Assembly: GCF_001447155.2 (NCBI RefSeq)
Contig: NZ_CP014754.1
Span: 1,488,001 to 1,552,000 of the forward strand
Direction: 5' to 3'
Length of the DNA: 64,000 bases
From: Marinobacter sp. LQ44
GTDB lineage: Bacteria > Pseudomonadota > Gammaproteobacteria > Pseudomonadales > Oleiphilaceae
The notes under the pieces were generated by a model. The model ran no database searches. It saw only the letters and a list, made by a program, of their open reading frames with translations, and was not told the DNA's origin. This document shows, piece after piece, positions 1 to 64,000 of the stretch. The position numbers were made by a program, and so were the translations under genes. Each line of letters starts with the position of its first letter. Position 1 is the stretch's first letter.

Positions 1-424
1 GCTCCCGACCTTCAGGCTCGATAATGATGGCCCCGTAGGCGCCATTCGGTTCCTGGAAACCGGAGTGGCTGTGGTACCAGTAGGTACCTGCCTGCACCAC
101 TGGGAATCGGTAGGTAAAGGTTTCACCCGGCTGGATGCCGGGAAAGCTGATACCGGGCACACCGTCCTGCTCAAACGGCAGGATCAGGCCGTGCCAGTGT
201 ATCGAGGTAGTCTCTTTCAGGTTGTTGGTGACGTTGATCACCACGTCCTCGCCCTCTTTGAATCGAAGGGTCGGGCCGGGCGAGCTGCCGTTGTAGCCAA
301 TGCCTTCCTTGACGAAATCGCCGGTATCGATCTTTACCCGGTCAACCGTCAGGTCATACTCCCCTGCCATACCGATGGCTGGCAAAAACAGCGCCAGGGT
401 GACCGCTATCAGGCGTCTCGTCAT
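1..424 (-). CDS. Multicopper oxidase, CopA/laccase type (N-terminal part, cut by window edge)
   Basis: Periplasmic multicopper oxidase of the copper-resistance type, which oxidises Cu(I) and other substrates using O2. Only the first about 141 residues are visible, because the gene runs off the left edge. A short hydrophobic signal peptide (MTRRLIAVTLALFLPAIGMA) is followed by the first cupredoxin domain. The T2/T3 copper motifs HWHG and WYHSHSG are both readable, and these are hallmarks of the family. The next gene upstream on the same strand encodes a CopI-like cupredoxin that ends 13 bp away, so the two are probably cotranscribed for copper tolerance. Assignment to CopA/PcoA rather than CumA or CueO cannot be settled without the C-terminal half. 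Confidence 0.85.
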   Translation of the reverse strand, partial: MTRRLIAVTLALFLPAIGMAGEYDLTVDRVKIDTGDFVKEGIGYNGSSPGPTLRFKEGEDVVINVTNNLKETTSIHWHGLILPFEQDGVPGISFPGIQPGETFTYRFPVVQAGTYWYHSHSGFQEPNGAYGAIIIEPEGRE

Positions 425-437
425 ATCTCTACTCCTG

Positions 438-986
438 TTACTGTTGGAACCTTACGTCACCGTACATGCCTGCCTGGTAATGGCCGGGCACGTTGCAGGC
501 GAATTCCAGGGTGGTGTCACCGGAAAAGCGCCAGATCAGTTCACCGCTCTGGCCCGGCTCCAGCAGTACGCTGTTCGGATCGTCATGCTTCATGGAGTGC
601 CCGCCCCCCATATCCATTTCCATCATCTGGTGGTTGATGGTTCCACCCTGGATAACCCCGTGCTCCACCATCATGGCCATTTCTTCCTGATGGGCTTGGT
701 GCATATCGGCCGTTCCGATATTGAACTCGTGAACCAACTGGCCGTGATTTTGCACCACGAAACGCACCACCTCTCCTTTCTGAATGTCGAGGGTTTCCGG
801 CTCGTAGTAGTTGTCATACATAGCCACCGTGACGGTGCGAGTGGCTTCCGAAGCGTTTGCCGGTTCACCAATGGCAGCGCCAGAGCCGTGTCCATGCCCG
901 TGGCTGTGCCCATGGGCGCCGGCGCCAAAGGCGGTAGCAGAAAGTGACAAGGCGGCCGCCGCAGTAATGAACTTTGTTATTCTCAT
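438..986 (-). CDS. copI: CopI-like periplasmic copper-resistance cupredoxin
   Basis: Small exported blue-copper-type protein (182 aa). The chosen ATG gives a signal peptide (MRITKFITAAAALSLSATAFG) and has AGGAGA just upstream; longer starts would add sequence before the signal peptide. After cleavage comes a His/Gly-rich stretch (HGHSHGHGHG) that could bind metal, then a cupredoxin fold. His ligands lie in LVHEFNIG, and a Met/His-rich segment (MAMMVEHG, MDMGGGHSMKHDD) precedes the C-terminal C-x4-H-x4-M copper site in FACNVPGHYQAGM. This architecture matches CopI of Rubrivivax and marine gammaproteobacteria. It is first in an operon with the multicopper oxidase and divergent from a two-component system that probably controls it. 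Confidence 0.85.
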   Translation of the reverse strand: MRITKFITAAAALSLSATAFGAGAHGHSHGHGHGSGAAIGEPANASEATRTVTVAMYDNYYEPETLDIQKGEVVRFVVQNHGQLVHEFNIGTADMHQAHQEEMAMMVEHGVIQGGTINHQMMEMDMGGGHSMKHDDPNSVLLEPGQSGELIWRFSGDTTLEFACNVPGHYQAGMYGDVRFQQ

Positions 987-1114
987 CAGAATGTCTCCTG
1001 TATTGTGACTGGTGGAATGCGTGCAGAAAGTGCGCAACATTCCGATGCAGAGTGAACAGGCGATACCATGGCCCACCAACCTGAATTCTTTCTGAAAAAG
1101 CCGATGAATTGCTG

Positions 1115-1133
1115 TTCAGGCTGAATTCAGGCT
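1115..1133. promoter_or_regulatory. 11-bp-phased direct repeat, probable response-regulator operator
   Basis: TTCAGGCT occurs twice with starts exactly 11 bp apart (1115 and 1126) in the roughly 200-bp divergent promoter region between copI and the response-regulator gene. A related CTGAATTC lies at 1081. Direct repeats with one-helical-turn phasing are typical of OmpR/PhoB-family binding sites, so this is a candidate site for the adjacent regulator. That link is inference. Confidence 0.45.
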
Positions 1134-1189
1134 ACTGCGGCATAGTACTTCGGGGTACAACAGGAACCGCTGCAAACGAGGCGAGTGAG

Positions 1190-1858
1190 ATGAGATTACT
1201 GTTGGTAGAGGATGACCGCTTATTGGCTGACGGCCTTTCACGTCAGCTCGAAAAATCAGGCTTCAGTGTCGATACCGCGCAAACAGCGAAAGAGGCTGGC
1301 ATTCTCGGCTCACAGGAGAGCTATCGCGTGTGTGTGCTGGATCTCGGCCTGCCAGATGGCAATGGTTTGACGGTGCTCAAACAATGGCGCGCTCACCGCA
1401 TCAATTTTCCAGTGCTGATTCTGACCGCCAGAGGCGATTGGCAAGATAAGGTTGACGGCCTGAAAGCAGGTGCCGATGACTACCTGGCCAAGCCGTTCCA
1501 GACGGAAGAGCTGGTCGCCCGCCTTAATGCAATTATCCGGCGCGGCGATGGACGTGTTTCCTCTACCGTTAAAGCTGGCCGGTTTGAGCTGGATGAAAAC
1601 CGTCAGAGCCTGAAAATGCAGGATGGCACCGAACACTCGCTCACGGGTACCGAGTTCCGCCTGCTCCGATGCCTGATGAACCGCCCGGGGCATGTCTTTT
1701 CCAAAGACCAGCTCATGGAACAACTCTACAGCCTTAACGACAACCCGAGTGACAACGTCATCGAAGCCTACATCCGCCGATTGAGGAAACTGGTGGGCGC
1801 TGAAACCATTGCGACCCGGCGGGGCCAGGGATATCTGTTCAATGATGCCGAACACTAA
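1190..1858 (+). CDS. OmpR/PhoP-family response regulator
   Basis: 222-aa two-component response regulator. The receiver domain begins MRLLLVEDD with acidic residues E7-D9, phospho-acceptor D51 in VLDLGLPDG, T79 and K101 in AKPF. The C-terminal winged helix (about 125-220) has TGTEFRLLRCLMNRPG and NVIEAYIRRLRKL typical of OmpR-type DNA binding. An upstream in-frame start exists, but this ATG is where the receiver domain begins. Its stop lies inside the start region of the histidine kinase gene, so the pair is translationally coupled. Being divergent from copI and the multicopper oxidase suggests a CopRS-like role in copper sensing, but the sequence alone does not exclude another stimulus. Confidence 0.9.
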   Translation: MRLLLVEDDRLLADGLSRQLEKSGFSVDTAQTAKEAGILGSQESYRVCVLDLGLPDGNGLTVLKQWRAHRINFPVLILTARGDWQDKVDGLKAGADDYLAKPFQTEELVARLNAIIRRGDGRVSSTVKAGRFELDENRQSLKMQDGTEHSLTGTEFRLLRCLMNRPGHVFSKDQLMEQLYSLNDNPSDNVIEAYIRRLRKLVGAETIATRRGQGYLFNDAEH

Positions 1859-3182
1859 ACCCCTGTCCGTCAGAACCACCCTGCTAACGCTCCTGTTACC
1901 ATCAGGCATTGTGTTAATGGCACTGGCGTGGGTCGTCCATGGCCTGTTGCTGGACCGCATGTCGCGGGATTTCGTGGAGGGCAGATTGCACGACGAAGTT
2001 GCCTTCCTGGAACTACAGGTGCGACAGTCCGGTGGCCAACTGGACGCCCTGCAGACCGGGGACTATTTCGAAGAAGTTTTCCACCATGCGTTCGCGCTTC
2101 ATTCCCCCACCATAACCACGATTTCTCCGGAATCCTGGCGCCCTTTACTGGAGCCTCTGCTGGAGACCGAGCAGCAAGGGAGCATCCGGGTTCAGAGCTC
2201 CGGAGCGGCCGGTGCACCATCAGACATCCTGGCTTATCGCCGACAGATTACGATTGATGGCGTGCCCTATGTCATCATCGTGTCAGAAGACATGGACGCG
2301 CTCCGATCCAGCCAGTCGGAGTTACACGCATGGACGGCCATCGTATCGATTCTGCTCATTCTGTTACTGGTTGCCGTCATCTGGGTTGGTATCGCGCTTG
2401 CCCTGAGGCCAGTGGCCTCGCTGCAGTCTGCGCTGACACAATTGCAGGGTGGCACCATTTCACGCATTGATGTTCGGGCGCCAGAAGAATTCCGGCCCCT
2501 GGTAAACCAACTGAACCAGCTGTTAGATTCGCTGGATCAGCGCCTGGAGCGCTCCCGGGACGCCCTGGCCAACCTCTCCCACAGTGTCAAAACCCCCATT
2601 GCTGCGGTCCGCCAAATACTTGAGGACGACAGCCGCCCTCTGGATACAGCCTTGAGGGACGAAATGGCGCGCCGGCTCAGCCACATCGACAAGCAGCTTG
2701 AAACCGAGATGCGCCGGAGTCAGTTTGCAGGGCCGCAGGTTGGAAAAAGTGCATTACCCGTCAAGCAGGCCAGGGATTTGTTGTGGATGCTGGGCCGCTT
2801 GTATCCTGAAAAATCGTTTGAGCTGACGACTGATTTAACAGACGAACACCGTTGGCCGGTTGAAGAGCATGACCTGAATGAAGTGTTCGGCAACCTGCTC
2901 GACAATGCCGGCAAATGGGCCACTCACAGCATAGAGCTGTCACTCGGTGAGTCAGCGAACACCGTGAGGATGGTTGTGACGGATGATGGCCCGGGGGTCG
3001 CTGCGGAAAACCTGGAGCACCTTGGTAGTCGGGGGCTCAGGCTGGATGAGCAAACACCCGGCCATGGTCTGGGGCTGGCCATTGTCCGGGATATCGTGCA
3101 GCGATATGGTGGCCGGGTAAACTTCAGCGATGGCGCAAAAGGTGGCTTGAGCGTTGAAGTAGAGCTGCCGCGAAAGTCATAG
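1842..3182 (+). CDS. Sensor histidine kinase paired with the upstream response regulator
   Basis: 446-aa inner-membrane kinase. TM1 lies at about residues 12-35, a periplasmic sensor domain of about 130 residues follows, TM2 lies at about 162-187, then HAMP, a dimerisation domain with H247 in NLSHSVKTPIA, and an ATPase domain with N-box NLLDNAGKWA and G-boxes DDGPGV and GHGLGLAIV. The sensor domain includes FHHAFALH, whose histidines could touch metal, but a similar position is common in QseC/PmrB-like kinases. The gene overlaps the response-regulator stop codon by 17 bp. The start was chosen at ATGATG; the second ATG is equally possible. Likely copper-responsive, judged only from the neighbouring copper genes. 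Confidence 0.88.
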   Translation: MMPNTKPLSVRTTLLTLLLPSGIVLMALAWVVHGLLLDRMSRDFVEGRLHDEVAFLELQVRQSGGQLDALQTGDYFEEVFHHAFALHSPTITTISPESWRPLLEPLLETEQQGSIRVQSSGAAGAPSDILAYRRQITIDGVPYVIIVSEDMDALRSSQSELHAWTAIVSILLILLLVAVIWVGIALALRPVASLQSALTQLQGGTISRIDVRAPEEFRPLVNQLNQLLDSLDQRLERSRDALANLSHSVKTPIAAVRQILEDDSRPLDTALRDEMARRLSHIDKQLETEMRRSQFAGPQVGKSALPVKQARDLLWMLGRLYPEKSFELTTDLTDEHRWPVEEHDLNEVFGNLLDNAGKWATHSIELSLGESANTVRMVVTDDGPGVAAENLEHLGSRGLRLDEQTPGHGLGLAIVRDIVQRYGGRVNFSDGAKGGLSVEVELPRKS

Positions 3183-3194
3183 AGGGGCCAAAGT

Positions 3195-3644
3195 ATGAAA
3201 ATCGGTGAACTGTCAAAGACAACGGGCCTGCCGGTAGAAACCATCCGCTACTATGAAAAGATCGGCCTGATGCCAGCGCCTGAGCGCAACGCCAGCGGCT
3301 ATCGCCAGTACCGGTCTGATCACCGTGATCGACTGTTGTTCATCAAACGCTGCCGCAATCTGGACATGACTCAGGACGAAATCCGGGAACTGATCCAGCT
3401 TACTAACCAGCCCGAGGCGGACTGCAGCGAGGTAGATGCTCTGCTTGCCCGACACCTGAACCATGTACGGGAGCGCCTCGCGGAACTGGCCCGGTTGGAG
3501 CAGACACTGGAACGACTGCAAAAGGCCTGTTCTCGGGGGAGAACCGTCAGCGAATGCGGGATTCTGGATGGTCTTAACTCAGAAATCGGCCAACTTGAAG
3601 ATAACCACCATGCTAACCACGTTCCCGGCACCCATGGAAAATAA
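3195..3644 (+). CDS. cadR: MerR-family Cd(II)/Pb(II)-responsive regulator (CadR/PbrR type)
   Basis: 149-aa metal-sensing activator. The N-terminal MerR HTH (MKIGELSKTTGLPVETIRYY) is followed by a long dimerisation helix. Cysteines at 77, 112 and 121 match the three-Cys Cd/Pb/Zn site of CadR and PbrR, unlike the CueR pattern. The His-containing tail (DNHHANH...GTHGK) recalls the C-terminal His extension of CadR. It starts 12 bp after the kinase gene, with GAGGGG as ribosome-binding site, so readthrough is plausible. A MerR-type promoter with a 19-bp spacer lies directly downstream in front of a CDF exporter, its evident target. Confidence 0.9.
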   Translation: MKIGELSKTTGLPVETIRYYEKIGLMPAPERNASGYRQYRSDHRDRLLFIKRCRNLDMTQDEIRELIQLTNQPEADCSEVDALLARHLNHVRERLAELARLEQTLERLQKACSRGRTVSECGILDGLNSEIGQLEDNHHANHVPGTHGK

Positions 3645-3658
3645 TCTCAGCTGAAGAG

Positions 3659-3689
3659 TTGACCCTGTAGTAACTTCAGGGTTTTCAAT
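3659..3689 (+). promoter_or_regulatory. CadR/MerR-type promoter and operator
   Basis: The -35 TTGACC (3659-3664) and -10 TTCAAT (3684-3689) are separated by 19 bp, the over-long spacer that MerR-family regulators correct by bending DNA. The spacer carries the dyad ACCCTG...CAGGGT (3662-3682). This resembles CadR/ZntR-type operators and should drive the CDF transporter in response to Cd, Pb or Zn. Confidence 0.8.
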
Positions 3690-3719
3690 AGAGACAACCT
3701 GATTCAAAGGAGGTCTCTG

Positions 3720-4379
3720 ATGGCATGCAGTTGTTCCGTACCAGAACCCAAAGGCCCGGCTCCGGGCTTTCGTAAAGCGCTCTGGATTGCCCTGTGGGTG
3801 AATCTCGCCATGTTCTTCGTGGAAGGCCTGGCAAGCCTTCAGTCCGGCTCCGTGGCACTCATGGCGGATGCCATCGACTTCTTTGGCGACAGCGCCAACT
3901 ACCTGCTTTCCCTGAGTGTGCTCAGCATGGGCATGCTCTGGCGTGGGCGGGCTGCCTTGGTCAAAGGATTAACCATGGCTACCTTTGGGCTGGTGGTCTG
4001 GGGCCGTGCCATCTGGGTGCTCCAGAGCGGCGTTACACCGGAGCCACTGACCATGGGGATTGTCGGGTTACTGGCCCTGGCGGCCAACGTGGGTGTGGCG
4101 GTGATGCTGTTCAAGTTCCGGGAGGGCGATTCCGATATGCGCTCAGTCTGGCTTTGCAGCCGTAACGATGCCGTCGGCAATCTGGCGGTGATGGGCGCAG
4201 CCCTGGGCGTATTTGGCACCGGCTCCGCCTGGCCGGACCTGATTGTAGCGGGCATTATGGGCACCCTGGCCCTGACTGCCGGTATCAGCGTGGTCCGCCA
4301 TGCCCGGTCAGACATCGCCAATGCCCGGGCAGTAAACCGGCTTACGCCCCGAACACCAAGGCAATCATCACCGGAATAA
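3720..4379 (+). CDS. CDF-family cation (Zn/Cd/Co) efflux protein, short form
   Basis: 219-aa inner-membrane cation diffusion facilitator with about six predicted TM helices. The first metal-site helix reads SVALMADAIDFFGDSANY, with D51 and D55-type aspartates; a second acidic site is in LCSRNDAVGNLAV. The extended cytoplasmic CTD of CzcD is missing, as in other short CadR-linked CDF proteins. The N-terminus has a CSC motif (MACSCSVPEP) that may chelate metal. Expression is expected from the CadR promoter just upstream, with AGGAGG as ribosome-binding site. The 3' end overlaps the convergent AEC-transporter gene by 38 bp. Likely exports Zn/Cd/Pb. Confidence 0.85.
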   Translation: MACSCSVPEPKGPAPGFRKALWIALWVNLAMFFVEGLASLQSGSVALMADAIDFFGDSANYLLSLSVLSMGMLWRGRAALVKGLTMATFGLVVWGRAIWVLQSGVTPEPLTMGIVGLLALAANVGVAVMLFKFREGDSDMRSVWLCSRNDAVGNLAVMGAALGVFGTGSAWPDLIVAGIMGTLALTAGISVVRHARSDIANARAVNRLTPRTPRQSSPE

Positions 4380-5265
4380 AACCGAGCGCGAACAGCGTAC
4401 TGAGCAGGGTCGTACCGGCCGCCTGTCTTGGGGCTGCATCCAGTAAAGTCGCAATCACTACCGTGTTGGCGGCAATCGGCGTGATGGAAATCAGGAAAAT
4501 AGCCTGGTGCACCGCCAGGTCGTAAATGCCCAGCACCTGGGCATCCAGCCACCAGAAGGCCAGCGCCAGCGCCGGCCAGCTGACGAATTTGCCAAAAAAG
4601 GCCAGGCCAGTGAACACCGGATTGCCGGCCAAGCCCCGGAAACTCAGAATGCCCATCCCGATGATCATCATGCCCAGAATGCTGTAGGCGCCGCGCAGAT
4701 TATCGAACAACGGCACAAACGCCTCCGGAATCGACACTCCAGACAGATTCAACGCCACTGCCGCGGCAAACGCATACACCGACGGCAGTCGTGCCACGCG
4801 CACCAGTGCGTCGCGAATGCTGTACTTGCCCCTTGCCGCCAGATAGAAGCCCACCGAATTCTCGAACAGCGTGGTGCCCAGCATGCACACGATATAGAGG
4901 GCCAGCCCCTGCTCTCCAAACAACAGCAAAGCCACAGGAATACCGAAGTAACCCGTGTTGCCGGTACCCACCGATAACGGGATAACGGATGCACTACCGT
5001 CGGTCAGTAGTTTGCGGGCAATGGCCAGGTGAATCAGGGCAATCAGGGTGCAGAAACCGAATACCAGGGCGGGCAACAGAATGACCTGAGGCGTCAGCGG
5101 TGCAGCCATGACTCCTGAGAACACTACCGAGGGCGTCACGATGTAAAGCATGATCCCGGCGATATGTTTTCCACTGGCCTCCAGGTAGCGCCCGGCAACC
5201 CAGCCAAGAGCAACGGTGACATACAGGGGAAGGAGTTTTACAAACAAAGCCAACGCGGCCGCCAT
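4342..5265 (-). CDS. AEC-family (auxin efflux carrier-like) permease
   Basis: 307-aa integral membrane protein with about ten hydrophobic segments. Its first helices (LPLYVTVALGWVAGRY) and the conserved GNTGYFGIP in the middle are typical of the AEC family (PF03547), which moves small organic anions. The substrate cannot be told from sequence. The start ATG is preceded by TGGAGG. The 3' end runs 38 bp into the oppositely oriented CDF gene. Upstream, its promoter region faces the nirE remnant. Nothing nearby indicates a pathway. Confidence 0.8.
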   Translation of the reverse strand: MAAALALFVKLLPLYVTVALGWVAGRYLEASGKHIAGIMLYIVTPSVVFSGVMAAPLTPQVILLPALVFGFCTLIALIHLAIARKLLTDGSASVIPLSVGTGNTGYFGIPVALLLFGEQGLALYIVCMLGTTLFENSVGFYLAARGKYSIRDALVRVARLPSVYAFAAAVALNLSGVSIPEAFVPLFDNLRGAYSILGMMIIGMGILSFRGLAGNPVFTGLAFFGKFVSWPALALAFWWLDAQVLGIYDLAVHQAIFLISITPIAANTVVIATLLDAAPRQAAGTTLLSTLFALGFIPVMIALVFGA

Positions 5266-5365
5266 GGCGCCTCCAAAAGACGATCTTTTACCTCAAGCGC
5301 AGCAGTCTACCACCTACCCATGAAGAGGTAACTCCCCGGCGCAATGGAGAAATCGGCGATCTTCT

Positions 5366-5379
5366 TTGATAATCATCAA
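5366..5379. promoter_or_regulatory. Perfect FNR/ANR/DNR-type box
   Basis: TTGATAATCATCAA matches TTGAT-N4-ATCAA at every consensus position. It lies about 50-60 bp upstream of the truncated nirE coding sequence, with AT-rich -10-like sequence (TTATAT) near 5398. It is probably the surviving anaerobic/NO-responsive promoter of a former nir operon; alternatively it could act on the divergent AEC gene. Confidence 0.75.
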
Positions 5380-5409
5380 TAGCATTGCGAATACATCTTT
5401 ATATCCTAG

Positions 5410-5993
5410 CAGGGCAGTCAGGTATTCCAACAACCATTGCTGGTGCAGTTGGCCATGAAGCAGCGCCGGGTAGTTCGACTGAAAGGCGGCGACCCCTACA
5501 TCTTTGGCCGCGGGGGCGAAGAGGCCGAGTTCCTGGTGGAAAACGACATAGACTTCCAGGTTGTGCCCGGCATTACCTCTGCCGCGGGTTGCGCCTCCTA
5601 CTGTGGCATCCCCCTGACCCACCGGGACTATTCCCAGAGCGTGACCTTTGTTACCGGCCACCGCAAAGCCGACCACAGCCTGGAACTGAACTGGCAGGTA
5701 CTGGCTGCGCCGGGCCAAACCCGGGTGTTCTACATGGGATTGCACAACGCCCCCACCATTGTCCGGGAACTGACCGCCCACGGCCTGTCCGGGCAGTGCC
5801 CGGTGGCCCTGGTAGAACGGGGTACGACTCCGCTTCAGCACATGACCGTCACCAACCTGGACAACCTTGTGGAGACCATTGCCCGGGAAGACTTCCAACC
5901 ACCCACGCTGATTATCGTAGGGGAAGTGGTACAGCTGGCGGAAAAACTGGCCCGCCCGGCACAAGCCGGCTGGAACAGCGCCCTGACCGGCCC
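5410..5993 (+). pseudogene. nirE: nirE remnant: uroporphyrinogen-III C-methyltransferase lacking its N-terminus
   Basis: Encodes the C-terminal two-thirds of a SUMT-family methyltransferase, which makes precorrin-2 for siroheme or heme d1. Readable motifs are VVRLKGGDPYIFGRGGEEAE, VVPGITSAAGCASYCGIPLT, VTGHRKADHSL, FYMGLHN and LIIVGEVVQL. A complete enzyme is about 260-280 aa; roughly the first 75-80 residues, including the N-terminal GxGPGDP loop, are absent, and an in-frame stop sits at 5407 just before the homology begins. At its 3' end it runs directly into nirN sequence in another frame. It is called nirE rather than cysG/cobA because of that neighbour. Almost certainly not a functional enzyme. 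Confidence 0.8.
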
Positions 5994-6902
5994 GGCGGCA
6001 TGGGCCCTGCCCTGTTGCCGGATAATTTGTCCCGGCTCAGAAAAGCTGACGCCGAGAACGTCATTCGCAAAGGTCGGCCCGCCACCCAGATGATGGGCTA
6101 TGAAGCCGTCCTGAACGACCAGCAGATCACCGCTCTGACCGAGTTCATGTACCAGGCGCCGACACACCCTCTGAAATGGGGCGAAGCCGAAATCCGCGCC
6201 AGCCGGGAGGTTATCCACCCTGAAGGCGCCTTACCCGACGACCCGATATTCGAAGCCGACCTGATGAACCTGTTCCTGGTGGTAGAAATCGGCGACCACC
6301 ACGTCACCCTGCTGGACGACTTCTTCTTCGACCACGGCTACCAGCACCTCATCGGCGCCGCCCGCGACGGCAAGCACGGCGTAGTCATCGACCTGGACAC
6401 CGGTAACACCGCCGCCGAACTGCCACTACCGGGCATGCCCCACCTGGGCTCCGGCATCACCCGGGAACACGAAGGCCGCCGCGTAATGGCCCCCCCCCAC
6501 TTCCGTGCCGGCGCCATCTCCATCATCGACATGGACACCTGGCAGGTGATCAAAACCCTGGACACCGAAGGCCCGGGCTTCTTCATGCGCAGCCACGAAA
6601 ACTCCCGCTACGCCTGGGCGGATGTATTTTTCGGCCCCAACGCCGACAAAGTCCACATCATCGACAAACAAACCCTGGAAATCGTCAAAACCCTGCAACC
6701 GGAACCCGGCAAAGTCGCCGCCCACGTGGAATTCGATCGCCATGGTGAAAAGCTTCTGCTAAGCATCTGGGACGACGACGGCGCCATCATTGTTTACGAC
6801 GCCGATACGCTGGAGGAAGAGAAGCGCATTCCCATGAAGAAGCCGTCCGGCAAGTACAATGTCTGGAACAAGATCAATTACGAAGAAGGCACCAGCCATT
6901 GA
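5991..6902 (+). pseudogene. nirN: nirN remnant: c-/d1-type cytochrome with 5' and internal deletions
   Basis: Frame shifted by one base relative to the nirE remnant. It starts inside the cytochrome c domain (GGMGPALLPDNLSRLRK, then ATQMMGYE) but lacks the upstream CxxCH heme site. It passes into the start of the d1 propeller (LFLVVEIGDHHVTLLD), then jumps to the propeller's second half (FFFDHGYQHLIGAARDG, GMPHLGSGI, GPGFFMRSHENSRYAW, AAHVEFDRHGE) and ends with KYNVWNKINYEEGTSH. The C-terminus fits NirN, the heme d1 maturation dehydrogenase, better than NirS or NirF. An estimated 150-200 residues of the propeller are gone. No stop codons interrupt the remaining frame, suggesting recent deletions. 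Function is very unlikely. Confidence 0.75.
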
Positions 6903-6948
6903 TGGATAGTGTTTTGCGACAGTCTCAAAGCTCGAATGCACGCACGGA

Positions 6949-7061
6949 GGAAGATTGAGGGGCGGCCTCACAAAACTGTGCGGAGCCATGGATGGCGGAG
7001 CCCAAGCGTCACAAGGACGTGCCGAAGGAGCGTGTTTTGGGAGGCCGCCCCTCAATCTTCC
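6949..7061. repeat. Compound palindromic repeat, copy A
   Basis: Two outer arms (6949-6969 and 7041-7061) are perfectly complementary over 21 bp. Between them lie the inner hairpin with apex ATGGAT (6982-6997) and a degenerate core (ACAAGGACGT) shared with the copies near 31.0, 32.9, 33.1 and 60.2 kb. It sits between the nirN remnant and the Crp/Fnr gene. Confidence 0.8.
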
Positions 7062-7218
7062 GATGTTTGGGCCTGTCTCCGGAGACGTACCACCTGTGGC
7101 TTGCTCCACAAACGACGGCTTATCGATTCAGTCAAATATCCTTAATGATTTAAGTCATTTTGGATGTTTGTTTTATGATAGGATAATTGACCTACGCCAA
7201 TGTCGCGAAGGTTAGATT

Positions 7219-7917
7219 ATGAACAGCAGTTTCAGGCCACCCATGGCCTCCGCACCCTGTTTGCTGGGGGATGAGACCAACGACATCATCCGCTACGACA
7301 CCGCCCCGGCGGAAGTGGCCCTGCTGAACGGCCTGAGCCATGCCTTCGGGATATGCCTGAACGAAAAACAGGACAACCCCGAAGCCCTGTTCCTCAGCGA
7401 TCTCGCCCGCCTGTTCCACCAGAAACGCATCGACGCCGAAACGCCACTGGAAAAACACGACCGCCCCTGGGCCAATGTATATCTCATCCAGTACGGCATC
7501 CTCCGACTGTTCAGGGAATCCCCAACCGGCAAAGTGGCCATTCATCACTTCTTCACCGAAGGCGACCTGATCTGGCCAGTGTTCGGGCGCAGCCGCACCG
7601 TGCGCAATACTCTGTGCCTTACCAGCGTGCTGCCCGCCACCGTTTGGGTTGCCGATTTCGCGGCTTTCCGGTCAGCTATTCAGAGCCACGGCGACGGATT
7701 GTGGGCCAGATTTGCCCTGGTGCTCACAGAGGAAATGGCAGAGCTCACCAGCATGCGGGAATATCGCAAACACACTATGTCTGCCAAAGAGCGCTACGCG
7801 CTGCTGGTGGATGAGTACCCGGAGTTGATCAAGCGGGTGCCAGACAACCAGCTTGCCTCATGGCTTGGTGTTGTACCCGCCACTTTCTCCCGACTCAAAA
7901 CCGCAGCGAAGTCTTGA
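7219..7917 (+). CDS. Crp/Fnr-family transcriptional regulator
   Basis: 232-aa regulator. A cyclic-nucleotide-binding-like beta-roll spans about residues 45-160 (VYLIQYGILRLFRESPTGK, HHFFTEGDLIWPVFG), and the C-terminal winged helix ends PDNQLASWLGVVPATFSRLK. There is no N-terminal Cys cluster like that of FNR/ANR, so it is not an oxygen-sensing Fe-S FNR. Position beside a nir remnant makes a DNR-like NO sensor tempting, but the protein is diverged and the effector is unknown. The short upstream region carries only a weak, partial FNR-like dyad (TTGACCTACGCCAA, 7/10). Start chosen at the first ATG, 13 bp after GAAGG. Confidence 0.8.
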   Translation: MNSSFRPPMASAPCLLGDETNDIIRYDTAPAEVALLNGLSHAFGICLNEKQDNPEALFLSDLARLFHQKRIDAETPLEKHDRPWANVYLIQYGILRLFRESPTGKVAIHHFFTEGDLIWPVFGRSRTVRNTLCLTSVLPATVWVADFAAFRSAIQSHGDGLWARFALVLTEEMAELTSMREYRKHTMSAKERYALLVDEYPELIKRVPDNQLASWLGVVPATFSRLKTAAKS

Positions 7918-8115
7918 ACCGGCCAATTTGAGACATCACGCACAAAATCGCCCAATGACCGCCATGCCAAGGGCCTGAGACCCGTCAACGCGCAAATTAT
8001 GCCATTCTGACGCGGCCCTTTGCTGATCAGGCCAATAAACCTCTCCGCCACATACGTAACATCCTGTTCCGTTCCGTAAACAAATACGAAAAGTCGTAAC
8101 ATGGGGTGTTGCACA

Positions 8116-10614
8116 ATGAAGTTGCAGTCAAGCCGTCTGCCGGTTGCTTCGATGAAAGGATTACTGGCAAGTTCCATTGCCATCATGCTGACCGGGTGCC
8201 TGAGCACAGGAGGTGAAGCCACCTCCAACGATGCCACAGGCGCCGGCAACGGTTCCGACGGTCAGGATGGGCGCGCGTTTTCCACAGTGAACGTGGCCTT
8301 CGACCCAGCCAACCAGGTTCTGCCGTTTCCCACCAACCTGCTGTTCGAGGCCGACGCTTCCGCTGCGAAGGACGGCACCATCAACGCGCCGGTAGCAGAC
8401 CCGGAAGCCTCCTCTGCCGCACTGGTTCAAGGACTGAACGAGCTGGATGGCTTCTCCACCATTGCTCCCTGGCGCGTCGCCTTTACCGGTGATGTGGATG
8501 CGGCCAGCTTGCAGGCAGGCAATACAGTTCGCGTGTTCCGGATGACCACGGCCGCCAACACCTACCCGGAGCGGGTTCAACCCACCGCCGTCGACCGCGA
8601 GCTGCAACCGGGCACCGAGTACCGCGTGCAGTACAACGCAGGCGCCCGTGAGCTGCTGATCATTCCCACCCGCGCCCTGGAGAAAGGCACCAGCTATACC
8701 GCCGTCGTCACAAAAGGTGTGCTTGATCCCGAAGGCGCAATGGTCGGCAGCCCGCTGCAATGGTCCATCGCCAAGGGCACCAACCTGTTGGACCAGTGCG
8801 ACAGCCCGGACCGTTCCGACCCGGCCCTGCTGCAATGCACCACCAATCCCGCCATTGCCCCGCTGGTTGCCGACAGCCGTTTCGGCCTGAGCCGGGATGA
8901 CCTGTTACTGGGCTGGGGTGTGACTACGCAGCAGCAGGATGACACCTTCCTTGAGCTGGCGAAGGCGATCAGGAACGACGAGTTTCCAGCCCCCATTAAC
9001 GGTGACGTGAAGTGTGAAACCGCTATCTGCTTTCTGACCATCGGCTCGCTCCTCGGCCAGGATGTGGCCAAAGCGCCTGGCGACAAGGCCATTATCTACC
9101 CGGGCACCATCACGCTCCCGTCGTTTATCGAAACACCCGGGAATCCCGACATCTGGGGGGAGACTCCTTCAACAGACGAGGCCGTGCTGTCTGCAAAGTG
9201 GTCCTGTGCAGCCGGCAGCTGTAACAGCGATGAGGCCCGCGGCCTTGTGGCAGGCGGAAGCACACAATTGCCACAGGTTAAAGCCTGGCATACGGTTCCC
9301 GTGGTACTTGCCGTGCCCGACCCTGAGACTTCCGGTGTACCGGCCCGCCCCGCAAACGGCTATCCGCTGGTCATTTTCCAGCACGCAATTCAACAGGACC
9401 GGACTAACGCCCTGGCCATTGCCTCTGAGCTTGCCCAAAAGGGTTTTGCGGTGATCGCCATCGACATGCCCCTGCATGGCCTGGTGCGCAACCAGTTGCC
9501 GGCTAATGACAGCCGCCTGGCACTGCATGCGGCAAACCTGAACGAGCAGCTTTATAACTCACCGCTGAACGCCGCCAGGAACATCATTCCCCTGAAAATC
9601 GAGCGCACCTATTATCTGGACCTGACTGGCGCTGAAGTCGACACAGCCGATGGCGTGATTGACGGTTCCGGCGCTCACTTCCTGAATCCGTCCCAGCCGC
9701 TTACCCAGCGCGACACCCTGCGCCAGGGTGCGATTGATCTGGTGACGCTGACTCACTACATCCGCAGCGGCCAGATGAGCCAGTGCGGCATGAGTGATGC
9801 CCTGTTCAAAGACTCCGGCCTGCTTAAGCGCTGCGTAGCCAGCAACTTCCGGCTGAACCTGTTCGAACACATCAACTTCAACGAACTCCACTTCCTCGGC
9901 CATTCCGTGGGCAACATCGTTGCCGCACCGTTTCTGGCCCAGGACCCGGACATTCGCTCCGTTGCCATGTTGACCCCCACCGGCGGCATCATGGAAACCC
10001 TGGCGGCCTCTGACACCATCGGACCACAGCTGGCTGCAGGCCTTGCAGAATCCGGCGTGTTTCCGGGCACAGAGGACTACTTCCGGTTCTTTGCCGTAGT
10101 GCAGGCCGCCATTGATTCGGTGGACCCGCTCAATCACGCCCAAGCCATCGCCAACCCGGTCGATGGCAATGGTGAGAGTTTCGCCCGCCCGGTATATCTC
10201 TCGCAGGTGGTTGGTAACGACGGCAGCCAGGCCAGCCCGTCTGACCTTGTGTTGCCACCCTCGGTTGGCCAGAACGCACCGCTGGCGGGCAGCACGCCGC
10301 TGGCCAACGCCATGGGGCTGGAGTTTGTCAGCCAGGGTAACCTGAACAATGGCAAGATTACCCCTTCAACCCAAGCCGACGGCACTACGCCGCAGGGCCT
10401 GCAAATTGCCGTACCGTTCCGTTTCGGCGCCCATTCCTCGCCGCTGCTGCCAGACACCCTGGTAGACGACCCGCGCAGCAATGAGCCCGACGCCACCGTG
10501 GCGCTGCCCAAAGGCGAAGAGGTCCACTTTGAAATGCAGATGCAGGTGGCGGACTTCTTCAACACCCCGTCTGAACTCACCGTTATCGAAGAATTTATCG
10601 ACGTTCGTCTCTGA
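8116..10614 (+). CDS. VolA/Pla-1/cef-family extracellular lipoprotein lipase
   Basis: 832-aa outer-membrane or surface lipoprotein lipase. The chosen ATG gives a lipoprotein signal with lipobox LTGC about 30 residues in; an ATG 15 bp upstream is possible but less convincing. The N-terminal part (FSTVNVAFDPANQVLPFPTNLLF) matches the N-terminal domain of the Pla-1/cef lipase family. The catalytic nucleophile elbow is GHSVG with S597. In Vibrio cholerae the homologue VolA releases fatty acids from lysophosphatidylcholine and is cotranscribed with fadL. Here a FadL-type gene follows after 20 bp, the same arrangement. Likely role: scavenging fatty acids from exogenous lipids. Confidence 0.88.
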   Translation: MKLQSSRLPVASMKGLLASSIAIMLTGCLSTGGEATSNDATGAGNGSDGQDGRAFSTVNVAFDPANQVLPFPTNLLFEADASAAKDGTINAPVADPEASSAALVQGLNELDGFSTIAPWRVAFTGDVDAASLQAGNTVRVFRMTTAANTYPERVQPTAVDRELQPGTEYRVQYNAGARELLIIPTRALEKGTSYTAVVTKGVLDPEGAMVGSPLQWSIAKGTNLLDQCDSPDRSDPALLQCTTNPAIAPLVADSRFGLSRDDLLLGWGVTTQQQDDTFLELAKAIRNDEFPAPINGDVKCETAICFLTIGSLLGQDVAKAPGDKAIIYPGTITLPSFIETPGNPDIWGETPSTDEAVLSAKWSCAAGSCNSDEARGLVAGGSTQLPQVKAWHTVPVVLAVPDPETSGVPARPANGYPLVIFQHAIQQDRTNALAIASELAQKGFAVIAIDMPLHGLVRNQLPANDSRLALHAANLNEQLYNSPLNAARNIIPLKIERTYYLDLTGAEVDTADGVIDGSGAHFLNPSQPLTQRDTLRQGAIDLVTLTHYIRSGQMSQCGMSDALFKDSGLLKRCVASNFRLNLFEHINFNELHFLGHSVGNIVAAPFLAQDPDIRSVAMLTPTGGIMETLAASDTIGPQLAAGLAESGVFPGTEDYFRFFAVVQAAIDSVDPLNHAQAIANPVDGNGESFARPVYLSQVVGNDGSQASPSDLVLPPSVGQNAPLAGSTPLANAMGLEFVSQGNLNNGKITPSTQADGTTPQGLQIAVPFRFGAHSSPLLPDTLVDDPRSNEPDATVALPKGEEVHFEMQMQVADFFNTPSELTVIEEFIDVRL

Positions 10615-10634
10615 CCCGTTAACAGGACAGTATT

Positions 10635-12161
10635 ATGTTTTCTGCAAACACTCCGCTGCGGGCCATGCTGCCCGTAGCCATCATGGCTGCTTCATCGACT
10701 GCACATGGCGCTGGTCTGGAACTGACCCAGCACGGCACCAAGGAAACAGGCCATGGTTTTGCCGGCACTGCGGCCCTGCTGGAAGACGCTTCGGTGGTTG
10801 CCCACAACCCCGCAGGCCTGCTGCGCTTGAGCGGCACCCAGACCAGTCTGGGCGTCAGCGCCATCTACGCCGACCTGAACTACAACGTGCGCGTGCAGCG
10901 GGAAAAAATCGAGCTGCCCTATGGCCTGGATCCAACACCGGTGAGTGGTCCGGGCAACGCCACCAGTAAGGAAGTCTCCATCGCGCCACACCTGTACCTG
11001 GCGCACCGGATCAGTGACGATGCCGCTGTGGGCGTCGGCATCTATGCACCCTTCGCCTCGGGCAGTGATTTTCCCGCCGGTTGGGCTGGGCGCTATCATT
11101 CCGAGGAAACCTCCCAGACTACGGTCAACATCAACCCGGTGTTCGCGTTCCGCGCTACCGACACGGTGACGGTTGGTTTTGGTGGTTTCATCCAGATGTA
11201 CGACGCCAAGCTCACCAACCAGATTGATACCGGTTATCTCGTTGCGGAAGCCCTGGTGGATCGAGTTCGGGAACAGGAAGGCGAGGCCGCTGCCCGCGCC
11301 ACGGCGGAAGATGCCGTCGCCCGCATTGGCTCCCAGTTCGATATCGAGAACGATATTGAAATCGACAGCATGGCCTTCGGCCTGAGCTTCGGCCTGTTGT
11401 GGGAGATGAACGACCGGACACGCTTCGGCCTTAACTACCGCAGCCGCACGGAGCATGTCGCCACAGGGCAAGCCAAGCGCAAGGAAGTGTCTGATCCTGC
11501 GTTCCGGGAACGCCTGGTACAGACAGTTCAGGGCTTCGCCAACATCACCGAGGAAGATGCCCGGGATGCGGTAGCCTCGGCCTTTGATGAGCGCGGCGCT
11601 CTGGGTGGCGACCTGGAATCCACCATCACCCTGCCCGATGTACTGACGCTGAGCGCCTTCCATCAGTGGACAGACCGCATAGCGGTAATGGGCAGCGTCA
11701 CCTACACCAACTGGAGTGTGTATGACGAACTGCGTTTATCGTACGCAGACACCTCGGCCCGGGGTGGCTCAGACATTACCGAAAGCGGTGACGATGTGCG
11801 CCGGCGAGATCTGGTTCAGCCACTGGAATTTGAGGACAGTTACCGTTTCGGCGTTGGTGCCAGCTATGCATGGGATGACCGGTTAACCCTCCGGACCGGC
11901 GCCAGCTTTGACCAGAGCCCGCTGCGCAACTCAGATTTCCGCACCCCGCGGGGGCCGGATAACGACCGCTATATCGTCGGCCTGGGGGCCAGCTACCAAT
12001 GGCGGGACAACCTCTCGGTTGATGTGGCCTATTCGTGGATTCAGATCAAGGAAGGTGACGTGACCGCTGTTGAGAACCCCGCTGGCAGCAACCATCGGGC
12101 TATCGGCACCAGTGAGGGCACGCTGCACAACCTGGCGGCCCAGTTGAACTACCGGTTCTGA
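10635..12161 (+). CDS. fadL: FadL/OmpP1/TodX-family outer-membrane transporter
   Basis: 508-aa outer-membrane beta-barrel for long-chain fatty acid or hydrocarbon uptake. A signal peptide (ending SSTAHG) is followed by the plug-region signature AGLELTQHGTKETGHGFAGTAALLEDASVVAHNP, read here in pieces: GHGFAG, ASVVAHNPAG. Further signatures are YAPFASGSDFP and the C-terminal aromatic (NYRF) needed for BAM insertion. The gene lies 20 bp behind the VolA-type lipase, with AGGACAG as ribosome-binding site, so the pair forms a lipid hydrolysis and uptake operon. Marinobacter-like bacteria often carry several FadL paralogues, some for alkanes; substrate is uncertain. Confidence 0.88.
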   Translation: MFSANTPLRAMLPVAIMAASSTAHGAGLELTQHGTKETGHGFAGTAALLEDASVVAHNPAGLLRLSGTQTSLGVSAIYADLNYNVRVQREKIELPYGLDPTPVSGPGNATSKEVSIAPHLYLAHRISDDAAVGVGIYAPFASGSDFPAGWAGRYHSEETSQTTVNINPVFAFRATDTVTVGFGGFIQMYDAKLTNQIDTGYLVAEALVDRVREQEGEAAARATAEDAVARIGSQFDIENDIEIDSMAFGLSFGLLWEMNDRTRFGLNYRSRTEHVATGQAKRKEVSDPAFRERLVQTVQGFANITEEDARDAVASAFDERGALGGDLESTITLPDVLTLSAFHQWTDRIAVMGSVTYTNWSVYDELRLSYADTSARGGSDITESGDDVRRRDLVQPLEFEDSYRFGVGASYAWDDRLTLRTGASFDQSPLRNSDFRTPRGPDNDRYIVGLGASYQWRDNLSVDVAYSWIQIKEGDVTAVENPAGSNHRAIGTSEGTLHNLAAQLNYRF

Positions 12162-12190
12162 TCCCGCCGCAAAAAAACCGCCGGAAACAA

Positions 12191-12218
12191 CAAGGGCAGA
12201 GGTCACCCCCTGCCCTTG
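12191..12218. terminator. Possible bidirectional terminator between fadL and wrbA
   Basis: CAAGGGCA (12191-12198) pairs with TGCCCTTG (12211-12218) across a 12-nt loop, between two convergent genes. The T-tract is weak (TTCGCGTTT), so this is a tentative call. Confidence 0.4.
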
Positions 12219-12248
12219 TTCGCGTTTAACGAATCACAAATCCGTTAA

Positions 12249-12848
12249 TCAGCCATGCAGCTTTACTGCCAGCTCCGCCACATGCTTGCCCTGATAACGG
12301 GCAATGTTGAGTTCTTTTTCACTAGGCTGACGTGAACCATCTCCGCCAGCAATAGTGGAGGCACCATAGGGCGTGCCGCCATTAACTTCGGAGATGTCGA
12401 AGAAGTCCGGAATGCCGTAACCCAGTGGCACGATCACCATGCCGTGGTGCGCCAGCGTGGTCCAGAAGGAGCTGATCGTGTGCTCCTGCCCGCCACCGGT
12501 GCCGGTTGAGGTAAACACACTCGCCACTTTGCCGTGCAGCTTGCCTTCGGCCCACAAGCCACCGGTCTGATCCAGGAAGGTGCGCATCTGACCGGCCATA
12601 TTGCCGAACCGGGTCGGGGTGCCAAAAATGATCGCGTCATAGTCCGCCAGCTCGGTCGGAGTGGCCACCGGGGCTGCCTGATCGGCCTTGCCGCCGGCGT
12701 TCAGGAACGCCTGGTCTGCCATGGTCTCCGGCACCCGCTTTACCACCACATCAGCACCTGAAACGCTTTTTGCACCCTCAGCCACGGTGTTTGCCATGGT
12801 TTCCATGTGACCATACATTGAATAATAAAGAACCAGTACTTTTGCCAT
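12249..12848 (-). CDS. wrbA: NAD(P)H:quinone oxidoreductase, WrbA type
   Basis: 199-aa flavodoxin-like FMN protein that reduces quinones by two electrons and limits redox cycling. The chosen ATG follows AAGGAG and starts [19 protein letters not shown], the canonical P-loop-like FMN phosphate site. [14 protein letters not shown] and TGTGGGQE are the other FMN-contacting segments. Length matches the family (about 200 aa). The gene is monocistronic and convergent with fadL. Confidence 0.95.
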
Positions 12849-12978
12849 CGGATAATCTCCTTGTTCGCTATGAATGATCACAGCGTAACGGGCCGGGGCA
12901 AAAGGTGAAAACGGAAGATTTCCGGCAGGTTATTCAGTTTTTCTGAACATGGTCACAGGATGTTCATGGCATTTGTTT

Positions 12979-12994
12979 GCGTACACTTGTACGC
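12979..12994. promoter_or_regulatory. Perfect 16-bp palindrome resembling a FabR operator, upstream of the hemolysin-III/PAQR gene
   Basis: GCGTACACTTGTACGC is a perfect inverted repeat with no mismatches. It lies just upstream of a second dyad (GAGCTG...CAGCTC, 12996-13018) that encloses a -10-like TATACT (13005-13010). The form GCGTACA-N2-TGTACGC closely resembles, from memory, the FabR palindrome in the E. coli fabB promoter. Position near the -35 region suggests repression. Confidence 0.6.
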
Positions 12995-13034
12995 TGAGCT
13001 GGAATATACTTTCAGCTCGTACAGACAACCTGAG

Positions 13035-13712
13035 ATGAACGCTCCTATGAACCAAGCCCAGACCACGGCAGAATCCCTCCATAACCGCATTGAGGAGTGG
13101 ATTAACAGCGCTACCCACGGCCTGGGCGCTGTTCTCAGCGTTATCGGCACTGTCGCCCTGATAGTGGGCGCCAGCCAGATGGGGGATGTCTGGAAGATTG
13201 TCAGCTTCAGCGTGTTCGGGGCCTCCCTGATTCTGCTGTATATGGCCTCTGCGCTTTACCACGGCACCCGCCATCCGAAACTGAAAACCGCATTCAAAAC
13301 CCTGGATCACTGCGCTATCTTTCTGTTGATCGCCGGCACCTACACACCTTTTTTGCTGGTCAATCTGCGCGGCGCCACCGGCTGGACCTTATTTGCAGTC
13401 ATCTGGTCCCTGGCGCTGACCGGGGTGGTGCTGAAAGTAATCTTCAAGAACCGATTCAAGTTGGCCAGGGTGGGCATCTACGTGGCCATGGGCTGGCTGA
13501 TCATCTTCGCCTCATCCGATCTGGTTGCCAACCTGAGCGAAACCGCCCTCTACCTGACCATCGCCGGGGGCATTGCCTATACCGCCGGCGTGGCGTTCTA
13601 TCTGGCCGACCGCATCCCCTACATGCACGCCATCTGGCACCTGTTTGTCATCGGCGGCAGTGCCTGTCATTTCAGTGCCATCTATTTCGGTGTTCTGCCT
13701 CATACCGTCTGA
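13035..13712 (+). CDS. trhA: Hemolysin III / PAQR-family membrane protein (YqfA/TrhA-like)
   Basis: 225-aa seven-TM protein of the HlyIII branch of the PAQR superfamily. The HlyIII signature NSATHGLGAVLSVIG near the N-terminus, SALYHGTRHP after TM2, LDHCAIFLLIAGTYTPF in the centre and HAIWHLFVIGGSACHF at the end carry the conserved His/Asp/Ser that bind zinc in PAQR proteins. Bacterial TrhA/YqfA has been tied to membrane energetics, and eukaryotic PAQRs to membrane fluidity; hemolysis is not established here. Start chosen as the ATG just before NAPMNQAQ; another ATG lies 12 bp downstream. A FabR-like palindrome sits 41 bp upstream. Confidence 0.88.
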   Translation: MNAPMNQAQTTAESLHNRIEEWINSATHGLGAVLSVIGTVALIVGASQMGDVWKIVSFSVFGASLILLYMASALYHGTRHPKLKTAFKTLDHCAIFLLIAGTYTPFLLVNLRGATGWTLFAVIWSLALTGVVLKVIFKNRFKLARVGIYVAMGWLIIFASSDLVANLSETALYLTIAGGIAYTAGVAFYLADRIPYMHAIWHLFVIGGSACHFSAIYFGVLPHTV

Positions 13713-13740
13713 GTTGATCCGGCTGCGGTGGCACCATCTG

Positions 13741-14304
13741 TCAGAATGCCCAGACGAGCGCCATCAGAATTCCCCAGGCCAAAACAGATGCCGCCATGAT
13801 CGTGTAAGTCGCCGACATGGTGACCACATCATTGTCGCCACGATGGCACAACGAGCGCACGCCCTGATAGACCAAGGCACAGGACAAGAACAATCCAGCC
13901 ATCACCGCCACGACGCTGACCGCTAACACAGGTACCAGAAGTGCCAGGGAAGATAGCCATAAAGGCAACGGTGCTATGGCGGCAAGCAGGTACGCATCCT
14001 GATACTCAATACCAAGCTTGTGGCTATCAAGAACCGACCGAATTAACCAACCCATCACGAAGAAGGTCAGTAACTCCGCCAGAAACAGAATCGTTGTGAT
14101 AAAGCGCCACTCTTTATCAGCAAATCCGCTGATGAAGCTGTCGCCATAATGGGTACCGGCGTAGTACAGCAAGACCGGGGGCAAAAACGACATCGGAACA
14201 ACAATTACCCACGCCAGAAAAGGCACCGACAGGTCCATTCGTTTCAAATCCTGCCAAACTCCGTTACCGGAGAATGGCAAACTCAGAAGCTGGGTTATGT
14301 TCAT
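13741..14304 (-). CDS. Yip1-domain family membrane protein
   Basis: 187-aa protein with about five hydrophobic helices. The opening MNITQLLSLPFSGNGVWQDLKR and the later YLLAAIAPLPLWLSSLALLVP fit the Yip1 domain family (PF04893) seen in many proteobacteria without a known function. The ATG chosen follows AGGGG. It is convergent with the hemolysin-III gene, 28 bp apart. No functional inference is possible from neighbours. Confidence 0.7.
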   Translation of the reverse strand: MNITQLLSLPFSGNGVWQDLKRMDLSVPFLAWVIVVPMSFLPPVLLYYAGTHYGDSFISGFADKEWRFITTILFLAELLTFFVMGWLIRSVLDSHKLGIEYQDAYLLAAIAPLPLWLSSLALLVPVLAVSVVAVMAGLFLSCALVYQGVRSLCHRGDNDVVTMSATYTIMAASVLAWGILMALVWAF

Positions 14305-14994
14305 GGCACCCCTCATGTCCTGAACGATTTTAATAACAGTTAATACCCCAATCATCGCCGGGCATAGTCAGGCTCATGACCTGGATCATCTTCCGGAAGT
14401 GACAACCAGGGTTAAGCTACCGGCACAACCGTTTTCCAATGCCCATCAGACGCCCACCGCATGAATGCTTATCAAAGACACAAGCCGATGCATGCTTTCT
14501 GGCTTTTCTTTCCGGTTATACCCTCGGCCCGCAACCCTGGAGAATACTCGCGCCGCTGTTTGGCCTCTGGCTGGCAGCCCGGTTCAGCTGGCTGCTATTG
14601 ATGACATTTATGGGGGGCCGAATCATCGCGCCGGCGGTGGCTGGGCCCTGGCTTTTTCCGGTTTGGCTTATCAGTTACTGATGCTATTCCAACGCAGTAA
14701 ACACAAGGCAAACCACGCCTGACAAGGCCTGGAAATGATTGGCTACCTCTACTGCACCAATTGCCTCCGGGCCTACCACCGATGAAGTACTACCACCCCA
14801 ACTTTCTGTTTTTAATGAATTTATAGAAGACCCAAACATCATCAACAAAGGGGCAATTTTCGAAGCACTCGCATGGCAGATTTTCCCTGACATTTATCAA
14901 GAATGGTTCCACGCCTTCGTTTGCACAATAGGCGCATCGCCCGTAAACCACGACGACCGTGGCTCCGGCATGTTGTCACCAAGGAGCAAACACC
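14305..14994. other. 690-bp region without a confident gene, upstream of narK
   Basis: No convincing CDS is seen. A short plus-strand frame at about 14439-14681 encodes hydrophobic sequence (PWRILAPLFGLWLAARFSW), faintly reminiscent of NnrS-like membrane helices, but it lacks a start context and coding extent; it may be a degraded gene. The 3' third contains an FNR-like half-conserved box and the narK leader. Confidence 0.4.
14887..14900 (+). promoter_or_regulatory. FNR/ANR-like box upstream of narK
   Basis: CTGACATTTATCAA; its complement reads TTGAT-AAAT-GTCAG, matching 8 of 10 consensus positions of TTGAT-N4-ATCAA. Its centre lies about 100 bp upstream of the narK ATG, a distance compatible with a class II FNR-dependent promoter with a leader. 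Anaerobic activation of narK by FNR/ANR is well known. Confidence 0.5.
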
Positions 14995-16587
14995 ATGGCA
15001 AAAACCAACGCAGACATTGAACACTGGGATGTCGAAAACGAGGAATTCTGGGAACGGGAAGGCAAGAAAGTCGCCTCCCGTAACCTGTGGATCTCCATTC
15101 CCAGCCTTTTGATGGGCTTCGCCATCTGGCTGATGTGGGGCATGATCACGACGCAGATGATCAACCTGGGATTCCCGTTCTCGGTTGAGCAACTTTTTAC
15201 CCTGACCGCCATTGCGGGCCTTTCAGGTGCAACGCTTCGTATCCCCGCCTCTTTCATGATCAAGATTGCCGGGGGGCGTAACACCGTATTCCTGACCACC
15301 GCTCTGCTCATGATCCCGGCATTGGGCACCGGCATTGCGCTGATGAACCCCGATACCCCCTTCATTGTGTTCCAGGCACTGGCACTGTTGTCTGGCATTG
15401 GTGGCGGTAACTTTGCCTGTTCCATGAGCAACATCAGCTCGTTCTATCCGAAGAGCAAGCAGGGTTATGGCCTTGGCATGAATGCCGGGCTTGGCAACTT
15501 CGGCGTGACCACCATGCAGATTCTGATTCCGCTGGTGATGACCGTTGGAATTTTCGGCGCCCTTGCCGGCGCCCCCATGGAACTGCAAAGTCCAAGCGGC
15601 ACGCTGATCGGTCGAATTGAGGCGGGTACCGACACCTGGATCCAGAACGCTGGCTTCATCTGGTTGGTTTTCCTGATCCCACTGGCCTTTGCTGGATGGT
15701 TCGGCATGAATAACCTGAAAGTGATCACGCCGAACCCGGGCAACCCGATATCCGCTTTCGGCAAGATCCTTGGTCTTTATGGCGTTGGCCTCTTGACCTC
15801 CCTTGCCGGCGTATGGGCATTAGGCATCCTCAACATGTGGGTGGCACTGCCACTGACAATTATCCTGACCTTGGTGTTGCTGCGACTGATCCCTGGTGAT
15901 ATCAAGCCCAACATCCAGAAACAGTTTGCCATCTTCAGCAACAAGCACACCTGGTCTATGACCGTGCTGTATATCCTCACGTTCGGCTCATTTATCGGCT
16001 TCTCTGCCGCCCTGCCGCTATCTATCAGCGTTATCTTCGGCAACATGATGGAAGTGGCAGCGGATGGCAGCGTTACCCGGGTGGCAAATCCTGACGCTCC
16101 GAGTGCCCTCACATGGGCTTGGATGGGGCCGTTTGTGGGTGCCTTGATTCGCCCCGTAGGTGGCTGGATTTCAGACAAGATGGGCGGTTCCATTGTCACC
16201 CAGATCATATCTGTCGTAATGGTGGTTGCCTCAGTAGCCACTGGTTACGTGATGATGCTGGCATACAACTCAACCGACCCTAACGCCTACTTCCCGATTT
16301 TCCTGGTGCTGTTTATCCTGCTGTTTGCCGCCTCCGGCATCGGTAACGGCTCTACCTTCCGCAGCATTGGCTTTATCTTCAATCAACAACAGAAGGGCCC
16401 GGTTCTGGGCTGGACCTCAGCGGTTGCCGCCTACGGTGCGTTCATTGCTCCGATTGTGATGGGTCAGCAAATCAAGGCCGGCACACCCGAGGTCGCCATG
16501 TACGGTTTCGCCGTGTTCTATGCTGTATGCCTGGTGGTTAACTGGTGGTTCTACCTGCGCAAGAACGCTTACATCAAGAACCCGTAA
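14995..16587 (+). CDS. narK: NarK-type nitrate/nitrite antiporter (E. coli NarK-like, type 2)
   Basis: 530-aa MFS transporter with 12 TM helices that exchanges nitrate for nitrite during nitrate respiration. The N-terminal tag WDVENEEFWEREGKKVASRNLWISIPSLL is shared with E. coli NarK (seen here in part: FWEREG, ASRNLWIS). The two nitrate signature loops are readable: GIGGGNFACSMSNISSFYP with NAGLGNFGV, and the later GIGNGSTFRSIGFIF. The conserved Arg in TM2 (TLRIPASFM) is present. Start chosen at the ATG behind AAGGAG. It has its own rho-independent terminator and is followed by a group II intron. No narGHJI genes are in this window. Confidence 0.92.
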   Translation: MAKTNADIEHWDVENEEFWEREGKKVASRNLWISIPSLLMGFAIWLMWGMITTQMINLGFPFSVEQLFTLTAIAGLSGATLRIPASFMIKIAGGRNTVFLTTALLMIPALGTGIALMNPDTPFIVFQALALLSGIGGGNFACSMSNISSFYPKSKQGYGLGMNAGLGNFGVTTMQILIPLVMTVGIFGALAGAPMELQSPSGTLIGRIEAGTDTWIQNAGFIWLVFLIPLAFAGWFGMNNLKVITPNPGNPISAFGKILGLYGVGLLTSLAGVWALGILNMWVALPLTIILTLVLLRLIPGDIKPNIQKQFAIFSNKHTWSMTVLYILTFGSFIGFSAALPLSISVIFGNMMEVAADGSVTRVANPDAPSALTWAWMGPFVGALIRPVGGWISDKMGGSIVTQIISVVMVVASVATGYVMMLAYNSTDPNAYFPIFLVLFILLFAASGIGNGSTFRSIGFIFNQQQKGPVLGWTSAVAAYGAFIAPIVMGQQIKAGTPEVAMYGFAVFYAVCLVVNWWFYLRKNAYIKNP

Positions 16588-16618
16588 TTGCACCAACCAA
16601 CGCGTTAGACCTCTGCTT

Positions 16619-16645
16619 GCCGGCCCCACAAGGGCCGGCTTTTTT
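16619..16645 (+). terminator. Rho-independent terminator of narK
   Basis: An 8-bp GC stem (GCCGGCCC / GGGCCGGC) with loop CACAA is followed by six T residues. It is the insertion landmark for the group II intron that starts immediately downstream. Confidence 0.9.
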
Positions 16646-18728
16646 GTTTGCCCGGCGAAGCCGGCAAACCCGGCCATCTGAAAGAAGATGGCGTCACCCC
16701 GACTGAGGGGAAGACAATCCGACTGGCAAGGGCGTCACTGGCCAACGGTGGGGTCTGAAGGAAGCCATAGGAAGTTAACGGTACACAACGCAAGTGAACC
16801 TGCTTCGGCAGTCCAGGTGGGTTAGCGTGCAAAATAGCGCGACGCCCGATACTCAGTCAGACCTGTGCTGTGTTTGAGGGTGGCATCGTTAACAGGGAGC
16901 CGGTGCAGTAACCGGGGAAGCCTGACACCGAATCCGGCGACGCCGGAGGCTGTGGCGCAAGGTGAAAGCCGAGGCCGCAGTCGGTGCGAGGTGGCAGATG
17001 AAGCCGTAGTAGTGAGGAAGTTCCGGCCTGAGAAGCCTGGTAACAGCGTGGAGGACAAAACCGGAATGACCGCTGGCGGAGGTTCAGCGGACCGGTCAGG
17101 GTCAAAAGCTCTGATCGGATGCGAAGGGCGGAAGTCATTAACGAGAATGACGGACGACGAGTGAGAGGTGGACGCTGTGTTCACAAGCTGCCCGACGGGG
17201 CAGGGACGTGCACTGGGGTACTGCGGGAACGCAGTGGCTCTGGTGTTCTCCGAACAAGGGAGTAGAGCGATACCGTGGCGGCAGATTGCCAGAGCGCTAG
17301 TACCCGGACGGATCGCCTGAAACAGACCGGCAGCCAGACCGATCCTCGAAGCCGTCACCACAGAGATGAGCAGGCATGAGGAAATACTACAGTCTGTACG
17401 GGCAGCTGCTGTCAAAGCAACGTCTGTACGAAGCCTTCAGACATGTCAAGCGCAACAAGGGCGCGGCCGGAATCGATGGGCAGAGCCTGGGTGCGTTTGA
17501 GGCGAATCTGGAGGTGGAGCTGTCGTGCCTGTTGCTCGAGCTGAAGGAAAAGCGCTATCGGGCGCAGCCGGTCAGGCGCGTCGCCATTGCCAAGGACGAT
17601 GGTGGTGAGCGTTTACTGGGCATTCCAACGGTTCGGGACCGGGTTGTGCAGCAGGCGTTGCGCAGCATCCTAGAGCCGATCTTCGACCCGGGCTTTCACC
17701 CGTCGAGCTACGGGTATCGTCCGGGACGCAGTGGTCACCACGCCATCGGCAAGGCGGAGTTGTTTATCCGTCGATACCGGCGTGAGTGGGTTGTGGACAT
17801 GGACCTGTCGAAATGCTTCGACACGCTCAACCATGACCTGATCATCCGTCAGTTCCGCCAACGGATCACGGACGGCAGTGTCCTGTCACTGCTGCGCCAG
17901 TTCCTGGAAAGCGGCGTGATGGTGGGGTACCACCTTGAAGAAACGGAGCTGGGAAGCCCGCAGGGCGGCGTGATCAGTCCGCTGATCGCAAACGCCTACC
18001 TGGACGCCTTCGACCAGTTCATGAAAGCGCGGGGGCACCGGATCGTTCGCTACGCGGACGACATCCTGATCCTGTGCGGCTCACGAGCGGGCGCGGAGAA
18101 TGCGTTACGGGTGGCCCGGCGCTATCTGGAAAATGAGTTGAAGCTGACGGTCAATACCACCAAAACCCACATCGCCCATAGTGATGAAGGGGTTAAGTTC
18201 CTGGGCGTGGTGATACATAGCAAGTACACCCGCATACAGGGAAAGAAGGTGGTCAGGCTTAAGCAGAAGCTGAAATCACTGACGAAGCGAAACCGGGGCA
18301 TCGGACTTGCGGCCATTATACGTGAGCTGAATCCGGTGTTGCGGGGCTTTGTCAGCTACTTCCGGGTGGCGAACTGCGCGCGGGTGTTAAAGCAGGTGAT
18401 GAGTTGGCTAAGGCGGCGCCTGCGCTGCATCCAGCTCAAGCAGTGGAAAAAGCCGAGTCGGCTGCATCGGAGGCTGAAACAGCTAGGTTACCAACCCCCG
18501 TTCCGGCATATCAAGATGCAAAGCTGGCGCAACGCGGCGTCCCCACTGGCCAGTCTGGCCCTGTCCAACACCTACCTGCACAATGACCTGAAGTTGATGG
18601 ATCTTGCGAAGGTCAAAACCGGCATCACTGCCCCCGAGTTCGGGGTAAGTTAATGGCATGAGCCGTATACGTGGCCCGTATGTACGGTTCTGTGAGAGGG
18701 ATGAGGCGGTAACGCCTCACCCTACTCG
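16646..18728 (+). mobile_element. Group II intron inserted behind the narK terminator
   Basis: A structured 5' region of about 730 bp with many hairpins (for example GGCCATCTGAAAGAAGATGG and CACCCC-GACTGA-GGGG) precedes a reverse transcriptase/maturase gene. Downstream is domain V, GAGCCGT...ACGGTTCT (18660-18691), then a domain VI hairpin with GATGAGGCG-GTAA-CGCCTCA and an end near CCTAC. The RT-containing intron points in the same direction as narK. The 5' boundary is placed just after the terminator T-tract and is uncertain by about 10-40 bp, since a clean GTGYG start is not seen; the 3' end is uncertain by a few bases. Insertion behind a terminator hairpin is the known habit of some bacterial group II intron classes. 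Confidence 0.85.
17376..18653 (+). CDS. ltrA: Group II intron reverse transcriptase/maturase
   Basis: 425-aa intron-encoded protein. RT blocks are readable in order: GAAGIDGQSLGAF (RT0/1), RLLGIPTVRDRVVQQAL (RT2), SSYGYRPGRSGHHAI (RT2a/3), VVDMDLSKCFDTLNHDLI (RT3), GSPQGGVISPLIANAYLD (RT4) and catalytic YADD at 226-229 (RT5), then RT6-7 (TKTHIAHSDEGVKFLGV). The maturase X domain follows (LNPVLRGFVSYFRVAN, LRRRLRCIQLKQWKKP). There is no C-terminal HNH endonuclease with CxxC pairs, so it lacks the En domain. All RT blocks appear intact, so the intron may be active. The stop lies 6 bp before domain V. Confidence 0.95.
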   Translation: MRKYYSLYGQLLSKQRLYEAFRHVKRNKGAAGIDGQSLGAFEANLEVELSCLLLELKEKRYRAQPVRRVAIAKDDGGERLLGIPTVRDRVVQQALRSILEPIFDPGFHPSSYGYRPGRSGHHAIGKAELFIRRYRREWVVDMDLSKCFDTLNHDLIIRQFRQRITDGSVLSLLRQFLESGVMVGYHLEETELGSPQGGVISPLIANAYLDAFDQFMKARGHRIVRYADDILILCGSRAGAENALRVARRYLENELKLTVNTTKTHIAHSDEGVKFLGVVIHSKYTRIQGKKVVRLKQKLKSLTKRNRGIGLAAIIRELNPVLRGFVSYFRVANCARVLKQVMSWLRRRLRCIQLKQWKKPSRLHRRLKQLGYQPPFRHIKMQSWRNAASPLASLALSNTYLHNDLKLMDLAKVKTGITAPEFGVS

Positions 18729-18753
18729 CTGGTGCGCCCGGCACGGGCGCACC

Positions 18754-18788
18754 AAAAAAGCCCGCCAGGATTGCTCCGTGGCGGGCTT
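18754..18788 (-). terminator. Rho-independent terminator of the minus-strand NarK-family gene
   Basis: On the minus strand AAGCCCGCCA pairs with TGGCGGGCT across a short loop and is followed by six T residues. It lies 22 bp beyond the stop codon of the NarK-family gene. A second perfect hairpin (GGTGCGCCCG-GCA-CGGGCGCACC, 18731-18753) abuts it on the intron side. Confidence 0.88.
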
Positions 18789-18810
18789 GGATTGCTCGAG
18801 CTTTAAGGCA

Positions 18811-20316
18811 TTACTTCGCCCCAAGCAGTGCCGCTCTCTGGCGCTCTTCCTCTTCAATCTGAAGATCCACAGAAGATACATGGTACTCATCAGAAAACGC
18901 GCTCTCAGGCTCCTTCAGCCAGAGGATACACAGCACCCAGCTGATGAACGCCCCGGCAGAGATAATGAAGAAGAACTGAGACGGTGTTACGAAGGTGAAG
19001 ATGGTGAGGTAGACCACCGCTCCGACGTTACCGTAGGCCCCCGCCATACCAGATATCTGCCCGGTCAGGCGGCGCTTGATGGACGGAATGATACCGAAGG
19101 TGGCGCCCTCTGCACCCTGCACGAAGAAGGAGGTGAATACGGTGATTCCCACAGCGATAATCAGCGGCCAGTTGGAGTTGAGCAACCCCATCAAGGCAAA
19201 GCCCAGACCAATACCAAACATATAGCTGAGCATGACAAACCGCCGATTGCCCATACGGTCAGACACCAAACCACCCATCGGGCGCGCCAGCAGGTTTACG
19301 AAGGCAAAGGAAGCCGCGATCAGGCCCGCCGCAGTGGCACTCAGGCTCCAGGTTTCCTCGAAGAACATCGGCAGCATGGAGACCACCGCCAGCTCAGCAC
19401 CAAAGTTGGCGAAGTAGGTGCTGTTCAGGGCAGCCACACTGCTGAACGGGTATTTGTCGTCTTCCGGAACACCTTTTTTCAGGATCGGAATGTTCACCCG
19501 CAGAATCTGGATGATCTGATAGCAAACAATGGCGAAGATCACCGCGTAGCAGATAGCGGCACCCATGGGGCTCAAGTAGCCCAGGTTCTGGATACGCCAC
19601 ACCAGGATGGCCAGCACGCCGATCAGTGGAATAGTCCACAGGATCAGTTTAACCAGGTCTCCCCAGCTACTGACTTCCATGGCGGACGCCTTGCGGGGCT
19701 TGCGGTGCACGGTGCCTTCCGGACCATCGGTAATGGCAAACCAATACCAGATGCCGTAACCGGCCATCACAATGGCACTCTGGGCAATCGCCCAGCGCCA
19801 GCCATCATCGCCACCGTACATGGTGATGGCGATGGTCGGCAGAGACATCGCCGCCGCCGCAGAACCGAAGTTACCCCAGCCGGCGTAGAAGCCCTCGGCA
19901 AAGCCGATGTCCTTCGGCTTGAACCACATGGCGGTCATGTGGATACCGACCACAAAGCTGGCACCGATAGAGCTCAGTACCAGACGACTGATCAGCAGCT
20001 GGGCCATGGTGTTACCGAAGGCAAACACCAGGGCGGGAATGGCCATCACCACCATCAGCACCGAGAACACCCGGCGCGGCCCAAAGCGGTCCAGCGCCAT
20101 GCCGACGATGATCCGGGCCGGAATCGTCAACGCCACGTTACAGATGGCAAACAGGCGCAGGTCGTCTTTGGTCAGCCAGTCGACGCTTTTGAGCATACTG
20201 GATGCCAGGGGCGCCATATTGAACCAGACATAAAAGGTAATAAAGAAAGCAATCCAGGTCAGGTGCAGGGCCCTGATCTCCGGATTGCGGACGCGGAAAA
20301 CGTCAGCGACTTTCAT
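18811..20316 (-). CDS. NarK/NasA-family MFS nitrate transporter (third NarK-type paralogue)
   Basis: 501-aa MFS protein with about 12 TM helices. The nitrate/nitrite porter features include ARIIVGMALDRFGPRR in the 2-3 loop, GFYAGWGNFGSAAAAM (first nitrate signature) and GMAGAYGNVGAVVYLT (second). It opens VRNPEIRALHLTWIAFFITF, a form seen in NrtP/NasA-like and some NarK proteins of marine gammaproteobacteria. It is downstream of the universal stress protein on the same strand (47 bp), so both are probably driven by the FNR box at 20913. AGGAGG-like CCGGAGG precedes the ATG. Whether it imports nitrate for assimilation or respiration cannot be decided here. Confidence 0.85.
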   Translation of the reverse strand: MKVADVFRVRNPEIRALHLTWIAFFITFYVWFNMAPLASSMLKSVDWLTKDDLRLFAICNVALTIPARIIVGMALDRFGPRRVFSVLMVVMAIPALVFAFGNTMAQLLISRLVLSSIGASFVVGIHMTAMWFKPKDIGFAEGFYAGWGNFGSAAAAMSLPTIAITMYGGDDGWRWAIAQSAIVMAGYGIWYWFAITDGPEGTVHRKPRKASAMEVSSWGDLVKLILWTIPLIGVLAILVWRIQNLGYLSPMGAAICYAVIFAIVCYQIIQILRVNIPILKKGVPEDDKYPFSSVAALNSTYFANFGAELAVVSMLPMFFEETWSLSATAAGLIAASFAFVNLLARPMGGLVSDRMGNRRFVMLSYMFGIGLGFALMGLLNSNWPLIIAVGITVFTSFFVQGAEGATFGIIPSIKRRLTGQISGMAGAYGNVGAVVYLTIFTFVTPSQFFFIISAGAFISWVLCILWLKEPESAFSDEYHVSSVDLQIEEEERQRAALLGAK

Positions 20317-20363
20317 TTTGAGCCTCCGGGGCTAACAACAAGGGGAAGATAATCCCAGCCACT

Positions 20364-20825
20364 TCAGCGGCTGGGCAGAATCAGGAGCGGGCACTGGACA
20401 CGGCGGGCCAGAAACGAGCTGACGCTGCCGAAGGTCATGTAGTCCAGTTCGTCCACGAAATAGGTCAGGGAACGGGCGATAAAGCCGCCATCAGGCTCAT
20501 GGCTGTGGCGGGCCAGTACCAGCATGTCGGGCCGTACTTTTTTCTCGGCTGCGAACAGCAGCATCTTGCGGGCTTCGCCATCCAGCAGCATGGTTTCTGC
20601 TTCCACGCCCTGGCTCTGGCACACTTCCAGCGCCTCCTTGAGGTGGCCCTTGAGCTCACTCACCTCTTCCTGGAACAGGTCTTCGTTACTGGATGTGATA
20701 TCCCGGGGATTTTCTGCCACCGCCACCAGAGTCAGCCTGGGGGACAGTGCGCGAAACATGGTGATGGTCTGGGCCAGGGCCAGCCTGGCGTTTCTGGAAC
20801 CATCGTAGGCAATCATGATGTTCAT
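20364..20825 (-). CDS. Universal stress protein (UspA family)
   Basis: 153-aa single-domain Usp. It begins MNIMIAYDGSRNARLALAQ, the alpha/beta nucleotide-binding-like core, and ends FLARRVQCPLLILPSR. The usual ATP loop G-2x-G-9x-G(S/T) is only partly preserved around ARHSHEPDGG...GSVSSFLARR. Start chosen at the ATG after CGGAGA; an upstream ATG would add an 11-residue tail without homology. It is first in an apparent two-gene unit with the NarK-family gene and is preceded by an FNR/ANR box centred about 94 bp upstream, matching the ANR-controlled Usps of pseudomonads. Confidence 0.85.
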   Translation of the reverse strand: MNIMIAYDGSRNARLALAQTITMFRALSPRLTLVAVAENPRDITSSNEDLFQEEVSELKGHLKEALEVCQSQGVEAETMLLDGEARKMLLFAAEKKVRPDMLVLARHSHEPDGGFIARSLTYFVDELDYMTFGSVSSFLARRVQCPLLILPSR

Positions 20826-20912
20826 GGGGTTCTCCGAGGCATTTGCTGCCGGCGGCACCCGGCAGGACTTTGACTTTCCTCAGCATTACCCCACAGCGCG
20901 CGGGCCCCATAA

Positions 20913-20926
20913 TTGACGTACATCAA
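20913..20926. promoter_or_regulatory. FNR/ANR box between usp and narK1
   Basis: TTGACGTACATCAA matches 9 of 10 positions of TTGAT-N4-ATCAA. It lies in the divergent region between the universal stress protein gene and the plus-strand NarK gene, and could serve either or both. Confidence 0.75.
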
Positions 20927-21100
20927 GAGGCTCTGCGGGTACCCCACCAGAGAAATCCTGCAGCTATCCCCTTCCGCGTTATAGCCCCGGAACCCGTACC
21001 ACCACTGCACCCAGCAGGAGGTACCTCCAATGCACCAGAAGCCAAACCAACATATTTGATATCGTTTACCTGAAGCCATTCACACCGTTCGAGAGCGGCC

Positions 21101-22456
21101 ATGACCACCACTCCAACACCCGAGGACCAGTACCGGGCGCTGGGTTTATCCACCTTTGCGTTCACCCTCTGCTTTGCGGTCTGGACCATCTTCTCCATCA
21201 TCGGCATCCGTATCAGCGAAGAGCTGGGCCTGACCGACACCCAGCTTGGCCTGTTGATGGCCACACCGATTCTGACCGGCTCTATCAGCCGCCTGTTTCT
21301 GGGCATCTGGACAGACCGTTACGGTGGGCGCTGGGTATTCGGCATATTGATGCTGACAACGGCAGCCTGTGTTTACCTGCTGACCTTTGCCACCACCTAC
21401 CCGATGATGCTGCTCGGCGCCCTGGGCGTTGGCCTCGCCGGCGGCGCGTTTATCGTGGGAGTTGCCTACACCGCTGCCTGGTTCGAGCCCTCCAGGCAAG
21501 GCACAGCACTGGGTATTTTCGGGGCGGGCAACGTGGGGTCGGCGGTCACCAATTTTGGTGCGCCTTTCCTGCTGGTTGCCTTCGGCTGGGAAAAAACCGC
21601 CCAGATCTACGCCCTGGTGCTGGCACTGATGGGTGTTTTCTTTATTGTGTTGGCGAAAACCGACCCCCTGGCACAAGCACGGGCCAACGCCGAGCAAAAA
21701 TCCTTTGCCGAGCAAATGGCGCCATTGAAAGAACTCAGGGTCTGGCGCTTCGCGCTCTACTATTTCTTTGTTTTTGGTGCCTTCGTCGCCCTTGCGCTCT
21801 GGCTGCCCCATTACCTGATCGGCGTTTATGGGCTGAATATCCAGACCGCCGGCATGATCGCCGCCATGTACACAGTGCCCGCCTCCCTGTTCCGCATCCT
21901 CGGCGGCTGGCTGTCTGACCGTTACGGCGCCCGCAGGGTAATGTACTGGACCTTCATTGCCTCGGTGGTCTGCACCTTCCTGCTCAGCTACCCGCCAACG
22001 GAATACGTTATCCACGGCATCGACGGCGACATCCGCTTCAGTTTCGAGATCACTCTGGCGCTGTTCGTGGTGCTGACCTTTGTGCTCGGTTTCTCCATGT
22101 CTTTAGGCAAGGCCGCTGTGTATAAACACATTCCGGTGTACTACCCTATGCACGTTGGCGCGGTTGGTGGCGTGGTCGGTATGATAGGCGGGATTGGCGG
22201 CTTCCTGCTGCCACTGGCGTTCGGTGTGTTGAACGACATAACCGGCGTCTGGCAGAGCAGTTTCATGCTGATGTTCATCATTGTCGCCACTGCCCTGGCC
22301 TGGATGCACTATGCGATTCGCAAGGCGGAACGGGCCGAGTGGGCGGCCCATGAAGAACACACAGACCTTCCGGAACTGGCCTCGCCGCAACTGTTCTACC
22401 CACTCAGCCGGCAGCACCAGGAGGCACCGCTGGTGAAGCCGCCACCACAGCCCTGA
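21101..22456 (+). CDS. narK1: NarK1-type nitrate/proton symporter (MFS)
   Basis: 451-aa MFS transporter, shorter than E. coli NarK and resembling the NarK1 group of denitrifiers, thought to import nitrate with protons. Visible features: SRLFLGIWTDRYGGRW in the 2-3 loop, GLAGGAFIVGVAYTAAWF with GAGNVGSAVTNFGAP (first signature), FRILGGWLSDRYGARR and the second half HVGAVGGVVGMIGGIGGFLLP. A proline-rich C-terminal tail follows the last helix. It is preceded by the shared FNR box and followed after 18 bp by the EVE-domain gene, which may be cotranscribed. Confidence 0.85.
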   Translation: MTTTPTPEDQYRALGLSTFAFTLCFAVWTIFSIIGIRISEELGLTDTQLGLLMATPILTGSISRLFLGIWTDRYGGRWVFGILMLTTAACVYLLTFATTYPMMLLGALGVGLAGGAFIVGVAYTAAWFEPSRQGTALGIFGAGNVGSAVTNFGAPFLLVAFGWEKTAQIYALVLALMGVFFIVLAKTDPLAQARANAEQKSFAEQMAPLKELRVWRFALYYFFVFGAFVALALWLPHYLIGVYGLNIQTAGMIAAMYTVPASLFRILGGWLSDRYGARRVMYWTFIASVVCTFLLSYPPTEYVIHGIDGDIRFSFEITLALFVVLTFVLGFSMSLGKAAVYKHIPVYYPMHVGAVGGVVGMIGGIGGFLLPLAFGVLNDITGVWQSSFMLMFIIVATALAWMHYAIRKAERAEWAAHEEHTDLPELASPQLFYPLSRQHQEAPLVKPPPQP

Positions 22457-22474
22457 CAACGAGAGACCTTACCC

Positions 22475-22933
22475 ATGGCCAAGTGGCTGGTAAAAACGGA
22501 ACCTTCAGAATGCAGTATTGACGACTTTGCTGCCAAGTCCGGCGGCAGCATTCCGTGGGACGGCGTGCGTAACTACCAGGCGCGCAATTTCATGGCACAG
22601 ATGGCAGAAGGTGATGAGGTGTTTATCTATCACTCCAGCTGCAAGCACATTGGCATTGCCGGCATCGTCACCGTCACCCGGAGCGCTTACCCAGACCCCA
22701 GTCAGTTTGACCCGGAATCGCCCTACCACGATTGCAAAAGCACGCCGGAGAAACCCCGCTGGCAGGCGGTGGATATGGCCTTTGAGCGCAAACTACCGCG
22801 CCTGATCCCACTGGATGAACTGAAAGCCCTGCCGGGGCTCGACAACCTGCCGCTGGTGAAGAAAGGCAGCAGATTGTCGGTAATGCCGGTCAGTGATGAG
22901 GAGTGGCAGATCATTCTGCAACAGGTGGCATAG
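22475..22933 (+). CDS. EVE-domain protein (YTH-like modified-base binder)
   Basis: 152-aa single EVE domain (PF01878). The family signature KWLVKTEPSECSIDDF at the start, WDGVRNYQARNFM and EGDEVFIYHSSCKH match solo EVE proteins such as the one next to many proteobacterial housekeeping genes. EVE domains bind modified nucleobases in a PUA-like aromatic pocket; a specific role is not known. It starts 18 bp after narK1, but EVE genes are generally unlinked to nitrate metabolism, so the pairing may be incidental. Confidence 0.9.
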   Translation: MAKWLVKTEPSECSIDDFAAKSGGSIPWDGVRNYQARNFMAQMAEGDEVFIYHSSCKHIGIAGIVTVTRSAYPDPSQFDPESPYHDCKSTPEKPRWQAVDMAFERKLPRLIPLDELKALPGLDNLPLVKKGSRLSVMPVSDEEWQIILQQVA

Positions 22934-22943
22934 CCACCTGTTG
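22919..22943. terminator. Perfect 11-bp hairpin at the end of the EVE gene
   Basis: CAACAGGTGGC pairs perfectly with GCCACCTGTTG around the loop ATA, overlapping the EVE stop codon and lying between convergent genes. There is no clear T-tract, so terminator function is likely but unproven. Confidence 0.5.
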
Positions 22944-22960
22944 CTTTGAATGGCCGTTCC

Positions 22961-24313
22961 TCACTCGTCGTGAGGAATTGGGTCTGGGCTTCTGTCCCAG
23001 CCCACCAGGGCGAGCGTCGCCACAACCCCCAGCAACAAGCCCTGCCAGGGCTCGAAGAACGCCAGGGCCGCGCCAATCAGCACTACGGTACCCCGTGAGG
23101 CGTTATCCCTCGGGATCGACATGGCAATGTAAGCACAGGCGAAGCCGGTGAGTACCAGCGTCAGGGACAGCGCCACACCCAACAGGGGCTTGAGCCCGGT
23201 CAGTAATGGCAGCAGGAAGTAAATGAACGGCAGACCCATCAGGTAATAAGATGCCAGCCCACTGTGCAGGCTGTTCATGGACTTGGGCCCCTGCTTCCAG
23301 CGTTGGACCACGATAACGTGCACGCCGGTCCAGACCGCGCCCTGAGTGGGGAAGAACGGTGCCACAATGCCCATGATGGCGTTGCGGATGGACAGGGAAA
23401 AGTGGGTGCGGTTCAGGTTAATGTCGATGTGCTCGTCCTTGCGGACTTTCAGACCTTCCCGCAGCACTTCATTACCGGTAACCAGGTCACCGAACAGGAT
23501 GATATAGGCAATCAGGGCCAGCGGAATACTCTGGATGATCATCTCTCGTGACGGCCAGCCATTGACCAGTGGCGATGCCTTGGCCAACGCCTCTCCCAAC
23601 GGCGGCACCACAAAGCCCCATTGGATATCAAAGCTCACCTCACCTACCAGCGGCCCGATAATTGCTGCGGCCAGAAAGCCCGGCAACAAACCCAACGCCC
23701 CCAGCATGAAGAAGAACCGGCTTCGAGCCTTGAGCTTTTGCATCGGCACTGAGAAAGTGAAAATCAGACAGATGGCACAAGCCAGGCCAGTCGCAATCGG
23801 CTGTTCCAGCAGGAAACGCTCGGCGTCGTCCACGAACACCCGCTTGAGGGCGGCGATGGAGGCGCCCAGAATAATGCCCGCTTTCAGGGTGTCAGGTAGC
23901 CAGATAATGAATCGCCGCCCCAAGCCGGTAATGCCCAGCATCAGAACCAGAGCGGCAAACACCAGGCTTAGGGCGGTCATGGCCTGAAACCGGCTGACCG
24001 GATCGTCGTAGCCACCGATCACAAATGCAAGAATTAACGGCAAGGCAGGCGTAATCCAACCGCCCGCGTAGGGTTCGCCAAAAACGATGACTGCCGAAGC
24101 TATCAAGGAAGCATGAATCATGGAAAGCGCAACCGCCTCCTCAAAACTCAAACCGAAGAAGGCTGTCATCACCGGTATCAAAGCCAGGCCGGTCGCCGCA
24201 GAGACAAAGAGCCCCTGCAGAAACTCCGACCAGCATAACCGGGTATGGTAGAACGGCACGCGGAAGGTAAACGGGCCCCAGCGCCAGCCGGCTAACTCAG
24301 GTCTTTCTGCCAT
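22961..24313 (-). CDS. NCS2/SLC23-like permease of unknown substrate
   Basis: 450-aa integral membrane protein with about 12-14 hydrophobic segments. It begins WGPFTFRVPFYHTRLCWSEFLQGLFVSAATGLALIPVM (first helix pair) and has GITGLGRRFIIWLPDTLKAGIILGASI, resembling the uracil/xanthine permease and SLC26 fold, where TM3 and TM10 half-helices form the substrate site. The conserved NCS2 motif Q/E-N-x-G-x4-T-R/G is not clear, so substrate assignment to purines is not justified. It lies alone, convergent with the EVE gene. Confidence 0.65.
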   Translation of the reverse strand: MAERPELAGWRWGPFTFRVPFYHTRLCWSEFLQGLFVSAATGLALIPVMTAFFGLSFEEAVALSMIHASLIASAVIVFGEPYAGGWITPALPLILAFVIGGYDDPVSRFQAMTALSLVFAALVLMLGITGLGRRFIIWLPDTLKAGIILGASIAALKRVFVDDAERFLLEQPIATGLACAICLIFTFSVPMQKLKARSRFFFMLGALGLLPGFLAAAIIGPLVGEVSFDIQWGFVVPPLGEALAKASPLVNGWPSREMIIQSIPLALIAYIILFGDLVTGNEVLREGLKVRKDEHIDINLNRTHFSLSIRNAIMGIVAPFFPTQGAVWTGVHVIVVQRWKQGPKSMNSLHSGLASYYLMGLPFIYFLLPLLTGLKPLLGVALSLTLVLTGFACAYIAMSIPRDNASRGTVVLIGAALAFFEPWQGLLLGVVATLALVGWDRSPDPIPHDE

Positions 24314-24529
24314 GGGAAGTCACTCTCTTGTATTTGTTGTGAGTCACCTGATTATGGAAACCCTTTCCTCATAGCACGAATGAATAATTCTGATCATGTG
24401 AAATAAGCACTGTTTATAAAACGCATACATCTCTCACAGGCCAATGCTGATCAACATTCAGGCTACCCAATACCCTCCCGGCGCTTTAGAATCCGGCTCC
24501 TCGCGAATTTTCTGGAGCCTTTGTTTACC

Positions 24530-25351
24530 ATGTCGTCCGAACTAAGCCCTGTTTCCGGTTTTGAGCAACTGCGCCGCATTGAGTCCAGCAAACTCTTTCA
24601 GGGCGCGGTGATTGCCATCATCATTCTTTCAGCGCTGACCACCGGTGCCAAAACCTACGATGTCCCACCACTGGTAGAGCGAAGCCTGAGCGTTCTGGAC
24701 AACGCCATCACTCTGTTCTTCCTGGTGGAGATCCTGTTCCGCTTTGGTGTCTGCCAGAACAAGAAACGCTTCCTGTTCGATGGCTGGAACCTGTTTGATA
24801 CCCTGGTGGTGATCGGCAGCCTGATTCCGCTGGATAACGCCGAAGCTGTGCTGCTCGGCCGTCTGCTGCGTGTGTTCCGGGTGCTGCGGCTCGTGTCGGT
24901 AGTGCCTGAGCTGCGCTTTTTGATTAATTCTTTGCTCAAAGCCATCCCCCGCATGGGCTACATCGCCCTGCTGATGTTCATCATCTTTTACATCTATGCG
25001 GCCATGGGCTCCATGTTCTTTGCCGATATTGACGAGTTCCTGTGGGGGGATGTGTCTATTGCCATGCTGACTCTGTTCCGCGTCGCCACGTTTGAAGACT
25101 GGACTGACGTGATGTACGACACCATGGAGGTCTACCCGTTAAGCTGGATCTACTACCTCACCTTTATATTCCTGACGGCGTTTGTGTTTCTGAACATGAT
25201 GATCGGGGCAATACTGGAAGTGATGGGCGAAGAGCAGAACGCCAAGGAAGCCGAGAAAGCCCACGACGAGCGGGACGAGATCGCCCGCCAGCTCCAGGCT
25301 GTTCAACAGCAGCTCCAGGAGCTGACCAGGCAGATCAGCGAGAGGAAATAG
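24530..25351 (+). CDS. NavBac-type voltage-gated ion channel with calcium-like filter TFEDWTD
   Basis: 273-aa six-TM channel subunit that would assemble as a tetramer. S1-S3 are hydrophobic blocks at about residues 22-100; S4 carries arginines every third residue (R111, R114, R117, R120 in GRLLRVFRVLR). The pore loop reads TLFRVATFEDWTDVM, filter T187-D193, then S6 (FIFLTAFVFLNMMIGAILEVM). A coiled coil follows (QLQAVQQQLQELTRQISERK), as in BacNav proteins that tetramerise through it. The filter differs from the sodium-type TLESWSM by acidic residues at the second and last positions. Start at the ATG with GGAG 12 bp upstream; an in-frame TTG 9 bp earlier is less likely. Confidence 0.9.
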   Translation: MSSELSPVSGFEQLRRIESSKLFQGAVIAIIILSALTTGAKTYDVPPLVERSLSVLDNAITLFFLVEILFRFGVCQNKKRFLFDGWNLFDTLVVIGSLIPLDNAEAVLLGRLLRVFRVLRLVSVVPELRFLINSLLKAIPRMGYIALLMFIIFYIYAAMGSMFFADIDEFLWGDVSIAMLTLFRVATFEDWTDVMYDTMEVYPLSWIYYLTFIFLTAFVFLNMMIGAILEVMGEEQNAKEAEKAHDERDEIARQLQAVQQQLQELTRQISERK

Positions 25352-25356
25352 GCGTT

Positions 25357-25734
25357 TTAGCCAAAGAACGGTTTGGCCATGGCCAGGTGAAGAATCGCGA
25401 GCACCTGGGCCAGGGCCAGAATAGAAGCGACAATTCGCACCGGCTTGGCCACGGTGGTTTTCAAGGCAAACACGCCGGCAATAATGTAACCAATCAGCAG
25501 CACAATCTTGGCAATCAGCCAGCCCGGCATGGCGTGGATGTAACCGACCACAAACAACAGGGAGATGGCAGACACCAGCAAAATGGTGTCGTTGATGTGG
25601 GGAATAAACCGCATCGGGGTTTGCCGCCAGCCCGGTCGACCCGCCGCATCAAGGACCAACCGCAGAGCAAACAGGAGAATCGTCAGGTAGGCGGTGGCCA
25701 TGTGCAGCATCTTCAGCAATACGTAGGCACTCAT
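25357..25734 (-). CDS. SirB2-family membrane protein
   Basis: 125-aa four-TM protein. It opens MSAYVLLKMLHMATAYLTILLF and has LRLVLDAAGRPGWRQTPMRFIPHINDTILL, the conserved SirB2 core (PF04247) with a histidine pair on helices 1 and 2 (H11, H47). SirB2 was named for an effect on Salmonella invasion-gene expression, but the molecular function is unknown. Convergent with the channel gene (5 bp apart) and divergent from nnrS, with which it shares a 125-bp promoter region. Confidence 0.85.
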   Translation of the reverse strand: MSAYVLLKMLHMATAYLTILLFALRLVLDAAGRPGWRQTPMRFIPHINDTILLVSAISLLFVVGYIHAMPGWLIAKIVLLIGYIIAGVFALKTTVAKPVRIVASILALAQVLAILHLAMAKPFFG

Positions 25735-25822
25735 AGAACATTCCTTTCCTAATCAAAATGATGCTCGCATTGTACGCAAAATACCCCCAAGCAGGTATGG
25801 TTTCTCGATCCCATCACCTTTA

Positions 25823-25843
25823 ACATATACTGCACATACATGT
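25823..25843 (+). promoter_or_regulatory. Imperfect dyad over the nnrS promoter
   Basis: ACATATAC-TGCAC-ATACATGT, six of eight pairs matching, overlaps a -10-like TATACT (25826-25831) just 17 bp upstream of the nnrS start. It may be an operator for an NO-responsive repressor such as NsrR, but it is not a full NsrR consensus. Confidence 0.35.
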
Positions 25844-25859
25844 ATTTGGGAGATTAGTT

Positions 25860-27044
25860 ATGCAGTCCATTCCAGCCTCTCCTGAGCGCGCCTCCGCCAG
25901 CGTCAGCCAGCTCTTCAGTTACCCATTCCGGATTTTCTTCCTGTCTATGACCGTACTGGCCATTGTCGCCATCCCCCTTTGGGTGCTGGAAGTGACCGGT
26001 ACGGTACGACTACCCCTGGCTATGCCCGGCCTGTTCTGGCATCAGCATGAAATGCTGTTCGGTTTCCTGTCGGCGGCTATCGCGGGCTTTCTGCTGACGG
26101 CGGTATGTGTCTGGACCCAAACCGAACGCACCCATGGCTCACTGCTGGTGGGTCTCTGGGGCGTCTGGCTGGCTGGCCGCTTGCTCCTGGCCTTTGGCGG
26201 CAACCTGCCGGAATGGCTGGTGCAGGGCGTCAACCTCGCCTTCCTGCCGCTGGTGATGATCGATGCCGGCTGGCGTGTCTGGAAAGCCCGGCAGAAACGG
26301 CAGGTGATGATACTGGTGGTACTGGGGCTGCTCTGGCTGATGCAGATCGGCTTTGTGACCCGGCTGGATATGTCCTTCAGCTATGGCGCGCTGATTATGG
26401 CCATGGCCCTGATCAGCATCATTGGCGGCCGTATTACACCAGCCTTCTCCGCCGGCTGGCTTCGCCAGCGAGGCGGCAACGCCGAGGCTGTCAAAATGAT
26501 TCCAGCCCTGGATATGGCAGCGGTGTTCTCCATGATCCTGCTGATGGTTTCGCTGGTTACCGGGTGGCAAACGGTAACCGCCATACTGGCGGTGGTGGCT
26601 GCCGTGCTGATGCTGGTTCGCCTGGCAAACTGGAAAGGCTGGCTGGTGCGCAGTGAACCCTTGTTGTGGATACTGCACCTGTCCATTCTCTGGGTACCGG
26701 TGGCCTTGCTGTTACTCGCCGGTTCTTTGCTGGCAGGCTGGCCAAGCAATGCCTGGACCCACGCCGCGGGTACCGGCGCCGTTGGCTGCCTGATTCTGGG
26801 CGTGATCGCCCGGGTCTCCCTGGGTCACACCGGCCGCCCACTGATTTTACCCAAAGGCATGGTTCTGGCTTTTGTGGCGGTGCAACTGGCGGCGGTTATT
26901 CGAGTTATCACCGCATTTGATGTCATTCCCTGGCACCCCGGCATCGGCACCAGCACCGCGCTGTGGGTGATCGCCTACACTATCTTCCTGGTTCGCTACA
27001 CCGGTGTACTGGCCAGCCCCAGAGCCGATGGCCGAGAGGGGTAG
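25860..27044 (+). CDS. nnrS: NnrS family protein
   Basis: 394-aa heme-copper integral membrane protein with about 12 TM helices, associated with nitric-oxide tolerance in denitrifiers and NO-exposed bacteria. Typical landmarks: SYPFRIFFL near the start, WHQHEMLFGFLSAAIAGFLLTAV with the conserved HxHE pattern, GGRITPAFSAGWLR in the middle and HAAGTGAVGCLILGVIARVSLGHTGRPL near the end. The His residues in these motifs probably ligate metal. It fits the other nitrate/NO genes in this window. No adjacent partner genes. Confidence 0.93.
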   Translation: MQSIPASPERASASVSQLFSYPFRIFFLSMTVLAIVAIPLWVLEVTGTVRLPLAMPGLFWHQHEMLFGFLSAAIAGFLLTAVCVWTQTERTHGSLLVGLWGVWLAGRLLLAFGGNLPEWLVQGVNLAFLPLVMIDAGWRVWKARQKRQVMILVVLGLLWLMQIGFVTRLDMSFSYGALIMAMALISIIGGRITPAFSAGWLRQRGGNAEAVKMIPALDMAAVFSMILLMVSLVTGWQTVTAILAVVAAVLMLVRLANWKGWLVRSEPLLWILHLSILWVPVALLLLAGSLLAGWPSNAWTHAAGTGAVGCLILGVIARVSLGHTGRPLILPKGMVLAFVAVQLAAVIRVITAFDVIPWHPGIGTSTALWVIAYTIFLVRYTGVLASPRADGREG

Positions 27045-27246
27045 AGAGATTCAAAACCCATAGGCGCGACCAAAGTAGCAAGCCTCCCGTGCGAGCACCT
27101 TGATGACCATCAAAACAGGATTTCTGCGAACTATTTCCAAACCAAGGGGAACTTCACGCCGGCTATCATCCACTAAAGGTCAATAGCTCTTCTGGCGATA
27201 GGCGCTAAAGTAGAGGAAATGATTCTGCAACAGAGACACAGGCAAT

Positions 27247-27756
27247 ATGTATCCTGATCACTTTGAGAAAGAAGACCTGATCCGCTGTGGTCATGGCGAA
27301 CTGTTCCCTGGCGATATGCGCCTCCCCATCGATGAAATGCTGATGGTAGACCGCATTACCCACATTGCGGCAGACGACGGTGAATTCGGCAAAGGCAGCC
27401 TGGTGGCCGAACTGGACATCAACCCGGACCTCTGGTTCTTCAAAGTGCATTTTCAGGGTGACCCGGTGATGCCCGGCTGCCTGGGCCTGGACGCCATGTG
27501 GCAACTGGTAGGGTTCTTTCTGGCCTGGACCGGTGGCGAAGGCAAAGGCCGCGCCCTGGGTGCCGGCGAAGTGAAATTCTTTGGCCAGGTGTTGCCGACC
27601 AACAAAAAGGTTACTTACCGCCTGGACATCAAACGCCTCATCCGCCGTAAGCTGACCATGGCAATTGCGGATGCCCGTATGGAAGTCGACAGCCGGGAAA
27701 TCTACACCGCCAAAGACCTTCGGGTTGGCCTGTTCACATCTACTGATGACTTTTAG
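27247..27756 (+). CDS. fabA: 3-hydroxydecanoyl-ACP dehydratase/isomerase
   Basis: 169-aa hot-dog-fold enzyme that dehydrates 3-hydroxydecanoyl-ACP and isomerises trans-2 to cis-3-decenoyl-ACP, the branch point of unsaturated fatty acid synthesis. Catalytic H68 lies in [23 protein letters not shown], with D82 in the same block. Length and sequence fit FabA rather than FabZ. fabB follows after 11 bp, the standard fabA-fabB operon of pseudomonads and relatives. The 200 bp upstream shows no FabR-like palindrome that I can recognise. Confidence 0.97.
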
Positions 27757-27767
27757 GAGTTAGCACG

Positions 27768-28979
27768 ATGCGTCGCGTTGTTGTAACCGGCATGGGGATT
27801 GTCTCCAGCCTCGGAACCAACCAGAAAGAAGTAGCCCAGTCCCTTCGGGAATCCCGCTCTGGCATTGCCTTCAGTGAAGAGGCCAGGAACAACGGCTTGC
27901 GCAGCCACGTTGCCGGCAAGATCGACCTGAACCTGTCGGAACTGATCGACCGAAAAATCTGGCGCTTTATGTCCCCGGCGGCCGGCTATTGCTACCTGTC
28001 AGCCAAAGAAGCCATCGAGCAGGCAGGCCTGACCGACGAACAGATTCGCGCCAACAGCACCGGCGCAGTGTTTGGTACCGGCGGTGCCTCTACCGTAGAG
28101 CTTCTGGACGCCATCGACACCCATCGCGACAAAGGCATTCGCCGCGTTGGCCCTTATCGGGTACCCCGCACCATGGGTAGCGCGATCAACGCCTCCATTA
28201 CCACCGCCTTTGGCATTACCGGCATCAACTACGGCATCACCTCTGCCTGCGCCACCAGTGCCCACTGCATTGGCCACGCGGCAGACCAGATCGCCCTGGG
28301 TCGTCAGGAAGTCATGCTCGCCGGAGGCGGTGAAGACATTCACTGGACCCTGAGCCTGATGTTCGACGCCATGGGTGCTCTATCCACCAAGTACAACGAC
28401 ACCCCGGAACTGGCCTCACGCACCTACGATGCGGATCGCGACGGCTTTGTTATTTCCGGCGGTGGCGGTGCTTTGGTACTGGAATCCCTGGAGCACGCAG
28501 AAGCCCGCGGCGCGACAATTCTCGCGGAACTGGTTGGCTTTGGTGCCACCTCAGACGGCGCCGACATGGTCGCCCCGAGCGGCGAAGGTGCAGTTCGCTG
28601 CATGAAGCAGGCCATGGCGCAGGCTGGCGGTGAGATCAAATACATCAATACCCACGGCACCAGCACCCCGGCCGGTGACATCACCGAGCTGAAAGCTCTG
28701 AAGGACACCTTTGGCGACAAGATCCCGCCACTGAGTTCCACCAAGCCCCTGTGCGGCCATGCTCTGGGTGCCGCTGGCGTGCACGAAGCCATCTACACCC
28801 TGATCATGCAAAGGGAAGGTTTTATTGCCCCGTCTGCCAACATCCAGAACCTGGACGAAGGCGCCGAAGGCTACCCCATCGTTCGGGAACGCCAGGACAA
28901 CCAGAACCTGGACCTGGTGATGAGCAACAGCTTCGGCTTTGGCGGCACCAACGCCACCCTGATTTTCAAGAAAGTCTGA
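27768..28979 (+). CDS. fabB: Beta-ketoacyl-ACP synthase I
   Basis: 403-aa condensing enzyme that elongates the cis-3-decenoyl-ACP made by FabA. The catalytic triad is visible: C161 in [10 protein letters not shown], and two histidines in [11 protein letters not shown] and [12 protein letters not shown]. The C-terminal GFGGTNA loop is present. The gene is preceded by GGAG and lies 11 bp behind fabA. It ends one base before the stop of the convergent AraC-type gene. Confidence 0.97.
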
Positions 28980-29336
28980 TCAGGACAGCCTGAGCGAGCG
29001 ATATTCAGCCGGCGGAGTGCCCATCCAGCGCTTGAAAGCCCGGCTGAATGCGCTGAGTTCCGAAAAACCAAGCTGTTCGGCAATCTCCACCAGCGGCTTG
29101 GTTTTATCCTTCATATAGGTGATCGCCTGCTCCCGACGAACCTGCTCCAGCAGAGCCGCAAACGTCAGCCCCTCCTGGCGCAACTTCTTGTGCAACGTAT
29201 ACCGGCTCATATTCAACTGCCCGGCCACCGTCTCGACACCGACTTTCCCTCGCTCCAACTGAATCCGGATCAGCTTGCTGACCCGCATACTCAGCGAACG
29301 CTTTGAATTTTCAGGCCTTAATGGCTCTGATGCCAT
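28980..29336 (-). CDS. Stand-alone AraC-type helix-turn-helix regulator
   Basis: 118-aa protein consisting almost only of the AraC/XylS DNA-binding domain. The two HTH motifs are readable: GVETVAGQLNMSRYTLHKKLRQEG (first) and LVEIAEQLGFSELSAFSRAFKRWMGTPPAEYR (second). Family members usually carry a 150-200-residue sensory N-domain, absent here. It is not an obvious truncation: a strong AGGAGG lies 7 bp before its ATG. Sequence resembles the C-terminus of OruR/ArgR-like regulators. Convergent with fabB with essentially no gap, and divergent from trhP. Target unknown; could be a natural minimal regulator. Confidence 0.8.
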   Translation of the reverse strand: MASEPLRPENSKRSLSMRVSKLIRIQLERGKVGVETVAGQLNMSRYTLHKKLRQEGLTFAALLEQVRREQAITYMKDKTKPLVEIAEQLGFSELSAFSRAFKRWMGTPPAEYRSLRLS

Positions 29337-29421
29337 GCTGGTTCCTCCTGCCTATCATCCTGGCCCAAACTGCCAACCCCATCAGCGTACATATGTTAGC
29401 CGAAATCAATCAATACGACCT

Positions 29422-29435
29422 TTGAGCAAGATCAA
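29422..29435 (+). promoter_or_regulatory. FNR/ANR-like box upstream of trhP
   Basis: TTGAGCAAGATCAA matches 9 of 10 consensus positions. It is centred about 96 bp upstream of the trhP start and equally far from the divergent AraC-type start. Suggests oxygen-dependent control of the tRNA-hydroxylation gene. Confidence 0.55.
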
Positions 29436-29524
29436 TAGCGCATCGGATTATTTGCGGCACAATGCCCGCTTTCAGAATGCCCTACCTGCATCCATCCGCT
29501 TTACAGCTAATACCCGGAGATACC

Positions 29525-30847
29525 ATGACCACCCCGGAACTGCTCGCGCCCGCCGGCACCCCAGAACACCTTGAAACCGCCTTCGCCTATGGCGCCGATG
29601 CCGTCTATGCCGGCCAACCACGGTACTCGCTGAGAGTAAGGAACAACAGTTTCAAAGACATTGCAGCCCTTGGCGCGGGCATTGAACGGGCTCACGAACT
29701 GGGCAAACAGTTCTATCTGGTCTCCAACATTGCCCCCCACAACGACAAGGTACGCAGCTACCTGCGAGACCTGGCGCCAGTGCTGGAACATAAGCCCGAC
29801 GCCCTGATCATGTCCGACCCGGGCCTGATCATGCTGGTGCGGGAACACTGGCCGGACCAACCGATCCATCTTTCAGTCCAGGCCAACGCCGTCAACTGGG
29901 CCACCGTCGAATTCTGGCGCCGCCAGGGCATCAACCGGGTGATCCTTTCCCGGGAACTGGCCCTGAACGAAATCCGCGAGATCCGTGAAAAAGTCCCCGA
30001 AATGGAACTCGAAGTCTTCGTACACGGCGCGTTATGCATGGCCTACTCCGGCCGCTGCCTGCTGTCCGGCTACATGAACCACCGCGACGCCAACCAGGGC
30101 GCCTGCACCAACGCCTGCCGCTGGAACTACAAACCGGTACAACACAGCCACGACCAGACCGGCGACCTGATCGCCACCTCCGCCGACGCCGTGGAAACCT
30201 TCGAACCAAAAGAAATCCTCCTGGAAGAACCCAACCGCCCCGGCGGCTTCATCCCCGCGTACGAGGATGAACACGGCACCTACATCATGAACTCCAAAGA
30301 CCTCCGCGCCGTCCAGCACGTCGCCGAACTGGTCAACATGGGCGTCCACTCCCTGAAAATCGAAGGCCGAACCAAAAGCACCTACTACGTTGCCCGCACC
30401 ACCCAGGTCTACCGCCAGGCCATCAACGACGCCCTCGCCGGCAAACCCTTCGACATGCACATGATGAACGAACTCGAAGCCCTCTCGAACCGCGGCTACA
30501 CCGAAGGCTTCCTCCGCCGCCACGTACCCCAGGAATACCAGACCTACGAACAGGGCTCCTCCTACCTCGGCACCCAGCAGGTCGTAGGCACCATTACCGA
30601 TGCGGATGACCGATGGCTCACCATCGACGTCAAAAACAAATTCGCCCCCGGCGACCAACTCGAACTCATCACCCCGTCGGGCAACCTGCGCTTCAGCGCC
30701 GACACCATGGAAAACCGCCACGGCGAAACCATGGACTACGCCCCCGGCAGCGGTCACATCGTTAAAATCCCCAGGCCGGAGAGCTTGCCGGAGAAGCTGG
30801 ATTTCACCTATCTGACAAAGATTTTCCCAGAGAACAGAGCAGGTTAA
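29525..30847 (+). CDS. trhP: tRNA 5-hydroxyuridine synthesis protein, peptidase U32 family
   Basis: 440-aa U32-family protein, orthologous to E. coli YegQ/TrhP, which with prephenate helps hydroxylate U34 of tRNA independently of O2. It starts MTTPELLAPAGTPEHLETAF and holds the U32 signature IFVHGALCMAYSGRCLLSGY-type sequence (VFVHGALCMAYSGRCLLS), with further cysteines in GACTNACRW that can ligate a 4Fe-4S cluster. The C-terminal domain has KNKFAPGDQLELITPSGN. Start chosen at the ATG with homology; longer frames extend into non-homologous sequence. The second half is markedly richer in C at third codon positions than neighbouring genes. Preceded by an FNR-like box. Confidence 0.92.
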   Translation: MTTPELLAPAGTPEHLETAFAYGADAVYAGQPRYSLRVRNNSFKDIAALGAGIERAHELGKQFYLVSNIAPHNDKVRSYLRDLAPVLEHKPDALIMSDPGLIMLVREHWPDQPIHLSVQANAVNWATVEFWRRQGINRVILSRELALNEIREIREKVPEMELEVFVHGALCMAYSGRCLLSGYMNHRDANQGACTNACRWNYKPVQHSHDQTGDLIATSADAVETFEPKEILLEEPNRPGGFIPAYEDEHGTYIMNSKDLRAVQHVAELVNMGVHSLKIEGRTKSTYYVARTTQVYRQAINDALAGKPFDMHMMNELEALSNRGYTEGFLRRHVPQEYQTYEQGSSYLGTQQVVGTITDADDRWLTIDVKNKFAPGDQLELITPSGNLRFSADTMENRHGETMDYAPGSGHIVKIPRPESLPEKLDFTYLTKIFPENRAG

Positions 30848-30906
30848 ACCATCCCCAGGACCATCTTGAGGCGGCGTCCCTCAGCGGCCAGCACAATACA
30901 CGCGGA

Positions 30907-31011
30907 GTCGGGCGGGTAGGGCCTCCCAAAACCTTGCGGAGCCAGGGATGGCGGAGCAGAGCGTACAAGGACGTATTCACAGCGTGTTTTGGGAGGCCCT
31001 ACCCGCCCGAC
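30907..31011. repeat. Compound palindromic repeat, copy B
   Basis: Arms at 30907-30932 and 30986-31011 are perfectly complementary over 26 bp. Between them are the inner hairpin GCCAGGGATGGC and the shared core (complement of CTGTGAATACGTCC). Located just after trhP and about 120 bp before the suf promoter. Confidence 0.88.
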
Positions 31012-31133
31012 GCCCTGCACCATAAAAGCAGGCCAGGAGCGCCACTCTCCAGCACCAAAGTCTATCAAGGCAATAACCGCCCCCTTAGTGCCCCGAGGGC
31101 CGATTAAGGTATAATCCCTACACAACCGATTTA

Positions 31134-31166
31134 ATACCTGACTAAATTACTCTGGTATTGTATAAT
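31134..31166 (+). promoter_or_regulatory. IscR type-1 site overlapping the suf promoter
   Basis: The 25-bp site at 31134-31158 begins ATACCTGACTAAATTA and ends CTCTGGTAT, following the IscR type-1 pattern (ATA..YYGACT..ARTC..TAT). It overlaps a -35 (CTGACT, 31138) and lies just upstream of a perfect -10 TATAAT (31161-31166), so IscR carrying its Fe-S cluster would repress suf. No iscR gene is visible in this window. Confidence 0.8.
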
Positions 31167-31367
31167 CGCTCGCCAGAAGCAACGGGAAACCGGCCTAAAT
31201 GCCCAACCCCGTCATCCAAAAACCGATTGCAGGGCGTACTCAAGGACACGAGCGACCATTGCAACGCCAGCAAACAGATGACATCCGCCGACACCACCCA
31301 GCCAAAGGTATGCTCGGCGAAACACAGGGCACCATGCCCAAGATGAGAGAATTACGGAGCGACGATC

Positions 31368-32816
<1,449 letters not shown>

Positions 32817-32852
32817 TCTTTATGGCCCCGCTGGCCTTGGTGGTGGTCAGCA

Positions 32853-32950
32853 AGCCGGGTGGTACTTTCCGGGACACGCTGTGAATACGTCCCTGTACGC
32901 TCCGCAAAAACATCCATGTTTTTGAGGGTCCCGGAAAGTACCACCCGGCT
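32853..32950. repeat. Compound palindromic repeat, copy C (in sufB-sufC gap)
   Basis: Arms 32853-32875 and 32928-32950 pair perfectly over 23 bp. The core ACGCTGTGAATACGTCC follows the left arm, and the inner hairpin is CAAAAA-CATCCATG-TTTTTG. Confidence 0.88.
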
Positions 32951-33033
32951 CGCTGCCGCAGACATCAGGCGGGCACTACGACAATTAAAGCAGTTGAAGT
33001 TAGGTAGGACGGCAAATAAACAAGTTTCGCGGA

Positions 33034-33186
33034 AGCCCTCGGGCAAGCCCTTCCGGGATCGTCAAAATCATGGATGATTTTGTCGAGCGATGACCGCCAG
33101 GGATGGCGGGAATGCAGATTTGGCAGGAGCATTAATCTGCCAGGGACGTATTCACAGCGTATCCCGGAAGGGCTTGCCTGAGGGCT
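33034..33186. repeat. Compound palindromic repeat, copy D (in sufB-sufC gap)
   Basis: Arms 33034-33059 and 33161-33186 pair over 26 bp with one mismatch. Longest copy (153 bp); it contains several inner hairpins, including CAAAATCATGGATGATTTTG and CCGCCAGGGATGGCGG, and the core in reverse orientation to copy C. Confidence 0.88.
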
Positions 33187-33269
33187 GATCCACCCAGTGT
33201 TGAGGTTAGCGATATAAACTCCAGGGTGGGGCAAAGAATTCAGACGGTTAAAAAGAGAGAAGCGTACAA

Positions 33270-34031
33270 ATGCTGAGCATCAAAAACCTGCACGCCTCCG
33301 TTGAGGGCAAAGAAATCCTCAAAGGCATCAACCTGGAGATCAAAGCCGGGGAAGTTCACGCCATCATGGGCCCGAACGGTTCCGGTAAGAGTACCCTGTC
33401 ACAGGTTCTGGCAGGCAACGACGCATTTGAAGTCACCAGCGGCGAAGTCACCCTCAACGGCGACAACCTGCTGGACCTGGAAACCGAAGAGCGCGCCCGC
33501 GAAGGCATCTTCCTGGCATTCCAGTACCCGGTGGAAATCCCCGGCGTCAGCAACCTTCAGTTCCTGCGCACCGCCGTGAACGCCATGCGCAAGCACAAGG
33601 GCGAAGAAGAAATGAACGCCGCGGAATTCATGAAACTGGCCAAGGAAGTCTCCAAACAGGTAGACCTGGACCCGGCGTTCCTCAAGCGTGGCGTCAACGA
33701 AGGCTTCTCCGGCGGCGAGAAAAAGCGCAACGAAATCATGCAGGCGCTGCTGCTCCAGCCGAAACTGGCCATTCTGGACGAAACCGACTCCGGCCTGGAC
33801 ATCGACGCCCTGAAAGTGGTGTCCGATGGTGTTAACGCCCTGCGCTCAGAAGATCGCGCTATTTTGATGGTGACCCACTACCAGCGCCTGCTGAACCACA
33901 TTGTGCCCGACTACGTGCACGTGCTGGCCGGCGGCAAGATCATCAAGTCCGGCGGCCGTGAGCTCGCCCTGGAACTGGAAGAGAAAGGTTACGGCTGGTT
34001 GGGCATCAAAGACGAAGACACCAGTAACTGA
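33270..34031 (+). CDS. sufC: Fe-S assembly ATPase SufC
   Basis: 253-aa ABC-type ATPase of the SufBC2D scaffold. Walker A GPNGSGKST, Q-loop AFQYPVEIPGVS, signature FSGGEKKRNE, Walker B AILDETDSGLD and H-loop VTHYQR are all readable. It powers the conformational change that exposes the cluster assembly site. The gene starts 450 bp after sufB, unusually far for this operon; the gap is filled by two palindromic repeats. Ribosome-binding site GAGAGAAG. Confidence 0.97.
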   Translation: MLSIKNLHASVEGKEILKGINLEIKAGEVHAIMGPNGSGKSTLSQVLAGNDAFEVTSGEVTLNGDNLLDLETEERAREGIFLAFQYPVEIPGVSNLQFLRTAVNAMRKHKGEEEMNAAEFMKLAKEVSKQVDLDPAFLKRGVNEGFSGGEKKRNEIMQALLLQPKLAILDETDSGLDIDALKVVSDGVNALRSEDRAILMVTHYQRLLNHIVPDYVHVLAGGKIIKSGGRELALELEEKGYGWLGIKDEDTSN

Positions 34032-34046
34032 TCAGGAGGTCGCGGA

Positions 34047-35333
34047 ATGAAATCAGCACCCACGCTTTCCAGCGCCTTCCTGCACCCGGCCGGGCAATCT
34101 TTGCCGGAGCCGTTGCTGGCGCTGCGTAAACAACGGGCCAGCGCACTGGTGGACATGCCACTGCCGACCCGAAAAACCGAGAACTGGAAGTATTCCAGCA
34201 AGTACCTGAAGCTGACCGACGATATGGCCATCTCGTTGCCCGCTGAAGGCAAAGGCGGCAACAGCCTGGCGGTGCCGGGTTACAAGGTTGTTTTCAATAA
34301 CGGTGTGATGATCCCGGAAGCCAGTGAGTATCCGGACCTGAACGGCATTATCATCCAGAGTTTCAGTGATCTGGATGAAGACGATGCCAAGGCGGTGTCA
34401 TTGCAATTGGGCTGCACCCTGGACCATGATCAGGCGCAGTTTGCCCGCGTGAACGGCGCCCGTTTTGAGGACGGCCTGTTGATTCGCCTGAAGCCGGGTG
34501 CCGTGCTCGACCAGCCGCTGTTTGTGATCCACGAAACCACCGCTGATGCCAGTGGTTCGGCCTATCCGCGCATATATGTGGAAGCCGGCGCCAACAGCCA
34601 GATGACGCTGGTGGAAGAATACATTTCCAGTGGTGACGCAAGCGCCCTGGTTAACACCGTTACCGAATTCAACCTGGCCGATGGCGCCAACATCACCAGC
34701 ATTCGCCTGAACATGGAAGGCGAAAACGTTCAGCACATTGGCGCTACCGGCGTTCTGCAGCAACGCAGCTCCCGGTTCGAAAGCCACTGCGTGGGCTTCG
34801 GCGGCCCGCTGCGTCGGCACGACCTGCAGGTTCGCCTGGAAGGTGAAGGGGGCGAAACCAAGCTTAATGGTGTAGTGGTTACCCAAGGCAAACAGCATTA
34901 CGACAACCACACATCCATTGACCATGTGGCTGCCCACTGCAACAGCGAAGAGACCTACCGCAATATTGCTGCGGACCAATCCCACGCTATCTTCAACGGC
35001 CGGATTCATATCCACCAGGACGCCCAGAAGTCCAACGCGGATATGAACAACAAAAACCTGCTGCTGTCTAACGGTGCAGAGATCGATACAAAGCCGGAAC
35101 TGGAGATCTATGCGGACGACGTCAAGTGCGCACACGGCGCCACCATTGGCCAGCTGGATGAAACCTCGGTGTTCTATCTGGTATCCCGCGGCATTGGCCG
35201 CCGGCAGGCCAACGTGTTGTTGACCATGGCGTTTATCAATGAGCTGGTGCAGCAGATTCCGGTGGAAGCCGTGCGCGAAACTGCCCAGGCGCGGCTCAAC
35301 GATTTCTTTGAGCAAACCTTTCAGGAGGCCTGA
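34047..35333 (+). CDS. sufD: Fe-S assembly protein SufD
   Basis: 428-aa paralogue of SufB that completes the scaffold. Typical landmarks are TRKTENWKYSSKYLK near the start, AGANSQMTLVEEYIS, SRFESHCVGFGG and the C-terminal block SDEQ-like region reading ADMNNKNLLLSNGAEIDTKPELEIYADDVKCAHGATIG, seen here in pieces (NNKNLLLS, HGATIGQLD). His in VKCAHGATIG matches the conserved SufD His. Starts 15 bp after sufC behind AGGAGG. Confidence 0.96.
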   Translation: MKSAPTLSSAFLHPAGQSLPEPLLALRKQRASALVDMPLPTRKTENWKYSSKYLKLTDDMAISLPAEGKGGNSLAVPGYKVVFNNGVMIPEASEYPDLNGIIIQSFSDLDEDDAKAVSLQLGCTLDHDQAQFARVNGARFEDGLLIRLKPGAVLDQPLFVIHETTADASGSAYPRIYVEAGANSQMTLVEEYISSGDASALVNTVTEFNLADGANITSIRLNMEGENVQHIGATGVLQQRSSRFESHCVGFGGPLRRHDLQVRLEGEGGETKLNGVVVTQGKQHYDNHTSIDHVAAHCNSEETYRNIAADQSHAIFNGRIHIHQDAQKSNADMNNKNLLLSNGAEIDTKPELEIYADDVKCAHGATIGQLDETSVFYLVSRGIGRRQANVLLTMAFINELVQQIPVEAVRETAQARLNDFFEQTFQEA

Positions 35334-35337
35334 GGGC

Positions 35338-36591
35338 ATGACTGACCTGTCCGTGGTAAAGAACACCAACTCCCCGGCGTTTGATGTAGAAGCCATCCGC
35401 CGAGACTTCCCGATCCTGGCACAGGAAATCAACGGGAAGCCGCTGGTGTATCTGGACAACGGCGCTTCGGCCCAGAAGCCGCAAGCCGTGCTCGATGCCA
35501 TGGACCGCTATTACCGCGAGATGCATTCCAACGTGCATCGGGGCGCCCACACCCTGGGCGACCGGGCAACAGCTGCCTTTGAAGGCGCCCGGGAAGTGGT
35601 GCGTCATTTCCTGAACGCCCCCAGCACCAAAGAAATCATCTGGACCCGGGGCACCACGGAGGCCATCAACCTGGTGGCCAATGGCCTGGCTCCGCGCCTG
35701 AAAGCCGGCGATGAGATCCTGGTCAGTCATATGGAACACCACGCCAACATCGTGCCGTGGCAGATGATCGCCGAGCGCACTGGCGCCAAAGTGGTCCCTG
35801 TGCAGGTGACCCCCGAAGGCGAGCTTGACCTTGATTCATTCAACAGCCTGCTGAACGAGCGCACCCGAGTATTGGCCCTTACCCACGCATCCAACGTGCT
35901 GGGCACAGTAAACCCGGTGGCGCCACTGATCGAACAGGCGAAGAAACAGGGCGTGATCACACTGATTGATGGCGCCCAGGCCGTGCCCCACTTCAAGCCG
36001 GATGTGCAGGCGCTGGGTTGCGATTTCTACGTGTTTTCATCCCACAAACTGTTCGGCCCTACCGGCATCGGTGTGCTGTACGGCCGTGCAGAACTGCTGG
36101 AAGAAATGCCTCCTTACCAGGGTGGAGGCGAGATGATTGAGCGGGTGTCGTTCGAGCGCACCACCTGGAACGTTCTGCCCTACAAGTTTGAAGCTGGCAC
36201 CCCGGCAATTGCCGAAGCCGTCGGCCTCGCGGCCGCGATAGACTACCTGGACAGGCTGGACCGCCAGGCCATGGAAGCGGCAGAAAATGCCCTGCTTATC
36301 CGTGCCAACGAGCTGGTAGAGACGGTTCCGGGCATGGAGATTATCGGCACCGCGAGGCAGAAAGTACCGGTAATGTCCTTCAAGATTGCGGGCCTGCACC
36401 CAAGCGATATAGGCACCCTGCTGGACCAGCAAGGCATTGCCATCCGCACCGGCCATCACTGCGCCATGCCATTAATGGATTTCTACGGAGTACCCGGTAC
36501 AGCCCGGGCTTCGTTTGCGTTCTACAATACGCTGGAAGAGGTCGAGAAACTGTTTACCGGCCTGCAAAAGATCCAGCGCCTGTTTACCTGA
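35338..36591 (+). CDS. sufS: SufS cysteine desulfurase
   Basis: 417-aa PLP enzyme that converts Cys to Ala and loads a persulfide for SufE. Chosen ATG lies right after sufD behind AGGAGG; longer frames run back inside sufD. Residues: DNGASAQKP and the PLP lysine in SSHKLFGPTGIG, the HMEHHAN substrate/cofactor segment, and catalytic Cys in RTGHHCAMPLM near residue 360. The alpha-hairpin region is typical of SufS (group II) rather than IscS. Cotranscribed with sufE and sufT downstream. Confidence 0.96.
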   Translation: MTDLSVVKNTNSPAFDVEAIRRDFPILAQEINGKPLVYLDNGASAQKPQAVLDAMDRYYREMHSNVHRGAHTLGDRATAAFEGAREVVRHFLNAPSTKEIIWTRGTTEAINLVANGLAPRLKAGDEILVSHMEHHANIVPWQMIAERTGAKVVPVQVTPEGELDLDSFNSLLNERTRVLALTHASNVLGTVNPVAPLIEQAKKQGVITLIDGAQAVPHFKPDVQALGCDFYVFSSHKLFGPTGIGVLYGRAELLEEMPPYQGGGEMIERVSFERTTWNVLPYKFEAGTPAIAEAVGLAAAIDYLDRLDRQAMEAAENALLIRANELVETVPGMEIIGTARQKVPVMSFKIAGLHPSDIGTLLDQQGIAIRTGHHCAMPLMDFYGVPGTARASFAFYNTLEEVEKLFTGLQKIQRLFT

Positions 36592-36603
36592 GGAGGTGGA
36601 AAC

Positions 36604-36960
36604 ATGTCAGCCGAAGTCTTCACCCCAAGCGATGTGAACGTCACCATGACCCCGACGGCGGTCAAACACGTTCGCAAACAACTGGATAAAAAGCCGGAAG
36701 CCAAGGGCATTCGCCTGGCCATCAAAAAGAGTGGCTGCTCCGGCTTCAAGTATGAAACCCAGTGGGTAGAAACCCCGGAATCCGATGACCGTATTTTTAC
36801 CATCGACGGTGTGGATGTGTTCGTAAAGCAGGAACACCTGCCACTGGTGAATGGTATTGAAATCGATTTTGTTACTGAGGGCGTTAATTCCCTGTTCCGC
36901 TTCCGCAACCCCAACGCTACCGCGGAGTGTGGGTGTGGTGAGAGTTTTACGGTAGCTTGA
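36604..36960 (+). CDS. sufA: A-type Fe-S carrier SufA
   Basis: 118-aa A-type carrier that receives Fe-S clusters from the SUF scaffold and passes them to apo-proteins. Three ligand cysteines are visible: KSGCSGFKY and the C-terminal ECGCGESF. It could equally be named IscA/ErpA by homology, but its location inside the suf operon makes SufA appropriate. It follows sufS after 12 bp behind AGGAGG. Confidence 0.93.
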   Translation: MSAEVFTPSDVNVTMTPTAVKHVRKQLDKKPEAKGIRLAIKKSGCSGFKYETQWVETPESDDRIFTIDGVDVFVKQEHLPLVNGIEIDFVTEGVNSLFRFRNPNATAECGCGESFTVA

Positions 36961-36971
36961 AATACAAATTA

Positions 36972-37048
36972 GCCACGGACGACACGGACCATTACGGACG
37001 GAAAGATAAAGGTTTTTTTAGTCCGTGTTCGTCAGTGCCGTCTGTGGC
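36972..37048. repeat. GCCACGGAC-type palindrome, copy F (sufA-sufT gap)
   Basis: Left arm starting GCCACGGACGACACGGAC (36972-36999) pairs with the right arm (37021-37048) over 28 bp with about six mismatches; the loop is A/T-rich. A similar element lies at 58465. Unrelated to the compound palindrome family. Confidence 0.75.
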
Positions 37049-37077
37049 CAAAAGAGCTTTAGAAAGGCTGATAGAGC

Positions 37078-37620
37078 ATGCAAGAACGCGAAGTCGTACT
37101 GACAAAACGCGAAGTGGAAGCCCGGCTGGTGCCTTCCGGTACGGAAATCATGATTCCGTCGGACACCTTCGTGACCATCACCCAGTCCCTTGGCGGCACC
37201 TTTACCGTCGCGGTGAACGGCAACCTCGCCCGTATTGAAGGCCACGACGCAGACGCCCTGGGCAAACAGCCCCTGGAAAGCAGCTTTGACACCCCGGAAG
37301 ACGGCACCATCAACGAAAACCAGGTGTGGGAAGCCCTGCGCAACTGCTACGACCCGGAAATCCCGGTCAACGTGGTGGATCTGGGCCTGATCTATGAGTG
37401 CAAGATCGAAAACGGCACTGAACACGGCAATCACGTTTATATCCGGATGACCCTCACCGCCGCGGGCTGTGGCATGGGGCCCGTCATCACCAACGATGTG
37501 CAAACCAAGGTGGAGCATGTCCCCAACGTCGACAAGGTAACGGTTGAGCTGACCTTTGATCCGCCCTGGAACAACGATATGCTCACCGACGAAGCCAAAC
37601 TCGAACTGGGAATGCTATGA
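37078..37620 (+). CDS. sufT: Fe-S assembly protein SufT
   Basis: 180-aa protein of the MIP18/DUF59 family implicated in Fe-S protein maturation. The DUF59 core is read as WEALRNCYDPEIPVNVVDLGLIYE, with its conserved acidic and Cys-containing motifs, and LTAAGCGMGPVI...VTVELTFDPPW. An N-terminal extension with CTNI-like fold precedes it (residues about 1-65). Length and position between sufA and sufE match the SufT seen in marine gammaproteobacteria. Its stop overlaps the sufE start (ATGA). Confidence 0.9.
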   Translation: MQEREVVLTKREVEARLVPSGTEIMIPSDTFVTITQSLGGTFTVAVNGNLARIEGHDADALGKQPLESSFDTPEDGTINENQVWEALRNCYDPEIPVNVVDLGLIYECKIENGTEHGNHVYIRMTLTAAGCGMGPVITNDVQTKVEHVPNVDKVTVELTFDPPWNNDMLTDEAKLELGML

Positions 37621-38075
37621 CCGCCAGCAAGGAACAATTTCTCGACAACCCTCTGGGGGTAAAAACCACCCTCGAAGACGTTCTGGACGCCTTTGAGTTT
37701 CTGGACGATTGGGAAGAGCGCTACGCCTACATCGTCGACCTGGGCAAACAGTTGCCGGCATTCCCGGATGACGAGCGGACAGAAGAGAATTACGTGCATG
37801 GCTGCCAGAGTCAGGTGTGGCTGGTTCACCATCACGATGAGGACAGCGGCAAACTGTTCCTGCTGATCGACTCAGACGCCATCATCGTGCGCGGTCTGGC
37901 GGCCATTATACTGGTAGCCCTGAACGGCAAGACACCGCGAGAATTGTTGGCCACCGACATCGATGAACTGTTTGAACAACTGGACCTGTTCCGCCATATC
38001 TCCCCGACACGGGGTAACGGCCTGCGGGCTATGGTCGGGAAGATCCGGGACATCGCGGCGGCCGAGGCCGCCTGA
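37617..38075 (+). CDS. sufE: SufE sulfur-acceptor protein
   Basis: 152-aa partner of SufS. It accepts the persulfide sulfur on Cys63 in the motif VHGCQSQVW and stimulates the desulfurase. The start overlaps sufT by four bases (ATGA), implying coupled translation. It ends two bases before the stop of the convergent flgT gene, so there is no space for a conventional terminator. Confidence 0.95.
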   Translation: MTASKEQFLDNPLGVKTTLEDVLDAFEFLDDWEERYAYIVDLGKQLPAFPDDERTEENYVHGCQSQVWLVHHHDEDSGKLFLLIDSDAIIVRGLAAIILVALNGKTPRELLATDIDELFEQLDLFRHISPTRGNGLRAMVGKIRDIAAAEAA

Positions 38076-38077
38076 TC

Positions 38078-39280
38078 TCACCAGATAATCGCCATATCGT
38101 CCCTCTGGATATTCACCTGGCCACCGGTCACTGGCAGGCGACCGGTGCTGAAATCCGGGTGGACGTTATCCAGGGTAATAGACACCTTCGCATCCGTCAG
38201 CTCCGGTGTACCCTCCAGTGAATCGAAATAACGCTGACTACGGTAGATATTGAGCTCGTCGCCCGGCCGCAATCCGGCGGTCGCGCCGGAAGCCAGGGTC
38301 ACACGATTGCTCTCCACACGGGTCACCCGGGCCATGAACGGTTGGCACGCCAGCGCATTATTAACGGCTACAGCCATATCATCAATCACGCCTGACACCG
38401 CCTGCCCCCACTCCGATGTTTCAAAGCCGGCCGACGCAAAGCCACCCGTGCCGGCACCTTTCGGATCCCAGCGAGCAGAGGTTTCAAAGCGCTGACGAAA
38501 CACCGGCGAACCGCTGAAGCCATCGAACACCATCACTTCTGCTTCAAACCGGCGACTGGTATCCACCAGCCCGATCCCCCGCTGCATTCGGTTCACGATG
38601 GAACTGCCCCAGGCATTAGGATCAGCCACACCGATATCCCTGATGACGCCAGACACCACAAACTGCGCGCCGAGCTCCCGGGCCAGTTGGACCACATTGG
38701 TCAGATGATTCGCCGCCAGATTCTGGCGCGAGGTCGGGGCGTCTGGCAAATCGCTGAAAAGTTGCAACGAGGTAGAGCCCAACACCTGCATTCTGCCCTG
38801 AGACTGCAGGCGGGCAATCAGTGCCTGCGGCAGTTTCTCGCCGGCATCATCAAGCCCCGGGTTACCTCCCTGCTGTGGCCGGACAATCGGAAATCCTGTC
38901 ACCGCAACTCGCTTGCGCAGCCCGGAGGCTTCCCCGGCCTTACAGCTTTCGGTACCGGAAGCATCCGCCATCTCGGCCCGCACCACCACCCGCAAAAGGT
39001 TGCCGCTACGGTATTCATCCACGATGGTGGCGTTACGTAACTGGGCGGTGGCCGAAAGCCGGGTTCGGGACTGTGTCAGCTCACCGTTTTCAAGGGTATC
39101 CTGGGTGCTTACGCTGGCTTCGTACTGCAAAGCGAGATCACGCATGGCCGCCTGCCGGGCCTCGGCGCGGGCCTGGTCCAGATTGTTCTCCCGGATATTG
39201 GCATGGCCCACCCCCTCAAGCACGGCGGCACTGACCACGCCCGAGCAGACCCAAAGCAACAATAGAACAATGGCTTTCAT
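38078..39280 (-). CDS. flgT: Flagellar assembly protein FlgT
   Basis: 400-aa periplasmic protein that forms part of the H-ring around the basal body in polar-flagellated gammaproteobacteria. A signal peptide (MKAIVLLLLWVCSGVVSAA) precedes three domains seen in FlgT: an N-terminal LPP20/FlgT_N-like domain (EGVGHANIRENNLDQARAEA), a middle TolB-like domain (VVSGVIRDIG) and a C-terminal domain (GATAGLRPGDELNIYR). The gene follows flgP on the same strand, the Vibrio arrangement. Other flagellar genes are not in the window; flgO is missing from this pair. Confidence 0.85.
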   Translation of the reverse strand: MKAIVLLLLWVCSGVVSAAVLEGVGHANIRENNLDQARAEARQAAMRDLALQYEASVSTQDTLENGELTQSRTRLSATAQLRNATIVDEYRSGNLLRVVVRAEMADASGTESCKAGEASGLRKRVAVTGFPIVRPQQGGNPGLDDAGEKLPQALIARLQSQGRMQVLGSTSLQLFSDLPDAPTSRQNLAANHLTNVVQLARELGAQFVVSGVIRDIGVADPNAWGSSIVNRMQRGIGLVDTSRRFEAEVMVFDGFSGSPVFRQRFETSARWDPKGAGTGGFASAGFETSEWGQAVSGVIDDMAVAVNNALACQPFMARVTRVESNRVTLASGATAGLRPGDELNIYRSQRYFDSLEGTPELTDAKVSITLDNVHPDFSTGRLPVTGGQVNIQRDDMAIIW

Positions 39281-39313
39281 AGTTCTCCCGCATTCCGCCA
39301 GGGCATTAGCGGA

Positions 39314-39853
39314 TTAGTCCAGATAATAGAGTGACTGGGTGCGCCGGGTTTCCACATCCCCTACCCGGTCGTTCTGACGCGGCATGGGGATCATACATTG
39401 ATCCCGAACTTGATCATCCACCACCCGTGAAACGCACTCGCGAAACCTTGGTTCCAGCTTGAGCTCCATCACTGTCTCAATCACACCATCGCTATGCTCA
39501 TTCACCGCCACCATCCGCGCGCCGCGAATATAGCTGTCGACATAGGTGCGGAAGTTGTCGTTGTTAACAACAAAATCATTCACCGTGGAGCTGCCGTAAA
39601 TCACCGTACCGTATACCCGCTCAGCCAGGTTCCGATAGGCATCCAGTTGCGAAGCACGCCGGGCCATCAGTCGCTTGCGGGGGTTAACGCGGTCTTCCCG
39701 GACATCCTGGTACGTGCCAAAACCACTGACCCGAACGGTGATGGGTTCAAATTCGGTACGGGTATCCTGCGAGCTGTTCTGATAGCTGCCCACCGGCGCG
39801 CAGGCTGCCAATGTAAAAACCAGAACAGGCACGAGAGTCCATCGCAGTGTCAT
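39314..39853 (-). CDS. flgP: Flagellar outer-membrane lipoprotein FlgP
   Basis: 179-aa lipoprotein (LPP20 family). The chosen start MTLRWTLVPVLVFTLAAC gives a lipobox LAAC at about residue 18; an upstream ATG gives a less convincing leader. The FlgP-like core has VRVSGFGTYQ and KRLMARRASQLDAYRNLAERVYG. Two C-terminal cysteines may form a disulfide (CVSRVVDDQVRDQC). It is needed with FlgT for the basal-body H ring in Vibrio and for motility in Campylobacter. Probably cotranscribed with flgT, 33 bp downstream. Confidence 0.85.
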   Translation of the reverse strand: MTLRWTLVPVLVFTLAACAPVGSYQNSSQDTRTEFEPITVRVSGFGTYQDVREDRVNPRKRLMARRASQLDAYRNLAERVYGTVIYGSSTVNDFVVNNDNFRTYVDSYIRGARMVAVNEHSDGVIETVMELKLEPRFRECVSRVVDDQVRDQCMIPMPRQNDRVGDVETRRTQSLYYLD

Positions 39854-40102
39854 TATCTTGTCTCCGGAGAACACTTTTGCAGCATCCATGAAAAAATCAC
39901 GCCAGCATCAGCAACCCAATGATGTTACTTGCCTTTTTCAAAACCAACCATCTTTCTCCCATGGGAAAGCGGCAACAGTCTGCCTTCGTTTACAGTTCGG
40001 GAACAAACCGTTACCCGTTGTGAGCTGCTTCACGGATTAAACTCGTCTAACCTTTCAAGTACTTAATTGTTTGTACCTGCATATAACAACTCAGGACTGT
40101 TC

Positions 40103-41356
40103 ATGAAAACAAACCGCCTTTGCAAATTGTCCCTGGCCATCAGCCTTTCCATTGCCACCACCTCTGCCCTTGCGAGCCCGCAGGCTCCCATGTCGGCCCG
40201 CTCGTTCGCCATGGGTGGAACTGGCGTCGCCGTAGCACACCCCTCTGCTGCCCCCTTGGCAAACCCCGCCATGATGGCGGCACCGCAGCACGACTGGGCG
40301 GATGATTTCGGCCTGATGCTGCCTTCGGTCAATGCACGATTTGCGGATGAAGAAGAAGTTGTTGATCAGATTGATGATATTCAGGACACAATTGATGAAC
40401 TCGAGCAATCCATCAACAGCCTGAACCAGGGATCCGCCCAGGATAATGCAGGAAAGCTGCGAGAGCAGCTTCAGAATTTCGACCGTGATACTGTCCGAGT
40501 GAATGCCGGTCTCGGATTGGCCGTGGCTCTTCCCGGGCCTAGCCTGTCGGTTGGAGTGATGGCGAACGGCAACCTGACCGCAACCGTTCGAGGCGAGTAC
40601 AGCGAAAACGATGACGCCCGATTGGCAGCTGTCGAAGCCGGGATCCTGACACCTGGCATTACCGACGAACTGGAATCCAGAGGCAGCATCCTTGCCTCTG
40701 CAGTTGCAGAGGTTGGTTTGAGTTTCGCCAGATCCTTCGAGCTCAATAACGGCGAGCAGCTTCAGCTAGGCATAACCCCCAAGTACGTCGAACTCCGTAC
40801 CTTCCAATACACCGAACGAGTCTCAAGATTTGACGACGAAGATTTCGACGCTGACGAGTTCGAAACCGACAAAAGCGGCTTCAACCTGGACATCGGTGCT
40901 GCCTATGCCTTCGGTGAGAACCGCGAGTGGAATGCCGGTGTGGTGGTCAAAAACCTGATTCCGATGGAGCTGGACTCCGCACAGGCACGCCCGCTACTTG
41001 GCGAAGAGAAACGCACCCTCGAACTCAACCCCATGGTTACCGCAGCCATCGCCCACAAGAGCGACTACCACGTAGTCACCGCCGAACTGGACCTGACCAA
41101 GAAAAAAGCCTTCGGCTTTGAAGACGATACACAATGGCTGGCTGTCGGCGCCGAATTCGACGCCTGGCGTTACGCCCAGCTGCGCGCCGGTATCCGCCAC
41201 AACCTGGCCAGCAACAGCGACAACGACGGTATTGAAGAAGATACCCAGTTCACCGCTGGTCTGGGCCTGAATGTTCTTGGCGCCCGTCTGGATATTGGCG
41301 CCCTTTACAGCAGCGCTGATGTGGGTGCCGCGATCGAGCTTGGCACCTCCTTCTGA
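40103..41356 (+). CDS. TraF-like outer-membrane beta-barrel protein of unknown role
   Basis: 417-aa exported protein resembling the conjugal-transfer TraF/TraF_2 family (PF13729), which in most non-plasmid genomes is an uncharacterised barrel. Signal peptide ends SALASP; then ARSFAMGGTGVAVAHPSAAPLANPAM, a motif shared with FadL- and TraF-like barrels. The central part includes an acidic coiled region (VVDQIDDIQDTIDELEQSINSLNQ) that would extend from the barrel. Ends with a C-terminal phenylalanine (GTSF). Start chosen at MKTNRLCK; an in-frame upstream start is also possible. It has a clear terminator and no conjugation genes nearby. Confidence 0.7.
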   Translation: MKTNRLCKLSLAISLSIATTSALASPQAPMSARSFAMGGTGVAVAHPSAAPLANPAMMAAPQHDWADDFGLMLPSVNARFADEEEVVDQIDDIQDTIDELEQSINSLNQGSAQDNAGKLREQLQNFDRDTVRVNAGLGLAVALPGPSLSVGVMANGNLTATVRGEYSENDDARLAAVEAGILTPGITDELESRGSILASAVAEVGLSFARSFELNNGEQLQLGITPKYVELRTFQYTERVSRFDDEDFDADEFETDKSGFNLDIGAAYAFGENREWNAGVVVKNLIPMELDSAQARPLLGEEKRTLELNPMVTAAIAHKSDYHVVTAELDLTKKKAFGFEDDTQWLAVGAEFDAWRYAQLRAGIRHNLASNSDNDGIEEDTQFTAGLGLNVLGARLDIGALYSSADVGAAIELGTSF

Positions 41357-41373
41357 TATCCCCGCAGTTCCAG

Positions 41374-41405
41374 AGCCCGGCCTGCCCCGCAAGCCGGGCT
41401 TTTTT
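41374..41405 (+). terminator. Rho-independent terminator after the TraF-like gene
   Basis: AGCCCGGC pairs with GCCGGGCT across an 11-nt loop, followed by six T residues. Confidence 0.9.
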
Positions 41406-41517
41406 GTGCCTCACCGCGTCCTTGCCGCTCAAAGTCACGGTTGGGGTTTGCCTACGGCAGACTGTGGCCGGATAATCTACCGATCTGCACCCACACACCA
41501 AAGGAAACCCCAGCTCC

Positions 41518-42630
41518 ATGCAAACCTATCTGGTAGGCGGCGCCGTTCGGGACAAACTGCTCGGCCTTGAGGTAAAAGACCGTGACTGGGTCGTGGTTGG
41601 CAGCACACCAGATGAAATGCGAGCGAAAGGTTTCAAGCAGGTAGGGGCCGATTTCCCGGTATTCCTGCACCCGAAAACCGGTGAGGAATACGCTCTGGCC
41701 CGCACCGAACGCAAGCAGGGCCGGGGCTACCATGGGTTTACCGTATACAGCGCCCCGGATGTCACCCTGGAGCAGGATCTGAAGCGCCGGGACCTGACCA
41801 TCAACGCCATGGCAGAAACCGAAGATGGCCAGTTGGTCGATCCTTTCCACGGTCACGGCGACCTCGAGCAGAAAAAGCTTCGTCATGTGTCCGAAGCCTT
41901 TGCGGAAGACCCCCTGCGCATCCTTAGAACCGCCCGGTTTGCCGCACGACTGCAACCCATGGGTTTTACCGTATGCCACGAAACCAGGGCCCTGATGCAA
42001 GAGATGGTCTGTGAGGGCGAACTGGGGGACCTTGTTCCGGAGCGCGTATGGCAGGAGGTTCAGCGAGCACTGCATGAGAAAGCACCAGGTGTCTTTTTCG
42101 ATGTGCTCAAAGACGTTGGCGCCCTGGAGGTTCTGATTCCAGAGCTCGCCAGCCCCGGCATTCTCCAGCACGGGCTTCAGGCCCTGCATTGCGTGCACCG
42201 GAAAAACGGCAACACGTCGCAGCGCTTCGCCGCATTGCTGTGCGCCGTGCCGGAACCCGCCGCTGTCGCTCGCGCAAAAGCCATGAAAAGCCCGAATGAC
42301 TGCAAAGACATGGTACACCTGGTCTGTCTTTACATGGAGCACCTGGGCGATCAGAGCCCGCAGGTCCTTGTGCCGGAGCAAGCCCTGGCGTTGTTGGGGA
42401 AAGCGGACCTCTGGCGCCGCCCGGAGCGCTTTATTGAATTGCAGGAAACCCTGGCCTACGCCGTTAGCCCTGGCCAGTCCGACAGCCTTTACCGGCTCAA
42501 CCTGGCCGCACGACACGCCTCAGCGGTTAACCCCCAAGACCTGATCAAACAGGGCTACAAAGGAAAAGCCCTGGGCGATGCAATCCGCAACGAGCGGCTG
42601 GCACGTATCAAACAGGCATTGACCAACTGA
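41518..42630 (+). CDS. cca: CCA tRNA nucleotidyltransferase
   Basis: 370-aa enzyme that adds or repairs the CCA end of tRNAs. The catalytic signature is VGGAVRDKLLGLEVKDRDWVVVG, with the metal-binding DRD/DxD in RDW; further motifs are RRDLTINAMA and EDPLRILRTARFAARL. It is shorter than E. coli Cca (about 412 aa) and lacks a recognisable HD phosphohydrolase domain at the C-terminus. Start has AAAGGA upstream. Followed after 15 bp by the pteridine reductase. Confidence 0.95.
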   Translation: MQTYLVGGAVRDKLLGLEVKDRDWVVVGSTPDEMRAKGFKQVGADFPVFLHPKTGEEYALARTERKQGRGYHGFTVYSAPDVTLEQDLKRRDLTINAMAETEDGQLVDPFHGHGDLEQKKLRHVSEAFAEDPLRILRTARFAARLQPMGFTVCHETRALMQEMVCEGELGDLVPERVWQEVQRALHEKAPGVFFDVLKDVGALEVLIPELASPGILQHGLQALHCVHRKNGNTSQRFAALLCAVPEPAAVARAKAMKSPNDCKDMVHLVCLYMEHLGDQSPQVLVPEQALALLGKADLWRRPERFIELQETLAYAVSPGQSDSLYRLNLAARHASAVNPQDLIKQGYKGKALGDAIRNERLARIKQALTN

Positions 42631-42645
42631 CCAGAGGAATTCTGT

Positions 42646-43386
42646 ATGGCAGCTCCTGTTGTTCTGATCACCGGCGCCGCCCACCGTCTCGGCGCCCGTA
42701 CCGCGGAGGTCCTGCACGCCCGGGGCTGGAATGTGGTCATCCACTATCGTTCGAGGGCGGACCAAGCGGCCGAACTGGTGGACAAACTGAACCGGGAACG
42801 GTCTGACTCAGCCACCTCGATACAGGCAGACCTGACAGACATGGAACAGGTTGTCAGCCTGGCCAAAACCGCCTGCCAACATTGGGAGCGCCTGGACGGC
42901 CTGGTCAACAACGCCTCAGTCTTCTATCCCAGAACCACCGAAGACTCTGGCGAAGACGACTGGAACGCCGTCATGGGCGCCAACCTGAAAGCGCCATTCT
43001 TTCTGCTCAAGTATTGCTTGCCGGAACTGAAAAAAAACAAGGGAGCCGTGGTCAACCTGATCGACATCTACAGCGAAAAACCGCTGAACGATCACCCCCT
43101 GTATTGTGCCAGCAAAGCGGGCCTGGCCGCCCTCACCCGATCCTGGGCCAAAGATCATGCCCCAGAAATCAGGGTAAACGGTGTATCGCCTGGCGCTATA
43201 CTCTGGCCAGAGGGCGAGGCCGAAATCGACACGGTTTACCAGCAGGCCATTCTGGACAAAACACCCCTGTCCCGTACCGGCAACCCCGACGACATTGCCG
43301 GTGCCATCGCCTACCTGTTGTGCGATGCCCCGTTTGTGACCGGCCAGATTCTCTCCGTCGATGGCGGTCGTAGCCTGAATATGTAA
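42646..43386 (+). CDS. Pteridine reductase / FolM-like short-chain dehydrogenase
   Basis: 246-aa SDR. The NADPH site TGAAHRLG with HYRSR following beta-2 is characteristic of pteridine reductases (FolM/PTR1), which reduce dihydrofolate or biopterin. The SDR catalytic residues are in NNASVF, DIYSEKP and YCASKAG (Tyr-x3-Lys). No Ser in the usual position is clear; an Asp precedes the Tyr-Lys pair, as in PTR1. It is downstream of cca in a likely operon. Confidence 0.82.
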   Translation: MAAPVVLITGAAHRLGARTAEVLHARGWNVVIHYRSRADQAAELVDKLNRERSDSATSIQADLTDMEQVVSLAKTACQHWERLDGLVNNASVFYPRTTEDSGEDDWNAVMGANLKAPFFLLKYCLPELKKNKGAVVNLIDIYSEKPLNDHPLYCASKAGLAALTRSWAKDHAPEIRVNGVSPGAILWPEGEAEIDTVYQQAILDKTPLSRTGNPDDIAGAIAYLLCDAPFVTGQILSVDGGRSLNM

Positions 43387-43525
43387 ATCACTCCCGGCAG
43401 GCTGAATCAACCCATACCTTGGTTGTTTTGGCCGAGCCGGGCTTTCCCGCTACAATGCTTGCCATCTTGTATTAACACGCCGGCAGGCATCTTCCTGATC
43501 CTGCCCTTTGCAACGGAGAATTCCC

Positions 43526-44704
43526 ATGCGTGATGTCGTGATTGTTGCCGCAAAACGTACCGCTGTTGGCAGCTTCGGTGGCGGTTTGTCCAGCCTGCGG
43601 GCCGACCAACTCGGTTCCGCCGTGATCAAGGCGCTGATGGAAGAAACCGGCGTGGCCGGCGAGCAGATCAATGAAGTAATCCTGGGCCAGGTACTGACTG
43701 CCGGTTGCGGTCAGAACCCTGCCCGCCAGGCAGCCATCAATGCCGGCCTGCCAAACTCCACACCAGCGATTACCATCAACAAGGTATGTGGTTCCGGCCT
43801 GAAAGCAGTTCACATGGCGGTGCAAGCCATTCAGTGCGGCGATGCCGAGATGATTGTCGCTGGCGGCCAGGAAAGCATGAGCCAGGCGCCGCACGTTCTG
43901 CCCAACAGCCGTAATGGCCAGCGCATGGGCAACTGGAGCATGGTCGACACCATGGTGAACGATGGTCTGTGGGATGCCTTCAACGATTACCACATGGGCA
44001 TCACCGCCGAAAACATTGTGGAGAAGTACGGAATCAGCCGGGACGAGCAGGACGAATTCGCCGCAGCCTCCCAGCAAAAAGCCGTGGCTGCCCAGAACGC
44101 CGGCTACTTTGACGGCCAGATTGTTCCGATCACCATTCCCCAGCGCAAGGGCGACCCGCTGGTGATCAGCAAAGACGAATGCCCCCGCGACGGCGTGACC
44201 GGAGACAGCCTTGGCAAACTGCGCCCGGCGTTCAAAAAAGACGGCTCCGTGACCGCCGGCAACGCCTCATCCCTGAACGACGGTGCCGCCGCCGTGATGG
44301 TGTGCAGCGCCGAGAAAGCCAAGGAACTGGGCCTGACCCCGCTGGCCACCATCAAGGCCCACGCCAATGCTGGTGTTGACCCCACCATCATGGGTACCGG
44401 CCCGATTCCCGCCAGCCAGCGCTGCCTTGAGCGGGCCGGCTGGACGGCCGCAGAGCTGGACCTGATCGAAGCCAACGAAGCCTTCGCGGCCCAGGCCATC
44501 TCGGTCAACCGGGACATGGGCTGGGATACCAGCAAGGTCAACGTAAATGGCGGCGCCATTGCCATCGGCCACCCAATCGGCGCCTCCGGCTGCCGTATTC
44601 TGGTTACCCTGCTGCACGAAATGGCACGCCGCGACGCCAAGAAAGGCCTGGCGACTTTGTGCATCGGTGGCGGCATGGGTGTAGCCCTGGCGGTAGAGCG
44701 CTAA
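43526..44704 (+). CDS. Acetyl-CoA C-acetyltransferase (thiolase)
   Basis: 392-aa biosynthetic-type thiolase, condensing two acetyl-CoA to acetoacetyl-CoA or the reverse. Catalytic cysteine in [12 protein letters not shown] near residue 89, the His in [11 protein letters not shown] and second Cys in CIGGGMG are all present. Chosen ATG has ACGGAG nearby; a 6-residue extension upstream lacks homology. Similar to AtoB/PhaA/BktB; no PHA or ketone-degradation genes are next to it, so physiological direction is open. TrmL overlaps its end in another frame and starts 6 bp after its stop. Confidence 0.93.
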
Positions 44705-44709
44705 GCCCG

Positions 44710-45174
44710 GTGCTGCACGTTGTACTCTATGAGCCGGAGATACCGCCCAATACCGGCAATATCATCCGGCTCTGCGCCAACACCGGCTGTCAGCTGCACC
44801 TGATTGAACCGCTGGGGTTTTCCCTGGAGGACAAACAGATGCGCAGGGCCGGGCTGGATTACAGCGAGTACGCCACCGTAAAGATCCACCCGGATTACGC
44901 CAGCTTCCTGGAAACCGAACAGCCCGCAAGGCTGTTCGGGCTCAGCACGAAAGGCAGCCGCCACTATCACGAGGCCGCTTTCCAGGATGGCGACTACCTG
45001 ATGTTCGGGCCGGAAACCCGAGGGCTGCCAGCAAACGTTCGGGAAGCCCTGCCAGAACAGAACCGGCTGCGGGTGCCCATGCGCCCGGAAAGCCGCAGCC
45101 TGAATCTGTCCAATACCGCGGCCCTGGTGGTTTATGAGGCCTGGCGGCAGACCGGATTCAACGGCGCCGTCTGA
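44710..45174 (+). CDS. trmL: tRNA (cytidine/uridine-34 2'-O)-methyltransferase
   Basis: 154-aa SPOUT methyltransferase that methylates position 34 of tRNA-Leu. The chosen GTG makes the protein begin (M)LHVVLYEPEIPPNTGNIIRL, matching E. coli TrmL residue for residue in pattern; a longer frame runs back inside the thiolase and lacks homology. SPOUT knot residues FGPETRGLP and LRVPMRPESRSLNLSNTAALVVYE are clear. The 3' end overlaps the convergent hmuV gene by 43 bp. Confidence 0.9.
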   Translation: MLHVVLYEPEIPPNTGNIIRLCANTGCQLHLIEPLGFSLEDKQMRRAGLDYSEYATVKIHPDYASFLETEQPARLFGLSTKGSRHYHEAAFQDGDYLMFGPETRGLPANVREALPEQNRLRVPMRPESRSLNLSNTAALVVYEAWRQTGFNGAV

Positions 45175-45947
45175 GCACTCCCGCTGGCAAGGGGAATGAC
45201 CAGCGGATAGCCCTCAGGGAGTTGGATAACCCGGGCTCGATAGCCGTAAACCGCTTTCAATAGTGACGGCGTCAGAACCTCACTGGAGCCCCCCTCATGA
45301 AAGCAGCGGCCGGACTTCATGACCACCATTCGGTCTGCAAACTGAGCCGCAAGATTAAGGTCATGGACAATGGCCAGCACGGCCACCCCGTGCTCCCGGG
45401 CCATTGCGCCCACCAACTCCAGCACCATCTGTTGGTGCGCAGGGTCCAGTGCCGACGTACACTCGTCCAGCAATAACAGTCGATCCTGTCGGGTATCCCA
45501 TATCTGCCCCAGCACTCTTGCCAGCTGCAACCTCTGCTGTTCCCCGCCGGACAATCCCGGCACCAGTCGATGCCGCAAATGCTTGATCTCCAGGGCTTCC
45601 ATCAGGATTTCTGCCACGGAATCCGCGCATCGGCGGGTTGCGGCCGGACGACCAAGGGCCACCACTTCCTCCACCGTTAGTGGGAAGTTAACCTCAACAC
45701 TCTGAGGCATAATCGCCCGATGGCGTGCCAGCTCACCCGGGCACCAGCCACCAAGTTCGCGGCCTGCAAGTCGGATCCGGCCCCGGTACGGCAATTCTCC
45801 AGCCAGTGCTTTCATAAGCGTTGACTTACCCGCACCATTCGGCCCCAGCAGCATCAATACTTCACCAGCAGACACCGTCAGATTGATATCGCTGACAATC
45901 TCCGTTCCCGCTAGAGATACACTCAAGTTCTGAATTTCCAGGACCAT
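45132..45947 (-). CDS. hmuV: Heme ABC transporter ATP-binding protein
   Basis: 271-aa ATPase energising heme import through HmuTU. Walker A GPNGAGKST, Q-loop IMPQSV, signature LSGGEQQRLQLARVL, Walker B LLLLDECTSALD and H-loop IVHDLN are visible. Length and the extended C-terminus match HmuV/BhuV. The ATG overlaps the hmuU stop by one base (TGATG); a GTG one codon earlier is possible. Last gene of the heme operon, it overlaps convergent trmL. Confidence 0.95.
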   Translation of the reverse strand: MVLEIQNLSVSLAGTEIVSDINLTVSAGEVLMLLGPNGAGKSTLMKALAGELPYRGRIRLAGRELGGWCPGELARHRAIMPQSVEVNFPLTVEEVVALGRPAATRRCADSVAEILMEALEIKHLRHRLVPGLSGGEQQRLQLARVLGQIWDTRQDRLLLLDECTSALDPAHQQMVLELVGAMAREHGVAVLAIVHDLNLAAQFADRMVVMKSGRCFHEGGSSEVLTPSLLKAVYGYRARVIQLPEGYPLVIPLASGSAQTAPLNPVCRQAS

Positions 45948-46984
45948 CACATCACCTTTCTCCGCATGAGCAAACCCAGAAAAAACGGACCTCCGATCAG
46001 AGACATCATCAGCCCGATGGGCAACTCGGCGGGTGCAACAACAACTCGCGCGATGGCATCAGCCGCAACCAACAGGGTTCCCCCCATCAGCGCACTGACT
46101 GGCAACACCACTCGATGACTCGCTCCCAGCAGCTGCCTTACCAGGTGCGGCACAACCAATCCGACAAAGCCGATCAGTCCGCTTACGGCCACGGCTGCGC
46201 CAACACCTAGCCCGACAACCAGTATCGCAACCTTCTTAACGGTGGCTGTTCGATACCCCAAGTGGCCCACTACCGATTCGCCCAACAAAAACGCGTCCAG
46301 CGGTCTGGCCAGCCAGGGTGCTGCCAGTAAAGCCAGGATCATGAAAGGTGCGCCCAATACGAGATCGTCCCAGGCAGCGTGGCCAAGGCTCCCCATTGTC
46401 CAGAACGTCAGGGATCGTAACTCCTCATCGCTTGCGTAGAACGTCAGCAAACCGGTTGCTGCGCCCGCCACTGCGTTGATGGCAATACCCGCCAATAGAA
46501 GCGTTGCCACAGCGGTCTGGCCAGCACGACTGGCAATCCGCCAGGCCAGAATGACGGTGGCACTGCCGCCGGCAAACGCAGCCAGAGGTAACGCCCACTG
46601 TCCCGCCAGGGTCACCCAACCACCAAGGGCCGTCCCGCCAAGAACGATAACGGCAATGGCTGCCAGTGACGCACCAGCAGAGACACCAATCAGGCCAGGA
46701 TCTGCCAGGGGGTTTCGGAAAAGCCCCTGTAGGATCGCGCCGGAAACCCCCAATACAGCTCCAACCAGAAAGCCGAGCAGAAACCGGGGTAACCGGACTT
46801 CCAACACAACCATAGCCGCTACCGGATCCGAAGCTTCCCGGCCAGCAACCACCTTGAGAATATCCATCAGTGCAAGGTCGTAGGCACCACTACCTATCGA
46901 TGCCAGGGCCGCAACCGCCAGGAGAGCTCCCAGCAACAAGAGCGCCGGCGCCAACGGCAAACGACCGGAATGGTCACGGATCAT
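45947..46984 (-). CDS. hmuU: Heme ABC transporter permease
   Basis: 345-aa FecCD-type permease with about ten TM helices. Characteristic segments include VRLPRFLLGFLVGAVLGVSGAILQGLFRNPLADPGLIGVSAGASLA and GLIGFVGLVVPHLVRQLLGASHR, the interface with the ATPase. Overlaps hmuT by 11 bp and hmuV by one base. The Arg-containing APAELPIGLMMSLIGGPFFLGLL block near the end is the family norm. Confidence 0.95.
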   Translation of the reverse strand: MIRDHSGRLPLAPALLLLGALLAVAALASIGSGAYDLALMDILKVVAGREASDPVAAMVVLEVRLPRFLLGFLVGAVLGVSGAILQGLFRNPLADPGLIGVSAGASLAAIAVIVLGGTALGGWVTLAGQWALPLAAFAGGSATVILAWRIASRAGQTAVATLLLAGIAINAVAGAATGLLTFYASDEELRSLTFWTMGSLGHAAWDDLVLGAPFMILALLAAPWLARPLDAFLLGESVVGHLGYRTATVKKVAILVVGLGVGAAVAVSGLIGFVGLVVPHLVRQLLGASHRVVLPVSALMGGTLLVAADAIARVVVAPAELPIGLMMSLIGGPFFLGLLMRRKVM

Positions 46985-47828
46985 TGGCGGCTATTTCCCT
47001 TTGGCCGGGCAAGGCATCGTTAAGCGCCGCCATAGCTTCCGGCAAGCGAGGGCCGAAGCCGAGCAGGAACATACTGTCGGCCACCAGCCGATGCCCGGAC
47101 TGCCATGCTTCAAGGCGCTCAACCTCTGGCCACCCCGCAATGTCGAACTGGCCCGGAGTGGATTCCGCAATCACCACCGCATCGGGGCGGGAAGCAAGAA
47201 TCGCCTCCCGGTTGGCCGGTTTGTACCCTTTAATACCCTGGGCAGCATTTTCGGCCCCGATCAGTTCAACCAGCGCATTCGCTGCAGTATCCGACCCGGC
47301 CAACATGACCGAGTGGTTGCCCGCAGCGAGGATGAACAGAATTCTGGGCTGGTAATCACGGTTTCCGGTGTTCTGTTGAATCCGGCGGATATCCGCCTCT
47401 ACGCCAGCCACCAGAGCCCGCGCTTCCTCGGTTGCCCCGAGCAGCTCGCCAACAGACAATATGCGCTCCAGCGCTGCCTCCGCGGTCCACCGCGACGGCA
47501 GTTGCGCAACCCGAACCCCGGCGCGCGCGAGGCGCTCAAGATTCCTGGCGGGCGCAGCCTGCTCTGAGGTAATCAGCATATCCGGCTTCAGTGCCAGAAC
47601 GCCCTCGAAAGGCAAAGCGCGCAGATAACCAACCTTGGGCAACTCAGCCGTTTGCTCCGGATAACCGCTGGTGGTATCCACTCCAACCAGGCGCGACTCC
47701 TGCCCAAGGCGATAGACGATTTCGGTGATGGCTCCGTCTGCAGTCACCAGACGGCTCGGTTCGGCAAACACCGAGCCCGATGCCAGCGACAATCCAATCA
47801 GAATGAACAGGAGCCACCGCAGCCTCAT
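46974..47828 (-). CDS. hmuT: Heme-binding periplasmic protein
   Basis: 284-aa periplasmic substrate-binding protein of cluster A-II (PF01497). Signal peptide MRLRWLLFILIGLSLASGSVFA, then TADGAITEIVYRLGQESRLVGVDTTSGYPEQ; the heme-contacting Tyr in VDTTSGYP and a Tyr in GIKGYKPANREAIL match HmuT/ShuT. Starts ATGA over the stop of hmuS. Delivers heme to HmuUV. Confidence 0.94.
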   Translation of the reverse strand: MRLRWLLFILIGLSLASGSVFAEPSRLVTADGAITEIVYRLGQESRLVGVDTTSGYPEQTAELPKVGYLRALPFEGVLALKPDMLITSEQAAPARNLERLARAGVRVAQLPSRWTAEAALERILSVGELLGATEEARALVAGVEADIRRIQQNTGNRDYQPRILFILAAGNHSVMLAGSDTAANALVELIGAENAAQGIKGYKPANREAILASRPDAVVIAESTPGQFDIAGWPEVERLEAWQSGHRLVADSMFLLGFGPRLPEAMAALNDALPGQREIAANDP

Positions 47829-48898
47829 GACAAAGCCTCAAGCGTTGCGACCTGTTCACGCCAGAGTTCGGATTCCGGAATGCCGGGTTTACGTTCACCA
47901 AAAACCGTCAGAACCAGTTCTCCGTCTCCATTGAAAGCTTCCACAGATGTGATCAGACCATCGGTGGACGGACGTCGTACCAACCACCAGCGTTTGATAC
48001 CGTCGGTGTTAGCGTGCAGGTTGAAGCTCGGATCCAGTACGTTCATCCAGGGGCCAGTGCGGCGAACATTTGTGACACCCCCGGTAAAGATCTGGACAAT
48101 CCCGGGGTTGCCGACAAAGAACATCGCCGGGCATTGGTTGTCTCTCAGCAATCCCAGCAACCGATCCAGCACATTCTGATCCCCTGACTGCAGCTCCGTG
48201 GCCCACTCACCACGCACCAGTTCGAGCGCTGTCAGGCGGTCAGCACCGGCACGCTTTAACAGGGCTCCAAAATGATGGACATCTTTGAGTTTCTCCCAGC
48301 CGGTGCGCAGCGCAGCAACATCCACGGTTTCCGGGGACGAACGCTGCAATGTCTCTCGCCGGCCTACCGGTTTAAAGGCTTCCTGGCGGGCTGCTGTATA
48401 GCGTTCGACCATTTTTTCCCAGGCATCCGCATCGGTCGTGTCCACTCGATAGATCTTGTGAATGGCCGTGCCGTACTGGTCGAAAAACTGAAGGCTTTCC
48501 CGTAGCCCGGACCGCACCTGCTCCAGTACCCGGTAGCCCCAGGCCCAGTGTTTGAAAAACACCCGTATGTCAATCTCTCCAACCGCCAGCCCCATAGCTC
48601 CAGAGCCGCCGACCGTGAAGTCTCTGAAGCAACCGGTAACTTCATGAACTACCTCGTTGTTGCGGGCAAGAATCATCACCGGTCCGACCTGCTCCAGTGC
48701 CCCAAGGATCTGACTAAACTCGTTTACGAGTGGAACGACGGCATCACGCTCCCGGAGTCGCACAAGCTCCATTTCGCTGACCCCAAGCCGGTCTGCGACC
48801 TGGCGGATCCTGAGATTCGGCTCCTGTTGTCTGATGGCTTCCCATCGTGCCGGCAGGTTGTCCGGCACACCTACTGAATCGGCTATTGCCTGTTGCAT
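47825..48898 (-). CDS. hmuS: Cytoplasmic heme-binding/degrading protein (HemS/HmuS family)
   Basis: 357-aa protein made of two tandem HemS repeats. Conserved segments are EPNLRIRQVADRLGVSEMELV near the start, VMILARNNEVVHEVTG and the FKHWAWGYRV region, and the second repeat KDVHHFGALLKRAG...ALELVRGEWATELQ. The His in KDVHHFG is a plausible heme ligand. These proteins carry or degrade heme once it enters the cytoplasm. A strong AGGAG precedes the ATG. Downstream genes hmuTUV overlap. Confidence 0.93.
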   Translation of the reverse strand: MQQAIADSVGVPDNLPARWEAIRQQEPNLRIRQVADRLGVSEMELVRLRERDAVVPLVNEFSQILGALEQVGPVMILARNNEVVHEVTGCFRDFTVGGSGAMGLAVGEIDIRVFFKHWAWGYRVLEQVRSGLRESLQFFDQYGTAIHKIYRVDTTDADAWEKMVERYTAARQEAFKPVGRRETLQRSSPETVDVAALRTGWEKLKDVHHFGALLKRAGADRLTALELVRGEWATELQSGDQNVLDRLLGLLRDNQCPAMFFVGNPGIVQIFTGGVTNVRRTGPWMNVLDPSFNLHANTDGIKRWWLVRRPSTDGLITSVEAFNGDGELVLTVFGERKPGIPESELWREQVATLEALS

Positions 48899-48901
48899 GA
48901 C

Positions 48902-50026
48902 TTACTCCTTGGCTTGCTGAAGCTCCACCGGCAACCAACGCACCGTGGGCTGCCCGCTGGTTCCGTTCTGGTCGTAGTATCCGACGATCTGCAACGCCCA
49001 GACCGCGGAGTCAGGATTATCAGCCTCCGCCTTAATCAGGAAGGTTCGGAAGTTGGGCCAGATTTTGTGTTGGTTGGTCAGGTTGTAGGCGTACCAGGTG
49101 TTATCCGTGAATACCCCGCCGGTTGAGTCCGTGTTGTAGAGCTGGGGAACACCCGGATCGCTGTCATTGGCGGCAAGTTCGCTCCAGGTCATCGGGGCGG
49201 AGGCCCCGCCTTTACCGGCGCCAGACACACCGCTGTTGGATTTCAGGTACCAGTCCCAACCAGAGAAGCCGACCTGGACATCCCAGTTGTCGCTGGTATC
49301 ACAATCAACAACGGCGCCTGAGTCAAAATCGAAGCATACGTCGCCGCCGTCATAGCCTGCAGGGGGCGTGAAAGTGACTGGTGTGGCACTGAATTGCGAC
49401 GCGCCAGAGGCCTGCACGTCAAACTCCAGTGTGAAATTTTCAATACCTTGTCCTTTGCGGGTCGGGAAATTGAAGTCGACAACCCGCATTCGGGCATAGC
49501 TATTTCCCTCGGCAGAACGCACCAGATAGCCAACATCGCCTGCCTCTCTGATCACGCCCGTGGCGAAGTCGTATTGAGACCAGGTATCTGAGGCCCCAAA
49601 TGCACTGGCAAAGGCATCCTCCTGCCAGCTAGCCGGCTCTTCAAGAATGCCCAGCAAGTGCTCCTGCTCTGAGTTGGCGGTGGCGTTGATGAACACATTC
49701 GCGATGGGGTCGCCATTACCATCGTAAAAATCGTCCTGGGCAATAGCCAGAGCGCCGACAACGCTTCCGCTTCCGGAAGCACCGCTATTCACCTTGAAGC
49801 TCAAACGGTTGGCGGCAATGTGCCAGTCGCCACCGCCTTCCACCATCGCTCCGGTTTCCAGATTGAGGTAGACGGTCTCCGTTGCCGCGGGCAGCAACTG
49901 CTCGGAAAAATTGCTGACATTATCTGTATCGTCCTTCGCGATGGAGTTGTCACTACCTCCACCACAGGCCGTCAGAGCCAGGGTGGCCAACACAACAGCC
50001 AGAGGCCTGCTATCGAAAAGTTCCAT
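48902..50026 (-). CDS. HmuY-type heme-binding outer-membrane lipoprotein
   Basis: 374-aa surface lipoprotein. Lipobox LTACGGGSD about 20 residues from the chosen ATG, which has AGGAGA 6 bp upstream; two earlier ATGs would lengthen the leader. Sequence patterns such as ATETVYLNLETGAMV and TWYAYNLTNQHKIWPNFRTFLIKAE...VWALQIVGYYD fit the HmuY domain (PF14064) known from Bacteroidetes hemophores and found in gammaproteobacterial heme loci. The Cys pair in GGDVCFDFDSGAVVDCDT could form a disulfide. Coupled to the receptor gene upstream and hmuS downstream, so a heme relay to the receptor is likely. Confidence 0.82.
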   Translation of the reverse strand: MELFDSRPLAVVLATLALTACGGGSDNSIAKDDTDNVSNFSEQLLPAATETVYLNLETGAMVEGGGDWHIAANRLSFKVNSGASGSGSVVGALAIAQDDFYDGNGDPIANVFINATANSEQEHLLGILEEPASWQEDAFASAFGASDTWSQYDFATGVIREAGDVGYLVRSAEGNSYARMRVVDFNFPTRKGQGIENFTLEFDVQASGASQFSATPVTFTPPAGYDGGDVCFDFDSGAVVDCDTSDNWDVQVGFSGWDWYLKSNSGVSGAGKGGASAPMTWSELAANDSDPGVPQLYNTDSTGGVFTDNTWYAYNLTNQHKIWPNFRTFLIKAEADNPDSAVWALQIVGYYDQNGTSGQPTVRWLPVELQQAKE

Positions 50027-50063
50027 GGATGTCTCCTTCATATGTTTTTCGGGTGTTCGGGTA

Positions 50064-52067
50064 TCATTGGCCAAAGGAAACCGTCAGCCCGGCGTAGAGG
50101 AAACGCCCGGCAACCGGTCTGAAATCTTCACTGGCATTGGAAAAATCACGCTGTTCGCCGCTAATGTTCTCGGCTCCGGCGAACAATCGAAGCTGGTCGG
50201 AGAACTGGTAGTTCAGCTTCAGGTCGGCCGTTGCATACCCCGGGGACTCGGTTCCCGAGGCCGCATTCACGAACTCTTCACTCTGGTACCGAAGCCTCGC
50301 ACTCCAGGACAATCCGGGCAGCCAAAGCGGGCCATCCAGCCCGAGGCGAGCCTGATGCCTCGGGCGGCGATTAAGCTCATCGCCTGTTGCCACGTCTTCG
50401 GTTCGGGTCAGGGTATAGCCGGCGGTGAGTCGCCAGTGCTCAGAGGGCTCCCAGCCAGCCGTGGTCTCGAATCCCCAGGTCCTTGCCTCGGCAAGGTTTT
50501 CATAGGAAAAAACCTGAACTCCGTCGTTCCGCGCCTCGGTAGCCCCGGCATCCGGCGAGGTCTGGATCAGTTGCTCGATGTCATTGAGGAAGGCATTGGC
50601 TTCCAGCCATGCAGACCGGTTCCAGGACAGGCCTCCTCCAAACTGGTAGCTGACGGATTGCTCCGGCTCCAGATCAGGCGTCCCCTGCACGATGTAGCCA
50701 AGCTGACTGTGGTCAAAAGTGAAGTGTCTCTCCTTGAGATTCGGCACCCGATATCCGGCGCCAACGCCACCTCGGAGGAAGCCGGTCAGAGAATCGGTCC
50801 GGATCAGGTCGTAGCGTGCATTGATCTTCGGGGCGGTGTGGGTTCCGAAATCGGAGTCATTCTGGAAACGGACGCCGGGCACCAACTCAAGCTTCGCGGT
50901 GGGCATCCAGGTGTCCTGAACCCAGACCTCCTGGCTCTCACGCTCTCGGCGAGGCTCGGCGCCCAGCTCGGAAGCGCCGTCCTTGGTCTGCTTGAGGGTT
51001 TCGCGGTTAACATCGACACCAGCCTGCAAGTGATGACCAAGCCCCACCGGCTTGCCCAAATGGGCAGAAAAACGAGACAGAGTAGATTCGGCACGACGGT
51101 CATCAAAGACACTGCTGGCCGTGTATTTCAAGGTATCGTTGTTGAGGGTCTCATGGACAGCGGCCCAACCGGCACGCAGATCTGAATTGCGACCATGGTC
51201 GCCAGCCAGGGTATAGCGGGTGCGAGTGACCGTTTCATCCTTACCCTGATTGATAACAAAAGGCGGGTTGCGTTCGGTAAACCGTGACCCGGACCCCTCT
51301 TCGAATCGGGCGACCGCAGCGCTCAGTCGGTGGTTGCTGTTTGGAGACCAGTCGGTGCGGAAGCTGAGATCGGTTCGGTCGTATTCATCGCCCGGTCGGG
51401 CCCAGGTCTCTGGCTGCGGGTCGATGCCATCGGAATGCTGGTGTGATGCGGATAACCGAAGGGCCAGCTGTTCATTGCCACCCTGGACCGAGGCTCGGGC
51501 CGAATATCGCGCGGGGTCGGCGTCACTCCCAGAAGGGTTCTGATCGCCATAGGTACCGACGTCGGCGGTGAAATGACCAGAGAACCCGGAAGCTGGCGGA
51601 CGGGTGATGATGTTGACCACCCCACCGATACCGGCACTGCCGTATTGAGCAGACACAGCTCCCTTGACTACTTCGACACGTTCGATATCAAGGACAGCCA
51701 ACTGACTGACATCAACGGATGAACCGGTCGTCGCCGTCATCGGCATACCATCGATCAGCACCAGGACCCGGTCAGCCTCAATTCCCTGCAACCAAACCTC
51801 ATACCCGGGTTTCCCGTGAACCTCCCGCAGCTGAACCCCGGGCACGTTCTCCAGCGCTTCTTTCATACTCCGGGCGTGAGTTCTCTCAAGCTCCTTCGCG
51901 GTGACGACCTCGGTGCGCACAGGAGTGTCCAGTAATTGACGCTCCGTTCTTGTTCCAGTGACAACCAGCTCATCCAGGTACAAGGCCTCGGCAACCGTGT
52001 TACCGGAACCTCCCAAAAGCAAAAGGAGCAGTGACCACCGCTGGAGATCAGCTTTCGAATTCATCAT
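50064..52067 (-). CDS. TonB-dependent heme receptor
   Basis: 667-aa outer-membrane receptor. Signal peptide (SLLLLLLGGSGNTVAEA), TonB-box-like sequence ELVVTGTR, then plug (TPVRTEVVTAKELERTHARSMKEALENVPGVQL, VLVLIDGMPM, YGSAGIGGVVNIITR) and a 22-strand barrel ending LTVSFGQ. The FRAP/NPNL heme-receptor motif is seen in modified form at GYRVPNLKERHF with His. An ATG four codons inside the frame (MMNSKADL) was taken as start; an upstream TTG is possible. A Fur box lies directly upstream, and the operon continues with the HmuY-like gene. Confidence 0.9.
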   Translation of the reverse strand: MMNSKADLQRWSLLLLLLGGSGNTVAEALYLDELVVTGTRTERQLLDTPVRTEVVTAKELERTHARSMKEALENVPGVQLREVHGKPGYEVWLQGIEADRVLVLIDGMPMTATTGSSVDVSQLAVLDIERVEVVKGAVSAQYGSAGIGGVVNIITRPPASGFSGHFTADVGTYGDQNPSGSDADPARYSARASVQGGNEQLALRLSASHQHSDGIDPQPETWARPGDEYDRTDLSFRTDWSPNSNHRLSAAVARFEEGSGSRFTERNPPFVINQGKDETVTRTRYTLAGDHGRNSDLRAGWAAVHETLNNDTLKYTASSVFDDRRAESTLSRFSAHLGKPVGLGHHLQAGVDVNRETLKQTKDGASELGAEPRRERESQEVWVQDTWMPTAKLELVPGVRFQNDSDFGTHTAPKINARYDLIRTDSLTGFLRGGVGAGYRVPNLKERHFTFDHSQLGYIVQGTPDLEPEQSVSYQFGGGLSWNRSAWLEANAFLNDIEQLIQTSPDAGATEARNDGVQVFSYENLAEARTWGFETTAGWEPSEHWRLTAGYTLTRTEDVATGDELNRRPRHQARLGLDGPLWLPGLSWSARLRYQSEEFVNAASGTESPGYATADLKLNYQFSDQLRLFAGAENISGEQRDFSNASEDFRPVAGRFLYAGLTVSFGQ

Positions 52068-52084
52068 ATCACTCAACAATAATC

Positions 52085-52103
52085 TAAATGCGAACGATTA
52101 TTG
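52085..52103 (-). promoter_or_regulatory. Fur box upstream of the heme operon
   Basis: TAAATGCGAACGATTATTG; the central AATGCGAACGATTATT fits the Fur 7-1-7 inverted-repeat pattern (AATGCGAAT...ATTATC). It is 18 bp upstream of the receptor start, consistent with iron-dependent repression. Confidence 0.7.
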
Positions 52104-52155
52104 TTTTATTTTCATAAAAGATCAACCCTTCAACTGATGAATATCAAGCGCGCAC

Positions 52156-52182
52156 AAAAAAACCGGCCTCAGCCGGTTTTTT
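52156..52182 (-). terminator. Rho-independent terminator of secB
   Basis: AACCGGC pairs with GCCGGTT across a CTCA loop, with seven T residues on the minus strand and seven on the plus strand. It follows the secB stop by 24 bp and could stop transcription in both directions. Confidence 0.88.
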
Positions 52183-52206
52183 TAATATCTTCAGAAAACC
52201 AAACGA

Positions 52207-52704
52207 TTAGTGAGTCTGCTCTTCCTTGGCTTCGCCTGCCGCCTCTTCCTGCTTGCGCTTCAGCGCCTGGGCGTAGATGGCGTCAAAGTTCACCGGCGCC
52301 AGCATAAGGGCCGGGAAGCTGCCCTTGTTGACGATGCCGTCGATGGCTTCGCGGGCGTAGGGGAACAGAATGGTCGGGCAGTACGCGCCCAGCATCTGAC
52401 CGAGCTGCGGGCCTTCAATGCCAGACACCATGAATACACCGGCCTGCTGGATCTCAACGATGTAGGCAACCTTCTCGCCGACCTTGGCAGTCACGGTCAG
52501 CGACAGCACCACTTCATACTGATTATCACTGATCTTGTTGTGGGCGGTATTCAGATCCAGGTTCACCTGCGGCTTCCACTGCTCCTGAAACACCAGGGGA
52601 GCATTCGGGGACTCAAAAGACAGGTCCTTCACGTAAATGCGCTGAAGGGCAAACTGGGGTTGGTTCTGGTTTTCGGTGCCTGCGGCTTGCTGATTCTCAG
52701 CCAT
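52207..52704 (-). CDS. secB: Protein-export chaperone SecB
   Basis: 165-aa tetrameric chaperone that keeps preproteins unfolded and hands them to SecA. Typical segments: FALQRIYVKDLSFESPNAP near the start, EVVLSLTVTAKVG, FMVSGIEGPQLGQMLGAYCPTILFPYAREAI and the NFDAIYAQAL end. A C-terminal Lys/Glu-rich tail follows. AAAGGA precedes the ATG. It is linked to the rhodanese gene upstream as in E. coli, but grxC, which usually separates them, is absent. Confidence 0.97.
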   Translation of the reverse strand: MAENQQAAGTENQNQPQFALQRIYVKDLSFESPNAPLVFQEQWKPQVNLDLNTAHNKISDNQYEVVLSLTVTAKVGEKVAYIVEIQQAGVFMVSGIEGPQLGQMLGAYCPTILFPYAREAIDGIVNKGSFPALMLAPVNFDAIYAQALKRKQEEAAGEAKEEQTH

Positions 52705-52836
52705 GATCAGTCCTTTCGTTCTGGTAAAAAGGGCAACAGCCCGTTGTTATGGTCACGTGAGCCGAAACAGTCTACTGCGTGGTCCCGGCAGGTAATGTGA
52801 AACAGTGCGACAGATCGGCAATCAGATCAAGCCCTG

Positions 52837-53253
52837 TTACTTTTTCACCAGCGGCAGATTGCTGGCTCTCCAATCGGCGATACCGCCATTCAGGCGCACC
52901 ACATTGGCGTAGCCCTCAGCATTCAGCTGCTTGACCGCCATGGCCGAATGCTGGCCCATTTTGTCCGCCACAATAATCTGCTTGTCTTTGAACTTGCTTA
53001 ACTCATGGGCGCGGCTCTTGAGGCTGTTCAACGGGATATTGATGGAGCCGGTAATGCGACCCTCGCCAAATTCCTTGCGGTCCCGGATATCCACCACGAC
53101 CGCCTCATCCTTGTTGATCAAAGTAACGGCACCCTGAGCCGAAATTTTGGTGCCACCCCGCCGGGACTCCAACACCAGAATGGCCACCAGGAATGCCACG
53201 AACAGAGATACCAGAATGTAATGATTGACTACGAATTCAAACAAGCGGTCCAT
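52837..53253 (-). CDS. yibN: Rhodanese-like membrane-anchored protein (YibN) without active-site Cys
   Basis: 138-aa protein. One N-terminal TM helix (YILVSLFVAFLVAILVL) tethers a cytoplasmic rhodanese domain (AVVVDIRDRKEFGEGRITGSINIPLNSL). The active-site loop that in rhodaneses carries the persulfide Cys reads IVADKMGQHSAMAV here, and there is no Cys anywhere in the protein, so sulfurtransferase activity is excluded. E. coli has the same gene order gpmI-yibN-grxC-secB. Start at MDRLFEF behind AGGGTAG. Function unknown. Confidence 0.88.
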   Translation of the reverse strand: MDRLFEFVVNHYILVSLFVAFLVAILVLESRRGGTKISAQGAVTLINKDEAVVVDIRDRKEFGEGRITGSINIPLNSLKSRAHELSKFKDKQIIVADKMGQHSAMAVKQLNAEGYANVVRLNGGIADWRASNLPLVKK

Positions 53254-53466
53254 GAAACTACCCTGAAAATTTGATTTGGCGGGATTATACACACCCGTAA
53301 CGACTCAAAGAAGGCAAGCGTCTTTGCCGGCAGGCTGCAAACCCGAGCCTCAAACCATAGTGCCAATGCATGATACCGATGTGCGCCCTTACGTGGCCTG
53401 CGCAAATGAAAACGGTTACAATCTGACCCACTTTAAATTCGCTACTTTCGCAATCAACCGGACGAA

Positions 53467-55017
53467 ATGATGACCGAGACGCGCAAGCCCACTGCACTGA
53501 TTATTCTCGACGGCTGGGGCCACCGGGACCCAGCTGAAGACAATGCCATTTCTAACGCCCAGACCCCGTTCTGGGACAAGCTCTGGCAGAATCAGCCCAA
53601 GACCCTGATCAACACCTCAGGGATGTTTGTGGGGCTGCCCCAGGGCCAGATGGGCAACTCCGAAGTAGGCCACATGAACCTGGGTGCCGGCCGGGTGGTC
53701 TATCAAAGCCTGACGCGTATCGACAAAGACCTTGAAGACGGCAAGTTCCAGAGCAACAACGCCCTGTGTAACGCCATTGATAAAGCCGTAGCCAATGGCA
53801 AGGCCGTTCACATCATGGGCCTGCTGTCCCCCGGCGGCGTACACAGCCACGAAGACCATATGCTGGCTGCCGCAGAGGTTGCCGCGGCCCGTGGTGCCAA
53901 AGAGGTGTACATTCATGCGTTCCTGGACGGCCGTGACATGCCCCCGCGCAGTGCTCGCCCGTCCCTGGAAAAAGCCGCAACCAAAATGAAAGCCCTGGGC
54001 GTTGGCCGGGTGGCGACTATCGTGGGCCGCTACTTTGCCATGGACCGCGACAACCGCTGGGATCGGGTGGAAGCCGCTTACAACGCCATGACGTTGGGCG
54101 AGGCGGAATTCACGTTTGAAGATCCGCTCACCGCGCTGGATCAAGCCTATGAGCGGGGCGAAAACGACGAGTTCGTAAAAGCCACTCACATTCGCGCCGA
54201 AGGCCAGCCGGAAGGCACCATCAACGACGGCGATTCAGTACTGTTCATGAACTTCCGGGCCGACCGCGCACGGGAAATGACCCGCACCTTCGTGGAACAG
54301 GACTTCGACGGTTTTGACCGCCGAAAACACCCGGCACTGGCCGACTTTGTGATGCTGACCGAATACGCGGCAGACATCAAAACCTCCTGCGCCTACCCGC
54401 CGGAGCAGCTGAGTAATGGCCTGGGTGAATATATGGCCGCGCTTGGCAAAACCCAGTTGCGCATCGCTGAAACCGAAAAGTACGCCCACGTCACCTTCTT
54501 CTTCAACGGCGGCCTGGAAACCCCGTTTGAGGGCGAAGACCGAATTCTGGTGCCTTCCCCGAAAGTTGCCACCTACGACCTTCAGCCGGAAATGAGCGCA
54601 CCGGAAGTCACCGACAAGCTGGTCGAAGCCATCAAGAGCGGCAAGTACGACCTGATCGTATGCAACTACGCCAACGGTGACATGGTTGGCCATACCGGCA
54701 AACTGGACGCTGCCATCAAAGCCGCTGAGTGCCTGGACCAGTGCGTGCAGCGAGTGGTGGAAGCCCTGGACGAGGTGGGCGGTGAAGCGTTGATTACCGC
54801 CGACCACGGCAACTGTGAGCAGATGACCGACCCGAACTCAGGCCAGGTGCATACCTCCCACACCATCGGCCCGGTGCCGCTGGTTTACACTGGCCACCGC
54901 AAGGTCACCCTCAAGGATGGCGGCAGCCTGTGCGATATAGCACCGACCTTGCTCGCCCTGATGGGCGATGAAAAGCCAAAGGAAATGTCCGGGCACAGCC
55001 TGGTCGATTTCAGCTGA
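53467..55017 (+). CDS. gpmI: 2,3-bisphosphoglycerate-independent phosphoglycerate mutase
   Basis: 516-aa Mn-dependent mutase of glycolysis, interconverting 3- and 2-phosphoglycerate. Alkaline-phosphatase-like fold with catalytic S65 in [17 protein letters not shown]; metal-site motifs LIILDGWG (Asp), [23 protein letters not shown] and ITADHGNCE. Divergent from the yibN-secB unit; followed after 17 bp by envC. Start at the first ATG of ATGATG. Confidence 0.97.
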
Positions 55018-55034
55018 TCCGGCTGCCGGAATAC

Positions 55035-56174
55035 GTGTTCTCGCGGCTCGCCATACTGGTGCTGGCCCTCATACTGGGGGCCACGCCACTGCATGCCCAG
55101 CAGGAAGTCACGCCGGCCCAGGTCGAAGCGCTTAAAAAGCGTATCGCCACTATCGACAAATGGCTGGTCAGCGCCGAGAAGAACCGGTCCGACCTTGAAA
55201 AGCAGCTGGTTGCCACCGAACGCAGAATCAGCGACCTGACCCGTGAGCGCCGCGAACTTCGGGCCCGGGCGGATGAGCAGCAACAACGGCTTGGCGAACT
55301 GCAAACGCAGGAAAACGAGCTGGCCGACACCCTCGACAAACAACGGGACAGCCTGAAGAAACAAATACGCGCCGCCTGGATGGAAGGCGATGCACCAGCC
55401 CTGAAAGTTCTCCTCAATGAAATCGAGCCGGGCATGATCGCCCGCACCCTGACCTACTACGAATATCTCAGCAAAGATACCGTTGAACGGCTGGAAGCCT
55501 TCCTGGCCAGTCTTCAGGAACTCAAAGCCGCCCGCGCGGCCGTCCAGGCCAGCCGGGTGGAACTGGCGAAAACCGAAAGCAATCTTGAGCAGCGCCAGAA
55601 GCAACTGGCAGACACTCGCAAGGAACGGGAACAAACCCTGGCGGCCCTGAATGCCGATATCCGTACCCGCCGAGGCGAGAGGGATGATCTGGAGGCAGAT
55701 CGCAAGCGTCTGGAGCGGCTGCTGGAAGAGGTTCAGGAAGCCATTGCCAACATTCCCGCCCCCAACGAGTCGCGCCCCTTTAAATCGTTGCGCAACCGCC
55801 TGCCATGGCCGGTTCAGGGCCGGGTTGTGAGCAACTACGGTGCAACCTACGCCGATGGCAAGCTTCGCCGTAATGGCCTCATCATGAACACCTCGGAAGA
55901 AGCCGAGGTCAAAGCCGTACACTACGGCCGGGTCGTCTTCGCCAACTGGCTTCGCGGTTTTGGTCTGATGACCATCATCGACCACGGCGACGGATATATG
56001 ACATTGTATGGTCATAGCAGCAGCCTGTTCACCGCCCCCGGGGACTGGGTAGGTGCTGGCGAAACCATTGCCCTGGCCGGGCGCACCGGAGGCACGGAAG
56101 ATCCGGCGGTGTATTTTGAAGTGCGCCAGAACGGCAAACCGGTCAACCCCCGCAGCTGGCTTGGCAAACCCTGA
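55035..56174 (+). CDS. envC: EnvC-like murein hydrolase activator
   Basis: 379-aa periplasmic protein that activates amidases at the divisome. Start is a GTG giving a signal peptide (FSRLAILVLALILGATPLHA). A long coiled coil (about 30-230) with Glu/Arg/Gln heptads follows, then a LytM/M23 domain (about 260-379). In that domain the metal ligands are missing: the canonical H-x3-D is replaced around RRNGLIMNTSEE, and HxH is YMTLYGHS, so it is an activator not a hydrolase, as in E. coli EnvC. Sits between gpmI and ctpA, the standard order. Confidence 0.92.
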   Translation: MFSRLAILVLALILGATPLHAQQEVTPAQVEALKKRIATIDKWLVSAEKNRSDLEKQLVATERRISDLTRERRELRARADEQQQRLGELQTQENELADTLDKQRDSLKKQIRAAWMEGDAPALKVLLNEIEPGMIARTLTYYEYLSKDTVERLEAFLASLQELKAARAAVQASRVELAKTESNLEQRQKQLADTRKEREQTLAALNADIRTRRGERDDLEADRKRLERLLEEVQEAIANIPAPNESRPFKSLRNRLPWPVQGRVVSNYGATYADGKLRRNGLIMNTSEEAEVKAVHYGRVVFANWLRGFGLMTIIDHGDGYMTLYGHSSSLFTAPGDWVGAGETIALAGRTGGTEDPAVYFEVRQNGKPVNPRSWLGKP

Positions 56175-56249
56175 ACCAAAGGGCTGACAAACACCGCGCC
56201 GGGCGCCATACTGTCTGGAGCCTAGGCGGAAACACAACAGGATATGTGA

Positions 56250-57644
56250 ATGAAACGGGTTAGAAGTACTCTCCAGATCTCACCACTACGTGCCATCGCA
56301 CTTGCCACCTGTTGTCTGGCCGCCCCCGGACTGGCCCTGGCACAAGACCAGGAAGCCCAGACCCAGCAAATTCTCGAAGGCATCCAGAACGGCGAGCGGG
56401 TACAGATTCAGCTCCCTGACCCGGAAGAACAACTGCCCCTGGATGACCTGAGGAAGTTCACCGAAGTCTTCAGCCGTATTAAAGCCGCCTATGTGGAAGA
56501 GGTGTCAGACCGCAAACTCCTCGAAAGCGCCATCAAAGGCATGTTGTCTGACCTGGACCCCCACTCTACCTACCTGGCCCCCAAGGATTACGAGGAACTG
56601 GAAGAAAGTACCTCCGGTGAGTTTGGCGGTCTGGGCATTGAAGTGGGTATGGAAAACGGCTTTGTAAAAGTCATTGCCCCCATTGACGACACCCCCGCTC
56701 ACAAAGCCGGTGTGCTGGCGGGCGACCTGATCATCAAACTGGACGAAAAACCAGTCAAAGGCATGTCGCTTGAGGAAGCCGTGAAACTCATGCGCGGCAA
56801 ACCGGGCACGGTACTGACCCTTACCATCATGCGAGAGGGCGAAAGCGCCCCGATTGAGATCGACGTTACCCGCGATGTCATCAAGGTAACCAGCGTTAAA
56901 TCCCGGATGATTGAAAACGGTTACGGCTACGTTCGTATTACCCAGTTCCAGGCCGAAACCGGGCGGCAGTTCCGCCAGGCCCTGACCAAACTGGAAGAAG
57001 AGCACGGCGGCGACCTGGATGGTCTGATTATCGACGTGCGCAATAACCCGGGCGGCGTCCTCCAGGCAGCCGTCGAAACCGCAGATGCCTTGCTGGATGA
57101 AGGTCTGATCGTTTACACCGAGGGGCGCATCCAGAGTTCACGGCTTCGCTTCAGCGCCAAAGCCGGTGACATTATGGAAGGCACCCCCATCGTTGTTCTG
57201 ATCAACGGAGGCTCCGCCTCCGCCTCCGAGATCCTCGCCGGTGCGCTGCAGGATCACCGCCGGGCGGTCATCATGGGCACAAAGTCGTTCGGCAAGGGCA
57301 GTGTGCAAACGGTTATCCCGCTGGACGAAACCCACGCCATCAAGATGACCACAGCCCGCTACTACACCCCGGAAGGCCGTTCAATCCAGGCTACCGGTAT
57401 CAAACCAGACATTGAGGTGCGACCCGCCGAGCTGACCGAACTTGACGGCCGTCCGTTCTTTACCGAGGCAGACCTCAGCGGTCACCTGCAAGGCCAGGAT
57501 GAGGAACAGGAACGCCTCGAACGTCAACAACAGGCCGAAACGCCGGCATCGGCAGCAGAGCGCGATTACCAGCTGCGCTCCGCGCTGAACCTGCTTAAAG
57601 GCATGAACATTCTCAACCGGCGGGATCAGGGCAAAAGTCAGTGA
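56250..57644 (+). CDS. ctpA: Carboxy-terminal processing protease (S41, CtpA/Prc)
   Basis: 464-aa periplasmic serine protease. Signal peptide region near residues 10-32 (ALATCCLAAPGLALA), PDZ domain (GGLGIEVGMENGFVKVIAPIDDTPAHKAGVLAGD), and S41 catalytic core: GGSASASEILAGALQDH with nucleophile Ser, and Lys in GTKSFGKGSVQ. Ends with a disordered Gln/Glu-rich region. It lies 75 bp after envC, and its last codons overlap the yibQ start. Confidence 0.95.
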   Translation: MKRVRSTLQISPLRAIALATCCLAAPGLALAQDQEAQTQQILEGIQNGERVQIQLPDPEEQLPLDDLRKFTEVFSRIKAAYVEEVSDRKLLESAIKGMLSDLDPHSTYLAPKDYEELEESTSGEFGGLGIEVGMENGFVKVIAPIDDTPAHKAGVLAGDLIIKLDEKPVKGMSLEEAVKLMRGKPGTVLTLTIMREGESAPIEIDVTRDVIKVTSVKSRMIENGYGYVRITQFQAETGRQFRQALTKLEEEHGGDLDGLIIDVRNNPGGVLQAAVETADALLDEGLIVYTEGRIQSSRLRFSAKAGDIMEGTPIVVLINGGSASASEILAGALQDHRRAVIMGTKSFGKGSVQTVIPLDETHAIKMTTARYYTPEGRSIQATGIKPDIEVRPAELTELDGRPFFTEADLSGHLQGQDEEQERLERQQQAETPASAAERDYQLRSALNLLKGMNILNRRDQGKSQ

Positions 57645-58465
57645 GGCTATTGAAAACTGTTATTCTGCTGGCTGGCATAATCATGGGGCCAGCGGCTATT
57701 GCCGCAAGCCCGGAGGGAGATCGATATCCCCCGACGATTGCCATCATCATTGACGACATGGGCCACAACCTTTACGAGGGGCAGCGGCTGGCAAACATGG
57801 AACAGCCATTGACGCTGGCCTTCCTGCCCTACCGCAAACACACCACCTCCCTCGCGAAGATGGCCTACCAGCAGAACAAGGAAATCATGCTGCACGCACC
57901 GATGGCCAATACACGGAATTTTGGCCTGGGCCCAGGGGGGCTTACCCCCGATATGGATGAAGTCACTTTTACCAAGACACTTCGGCGCTCTCTGCAATCT
58001 ATTCCCCATGTCAGCGGGGTCAACAACCACATGGGCAGCCTGCTGACCCAGCAGTTGCAGCCCATGGACTGGGTAATGAAAGAGCTTTACCGATACCCGG
58101 TGTATTTTGTTGACAGCCGTACCATCGCCAACTCAATCGCAGGGCAAGTCGCACAGGCCTACCAGATTCCCAGCCTGACCCGGGACGTATTCCTGGACCA
58201 CGAACAAACCGAAGAGTTTGTAGACCAGCAGTTCCAGCTTCTGATCAAAACCGCCAAAGAAAAAGGCACTGCCATCGGCATTGGCCACCCCCACAAAGTG
58301 ACCGTGGATTATCTGGAGGAGCACTTGCCGAAACTGGATGAACAGGGCATTGCGGTGGCGACCGTGAGCGGCATCTGGGCCATGCGCAATGGCAACCGGG
58401 AGATGTTTGCAGAGGGTGAGAAACAGCCGGTGGTGTTGTCTGTTGCCCAAAGTGACAAGGACTAG
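57641..58465 (+). CDS. yibQ: Divergent polysaccharide deacetylase family protein (YibQ)
   Basis: 274-aa exported protein. GTG start overlaps the ctpA stop (GTGA). Signal sequence (LKTVILLAGIIMGPAAIAAS), then the YibQ/DUF610 domain (PF04748) with IAIIIDDMGHN, EIMLHAPMAN, GVNNHMGSLLT and GIGHPHKVT. The Asp-Asp and His residues sit where NodB-type deacetylases bind metal, but activity is unproven. Fourth gene in the conserved gpmI-envC-ctpA-yibQ string. A palindrome lies directly downstream. Confidence 0.88.
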   Translation: MRLLKTVILLAGIIMGPAAIAASPEGDRYPPTIAIIIDDMGHNLYEGQRLANMEQPLTLAFLPYRKHTTSLAKMAYQQNKEIMLHAPMANTRNFGLGPGGLTPDMDEVTFTKTLRRSLQSIPHVSGVNNHMGSLLTQQLQPMDWVMKELYRYPVYFVDSRTIANSIAGQVAQAYQIPSLTRDVFLDHEQTEEFVDQQFQLLIKTAKEKGTAIGIGHPHKVTVDYLEEHLPKLDEQGIAVATVSGIWAMRNGNREMFAEGEKQPVVLSVAQSDKD

Positions 58466-58558
58466 TTTTTGCCACGGACACACACGGAATCACACGGACA
58501 ACAACAAAGTTATTTTTCTCTTTTGTCCGTGAACGTCTGTGAGTGTCCGTGGCAAAAA
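58465..58558. repeat. GCCACGGAC-type palindrome, copy G, between yibQ and hisF
   Basis: The left arm starts at TTTTTGCCACGGACAC and its partner ends GTCCGTGGCAAAAAA; they pair over about 33 bp with several internal mismatches. Because T runs end both sides and the element lies between convergent genes, it may act as a bidirectional terminator. Related to the element in the sufA-sufT gap. Confidence 0.78.
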
Positions 58559-58565
58559 AGTCTTT

Positions 58566-59339
58566 TCAGTCCCGAACTTCAATCCCTTGAGCTTTCATAA
58601 AGGCCTTGGCCTCGGGAATGGTGTGCTGACCGAAGTGGAAGATGGAGGCTGCCAGTACCGCATCGGCACCACCCTGAGTAACGCCATCCGCCAGATGCTG
58701 CAGCTCACCCACACCACCTGAGGCAATCACCGGCACCGCCACGGCATCACTGATGGCTCGTGTCAGCCCCAGATCAAAACCGATCTTGGTGCCGTCGCGG
58801 TCCATGCTGGTCAGCAGCAGTTCACCCGCCCCCAAATCCACCATCTTTTTAGCCCATTCAACGGCATCCAGGCCGGTGGGCTTACGGCCGCCGTGGGTGA
58901 AGATTTCCCAACGCGCTTCTTCCCCTTCTGCGCTTACCTGCTTGGCGTCAATGGCCACCACAATGCACTGCCGGCCAAAACGCTCCGCTGCTTCCCGCAC
59001 AAACTCCGGGTTGAACACCGCGGCCGTGTTGATGGAGACCTTGTCGGCCCCGGCATTGAGCAGCTTGCGGATGTCATCGACGGTGCGCACACCGCCGCCC
59101 ACGGTCAGCGGAATGAAGACTTCCGCCGCCATGCGCTCGACGGTTTCGTAGGTGGTATCGCGGCTTTCACTGCTGGCGGTGATGTCCAGGAAGGTGATTT
59201 CGTCCGCGCCCTGTTCGTTGTAGCGTCGGGCCACTTCAACAGGATCGCCGGCATCGCGGATATCGACAAAGTTGACGCCTTTAACCACGCGGCCTTTGTC
59301 GACGTCCAGGCAGGGAATGATGCGTTTTGCCAGTGCCAT
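58566..59339 (-). CDS. hisF: Imidazole glycerol phosphate synthase cyclase subunit
   Basis: 257-aa TIM barrel that with HisH makes IGP and AICAR in histidine synthesis. Landmarks: [20 protein letters not shown] with catalytic D11, [15 protein letters not shown] and SIASGGVG-type phosphate loops ([13 protein letters not shown]), and the second Asp near residue 130 (VVAIDAKQV). 9 bp after hisA. Fourth gene of hisBHAF. Confidence 0.97.
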
Positions 59340-59348
59340 GATCTGTCC

Positions 59349-60086
59349 TCAGTTTTTCAGGCTGTCGCAGTAGGCTTGTGCTTCGGCCACATCCAGGGTG
59401 CCTTCGTAGATGGCACGGCCGGTGATGGCGCCGATCACGCCTTTGTCAGCCACGGTGGCCAAGCGCTTGAGGTCGTCCATGTTGGTGACGCCGCCGGAGG
59501 CGATCACCGGAATGCCGCCCTCTTCTGCCAGCTTGGCGGTGGCTTCCACGTTCACACCCTGCATCATGCCGTCGCGGGCGATATCGGTGTAAACAATGGA
59601 GGATACGCCGTCGTTGGCGAAGCGCTTGGCGAGGTCTACCGCCATAACTTCGGAGACTTCGGCCCAGCCGTCGGTGGCTACGCGGCCGTCTTTGGCGTCC
59701 AGGCCGACGATGATGTGGCCGGGGAATTCTTTGCACATTTCGGTGACGAATTCGGGCTCTTTAACGGCTTTGGTGCCGATGATGACCCACTGTACGCCGG
59801 CCTTGAGATAGGCTTCGATGGTGTCGGCGGAGCGGATGCCGCCACCAATCTGGATTGGCAAATTGGGGTATTTCACGGCAATGGCTTTGACGATTTCGCC
59901 GTTGACGGGTTCGCCGGCGAAGGCACCATTGAGGTCGACCAGGTGCAGGCGGCGGGCGCCGGCGTTGACCCATTTGGTGGCCATGTCTACGGGGTCGTCA
60001 CCGAATACGGTGGAGTCTTCCATGCGGCCCTGGCGCAGTCTTACGCATTTGCCGTCTTTCAGGTCGATAGCGGGGATAATCAGCAT
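59349..60086 (-). CDS. hisA: ProFAR isomerase
   Basis: 245-aa TIM barrel catalysing the Amadori rearrangement of ProFAR to PRFAR. It begins [20 protein letters not shown] with catalytic D8; a longer frame upstream enters the palindrome and is rejected. Second catalytic Asp in [12 protein letters not shown]; phosphate loop [19 protein letters not shown] before the ATG. The gap to hisH, about 200 bp, holds repeat copy E. Confidence 0.97.
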
Positions 60087-60140
60087 TTTGTTCTTCCTCG
60101 GAGTTTGCCGTATGGGAGATGGCCGCCCGCCCACTGCTAC

Positions 60141-60230
60141 GGGGAGAGCCCTCCGGGACACGCTGTGAATACGTCCGTGTACGCTTGACTGCAGCATCCC
60201 TGCTGCAGACAGTCCCGGAGGGCTCTCCCC
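60141..60230. repeat. Compound palindromic repeat, copy E (hisH-hisA gap)
   Basis: Arms 60141-60159 and 60212-60230 pair perfectly over 19 bp. Core ACGCTGTGAATACGTCC follows the left arm; inner hairpin is CTGCAGCATCCCTGCTGCAG. Located within the his operon. Confidence 0.88.
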
Positions 60231-60295
60231 GCATCAGCGGGCTACTCGTTTCTTGCCCGCAAAATCATCCGAGCAGCAACGAACGAGTTTCTCCC

Positions 60296-60937
60296 TCAGC
60301 TTTTTCCAGTCCAGTTCGTGAAGTTTTCCAACAACTGCAGGCCTGCCCGGGCGCTTTTCTCCGGGTGGAACTGCGCTGCAAATATGTTGTCTCTTGCCAC
60401 CGCCGCAGCCAGGTCGACACCGTAACGGGTGCGACCGGCCATGTCGGCGTTGCCGTCGGCTTCGGCGTAGTAGCTGTGCACAAAGTAGAAGCGGTCGCCG
60501 TCCGGGATGTTGTGCCAGAGCGGGTGTTCTACGGTGTGGTACACCTGGTTCCAGCCCATGTGGGGCACTTTCAGGCGTTCGCCGTTTTCGGTGAGGTTAT
60601 CACCGAAGTAGCGGACTTCGGACGGGAACAGGCCGATGCCTTCCACGCCGCCATTTTCTTCGCTGCGGGCCATCAAGGCCTGCATGCCGACGCAGATGCC
60701 GAGGAACGGGCGGTCCTGGGAAACTTCTTTGACGAGTTCGACCACGCCCAAACGGTGCATTTCGGCCATGCAGTCGCGGATGGCGCCAACGCCGGGCAGG
60801 ATCACCCGGTCGGCTTCGCGGATTTTGGCGGCATCGTCTGTAACCAGTACGGTGCAGTCCGGGGCCACGTGCTCCACGGCTTTGCGGGCGGAATGCAGGT
60901 TGCCCATGCCGTAGTCGATGATGGCGACGGTCTTCAT
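60296..60937 (-). CDS. hisH: Imidazole glycerol phosphate synthase glutaminase subunit
   Basis: 213-aa class I glutamine amidotransferase supplying ammonia to HisF. Oxyanion and nucleophile site [11 protein letters not shown] with C82; His and Glu in [10 protein letters not shown]. It starts [26 protein letters not shown] precedes the ATG, and it lies 27 bp after hisB. Confidence 0.97.
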
Positions 60938-60964
60938 TGTGGTTCTGTTCCTTTCGGTGACCGG

Positions 60965-61558
60965 TTACAGGGCGCCTTTGGTGGACGGGGTGATGCCCGC
61001 CATGCGCTCGTCCATTTCAATCGCCATGCGCAGTGCGCGGCCGAAGGCTTTGAACACGGTTTCGATCTGGTGGTGGGTGTTCTTGCCCTTCAGGTTGTCG
61101 ATGTGCAGGGTCACCATGGAGTGGTTGACGAAGCCCTGGAAGAACTCGGCAAACAGGTCTACATCAAACCCGCCCACGCTGGCGCGGGTGTAGGGTACGT
61201 CCATGAGCAAACCGGGACGGCCGGAGAGGTCGATGACCACGCGGGACAGGGCTTCGTCCAGGGGCACGTAGGCGTGGCCGTAACGGCGGATGCCTTTTTT
61301 GTCGCCCACGGCCTGTTTGAAAGCCTGGCCCAGGGTGATGCCGATGTCTTCCACGGTGTGGTGGTCGTCGATGTGCAGGTCGCCCTTGCAGGTGATGTCC
61401 AGGTCTACCAGGCCGTGGCGGGCAATCTGGTCCATCATGTGCTCAAGGAAGGGCACGCCGGTGTCAAAGCAGGCTTTGCCGGTGCCATCGAGGTTGATCT
61501 CGACAGAGATCTGGGTTTCAAGGGTATTTCGCTCTACCCGAGCCTTGCGTTCAGCCAT
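60965..61558 (-). CDS. hisB: Imidazoleglycerol-phosphate dehydratase
   Basis: 197-aa monofunctional IGP dehydratase (no histidinol phosphatase domain). The two metal-binding His motifs are HHTVEDIGI in the first half and [19 protein letters not shown] in the second. First gene of hisBHAF. The gene before it on the other side is unlinked SRPBCC. Start behind GACGGAG. Confidence 0.97.
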
Positions 61559-61664
61559 GGAGACTCCGTCTAGAAAACAGGCTTGCTACTGTAAACATTC
61601 AATTCGCAGATTATACCTGTTAACACAGCCGGAGTCCCGCAACCGCATCAATCGCCCTGATAGC

Positions 61665-62126
61665 TCAGAACGCGCTCTTCAGGTTATTCATGTAGGTGTC
61701 TACAAGGCTGTTGAACTCGTGTTTGATGACCGGGCTGATGGCCAGTTTGAGCAGGCTGGGCAGGGGCACTGTCAGTTGGGCCCTGGTCTGGAAACGCACC
61801 TTGGTGGCGTTGTCGCCATTGGCGGTGATGGTCCAGGAGCCGCTGACTTCGGCATTACCCTCACCCTTTACCGGCTCCCAGGTGATTTTGCCGGCGTCTT
61901 TGTCCGGGTGGTAGCTGCAGGCGTAGACAGTCTGGATCGCGTGCTTATCAACGCCCACCTTTTCCATTTCCCAGCGGTAGGCGTTGCCACCAAGATCAAC
62001 CAGCTTGTCGACTTTCGGAAAGTGGCTGACAGAACGGGGAACGTCTGCCAGAAGATCGAAAACATCATCATAGCCTGCCGGAATCTCCAGGTCCCGGTTC
62101 AGCTCAATCGATACGGTAATGGCCAC
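61665..62126 (-). CDS. SRPBCC/polyketide-cyclase-like protein
   Basis: 153-aa START-like (SRPBCC) domain, cf. YP-type lipid transfer or aromatase folds. The chosen GTG has AAGGAG 8 bp upstream and begins (M)AITVSIELNRDLEIPAGYDDVFDLLADVPRSVSHFP, where such domains normally begin; the frame is open further upstream without homology. Pattern VDLGGNAYRWEMEKVG and GSWTITANGDNATKVRFQTRAQL fit a hydrophobic cavity fold. Function unknown; no clear partner genes. Divergent from the AsmA gene. Confidence 0.8.
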   Translation of the reverse strand: MAITVSIELNRDLEIPAGYDDVFDLLADVPRSVSHFPKVDKLVDLGGNAYRWEMEKVGVDKHAIQTVYACSYHPDKDAGKITWEPVKGEGNAEVSGSWTITANGDNATKVRFQTRAQLTVPLPSLLKLAISPVIKHEFNSLVDTYMNNLKSAF

Positions 62127-62319
62127 AGCCGACTCCTTCTTGTGCTTATTTATGTGCCGGGCGTTCGCGCCGGCCTCGGAAAAGAGGGTATTTTGAACCA
62201 AGACTAACGCATTGTCATATTCCTGCACTGTTAATTTACTAACCCTGCGTTATCCTTTGGGTTATTCATCCGTAATAGTCAGGTACCACACCCTGCCGGG
62301 AAGAAAAGGAACTCGTACC

Positions 62320-64000
62320 ATGAAAGTTATTCGCTATGCGCTTTATGCCGTGATCGCCCTGATTGTGCTGGCGGTCGCCGCTGTTGCCATTGCCGTTGCC
62401 GTGATCAATCCGAATGATTACAAACCCCAGATTGAGGCTGCGGTTGAGAAACACACCAACCTGGATCTAATTCTGGAAGGCGACATTGGCTGGTCTTTCA
62501 TTCCTCTGGGCCTTGAGCTGAACGATGTCGAAGCAACTCTGGAAGGCGAGCGCCTGGTTGCGCTGGAGCGGCTGGTTGCCCAGATTGATTTCTGGTCACT
62601 GATTGCGATGGCGCCGCGGGTGAACACCTTCCTGCTGGATGGCCTGGATGCGCGGCTGGTGGTGAATGAACAAGGCGAAGGTAACTGGACGCGCATCATG
62701 CCCGAAGGTGAACCCGCCGAGGCGCCTGAACAGGCGGCAGCGGAGCCAGACACAGCATCCGAGGAAGCCGCAGGCGGCGAGATGCTCGACTTCAACGTTG
62801 AGAACATCGAAATCACCAACGCCCGGGTTCACTACAACGACCTGAGCACCGGCCAGTCCGTGACCCTGGAAGATTTCACGGTTTCCGCCAGCAACATCAC
62901 CCTGGGCTCGGAATTCCCCCTGGATATTCGCTTCAAGGTGGAAACCGCCCAACCGCAGTTTGCCGCTGATGGCAGCATCAGTGCCCGCGTGAACGCTAAT
63001 CAGGCCCTGAACGAATTTGCGGTATCCGGCCTCAAGGCAGTCTTTGACATGAACGGCGAACCGTTCGGCGGCAAATCCGTTAAGGCCGAAGTAGCCGGCT
63101 CGCTGCAGGCCAACCTGGAGCAGGAAACCGCCTCTCTGAACGACTTCACCGCCAGCCTGGCTAACCTGAAGCTGAGCACCAACCTGAATGTTCAAGGCTT
63201 TGGCGATCAGCCGGCACTGGATGGCCGCCTGGAGATTGCCAGCTTCTCGCTCAAGCAACTCCTGAGCAATCTGGGCCAGCCGGCGATAGAAACCGACGAT
63301 CCGGATGTGCTCAAAGCCATTGCACTGTCCACCAACCTTGGCGGCCAGCCGGGCACCGTTGCCCTGAGCGACCTGAAAATCACCCTGGATGACACCACCT
63401 TCAACGGCGGCGGCAGCTACAACCTGACCAACGGTGGGCTGACCTTCAACCTGCAGGGCGACAAGATCAACGCCGACCGTTACCTGCCGCCAGCCTCCGA
63501 TGAAGAAGAAGCTGCTCCACAGCAAGCCGCCGAAGCGGGCCCGGAAGGCGATCTGCTGCCACTGGAAACCCTTCGCGACCTGTTGCTGGATATCGATTTT
63601 GGCCTGGGCGAGCTGATCATCAGCAACCTGACTATCAACGAGATCAAGGCCAGCACCACCGCCAAAGACGGCCTGCTGCAAGTGGATGAGTTCAGCGGCA
63701 AACTCTATGACGGCAGCTTCGGCGCCAACGTCACCATCGATGCCCGCACAGACAACCCGAAATGGCGGGTTCGCTCTGATGTGACCAATGTAAAAACCTT
63801 GCCGTTGCTTACCGACCTTGCCGAAGTAGACATGCTATCTGGCGCGGCCAACCTGAAAGTGGCTGTCGACACCAACGGCAACCGCGTCTCTACCCTGCGC
63901 AGCAATGCCAAAGGCGAGATCAGCTTCAACTTGGCCGAGGGCATGCTGCGCAACATGAACCTGACACACATGGCCTGCCAGGGCATTGCGCTGGCCAACC
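62320..64000 (+). CDS. AsmA family protein (3' end beyond window)
   Basis: At least 560 aa, truncated at the right edge. One N-terminal TM helix (ALYAVIALIVLAVAAVAIAVAVI) anchors a periplasmic repetitive beta-rich domain, including NDYKPQIEAAVEKHTNLDLILEGDIGWSFIPLGLELND, the AsmA N-terminal signature. A Pro/Glu/Ala-rich linker (EPAEAPEQAAAEPDTASEEAAGG) is inserted after about residue 128, and a similar one (SDEEEAAPQQAAEAGPEG) near 390. AsmA proteins bridge inner and outer membranes in lipid transport. Upstream AAAGGA is 6 bp from the ATG. Confidence 0.88.
   Translation, partial: MKVIRYALYAVIALIVLAVAAVAIAVAVINPNDYKPQIEAAVEKHTNLDLILEGDIGWSFIPLGLELNDVEATLEGERLVALERLVAQIDFWSLIAMAPRVNTFLLDGLDARLVVNEQGEGNWTRIMPEGEPAEAPEQAAAEPDTASEEAAGGEMLDFNVENIEITNARVHYNDLSTGQSVTLEDFTVSASNITLGSEFPLDIRFKVETAQPQFAADGSISARVNANQALNEFAVSGLKAVFDMNGEPFGGKSVKAEVAGSLQANLEQETASLNDFTASLANLKLSTNLNVQGFGDQPALDGRLEIASFSLKQLLSNLGQPAIETDDPDVLKAIALSTNLGGQPGTVALSDLKITLDDTTFNGGGSYNLTNGGLTFNLQGDKINADRYLPPASDEEEAAPQQAAEAGPEGDLLPLETLRDLLLDIDFGLGELIISNLTINEIKASTTAKDGLLQVDEFSGKLYDGSFGANVTIDARTDNPKWRVRSDVTNVKTLPLLTDLAEVDMLSGAANLKVAVDTNGNRVSTLRSNAKGEISFNLAEGMLRNMNLTHMACQGIALAN

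Follow-up and report, generated by a model that had tools for sequence, protein, structure and literature searches.

Five compound palindromes in the window

What lies at this locus? The window, by which we mean the whole stretch of 64,000 nucleotides of Marinobacter DNA under analysis, contains five compound palindromes, which account for five of the first seven entries in its list of inverted repeats. All of the copies that a preliminary description had placed at 6949, 30907, 32853, 33034 and 60141 are present, with arms of 26-31 nt each that are 90-97% complementary. The arm length of 19-26 bp given there proves too short, the stem measuring about 28 bp over the family, and the core CTGTGAATACGTCC, taken to be common to all five, is exact in four, the copy at 6949 carrying another subtype. 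Nor is there a single inner hairpin, as had been described: the core holds two. Read on the strand opposite CTGTGAATACGTCC, here called the GGA strand, an element consists of two matching arms that enclose, in this order, hairpin 1, hairpin 2 and a linking segment such as TTCACAGCG, both hairpins being capped by C-ANGGAN-G loops. The five elements, with the strand on which their GGA loops are read, are:

6949-7061, plus strand: element 1, 113 nt; arms 6949-6976 and 7034-7061; GGA loops CATGGATG at 6987-6994 and CAAGGACG at 7012-7019
30904-31014, plus strand: element 2; arms 30904-30932 and 30986-31014; GGA loops CAGGGATG at 30943-30950 and CAAGGACG at 30966-30973
32848-32955, minus strand: element 3, left member of a divergent pair; arms 32848-32875 and 32928-32955; GGA loops on the minus strand at 32911-32918 and 32888-32895
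33034-33186, plus strand: element 4, right member of the same pair; arms 33034-33059 and 33161-33186; enlarged core with three GGA loops at 33069-33076, 33098-33105 and 33141-33148
60129-60242, minus strand: element 5; arms 60129-60159 and 60212-60242; GGA loops on the minus strand at 60195-60202 and 60172-60179

Element 1 lies after a gene with a cytochrome-d1 domain (5385-6902, plus strand) and element 2 lies 3' of a peptidase U32 gene (29462-30847, plus strand); at the site orthologous to the latter, several genomes of the same genus have an element with other arms. Element 3 is flanked by a SufB/D-type gene (31368-32816, plus strand) and an ABC-ATPase gene (33270-34031, plus strand). In the relatives L032 and L039 the core of element 4 has the ordinary two-loop form; by comparison, element 4 shows an extra GGA hairpin and an extra stem, and the outer arms differ in a matched way. 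An insertion of cores into pre-existing palindromes was considered and found no support, the spacer 32816-33270 being represented by 42 nt without a palindrome in L035, L052, L053 and L056. Element 5 sits between a class-I glutamine amidotransferase gene (60296-60937, minus strand) and a His_biosynth gene (within 59349-60197, minus strand), both of them of histidine-pathway type, on the element's GGA strand and probably hisH and hisA. When folded as RNA, the GGA strand of all five copies, together with the other strand of two, is more stable than all of 200 dinucleotide shuffles (z -8.0 to -10.9).

Two further features of the window may be mentioned. A group II intron occupies 16735-18730 on the plus strand (Rfam group-II-D1D4-3 at 16735-16904, Intron_gpII at 18658-18730), and the 425-aa open frame inside it (17376-18653) is probably its reverse transcriptase. 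Another inverted repeat at 58466-58558, with 36-nt arms that are 83% complementary, is made up of words of the type CACGGACA, and words resembling these are also found next to the element at position 1630638 of this genome.

Size and anatomy of the family

How large is the family to which these copies belong? The same pattern recurs throughout the genome: covariance model R1 identifies at least 106 clear copies in this genome (G000) and at least 118 in its close relative G080, which is 93% identical to it over 4.5 kb, and both are lower bounds because R1 misses copies with an insertion of about 80 nt and because 150 candidates were scored per genome. Dropped from these counts were 5 of 111 matches in G000 and 3 of 121 in G080, all below 43 bits and several of them antisense of known copies. 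Within the genus Marinobacter, the pattern GAATACGTCCNTGTANGCT alone occurs in 108 of 124 genomes. Farther afield the model has matches in at least 72 of 194 genomes and 42 of 96 genera of an order sample (22 candidates scored per genome) and in at least 46 of 274 genomes of a class sample (15 candidates), and the Rfam model RF01731 itself has matches in at least 31 of 369 class-sample genomes (7 candidates); as few candidates were scored per genome, these are lower bounds as well.

The elements are mostly intergenic, often after a gene, as judged with a codon-usage ORF caller rather than an annotation. Upstream genes point toward the element in 52 of the 79 single elements of G000 that have a called upstream gene (80 singles in all); the other 27 face away from it, so that a plain 3'-UTR role does not fit all copies. 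Where two elements lie less than 600 nt apart, their GGA strands always diverge (32 of 32 pairs, 13 of 13 in G000 and 19 of 19 in G080, representing about 20 distinct loci). Such pairs are found between tandem, convergent and divergent genes, and the arrangement therefore seems to be a property of the unit.

Exactly two CANGGANG loops are present in 219 of the 224 elements of the two genomes, and in all 219 the two GGA triplets are spaced by 23-25 nt. The second loop letter can be any base, which is broader than the Y of AYGGAY, and in a common hairpin 1 (GCGGAGCC/GGCGGAGC) the bases A·G, G·G and G·A stand opposite each other in the sequence, the TwoAYGGAY feature to be compared being tandem G·A pairs in a stem. 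The edge of the outer stem is sharp, with a paired fraction of at least 0.82 through position 27 and of 0.25 by position 31. Two different elements, one per species, contain an insertion of about 80 nt with further hairpins at the same spot inside hairpin 2 (G080:1168996-1169076 and G000:1651531-1651611), and it is such copies that the model misses.

That arms differ between copies and match within each copy, as the preliminary description had noted for five, holds for the family. In an alignment of 51 copies of this genome (51 of the 56 returned by a finder requiring C[AT].GGA.[GT] twice), 18 of 20 outer pairs vary on both sides, 99.5% of cells pair, and double changes are seen in 333 cells (88 in column shuffles); of the five covariation measures, the number of pair types stayed within the shuffles (40 of 500 as high). 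The arms of this genome thus covary, and they are not identical in most copies. Indeed, no two copies within either genome share arms; the closest non-orthologous 5' arms differ at 2 of 19 positions, and the distribution of arm differences falls off smoothly toward these closest pairs. A simple mobile repeat with identical arms was accordingly rejected for G000 and G080, where arms are unique; near-identical copies do occur in the genomes G376 and G344, which belong to two other lineages.

Strand specificity and change of the arms

Which strand carries the structure? At positions 2-27 of 130 non-redundant elements, the defects in the arms comprise 64 G·T, 6 A·C and 58 other mismatches, against 3235 Watson-Crick pairs. 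These 130 are 133 elements less three chimeric ones of G000 (1155199, 1189998 and 2450232), which were also left out of the flank-divergence comparison below. Read as RNA of the GGA strand, this is an excess of 64 G·U over 6 A·C (p 2e-13), obtained with a pairing score that treated G·T and A·C alike. In the inner stem (positions 2-21) the counts are 18 vs 5 in G000 (p 0.01) and 25 vs 1 in G080, the excess being weaker there in this genome. Since a mismatch that reads G·T on one strand reads A·C on its complement, the excess suggests that RNA of the GGA strand is the molecule under selection; strand-biased mutation may add to this excess. Of the causes that the preliminary description had offered, selection on structure is thereby supported, with RNA of one strand as its likely object.

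Its other proposal was a copying mechanism that regenerates matching arms. Such renewal at the level of DNA, in which strand switching or recombination would copy one arm onto the other and no selection on RNA would be involved, appears unlikely as the explanation of the family. A flank-matched ortholog in G080 exists for 91 elements, 81 of them matched on both sides, and with 24 stem pairs considered per ortholog, 343 pairs have changed on both sides and are still Watson-Crick. In the 30 least diverged ortholog pairs (flank divergence of at most 10%), however, there are only 4 paired changes against 18 single ones, compared with about 339 paired and 60 single changes in the other 58, and paired changes track flank divergence (r 0.68). 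Single changes thus come first and paired ones accumulate later. This is the course expected of compensation driven by selection, and it speaks for a stepwise process rather than for instant copying, which is unneeded for the recent changes. Moreover, a DNA mechanism does not predict the preponderance of G·T over A·C, and unmatched arms persist in the elements at 1155199 and 1189998 of G000, which look like chimeras of G080 pairs.

Nevertheless, DNA-level events occur alongside. At 4 of 63 sites that are shared as single elements and flanked on both sides, the core has been flipped in place, in one case as an identical 53-nt core inverted between arms that differ by two paired changes, and a swapped pair is found at 2812972/2813187. 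Transversions are about as frequent among paired changes as in the flanks (63:45 vs 466:331 at one to six paired changes, 126:109 vs 600:392 at seven or more), and this lack of a transition excess is compatible with some contribution by copying. Of 13 near-identical copies in G376, one has a paired change from G-C to T-A, and its neighbour carries just the left half of that change. For rRNA, template switching has been put forward as a process that inverts loops and mends stems (PMC8794818). Discrete replacement of arms, which had also been considered, lost weight when the divergence of the local intergenic sequence was allowed for. Whatever the share of each process, the 224 elements of two species constitute a natural data set on how long RNA stems drift and yet stay matched.

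Predicted CsrA docking and links to mobile DNA

What can be discerned about the role of these elements? Their closest described relative is TwoAYGGAY (RF01731), so that the preliminary description was partly right in knowing no published name for them. RF01731 has 48 matches in this genome at E<=1, one of them over the 43-bit cut-off, and none in 14 control genomes; it aligns over its full length, and all 48 matches are among our 106 copies, the other 58 being unmatched at E<=1. At curated Rfam thresholds the window yields two group II intron families only and no TwoAYGGAY. The two families have in common a pair of hairpins with AYGGAY-type loops and an external stem poorly conserved in sequence. 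They differ in that 47 of the 48 matches score below the gathering threshold, and in the nearly perfect outer stem of about 28 bp, the more than 100 copies per genome and the divergent pairs found here. On the basis of motif matches, Gardner and co-workers suggested that CsrA is sequestered by TwoAYGGAY, whose external stem they describe as not well conserved (PMC4333381); elsewhere it is listed as a probable RNA (PMC2864571). In the literature examined, mostly by title, we found no description of a many-copy family. The family is real and large and appears to be selected at the level of RNA; it is related to TwoAYGGAY and has an anatomy, a copy number and an evolution of its own. Matches of eukaryotic miRNA families to the elements were dismissed as chance matches to long stems.

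Judging from its loops, the family most likely binds CsrA. The loop equals the published RsmA/CsrA consensus A/UCANGGANGU/A (PMC6849547), as counted over its core CANGGANG, which occurs in pairs in the 219 elements with two loops. As the finder behind the 51-copy alignment had required the loop pattern, loop invariance in it is partly built in; the loop constraint given here is counted instead as ortholog changes among covariance-model matches. In the 77 of 91 ortholog pairs that have equal cores, the loop letters C, A, G, G, A and G changed in 1 of 924 cells, as compared with 36 of 154 for the loop N, 24 of 154 for the base after GGA (60 of 308 for the free letters together) and 74 of 2899 for the rest of the core. 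This pattern of freedom within the loop is the one expected of CsrA/RsmA sites; the conservation of the junction (TTCACAGCG) is left unaccounted for by CsrA. This genome has one csrA gene. The order sample has csrA in 182 of its 194 genomes, among them 70 of the 72 that contain elements; the gene was not found in G303 (19 element matches; draft, 88% complete) or G207 (one match; draft). The co-occurrence is consistent with CsrA binding, and csrA being nearly universal, its presence discriminates little.

We therefore consider the elements to be, probably, a dispersed structured RNA of the TwoAYGGAY kind that provides distributed predicted docking sites for CsrA, and we infer that they are transcribed, bind CsrA and act as decoys. 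In such a scenario, the CANGGAYG strand would be transcribed within untranslated or intercistronic RNA, and the outer stem of about 28 bp would present the two short hairpins side by side, so that a CsrA/RsmA dimer could hold their ANGGAN hexaloops, 23-25 nt apart, in its two RNA sites. More than 100 copies per genome could then serve as decoys that lower free CsrA, as cis sites on the host transcript, or both. The arms would drift and be compensated, because the stem mainly needs to pair, while loops and junction would keep their sequence.

Csr/Rsm regulation is usually pictured with one protein and one to few antagonist sponge RNAs. Like these elements, the sponges CsrB/CsrC and RsmX/Y/Z have several GGA loops fitting CsrA/RsmA sites, but they come from one to few genes with many sites each, whereas here two sites are found in each of more than 100 scattered copies; the RsmZ model finds nothing over its cut-off in this genome. 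Similar GGA loops have been predicted for Aln1a-c of Alteromonas (PMC5864184) and CsrR1/2 of Alcanivorax (PMC9788540). If the elements do bind CsrA, some Gammaproteobacteria carry more than 100 dispersed two-site decoys, and the availability of CsrA would depend on the summed transcription of many loci.

How could so many copies have arisen? REP and BIME sequences are likewise short, dispersed, intergenic palindromes, some in inverted pairs, but in our elements the arm sequence is not common to copies and the constraint sits in the loops. A closer link to mobile DNA is seen in G376 and G344, where 13 and 7 copies, respectively, are near-identical including their arms and lie between inverted repeats, as in MITEs. 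In G344, ends of the type CTAAATACGTGTTCCGAAT and their complement are exact at both ends in three of seven copies, at one end in two and variant in two, and the sequence outside them is unrelated between copies; the CTA...TAG ends suggest, we presume, a TA duplication as in IS630-like elements. In G376, 5 of 12 loci have exact repeats of the type CAGCCTGTCGGACTT on either side, and 3 of 13 copies have the element in inverted orientation with respect to the surrounding sequence. In the contigs L416-L427 of G376, the larger repeat that encloses the element has, in some of its copies, a further hairpin, its loop reading CATCC(A/C)TG, outside the inverted repeats. The combination of terminal inverted repeats, near-identical copies and unrelated flanks was clear only in these two genomes.

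Such copies could mean that the palindrome is simply the body of a MITE, its structure serving single-stranded DNA transposition and any RNA role being secondary. The invariably divergent pairs of Marinobacter would fit this, as would the word GGCTAG, which occurs on the outer (3') side of 13 of 64 pair members and in none of the control stretches. Yet we regard this explanation as improbable, for unlike MITEs the Marinobacter copies are mostly common to two species by position (for 83 of the 93 sites of this genome, G080 has an element at the corresponding position) and have unique arms, and the loop letters and the G·U rule fit RNA. Alignment of nine seemingly empty sites between G000 and G080, a comparison that was unpolarised and thus does not distinguish gain from loss, showed that two contain an element carrying an insertion, four retain part of an arm or half of an element, and three retain nothing; none was unambiguously an empty site. 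A combination with the CsrA reading is conceivable, if tentative: a non-autonomous mobile family with a CsrA-docking RNA body may have seeded more than 100 decoys, as a selfish or a domesticated sponge, the divergent pairs of Marinobacter being old copies. The MITE-like link suggests that mobile DNA can spread protein-binding RNA.

Least probable of all is that the elements are transcription terminators or protectors of mRNA 3' ends with incidental loops: very stable stems in mostly intergenic positions, often after a gene, would suit such a role, but within the core the constraint is strongest on the fixed loop letters, copies also occur between divergent genes, and no T tract follows the stem, T amounting to 5-9% at 33-37 nt from the core in a C/A-rich average over 224 elements.

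The sequence beyond the 3' arm has a signature of its own. On that side, 34 of 224 elements have the motif [AG]GGCTA beginning 42-47 nt from the core, its counterpart on the 5' side being practically absent (2 of 224), and GGCTAG lies no more than 50 nt past the 3' arm in 24 of the 224, as against none in control stretches. CACCAA precedes [AG]GGCTA in part of the tailed elements, and a T-poor, A/C-rich tail of the form CACCAAA..CAGGCTAGG, at 33-50 nt from the core, is seen almost only on the 3' side, for example in L145 and L002.
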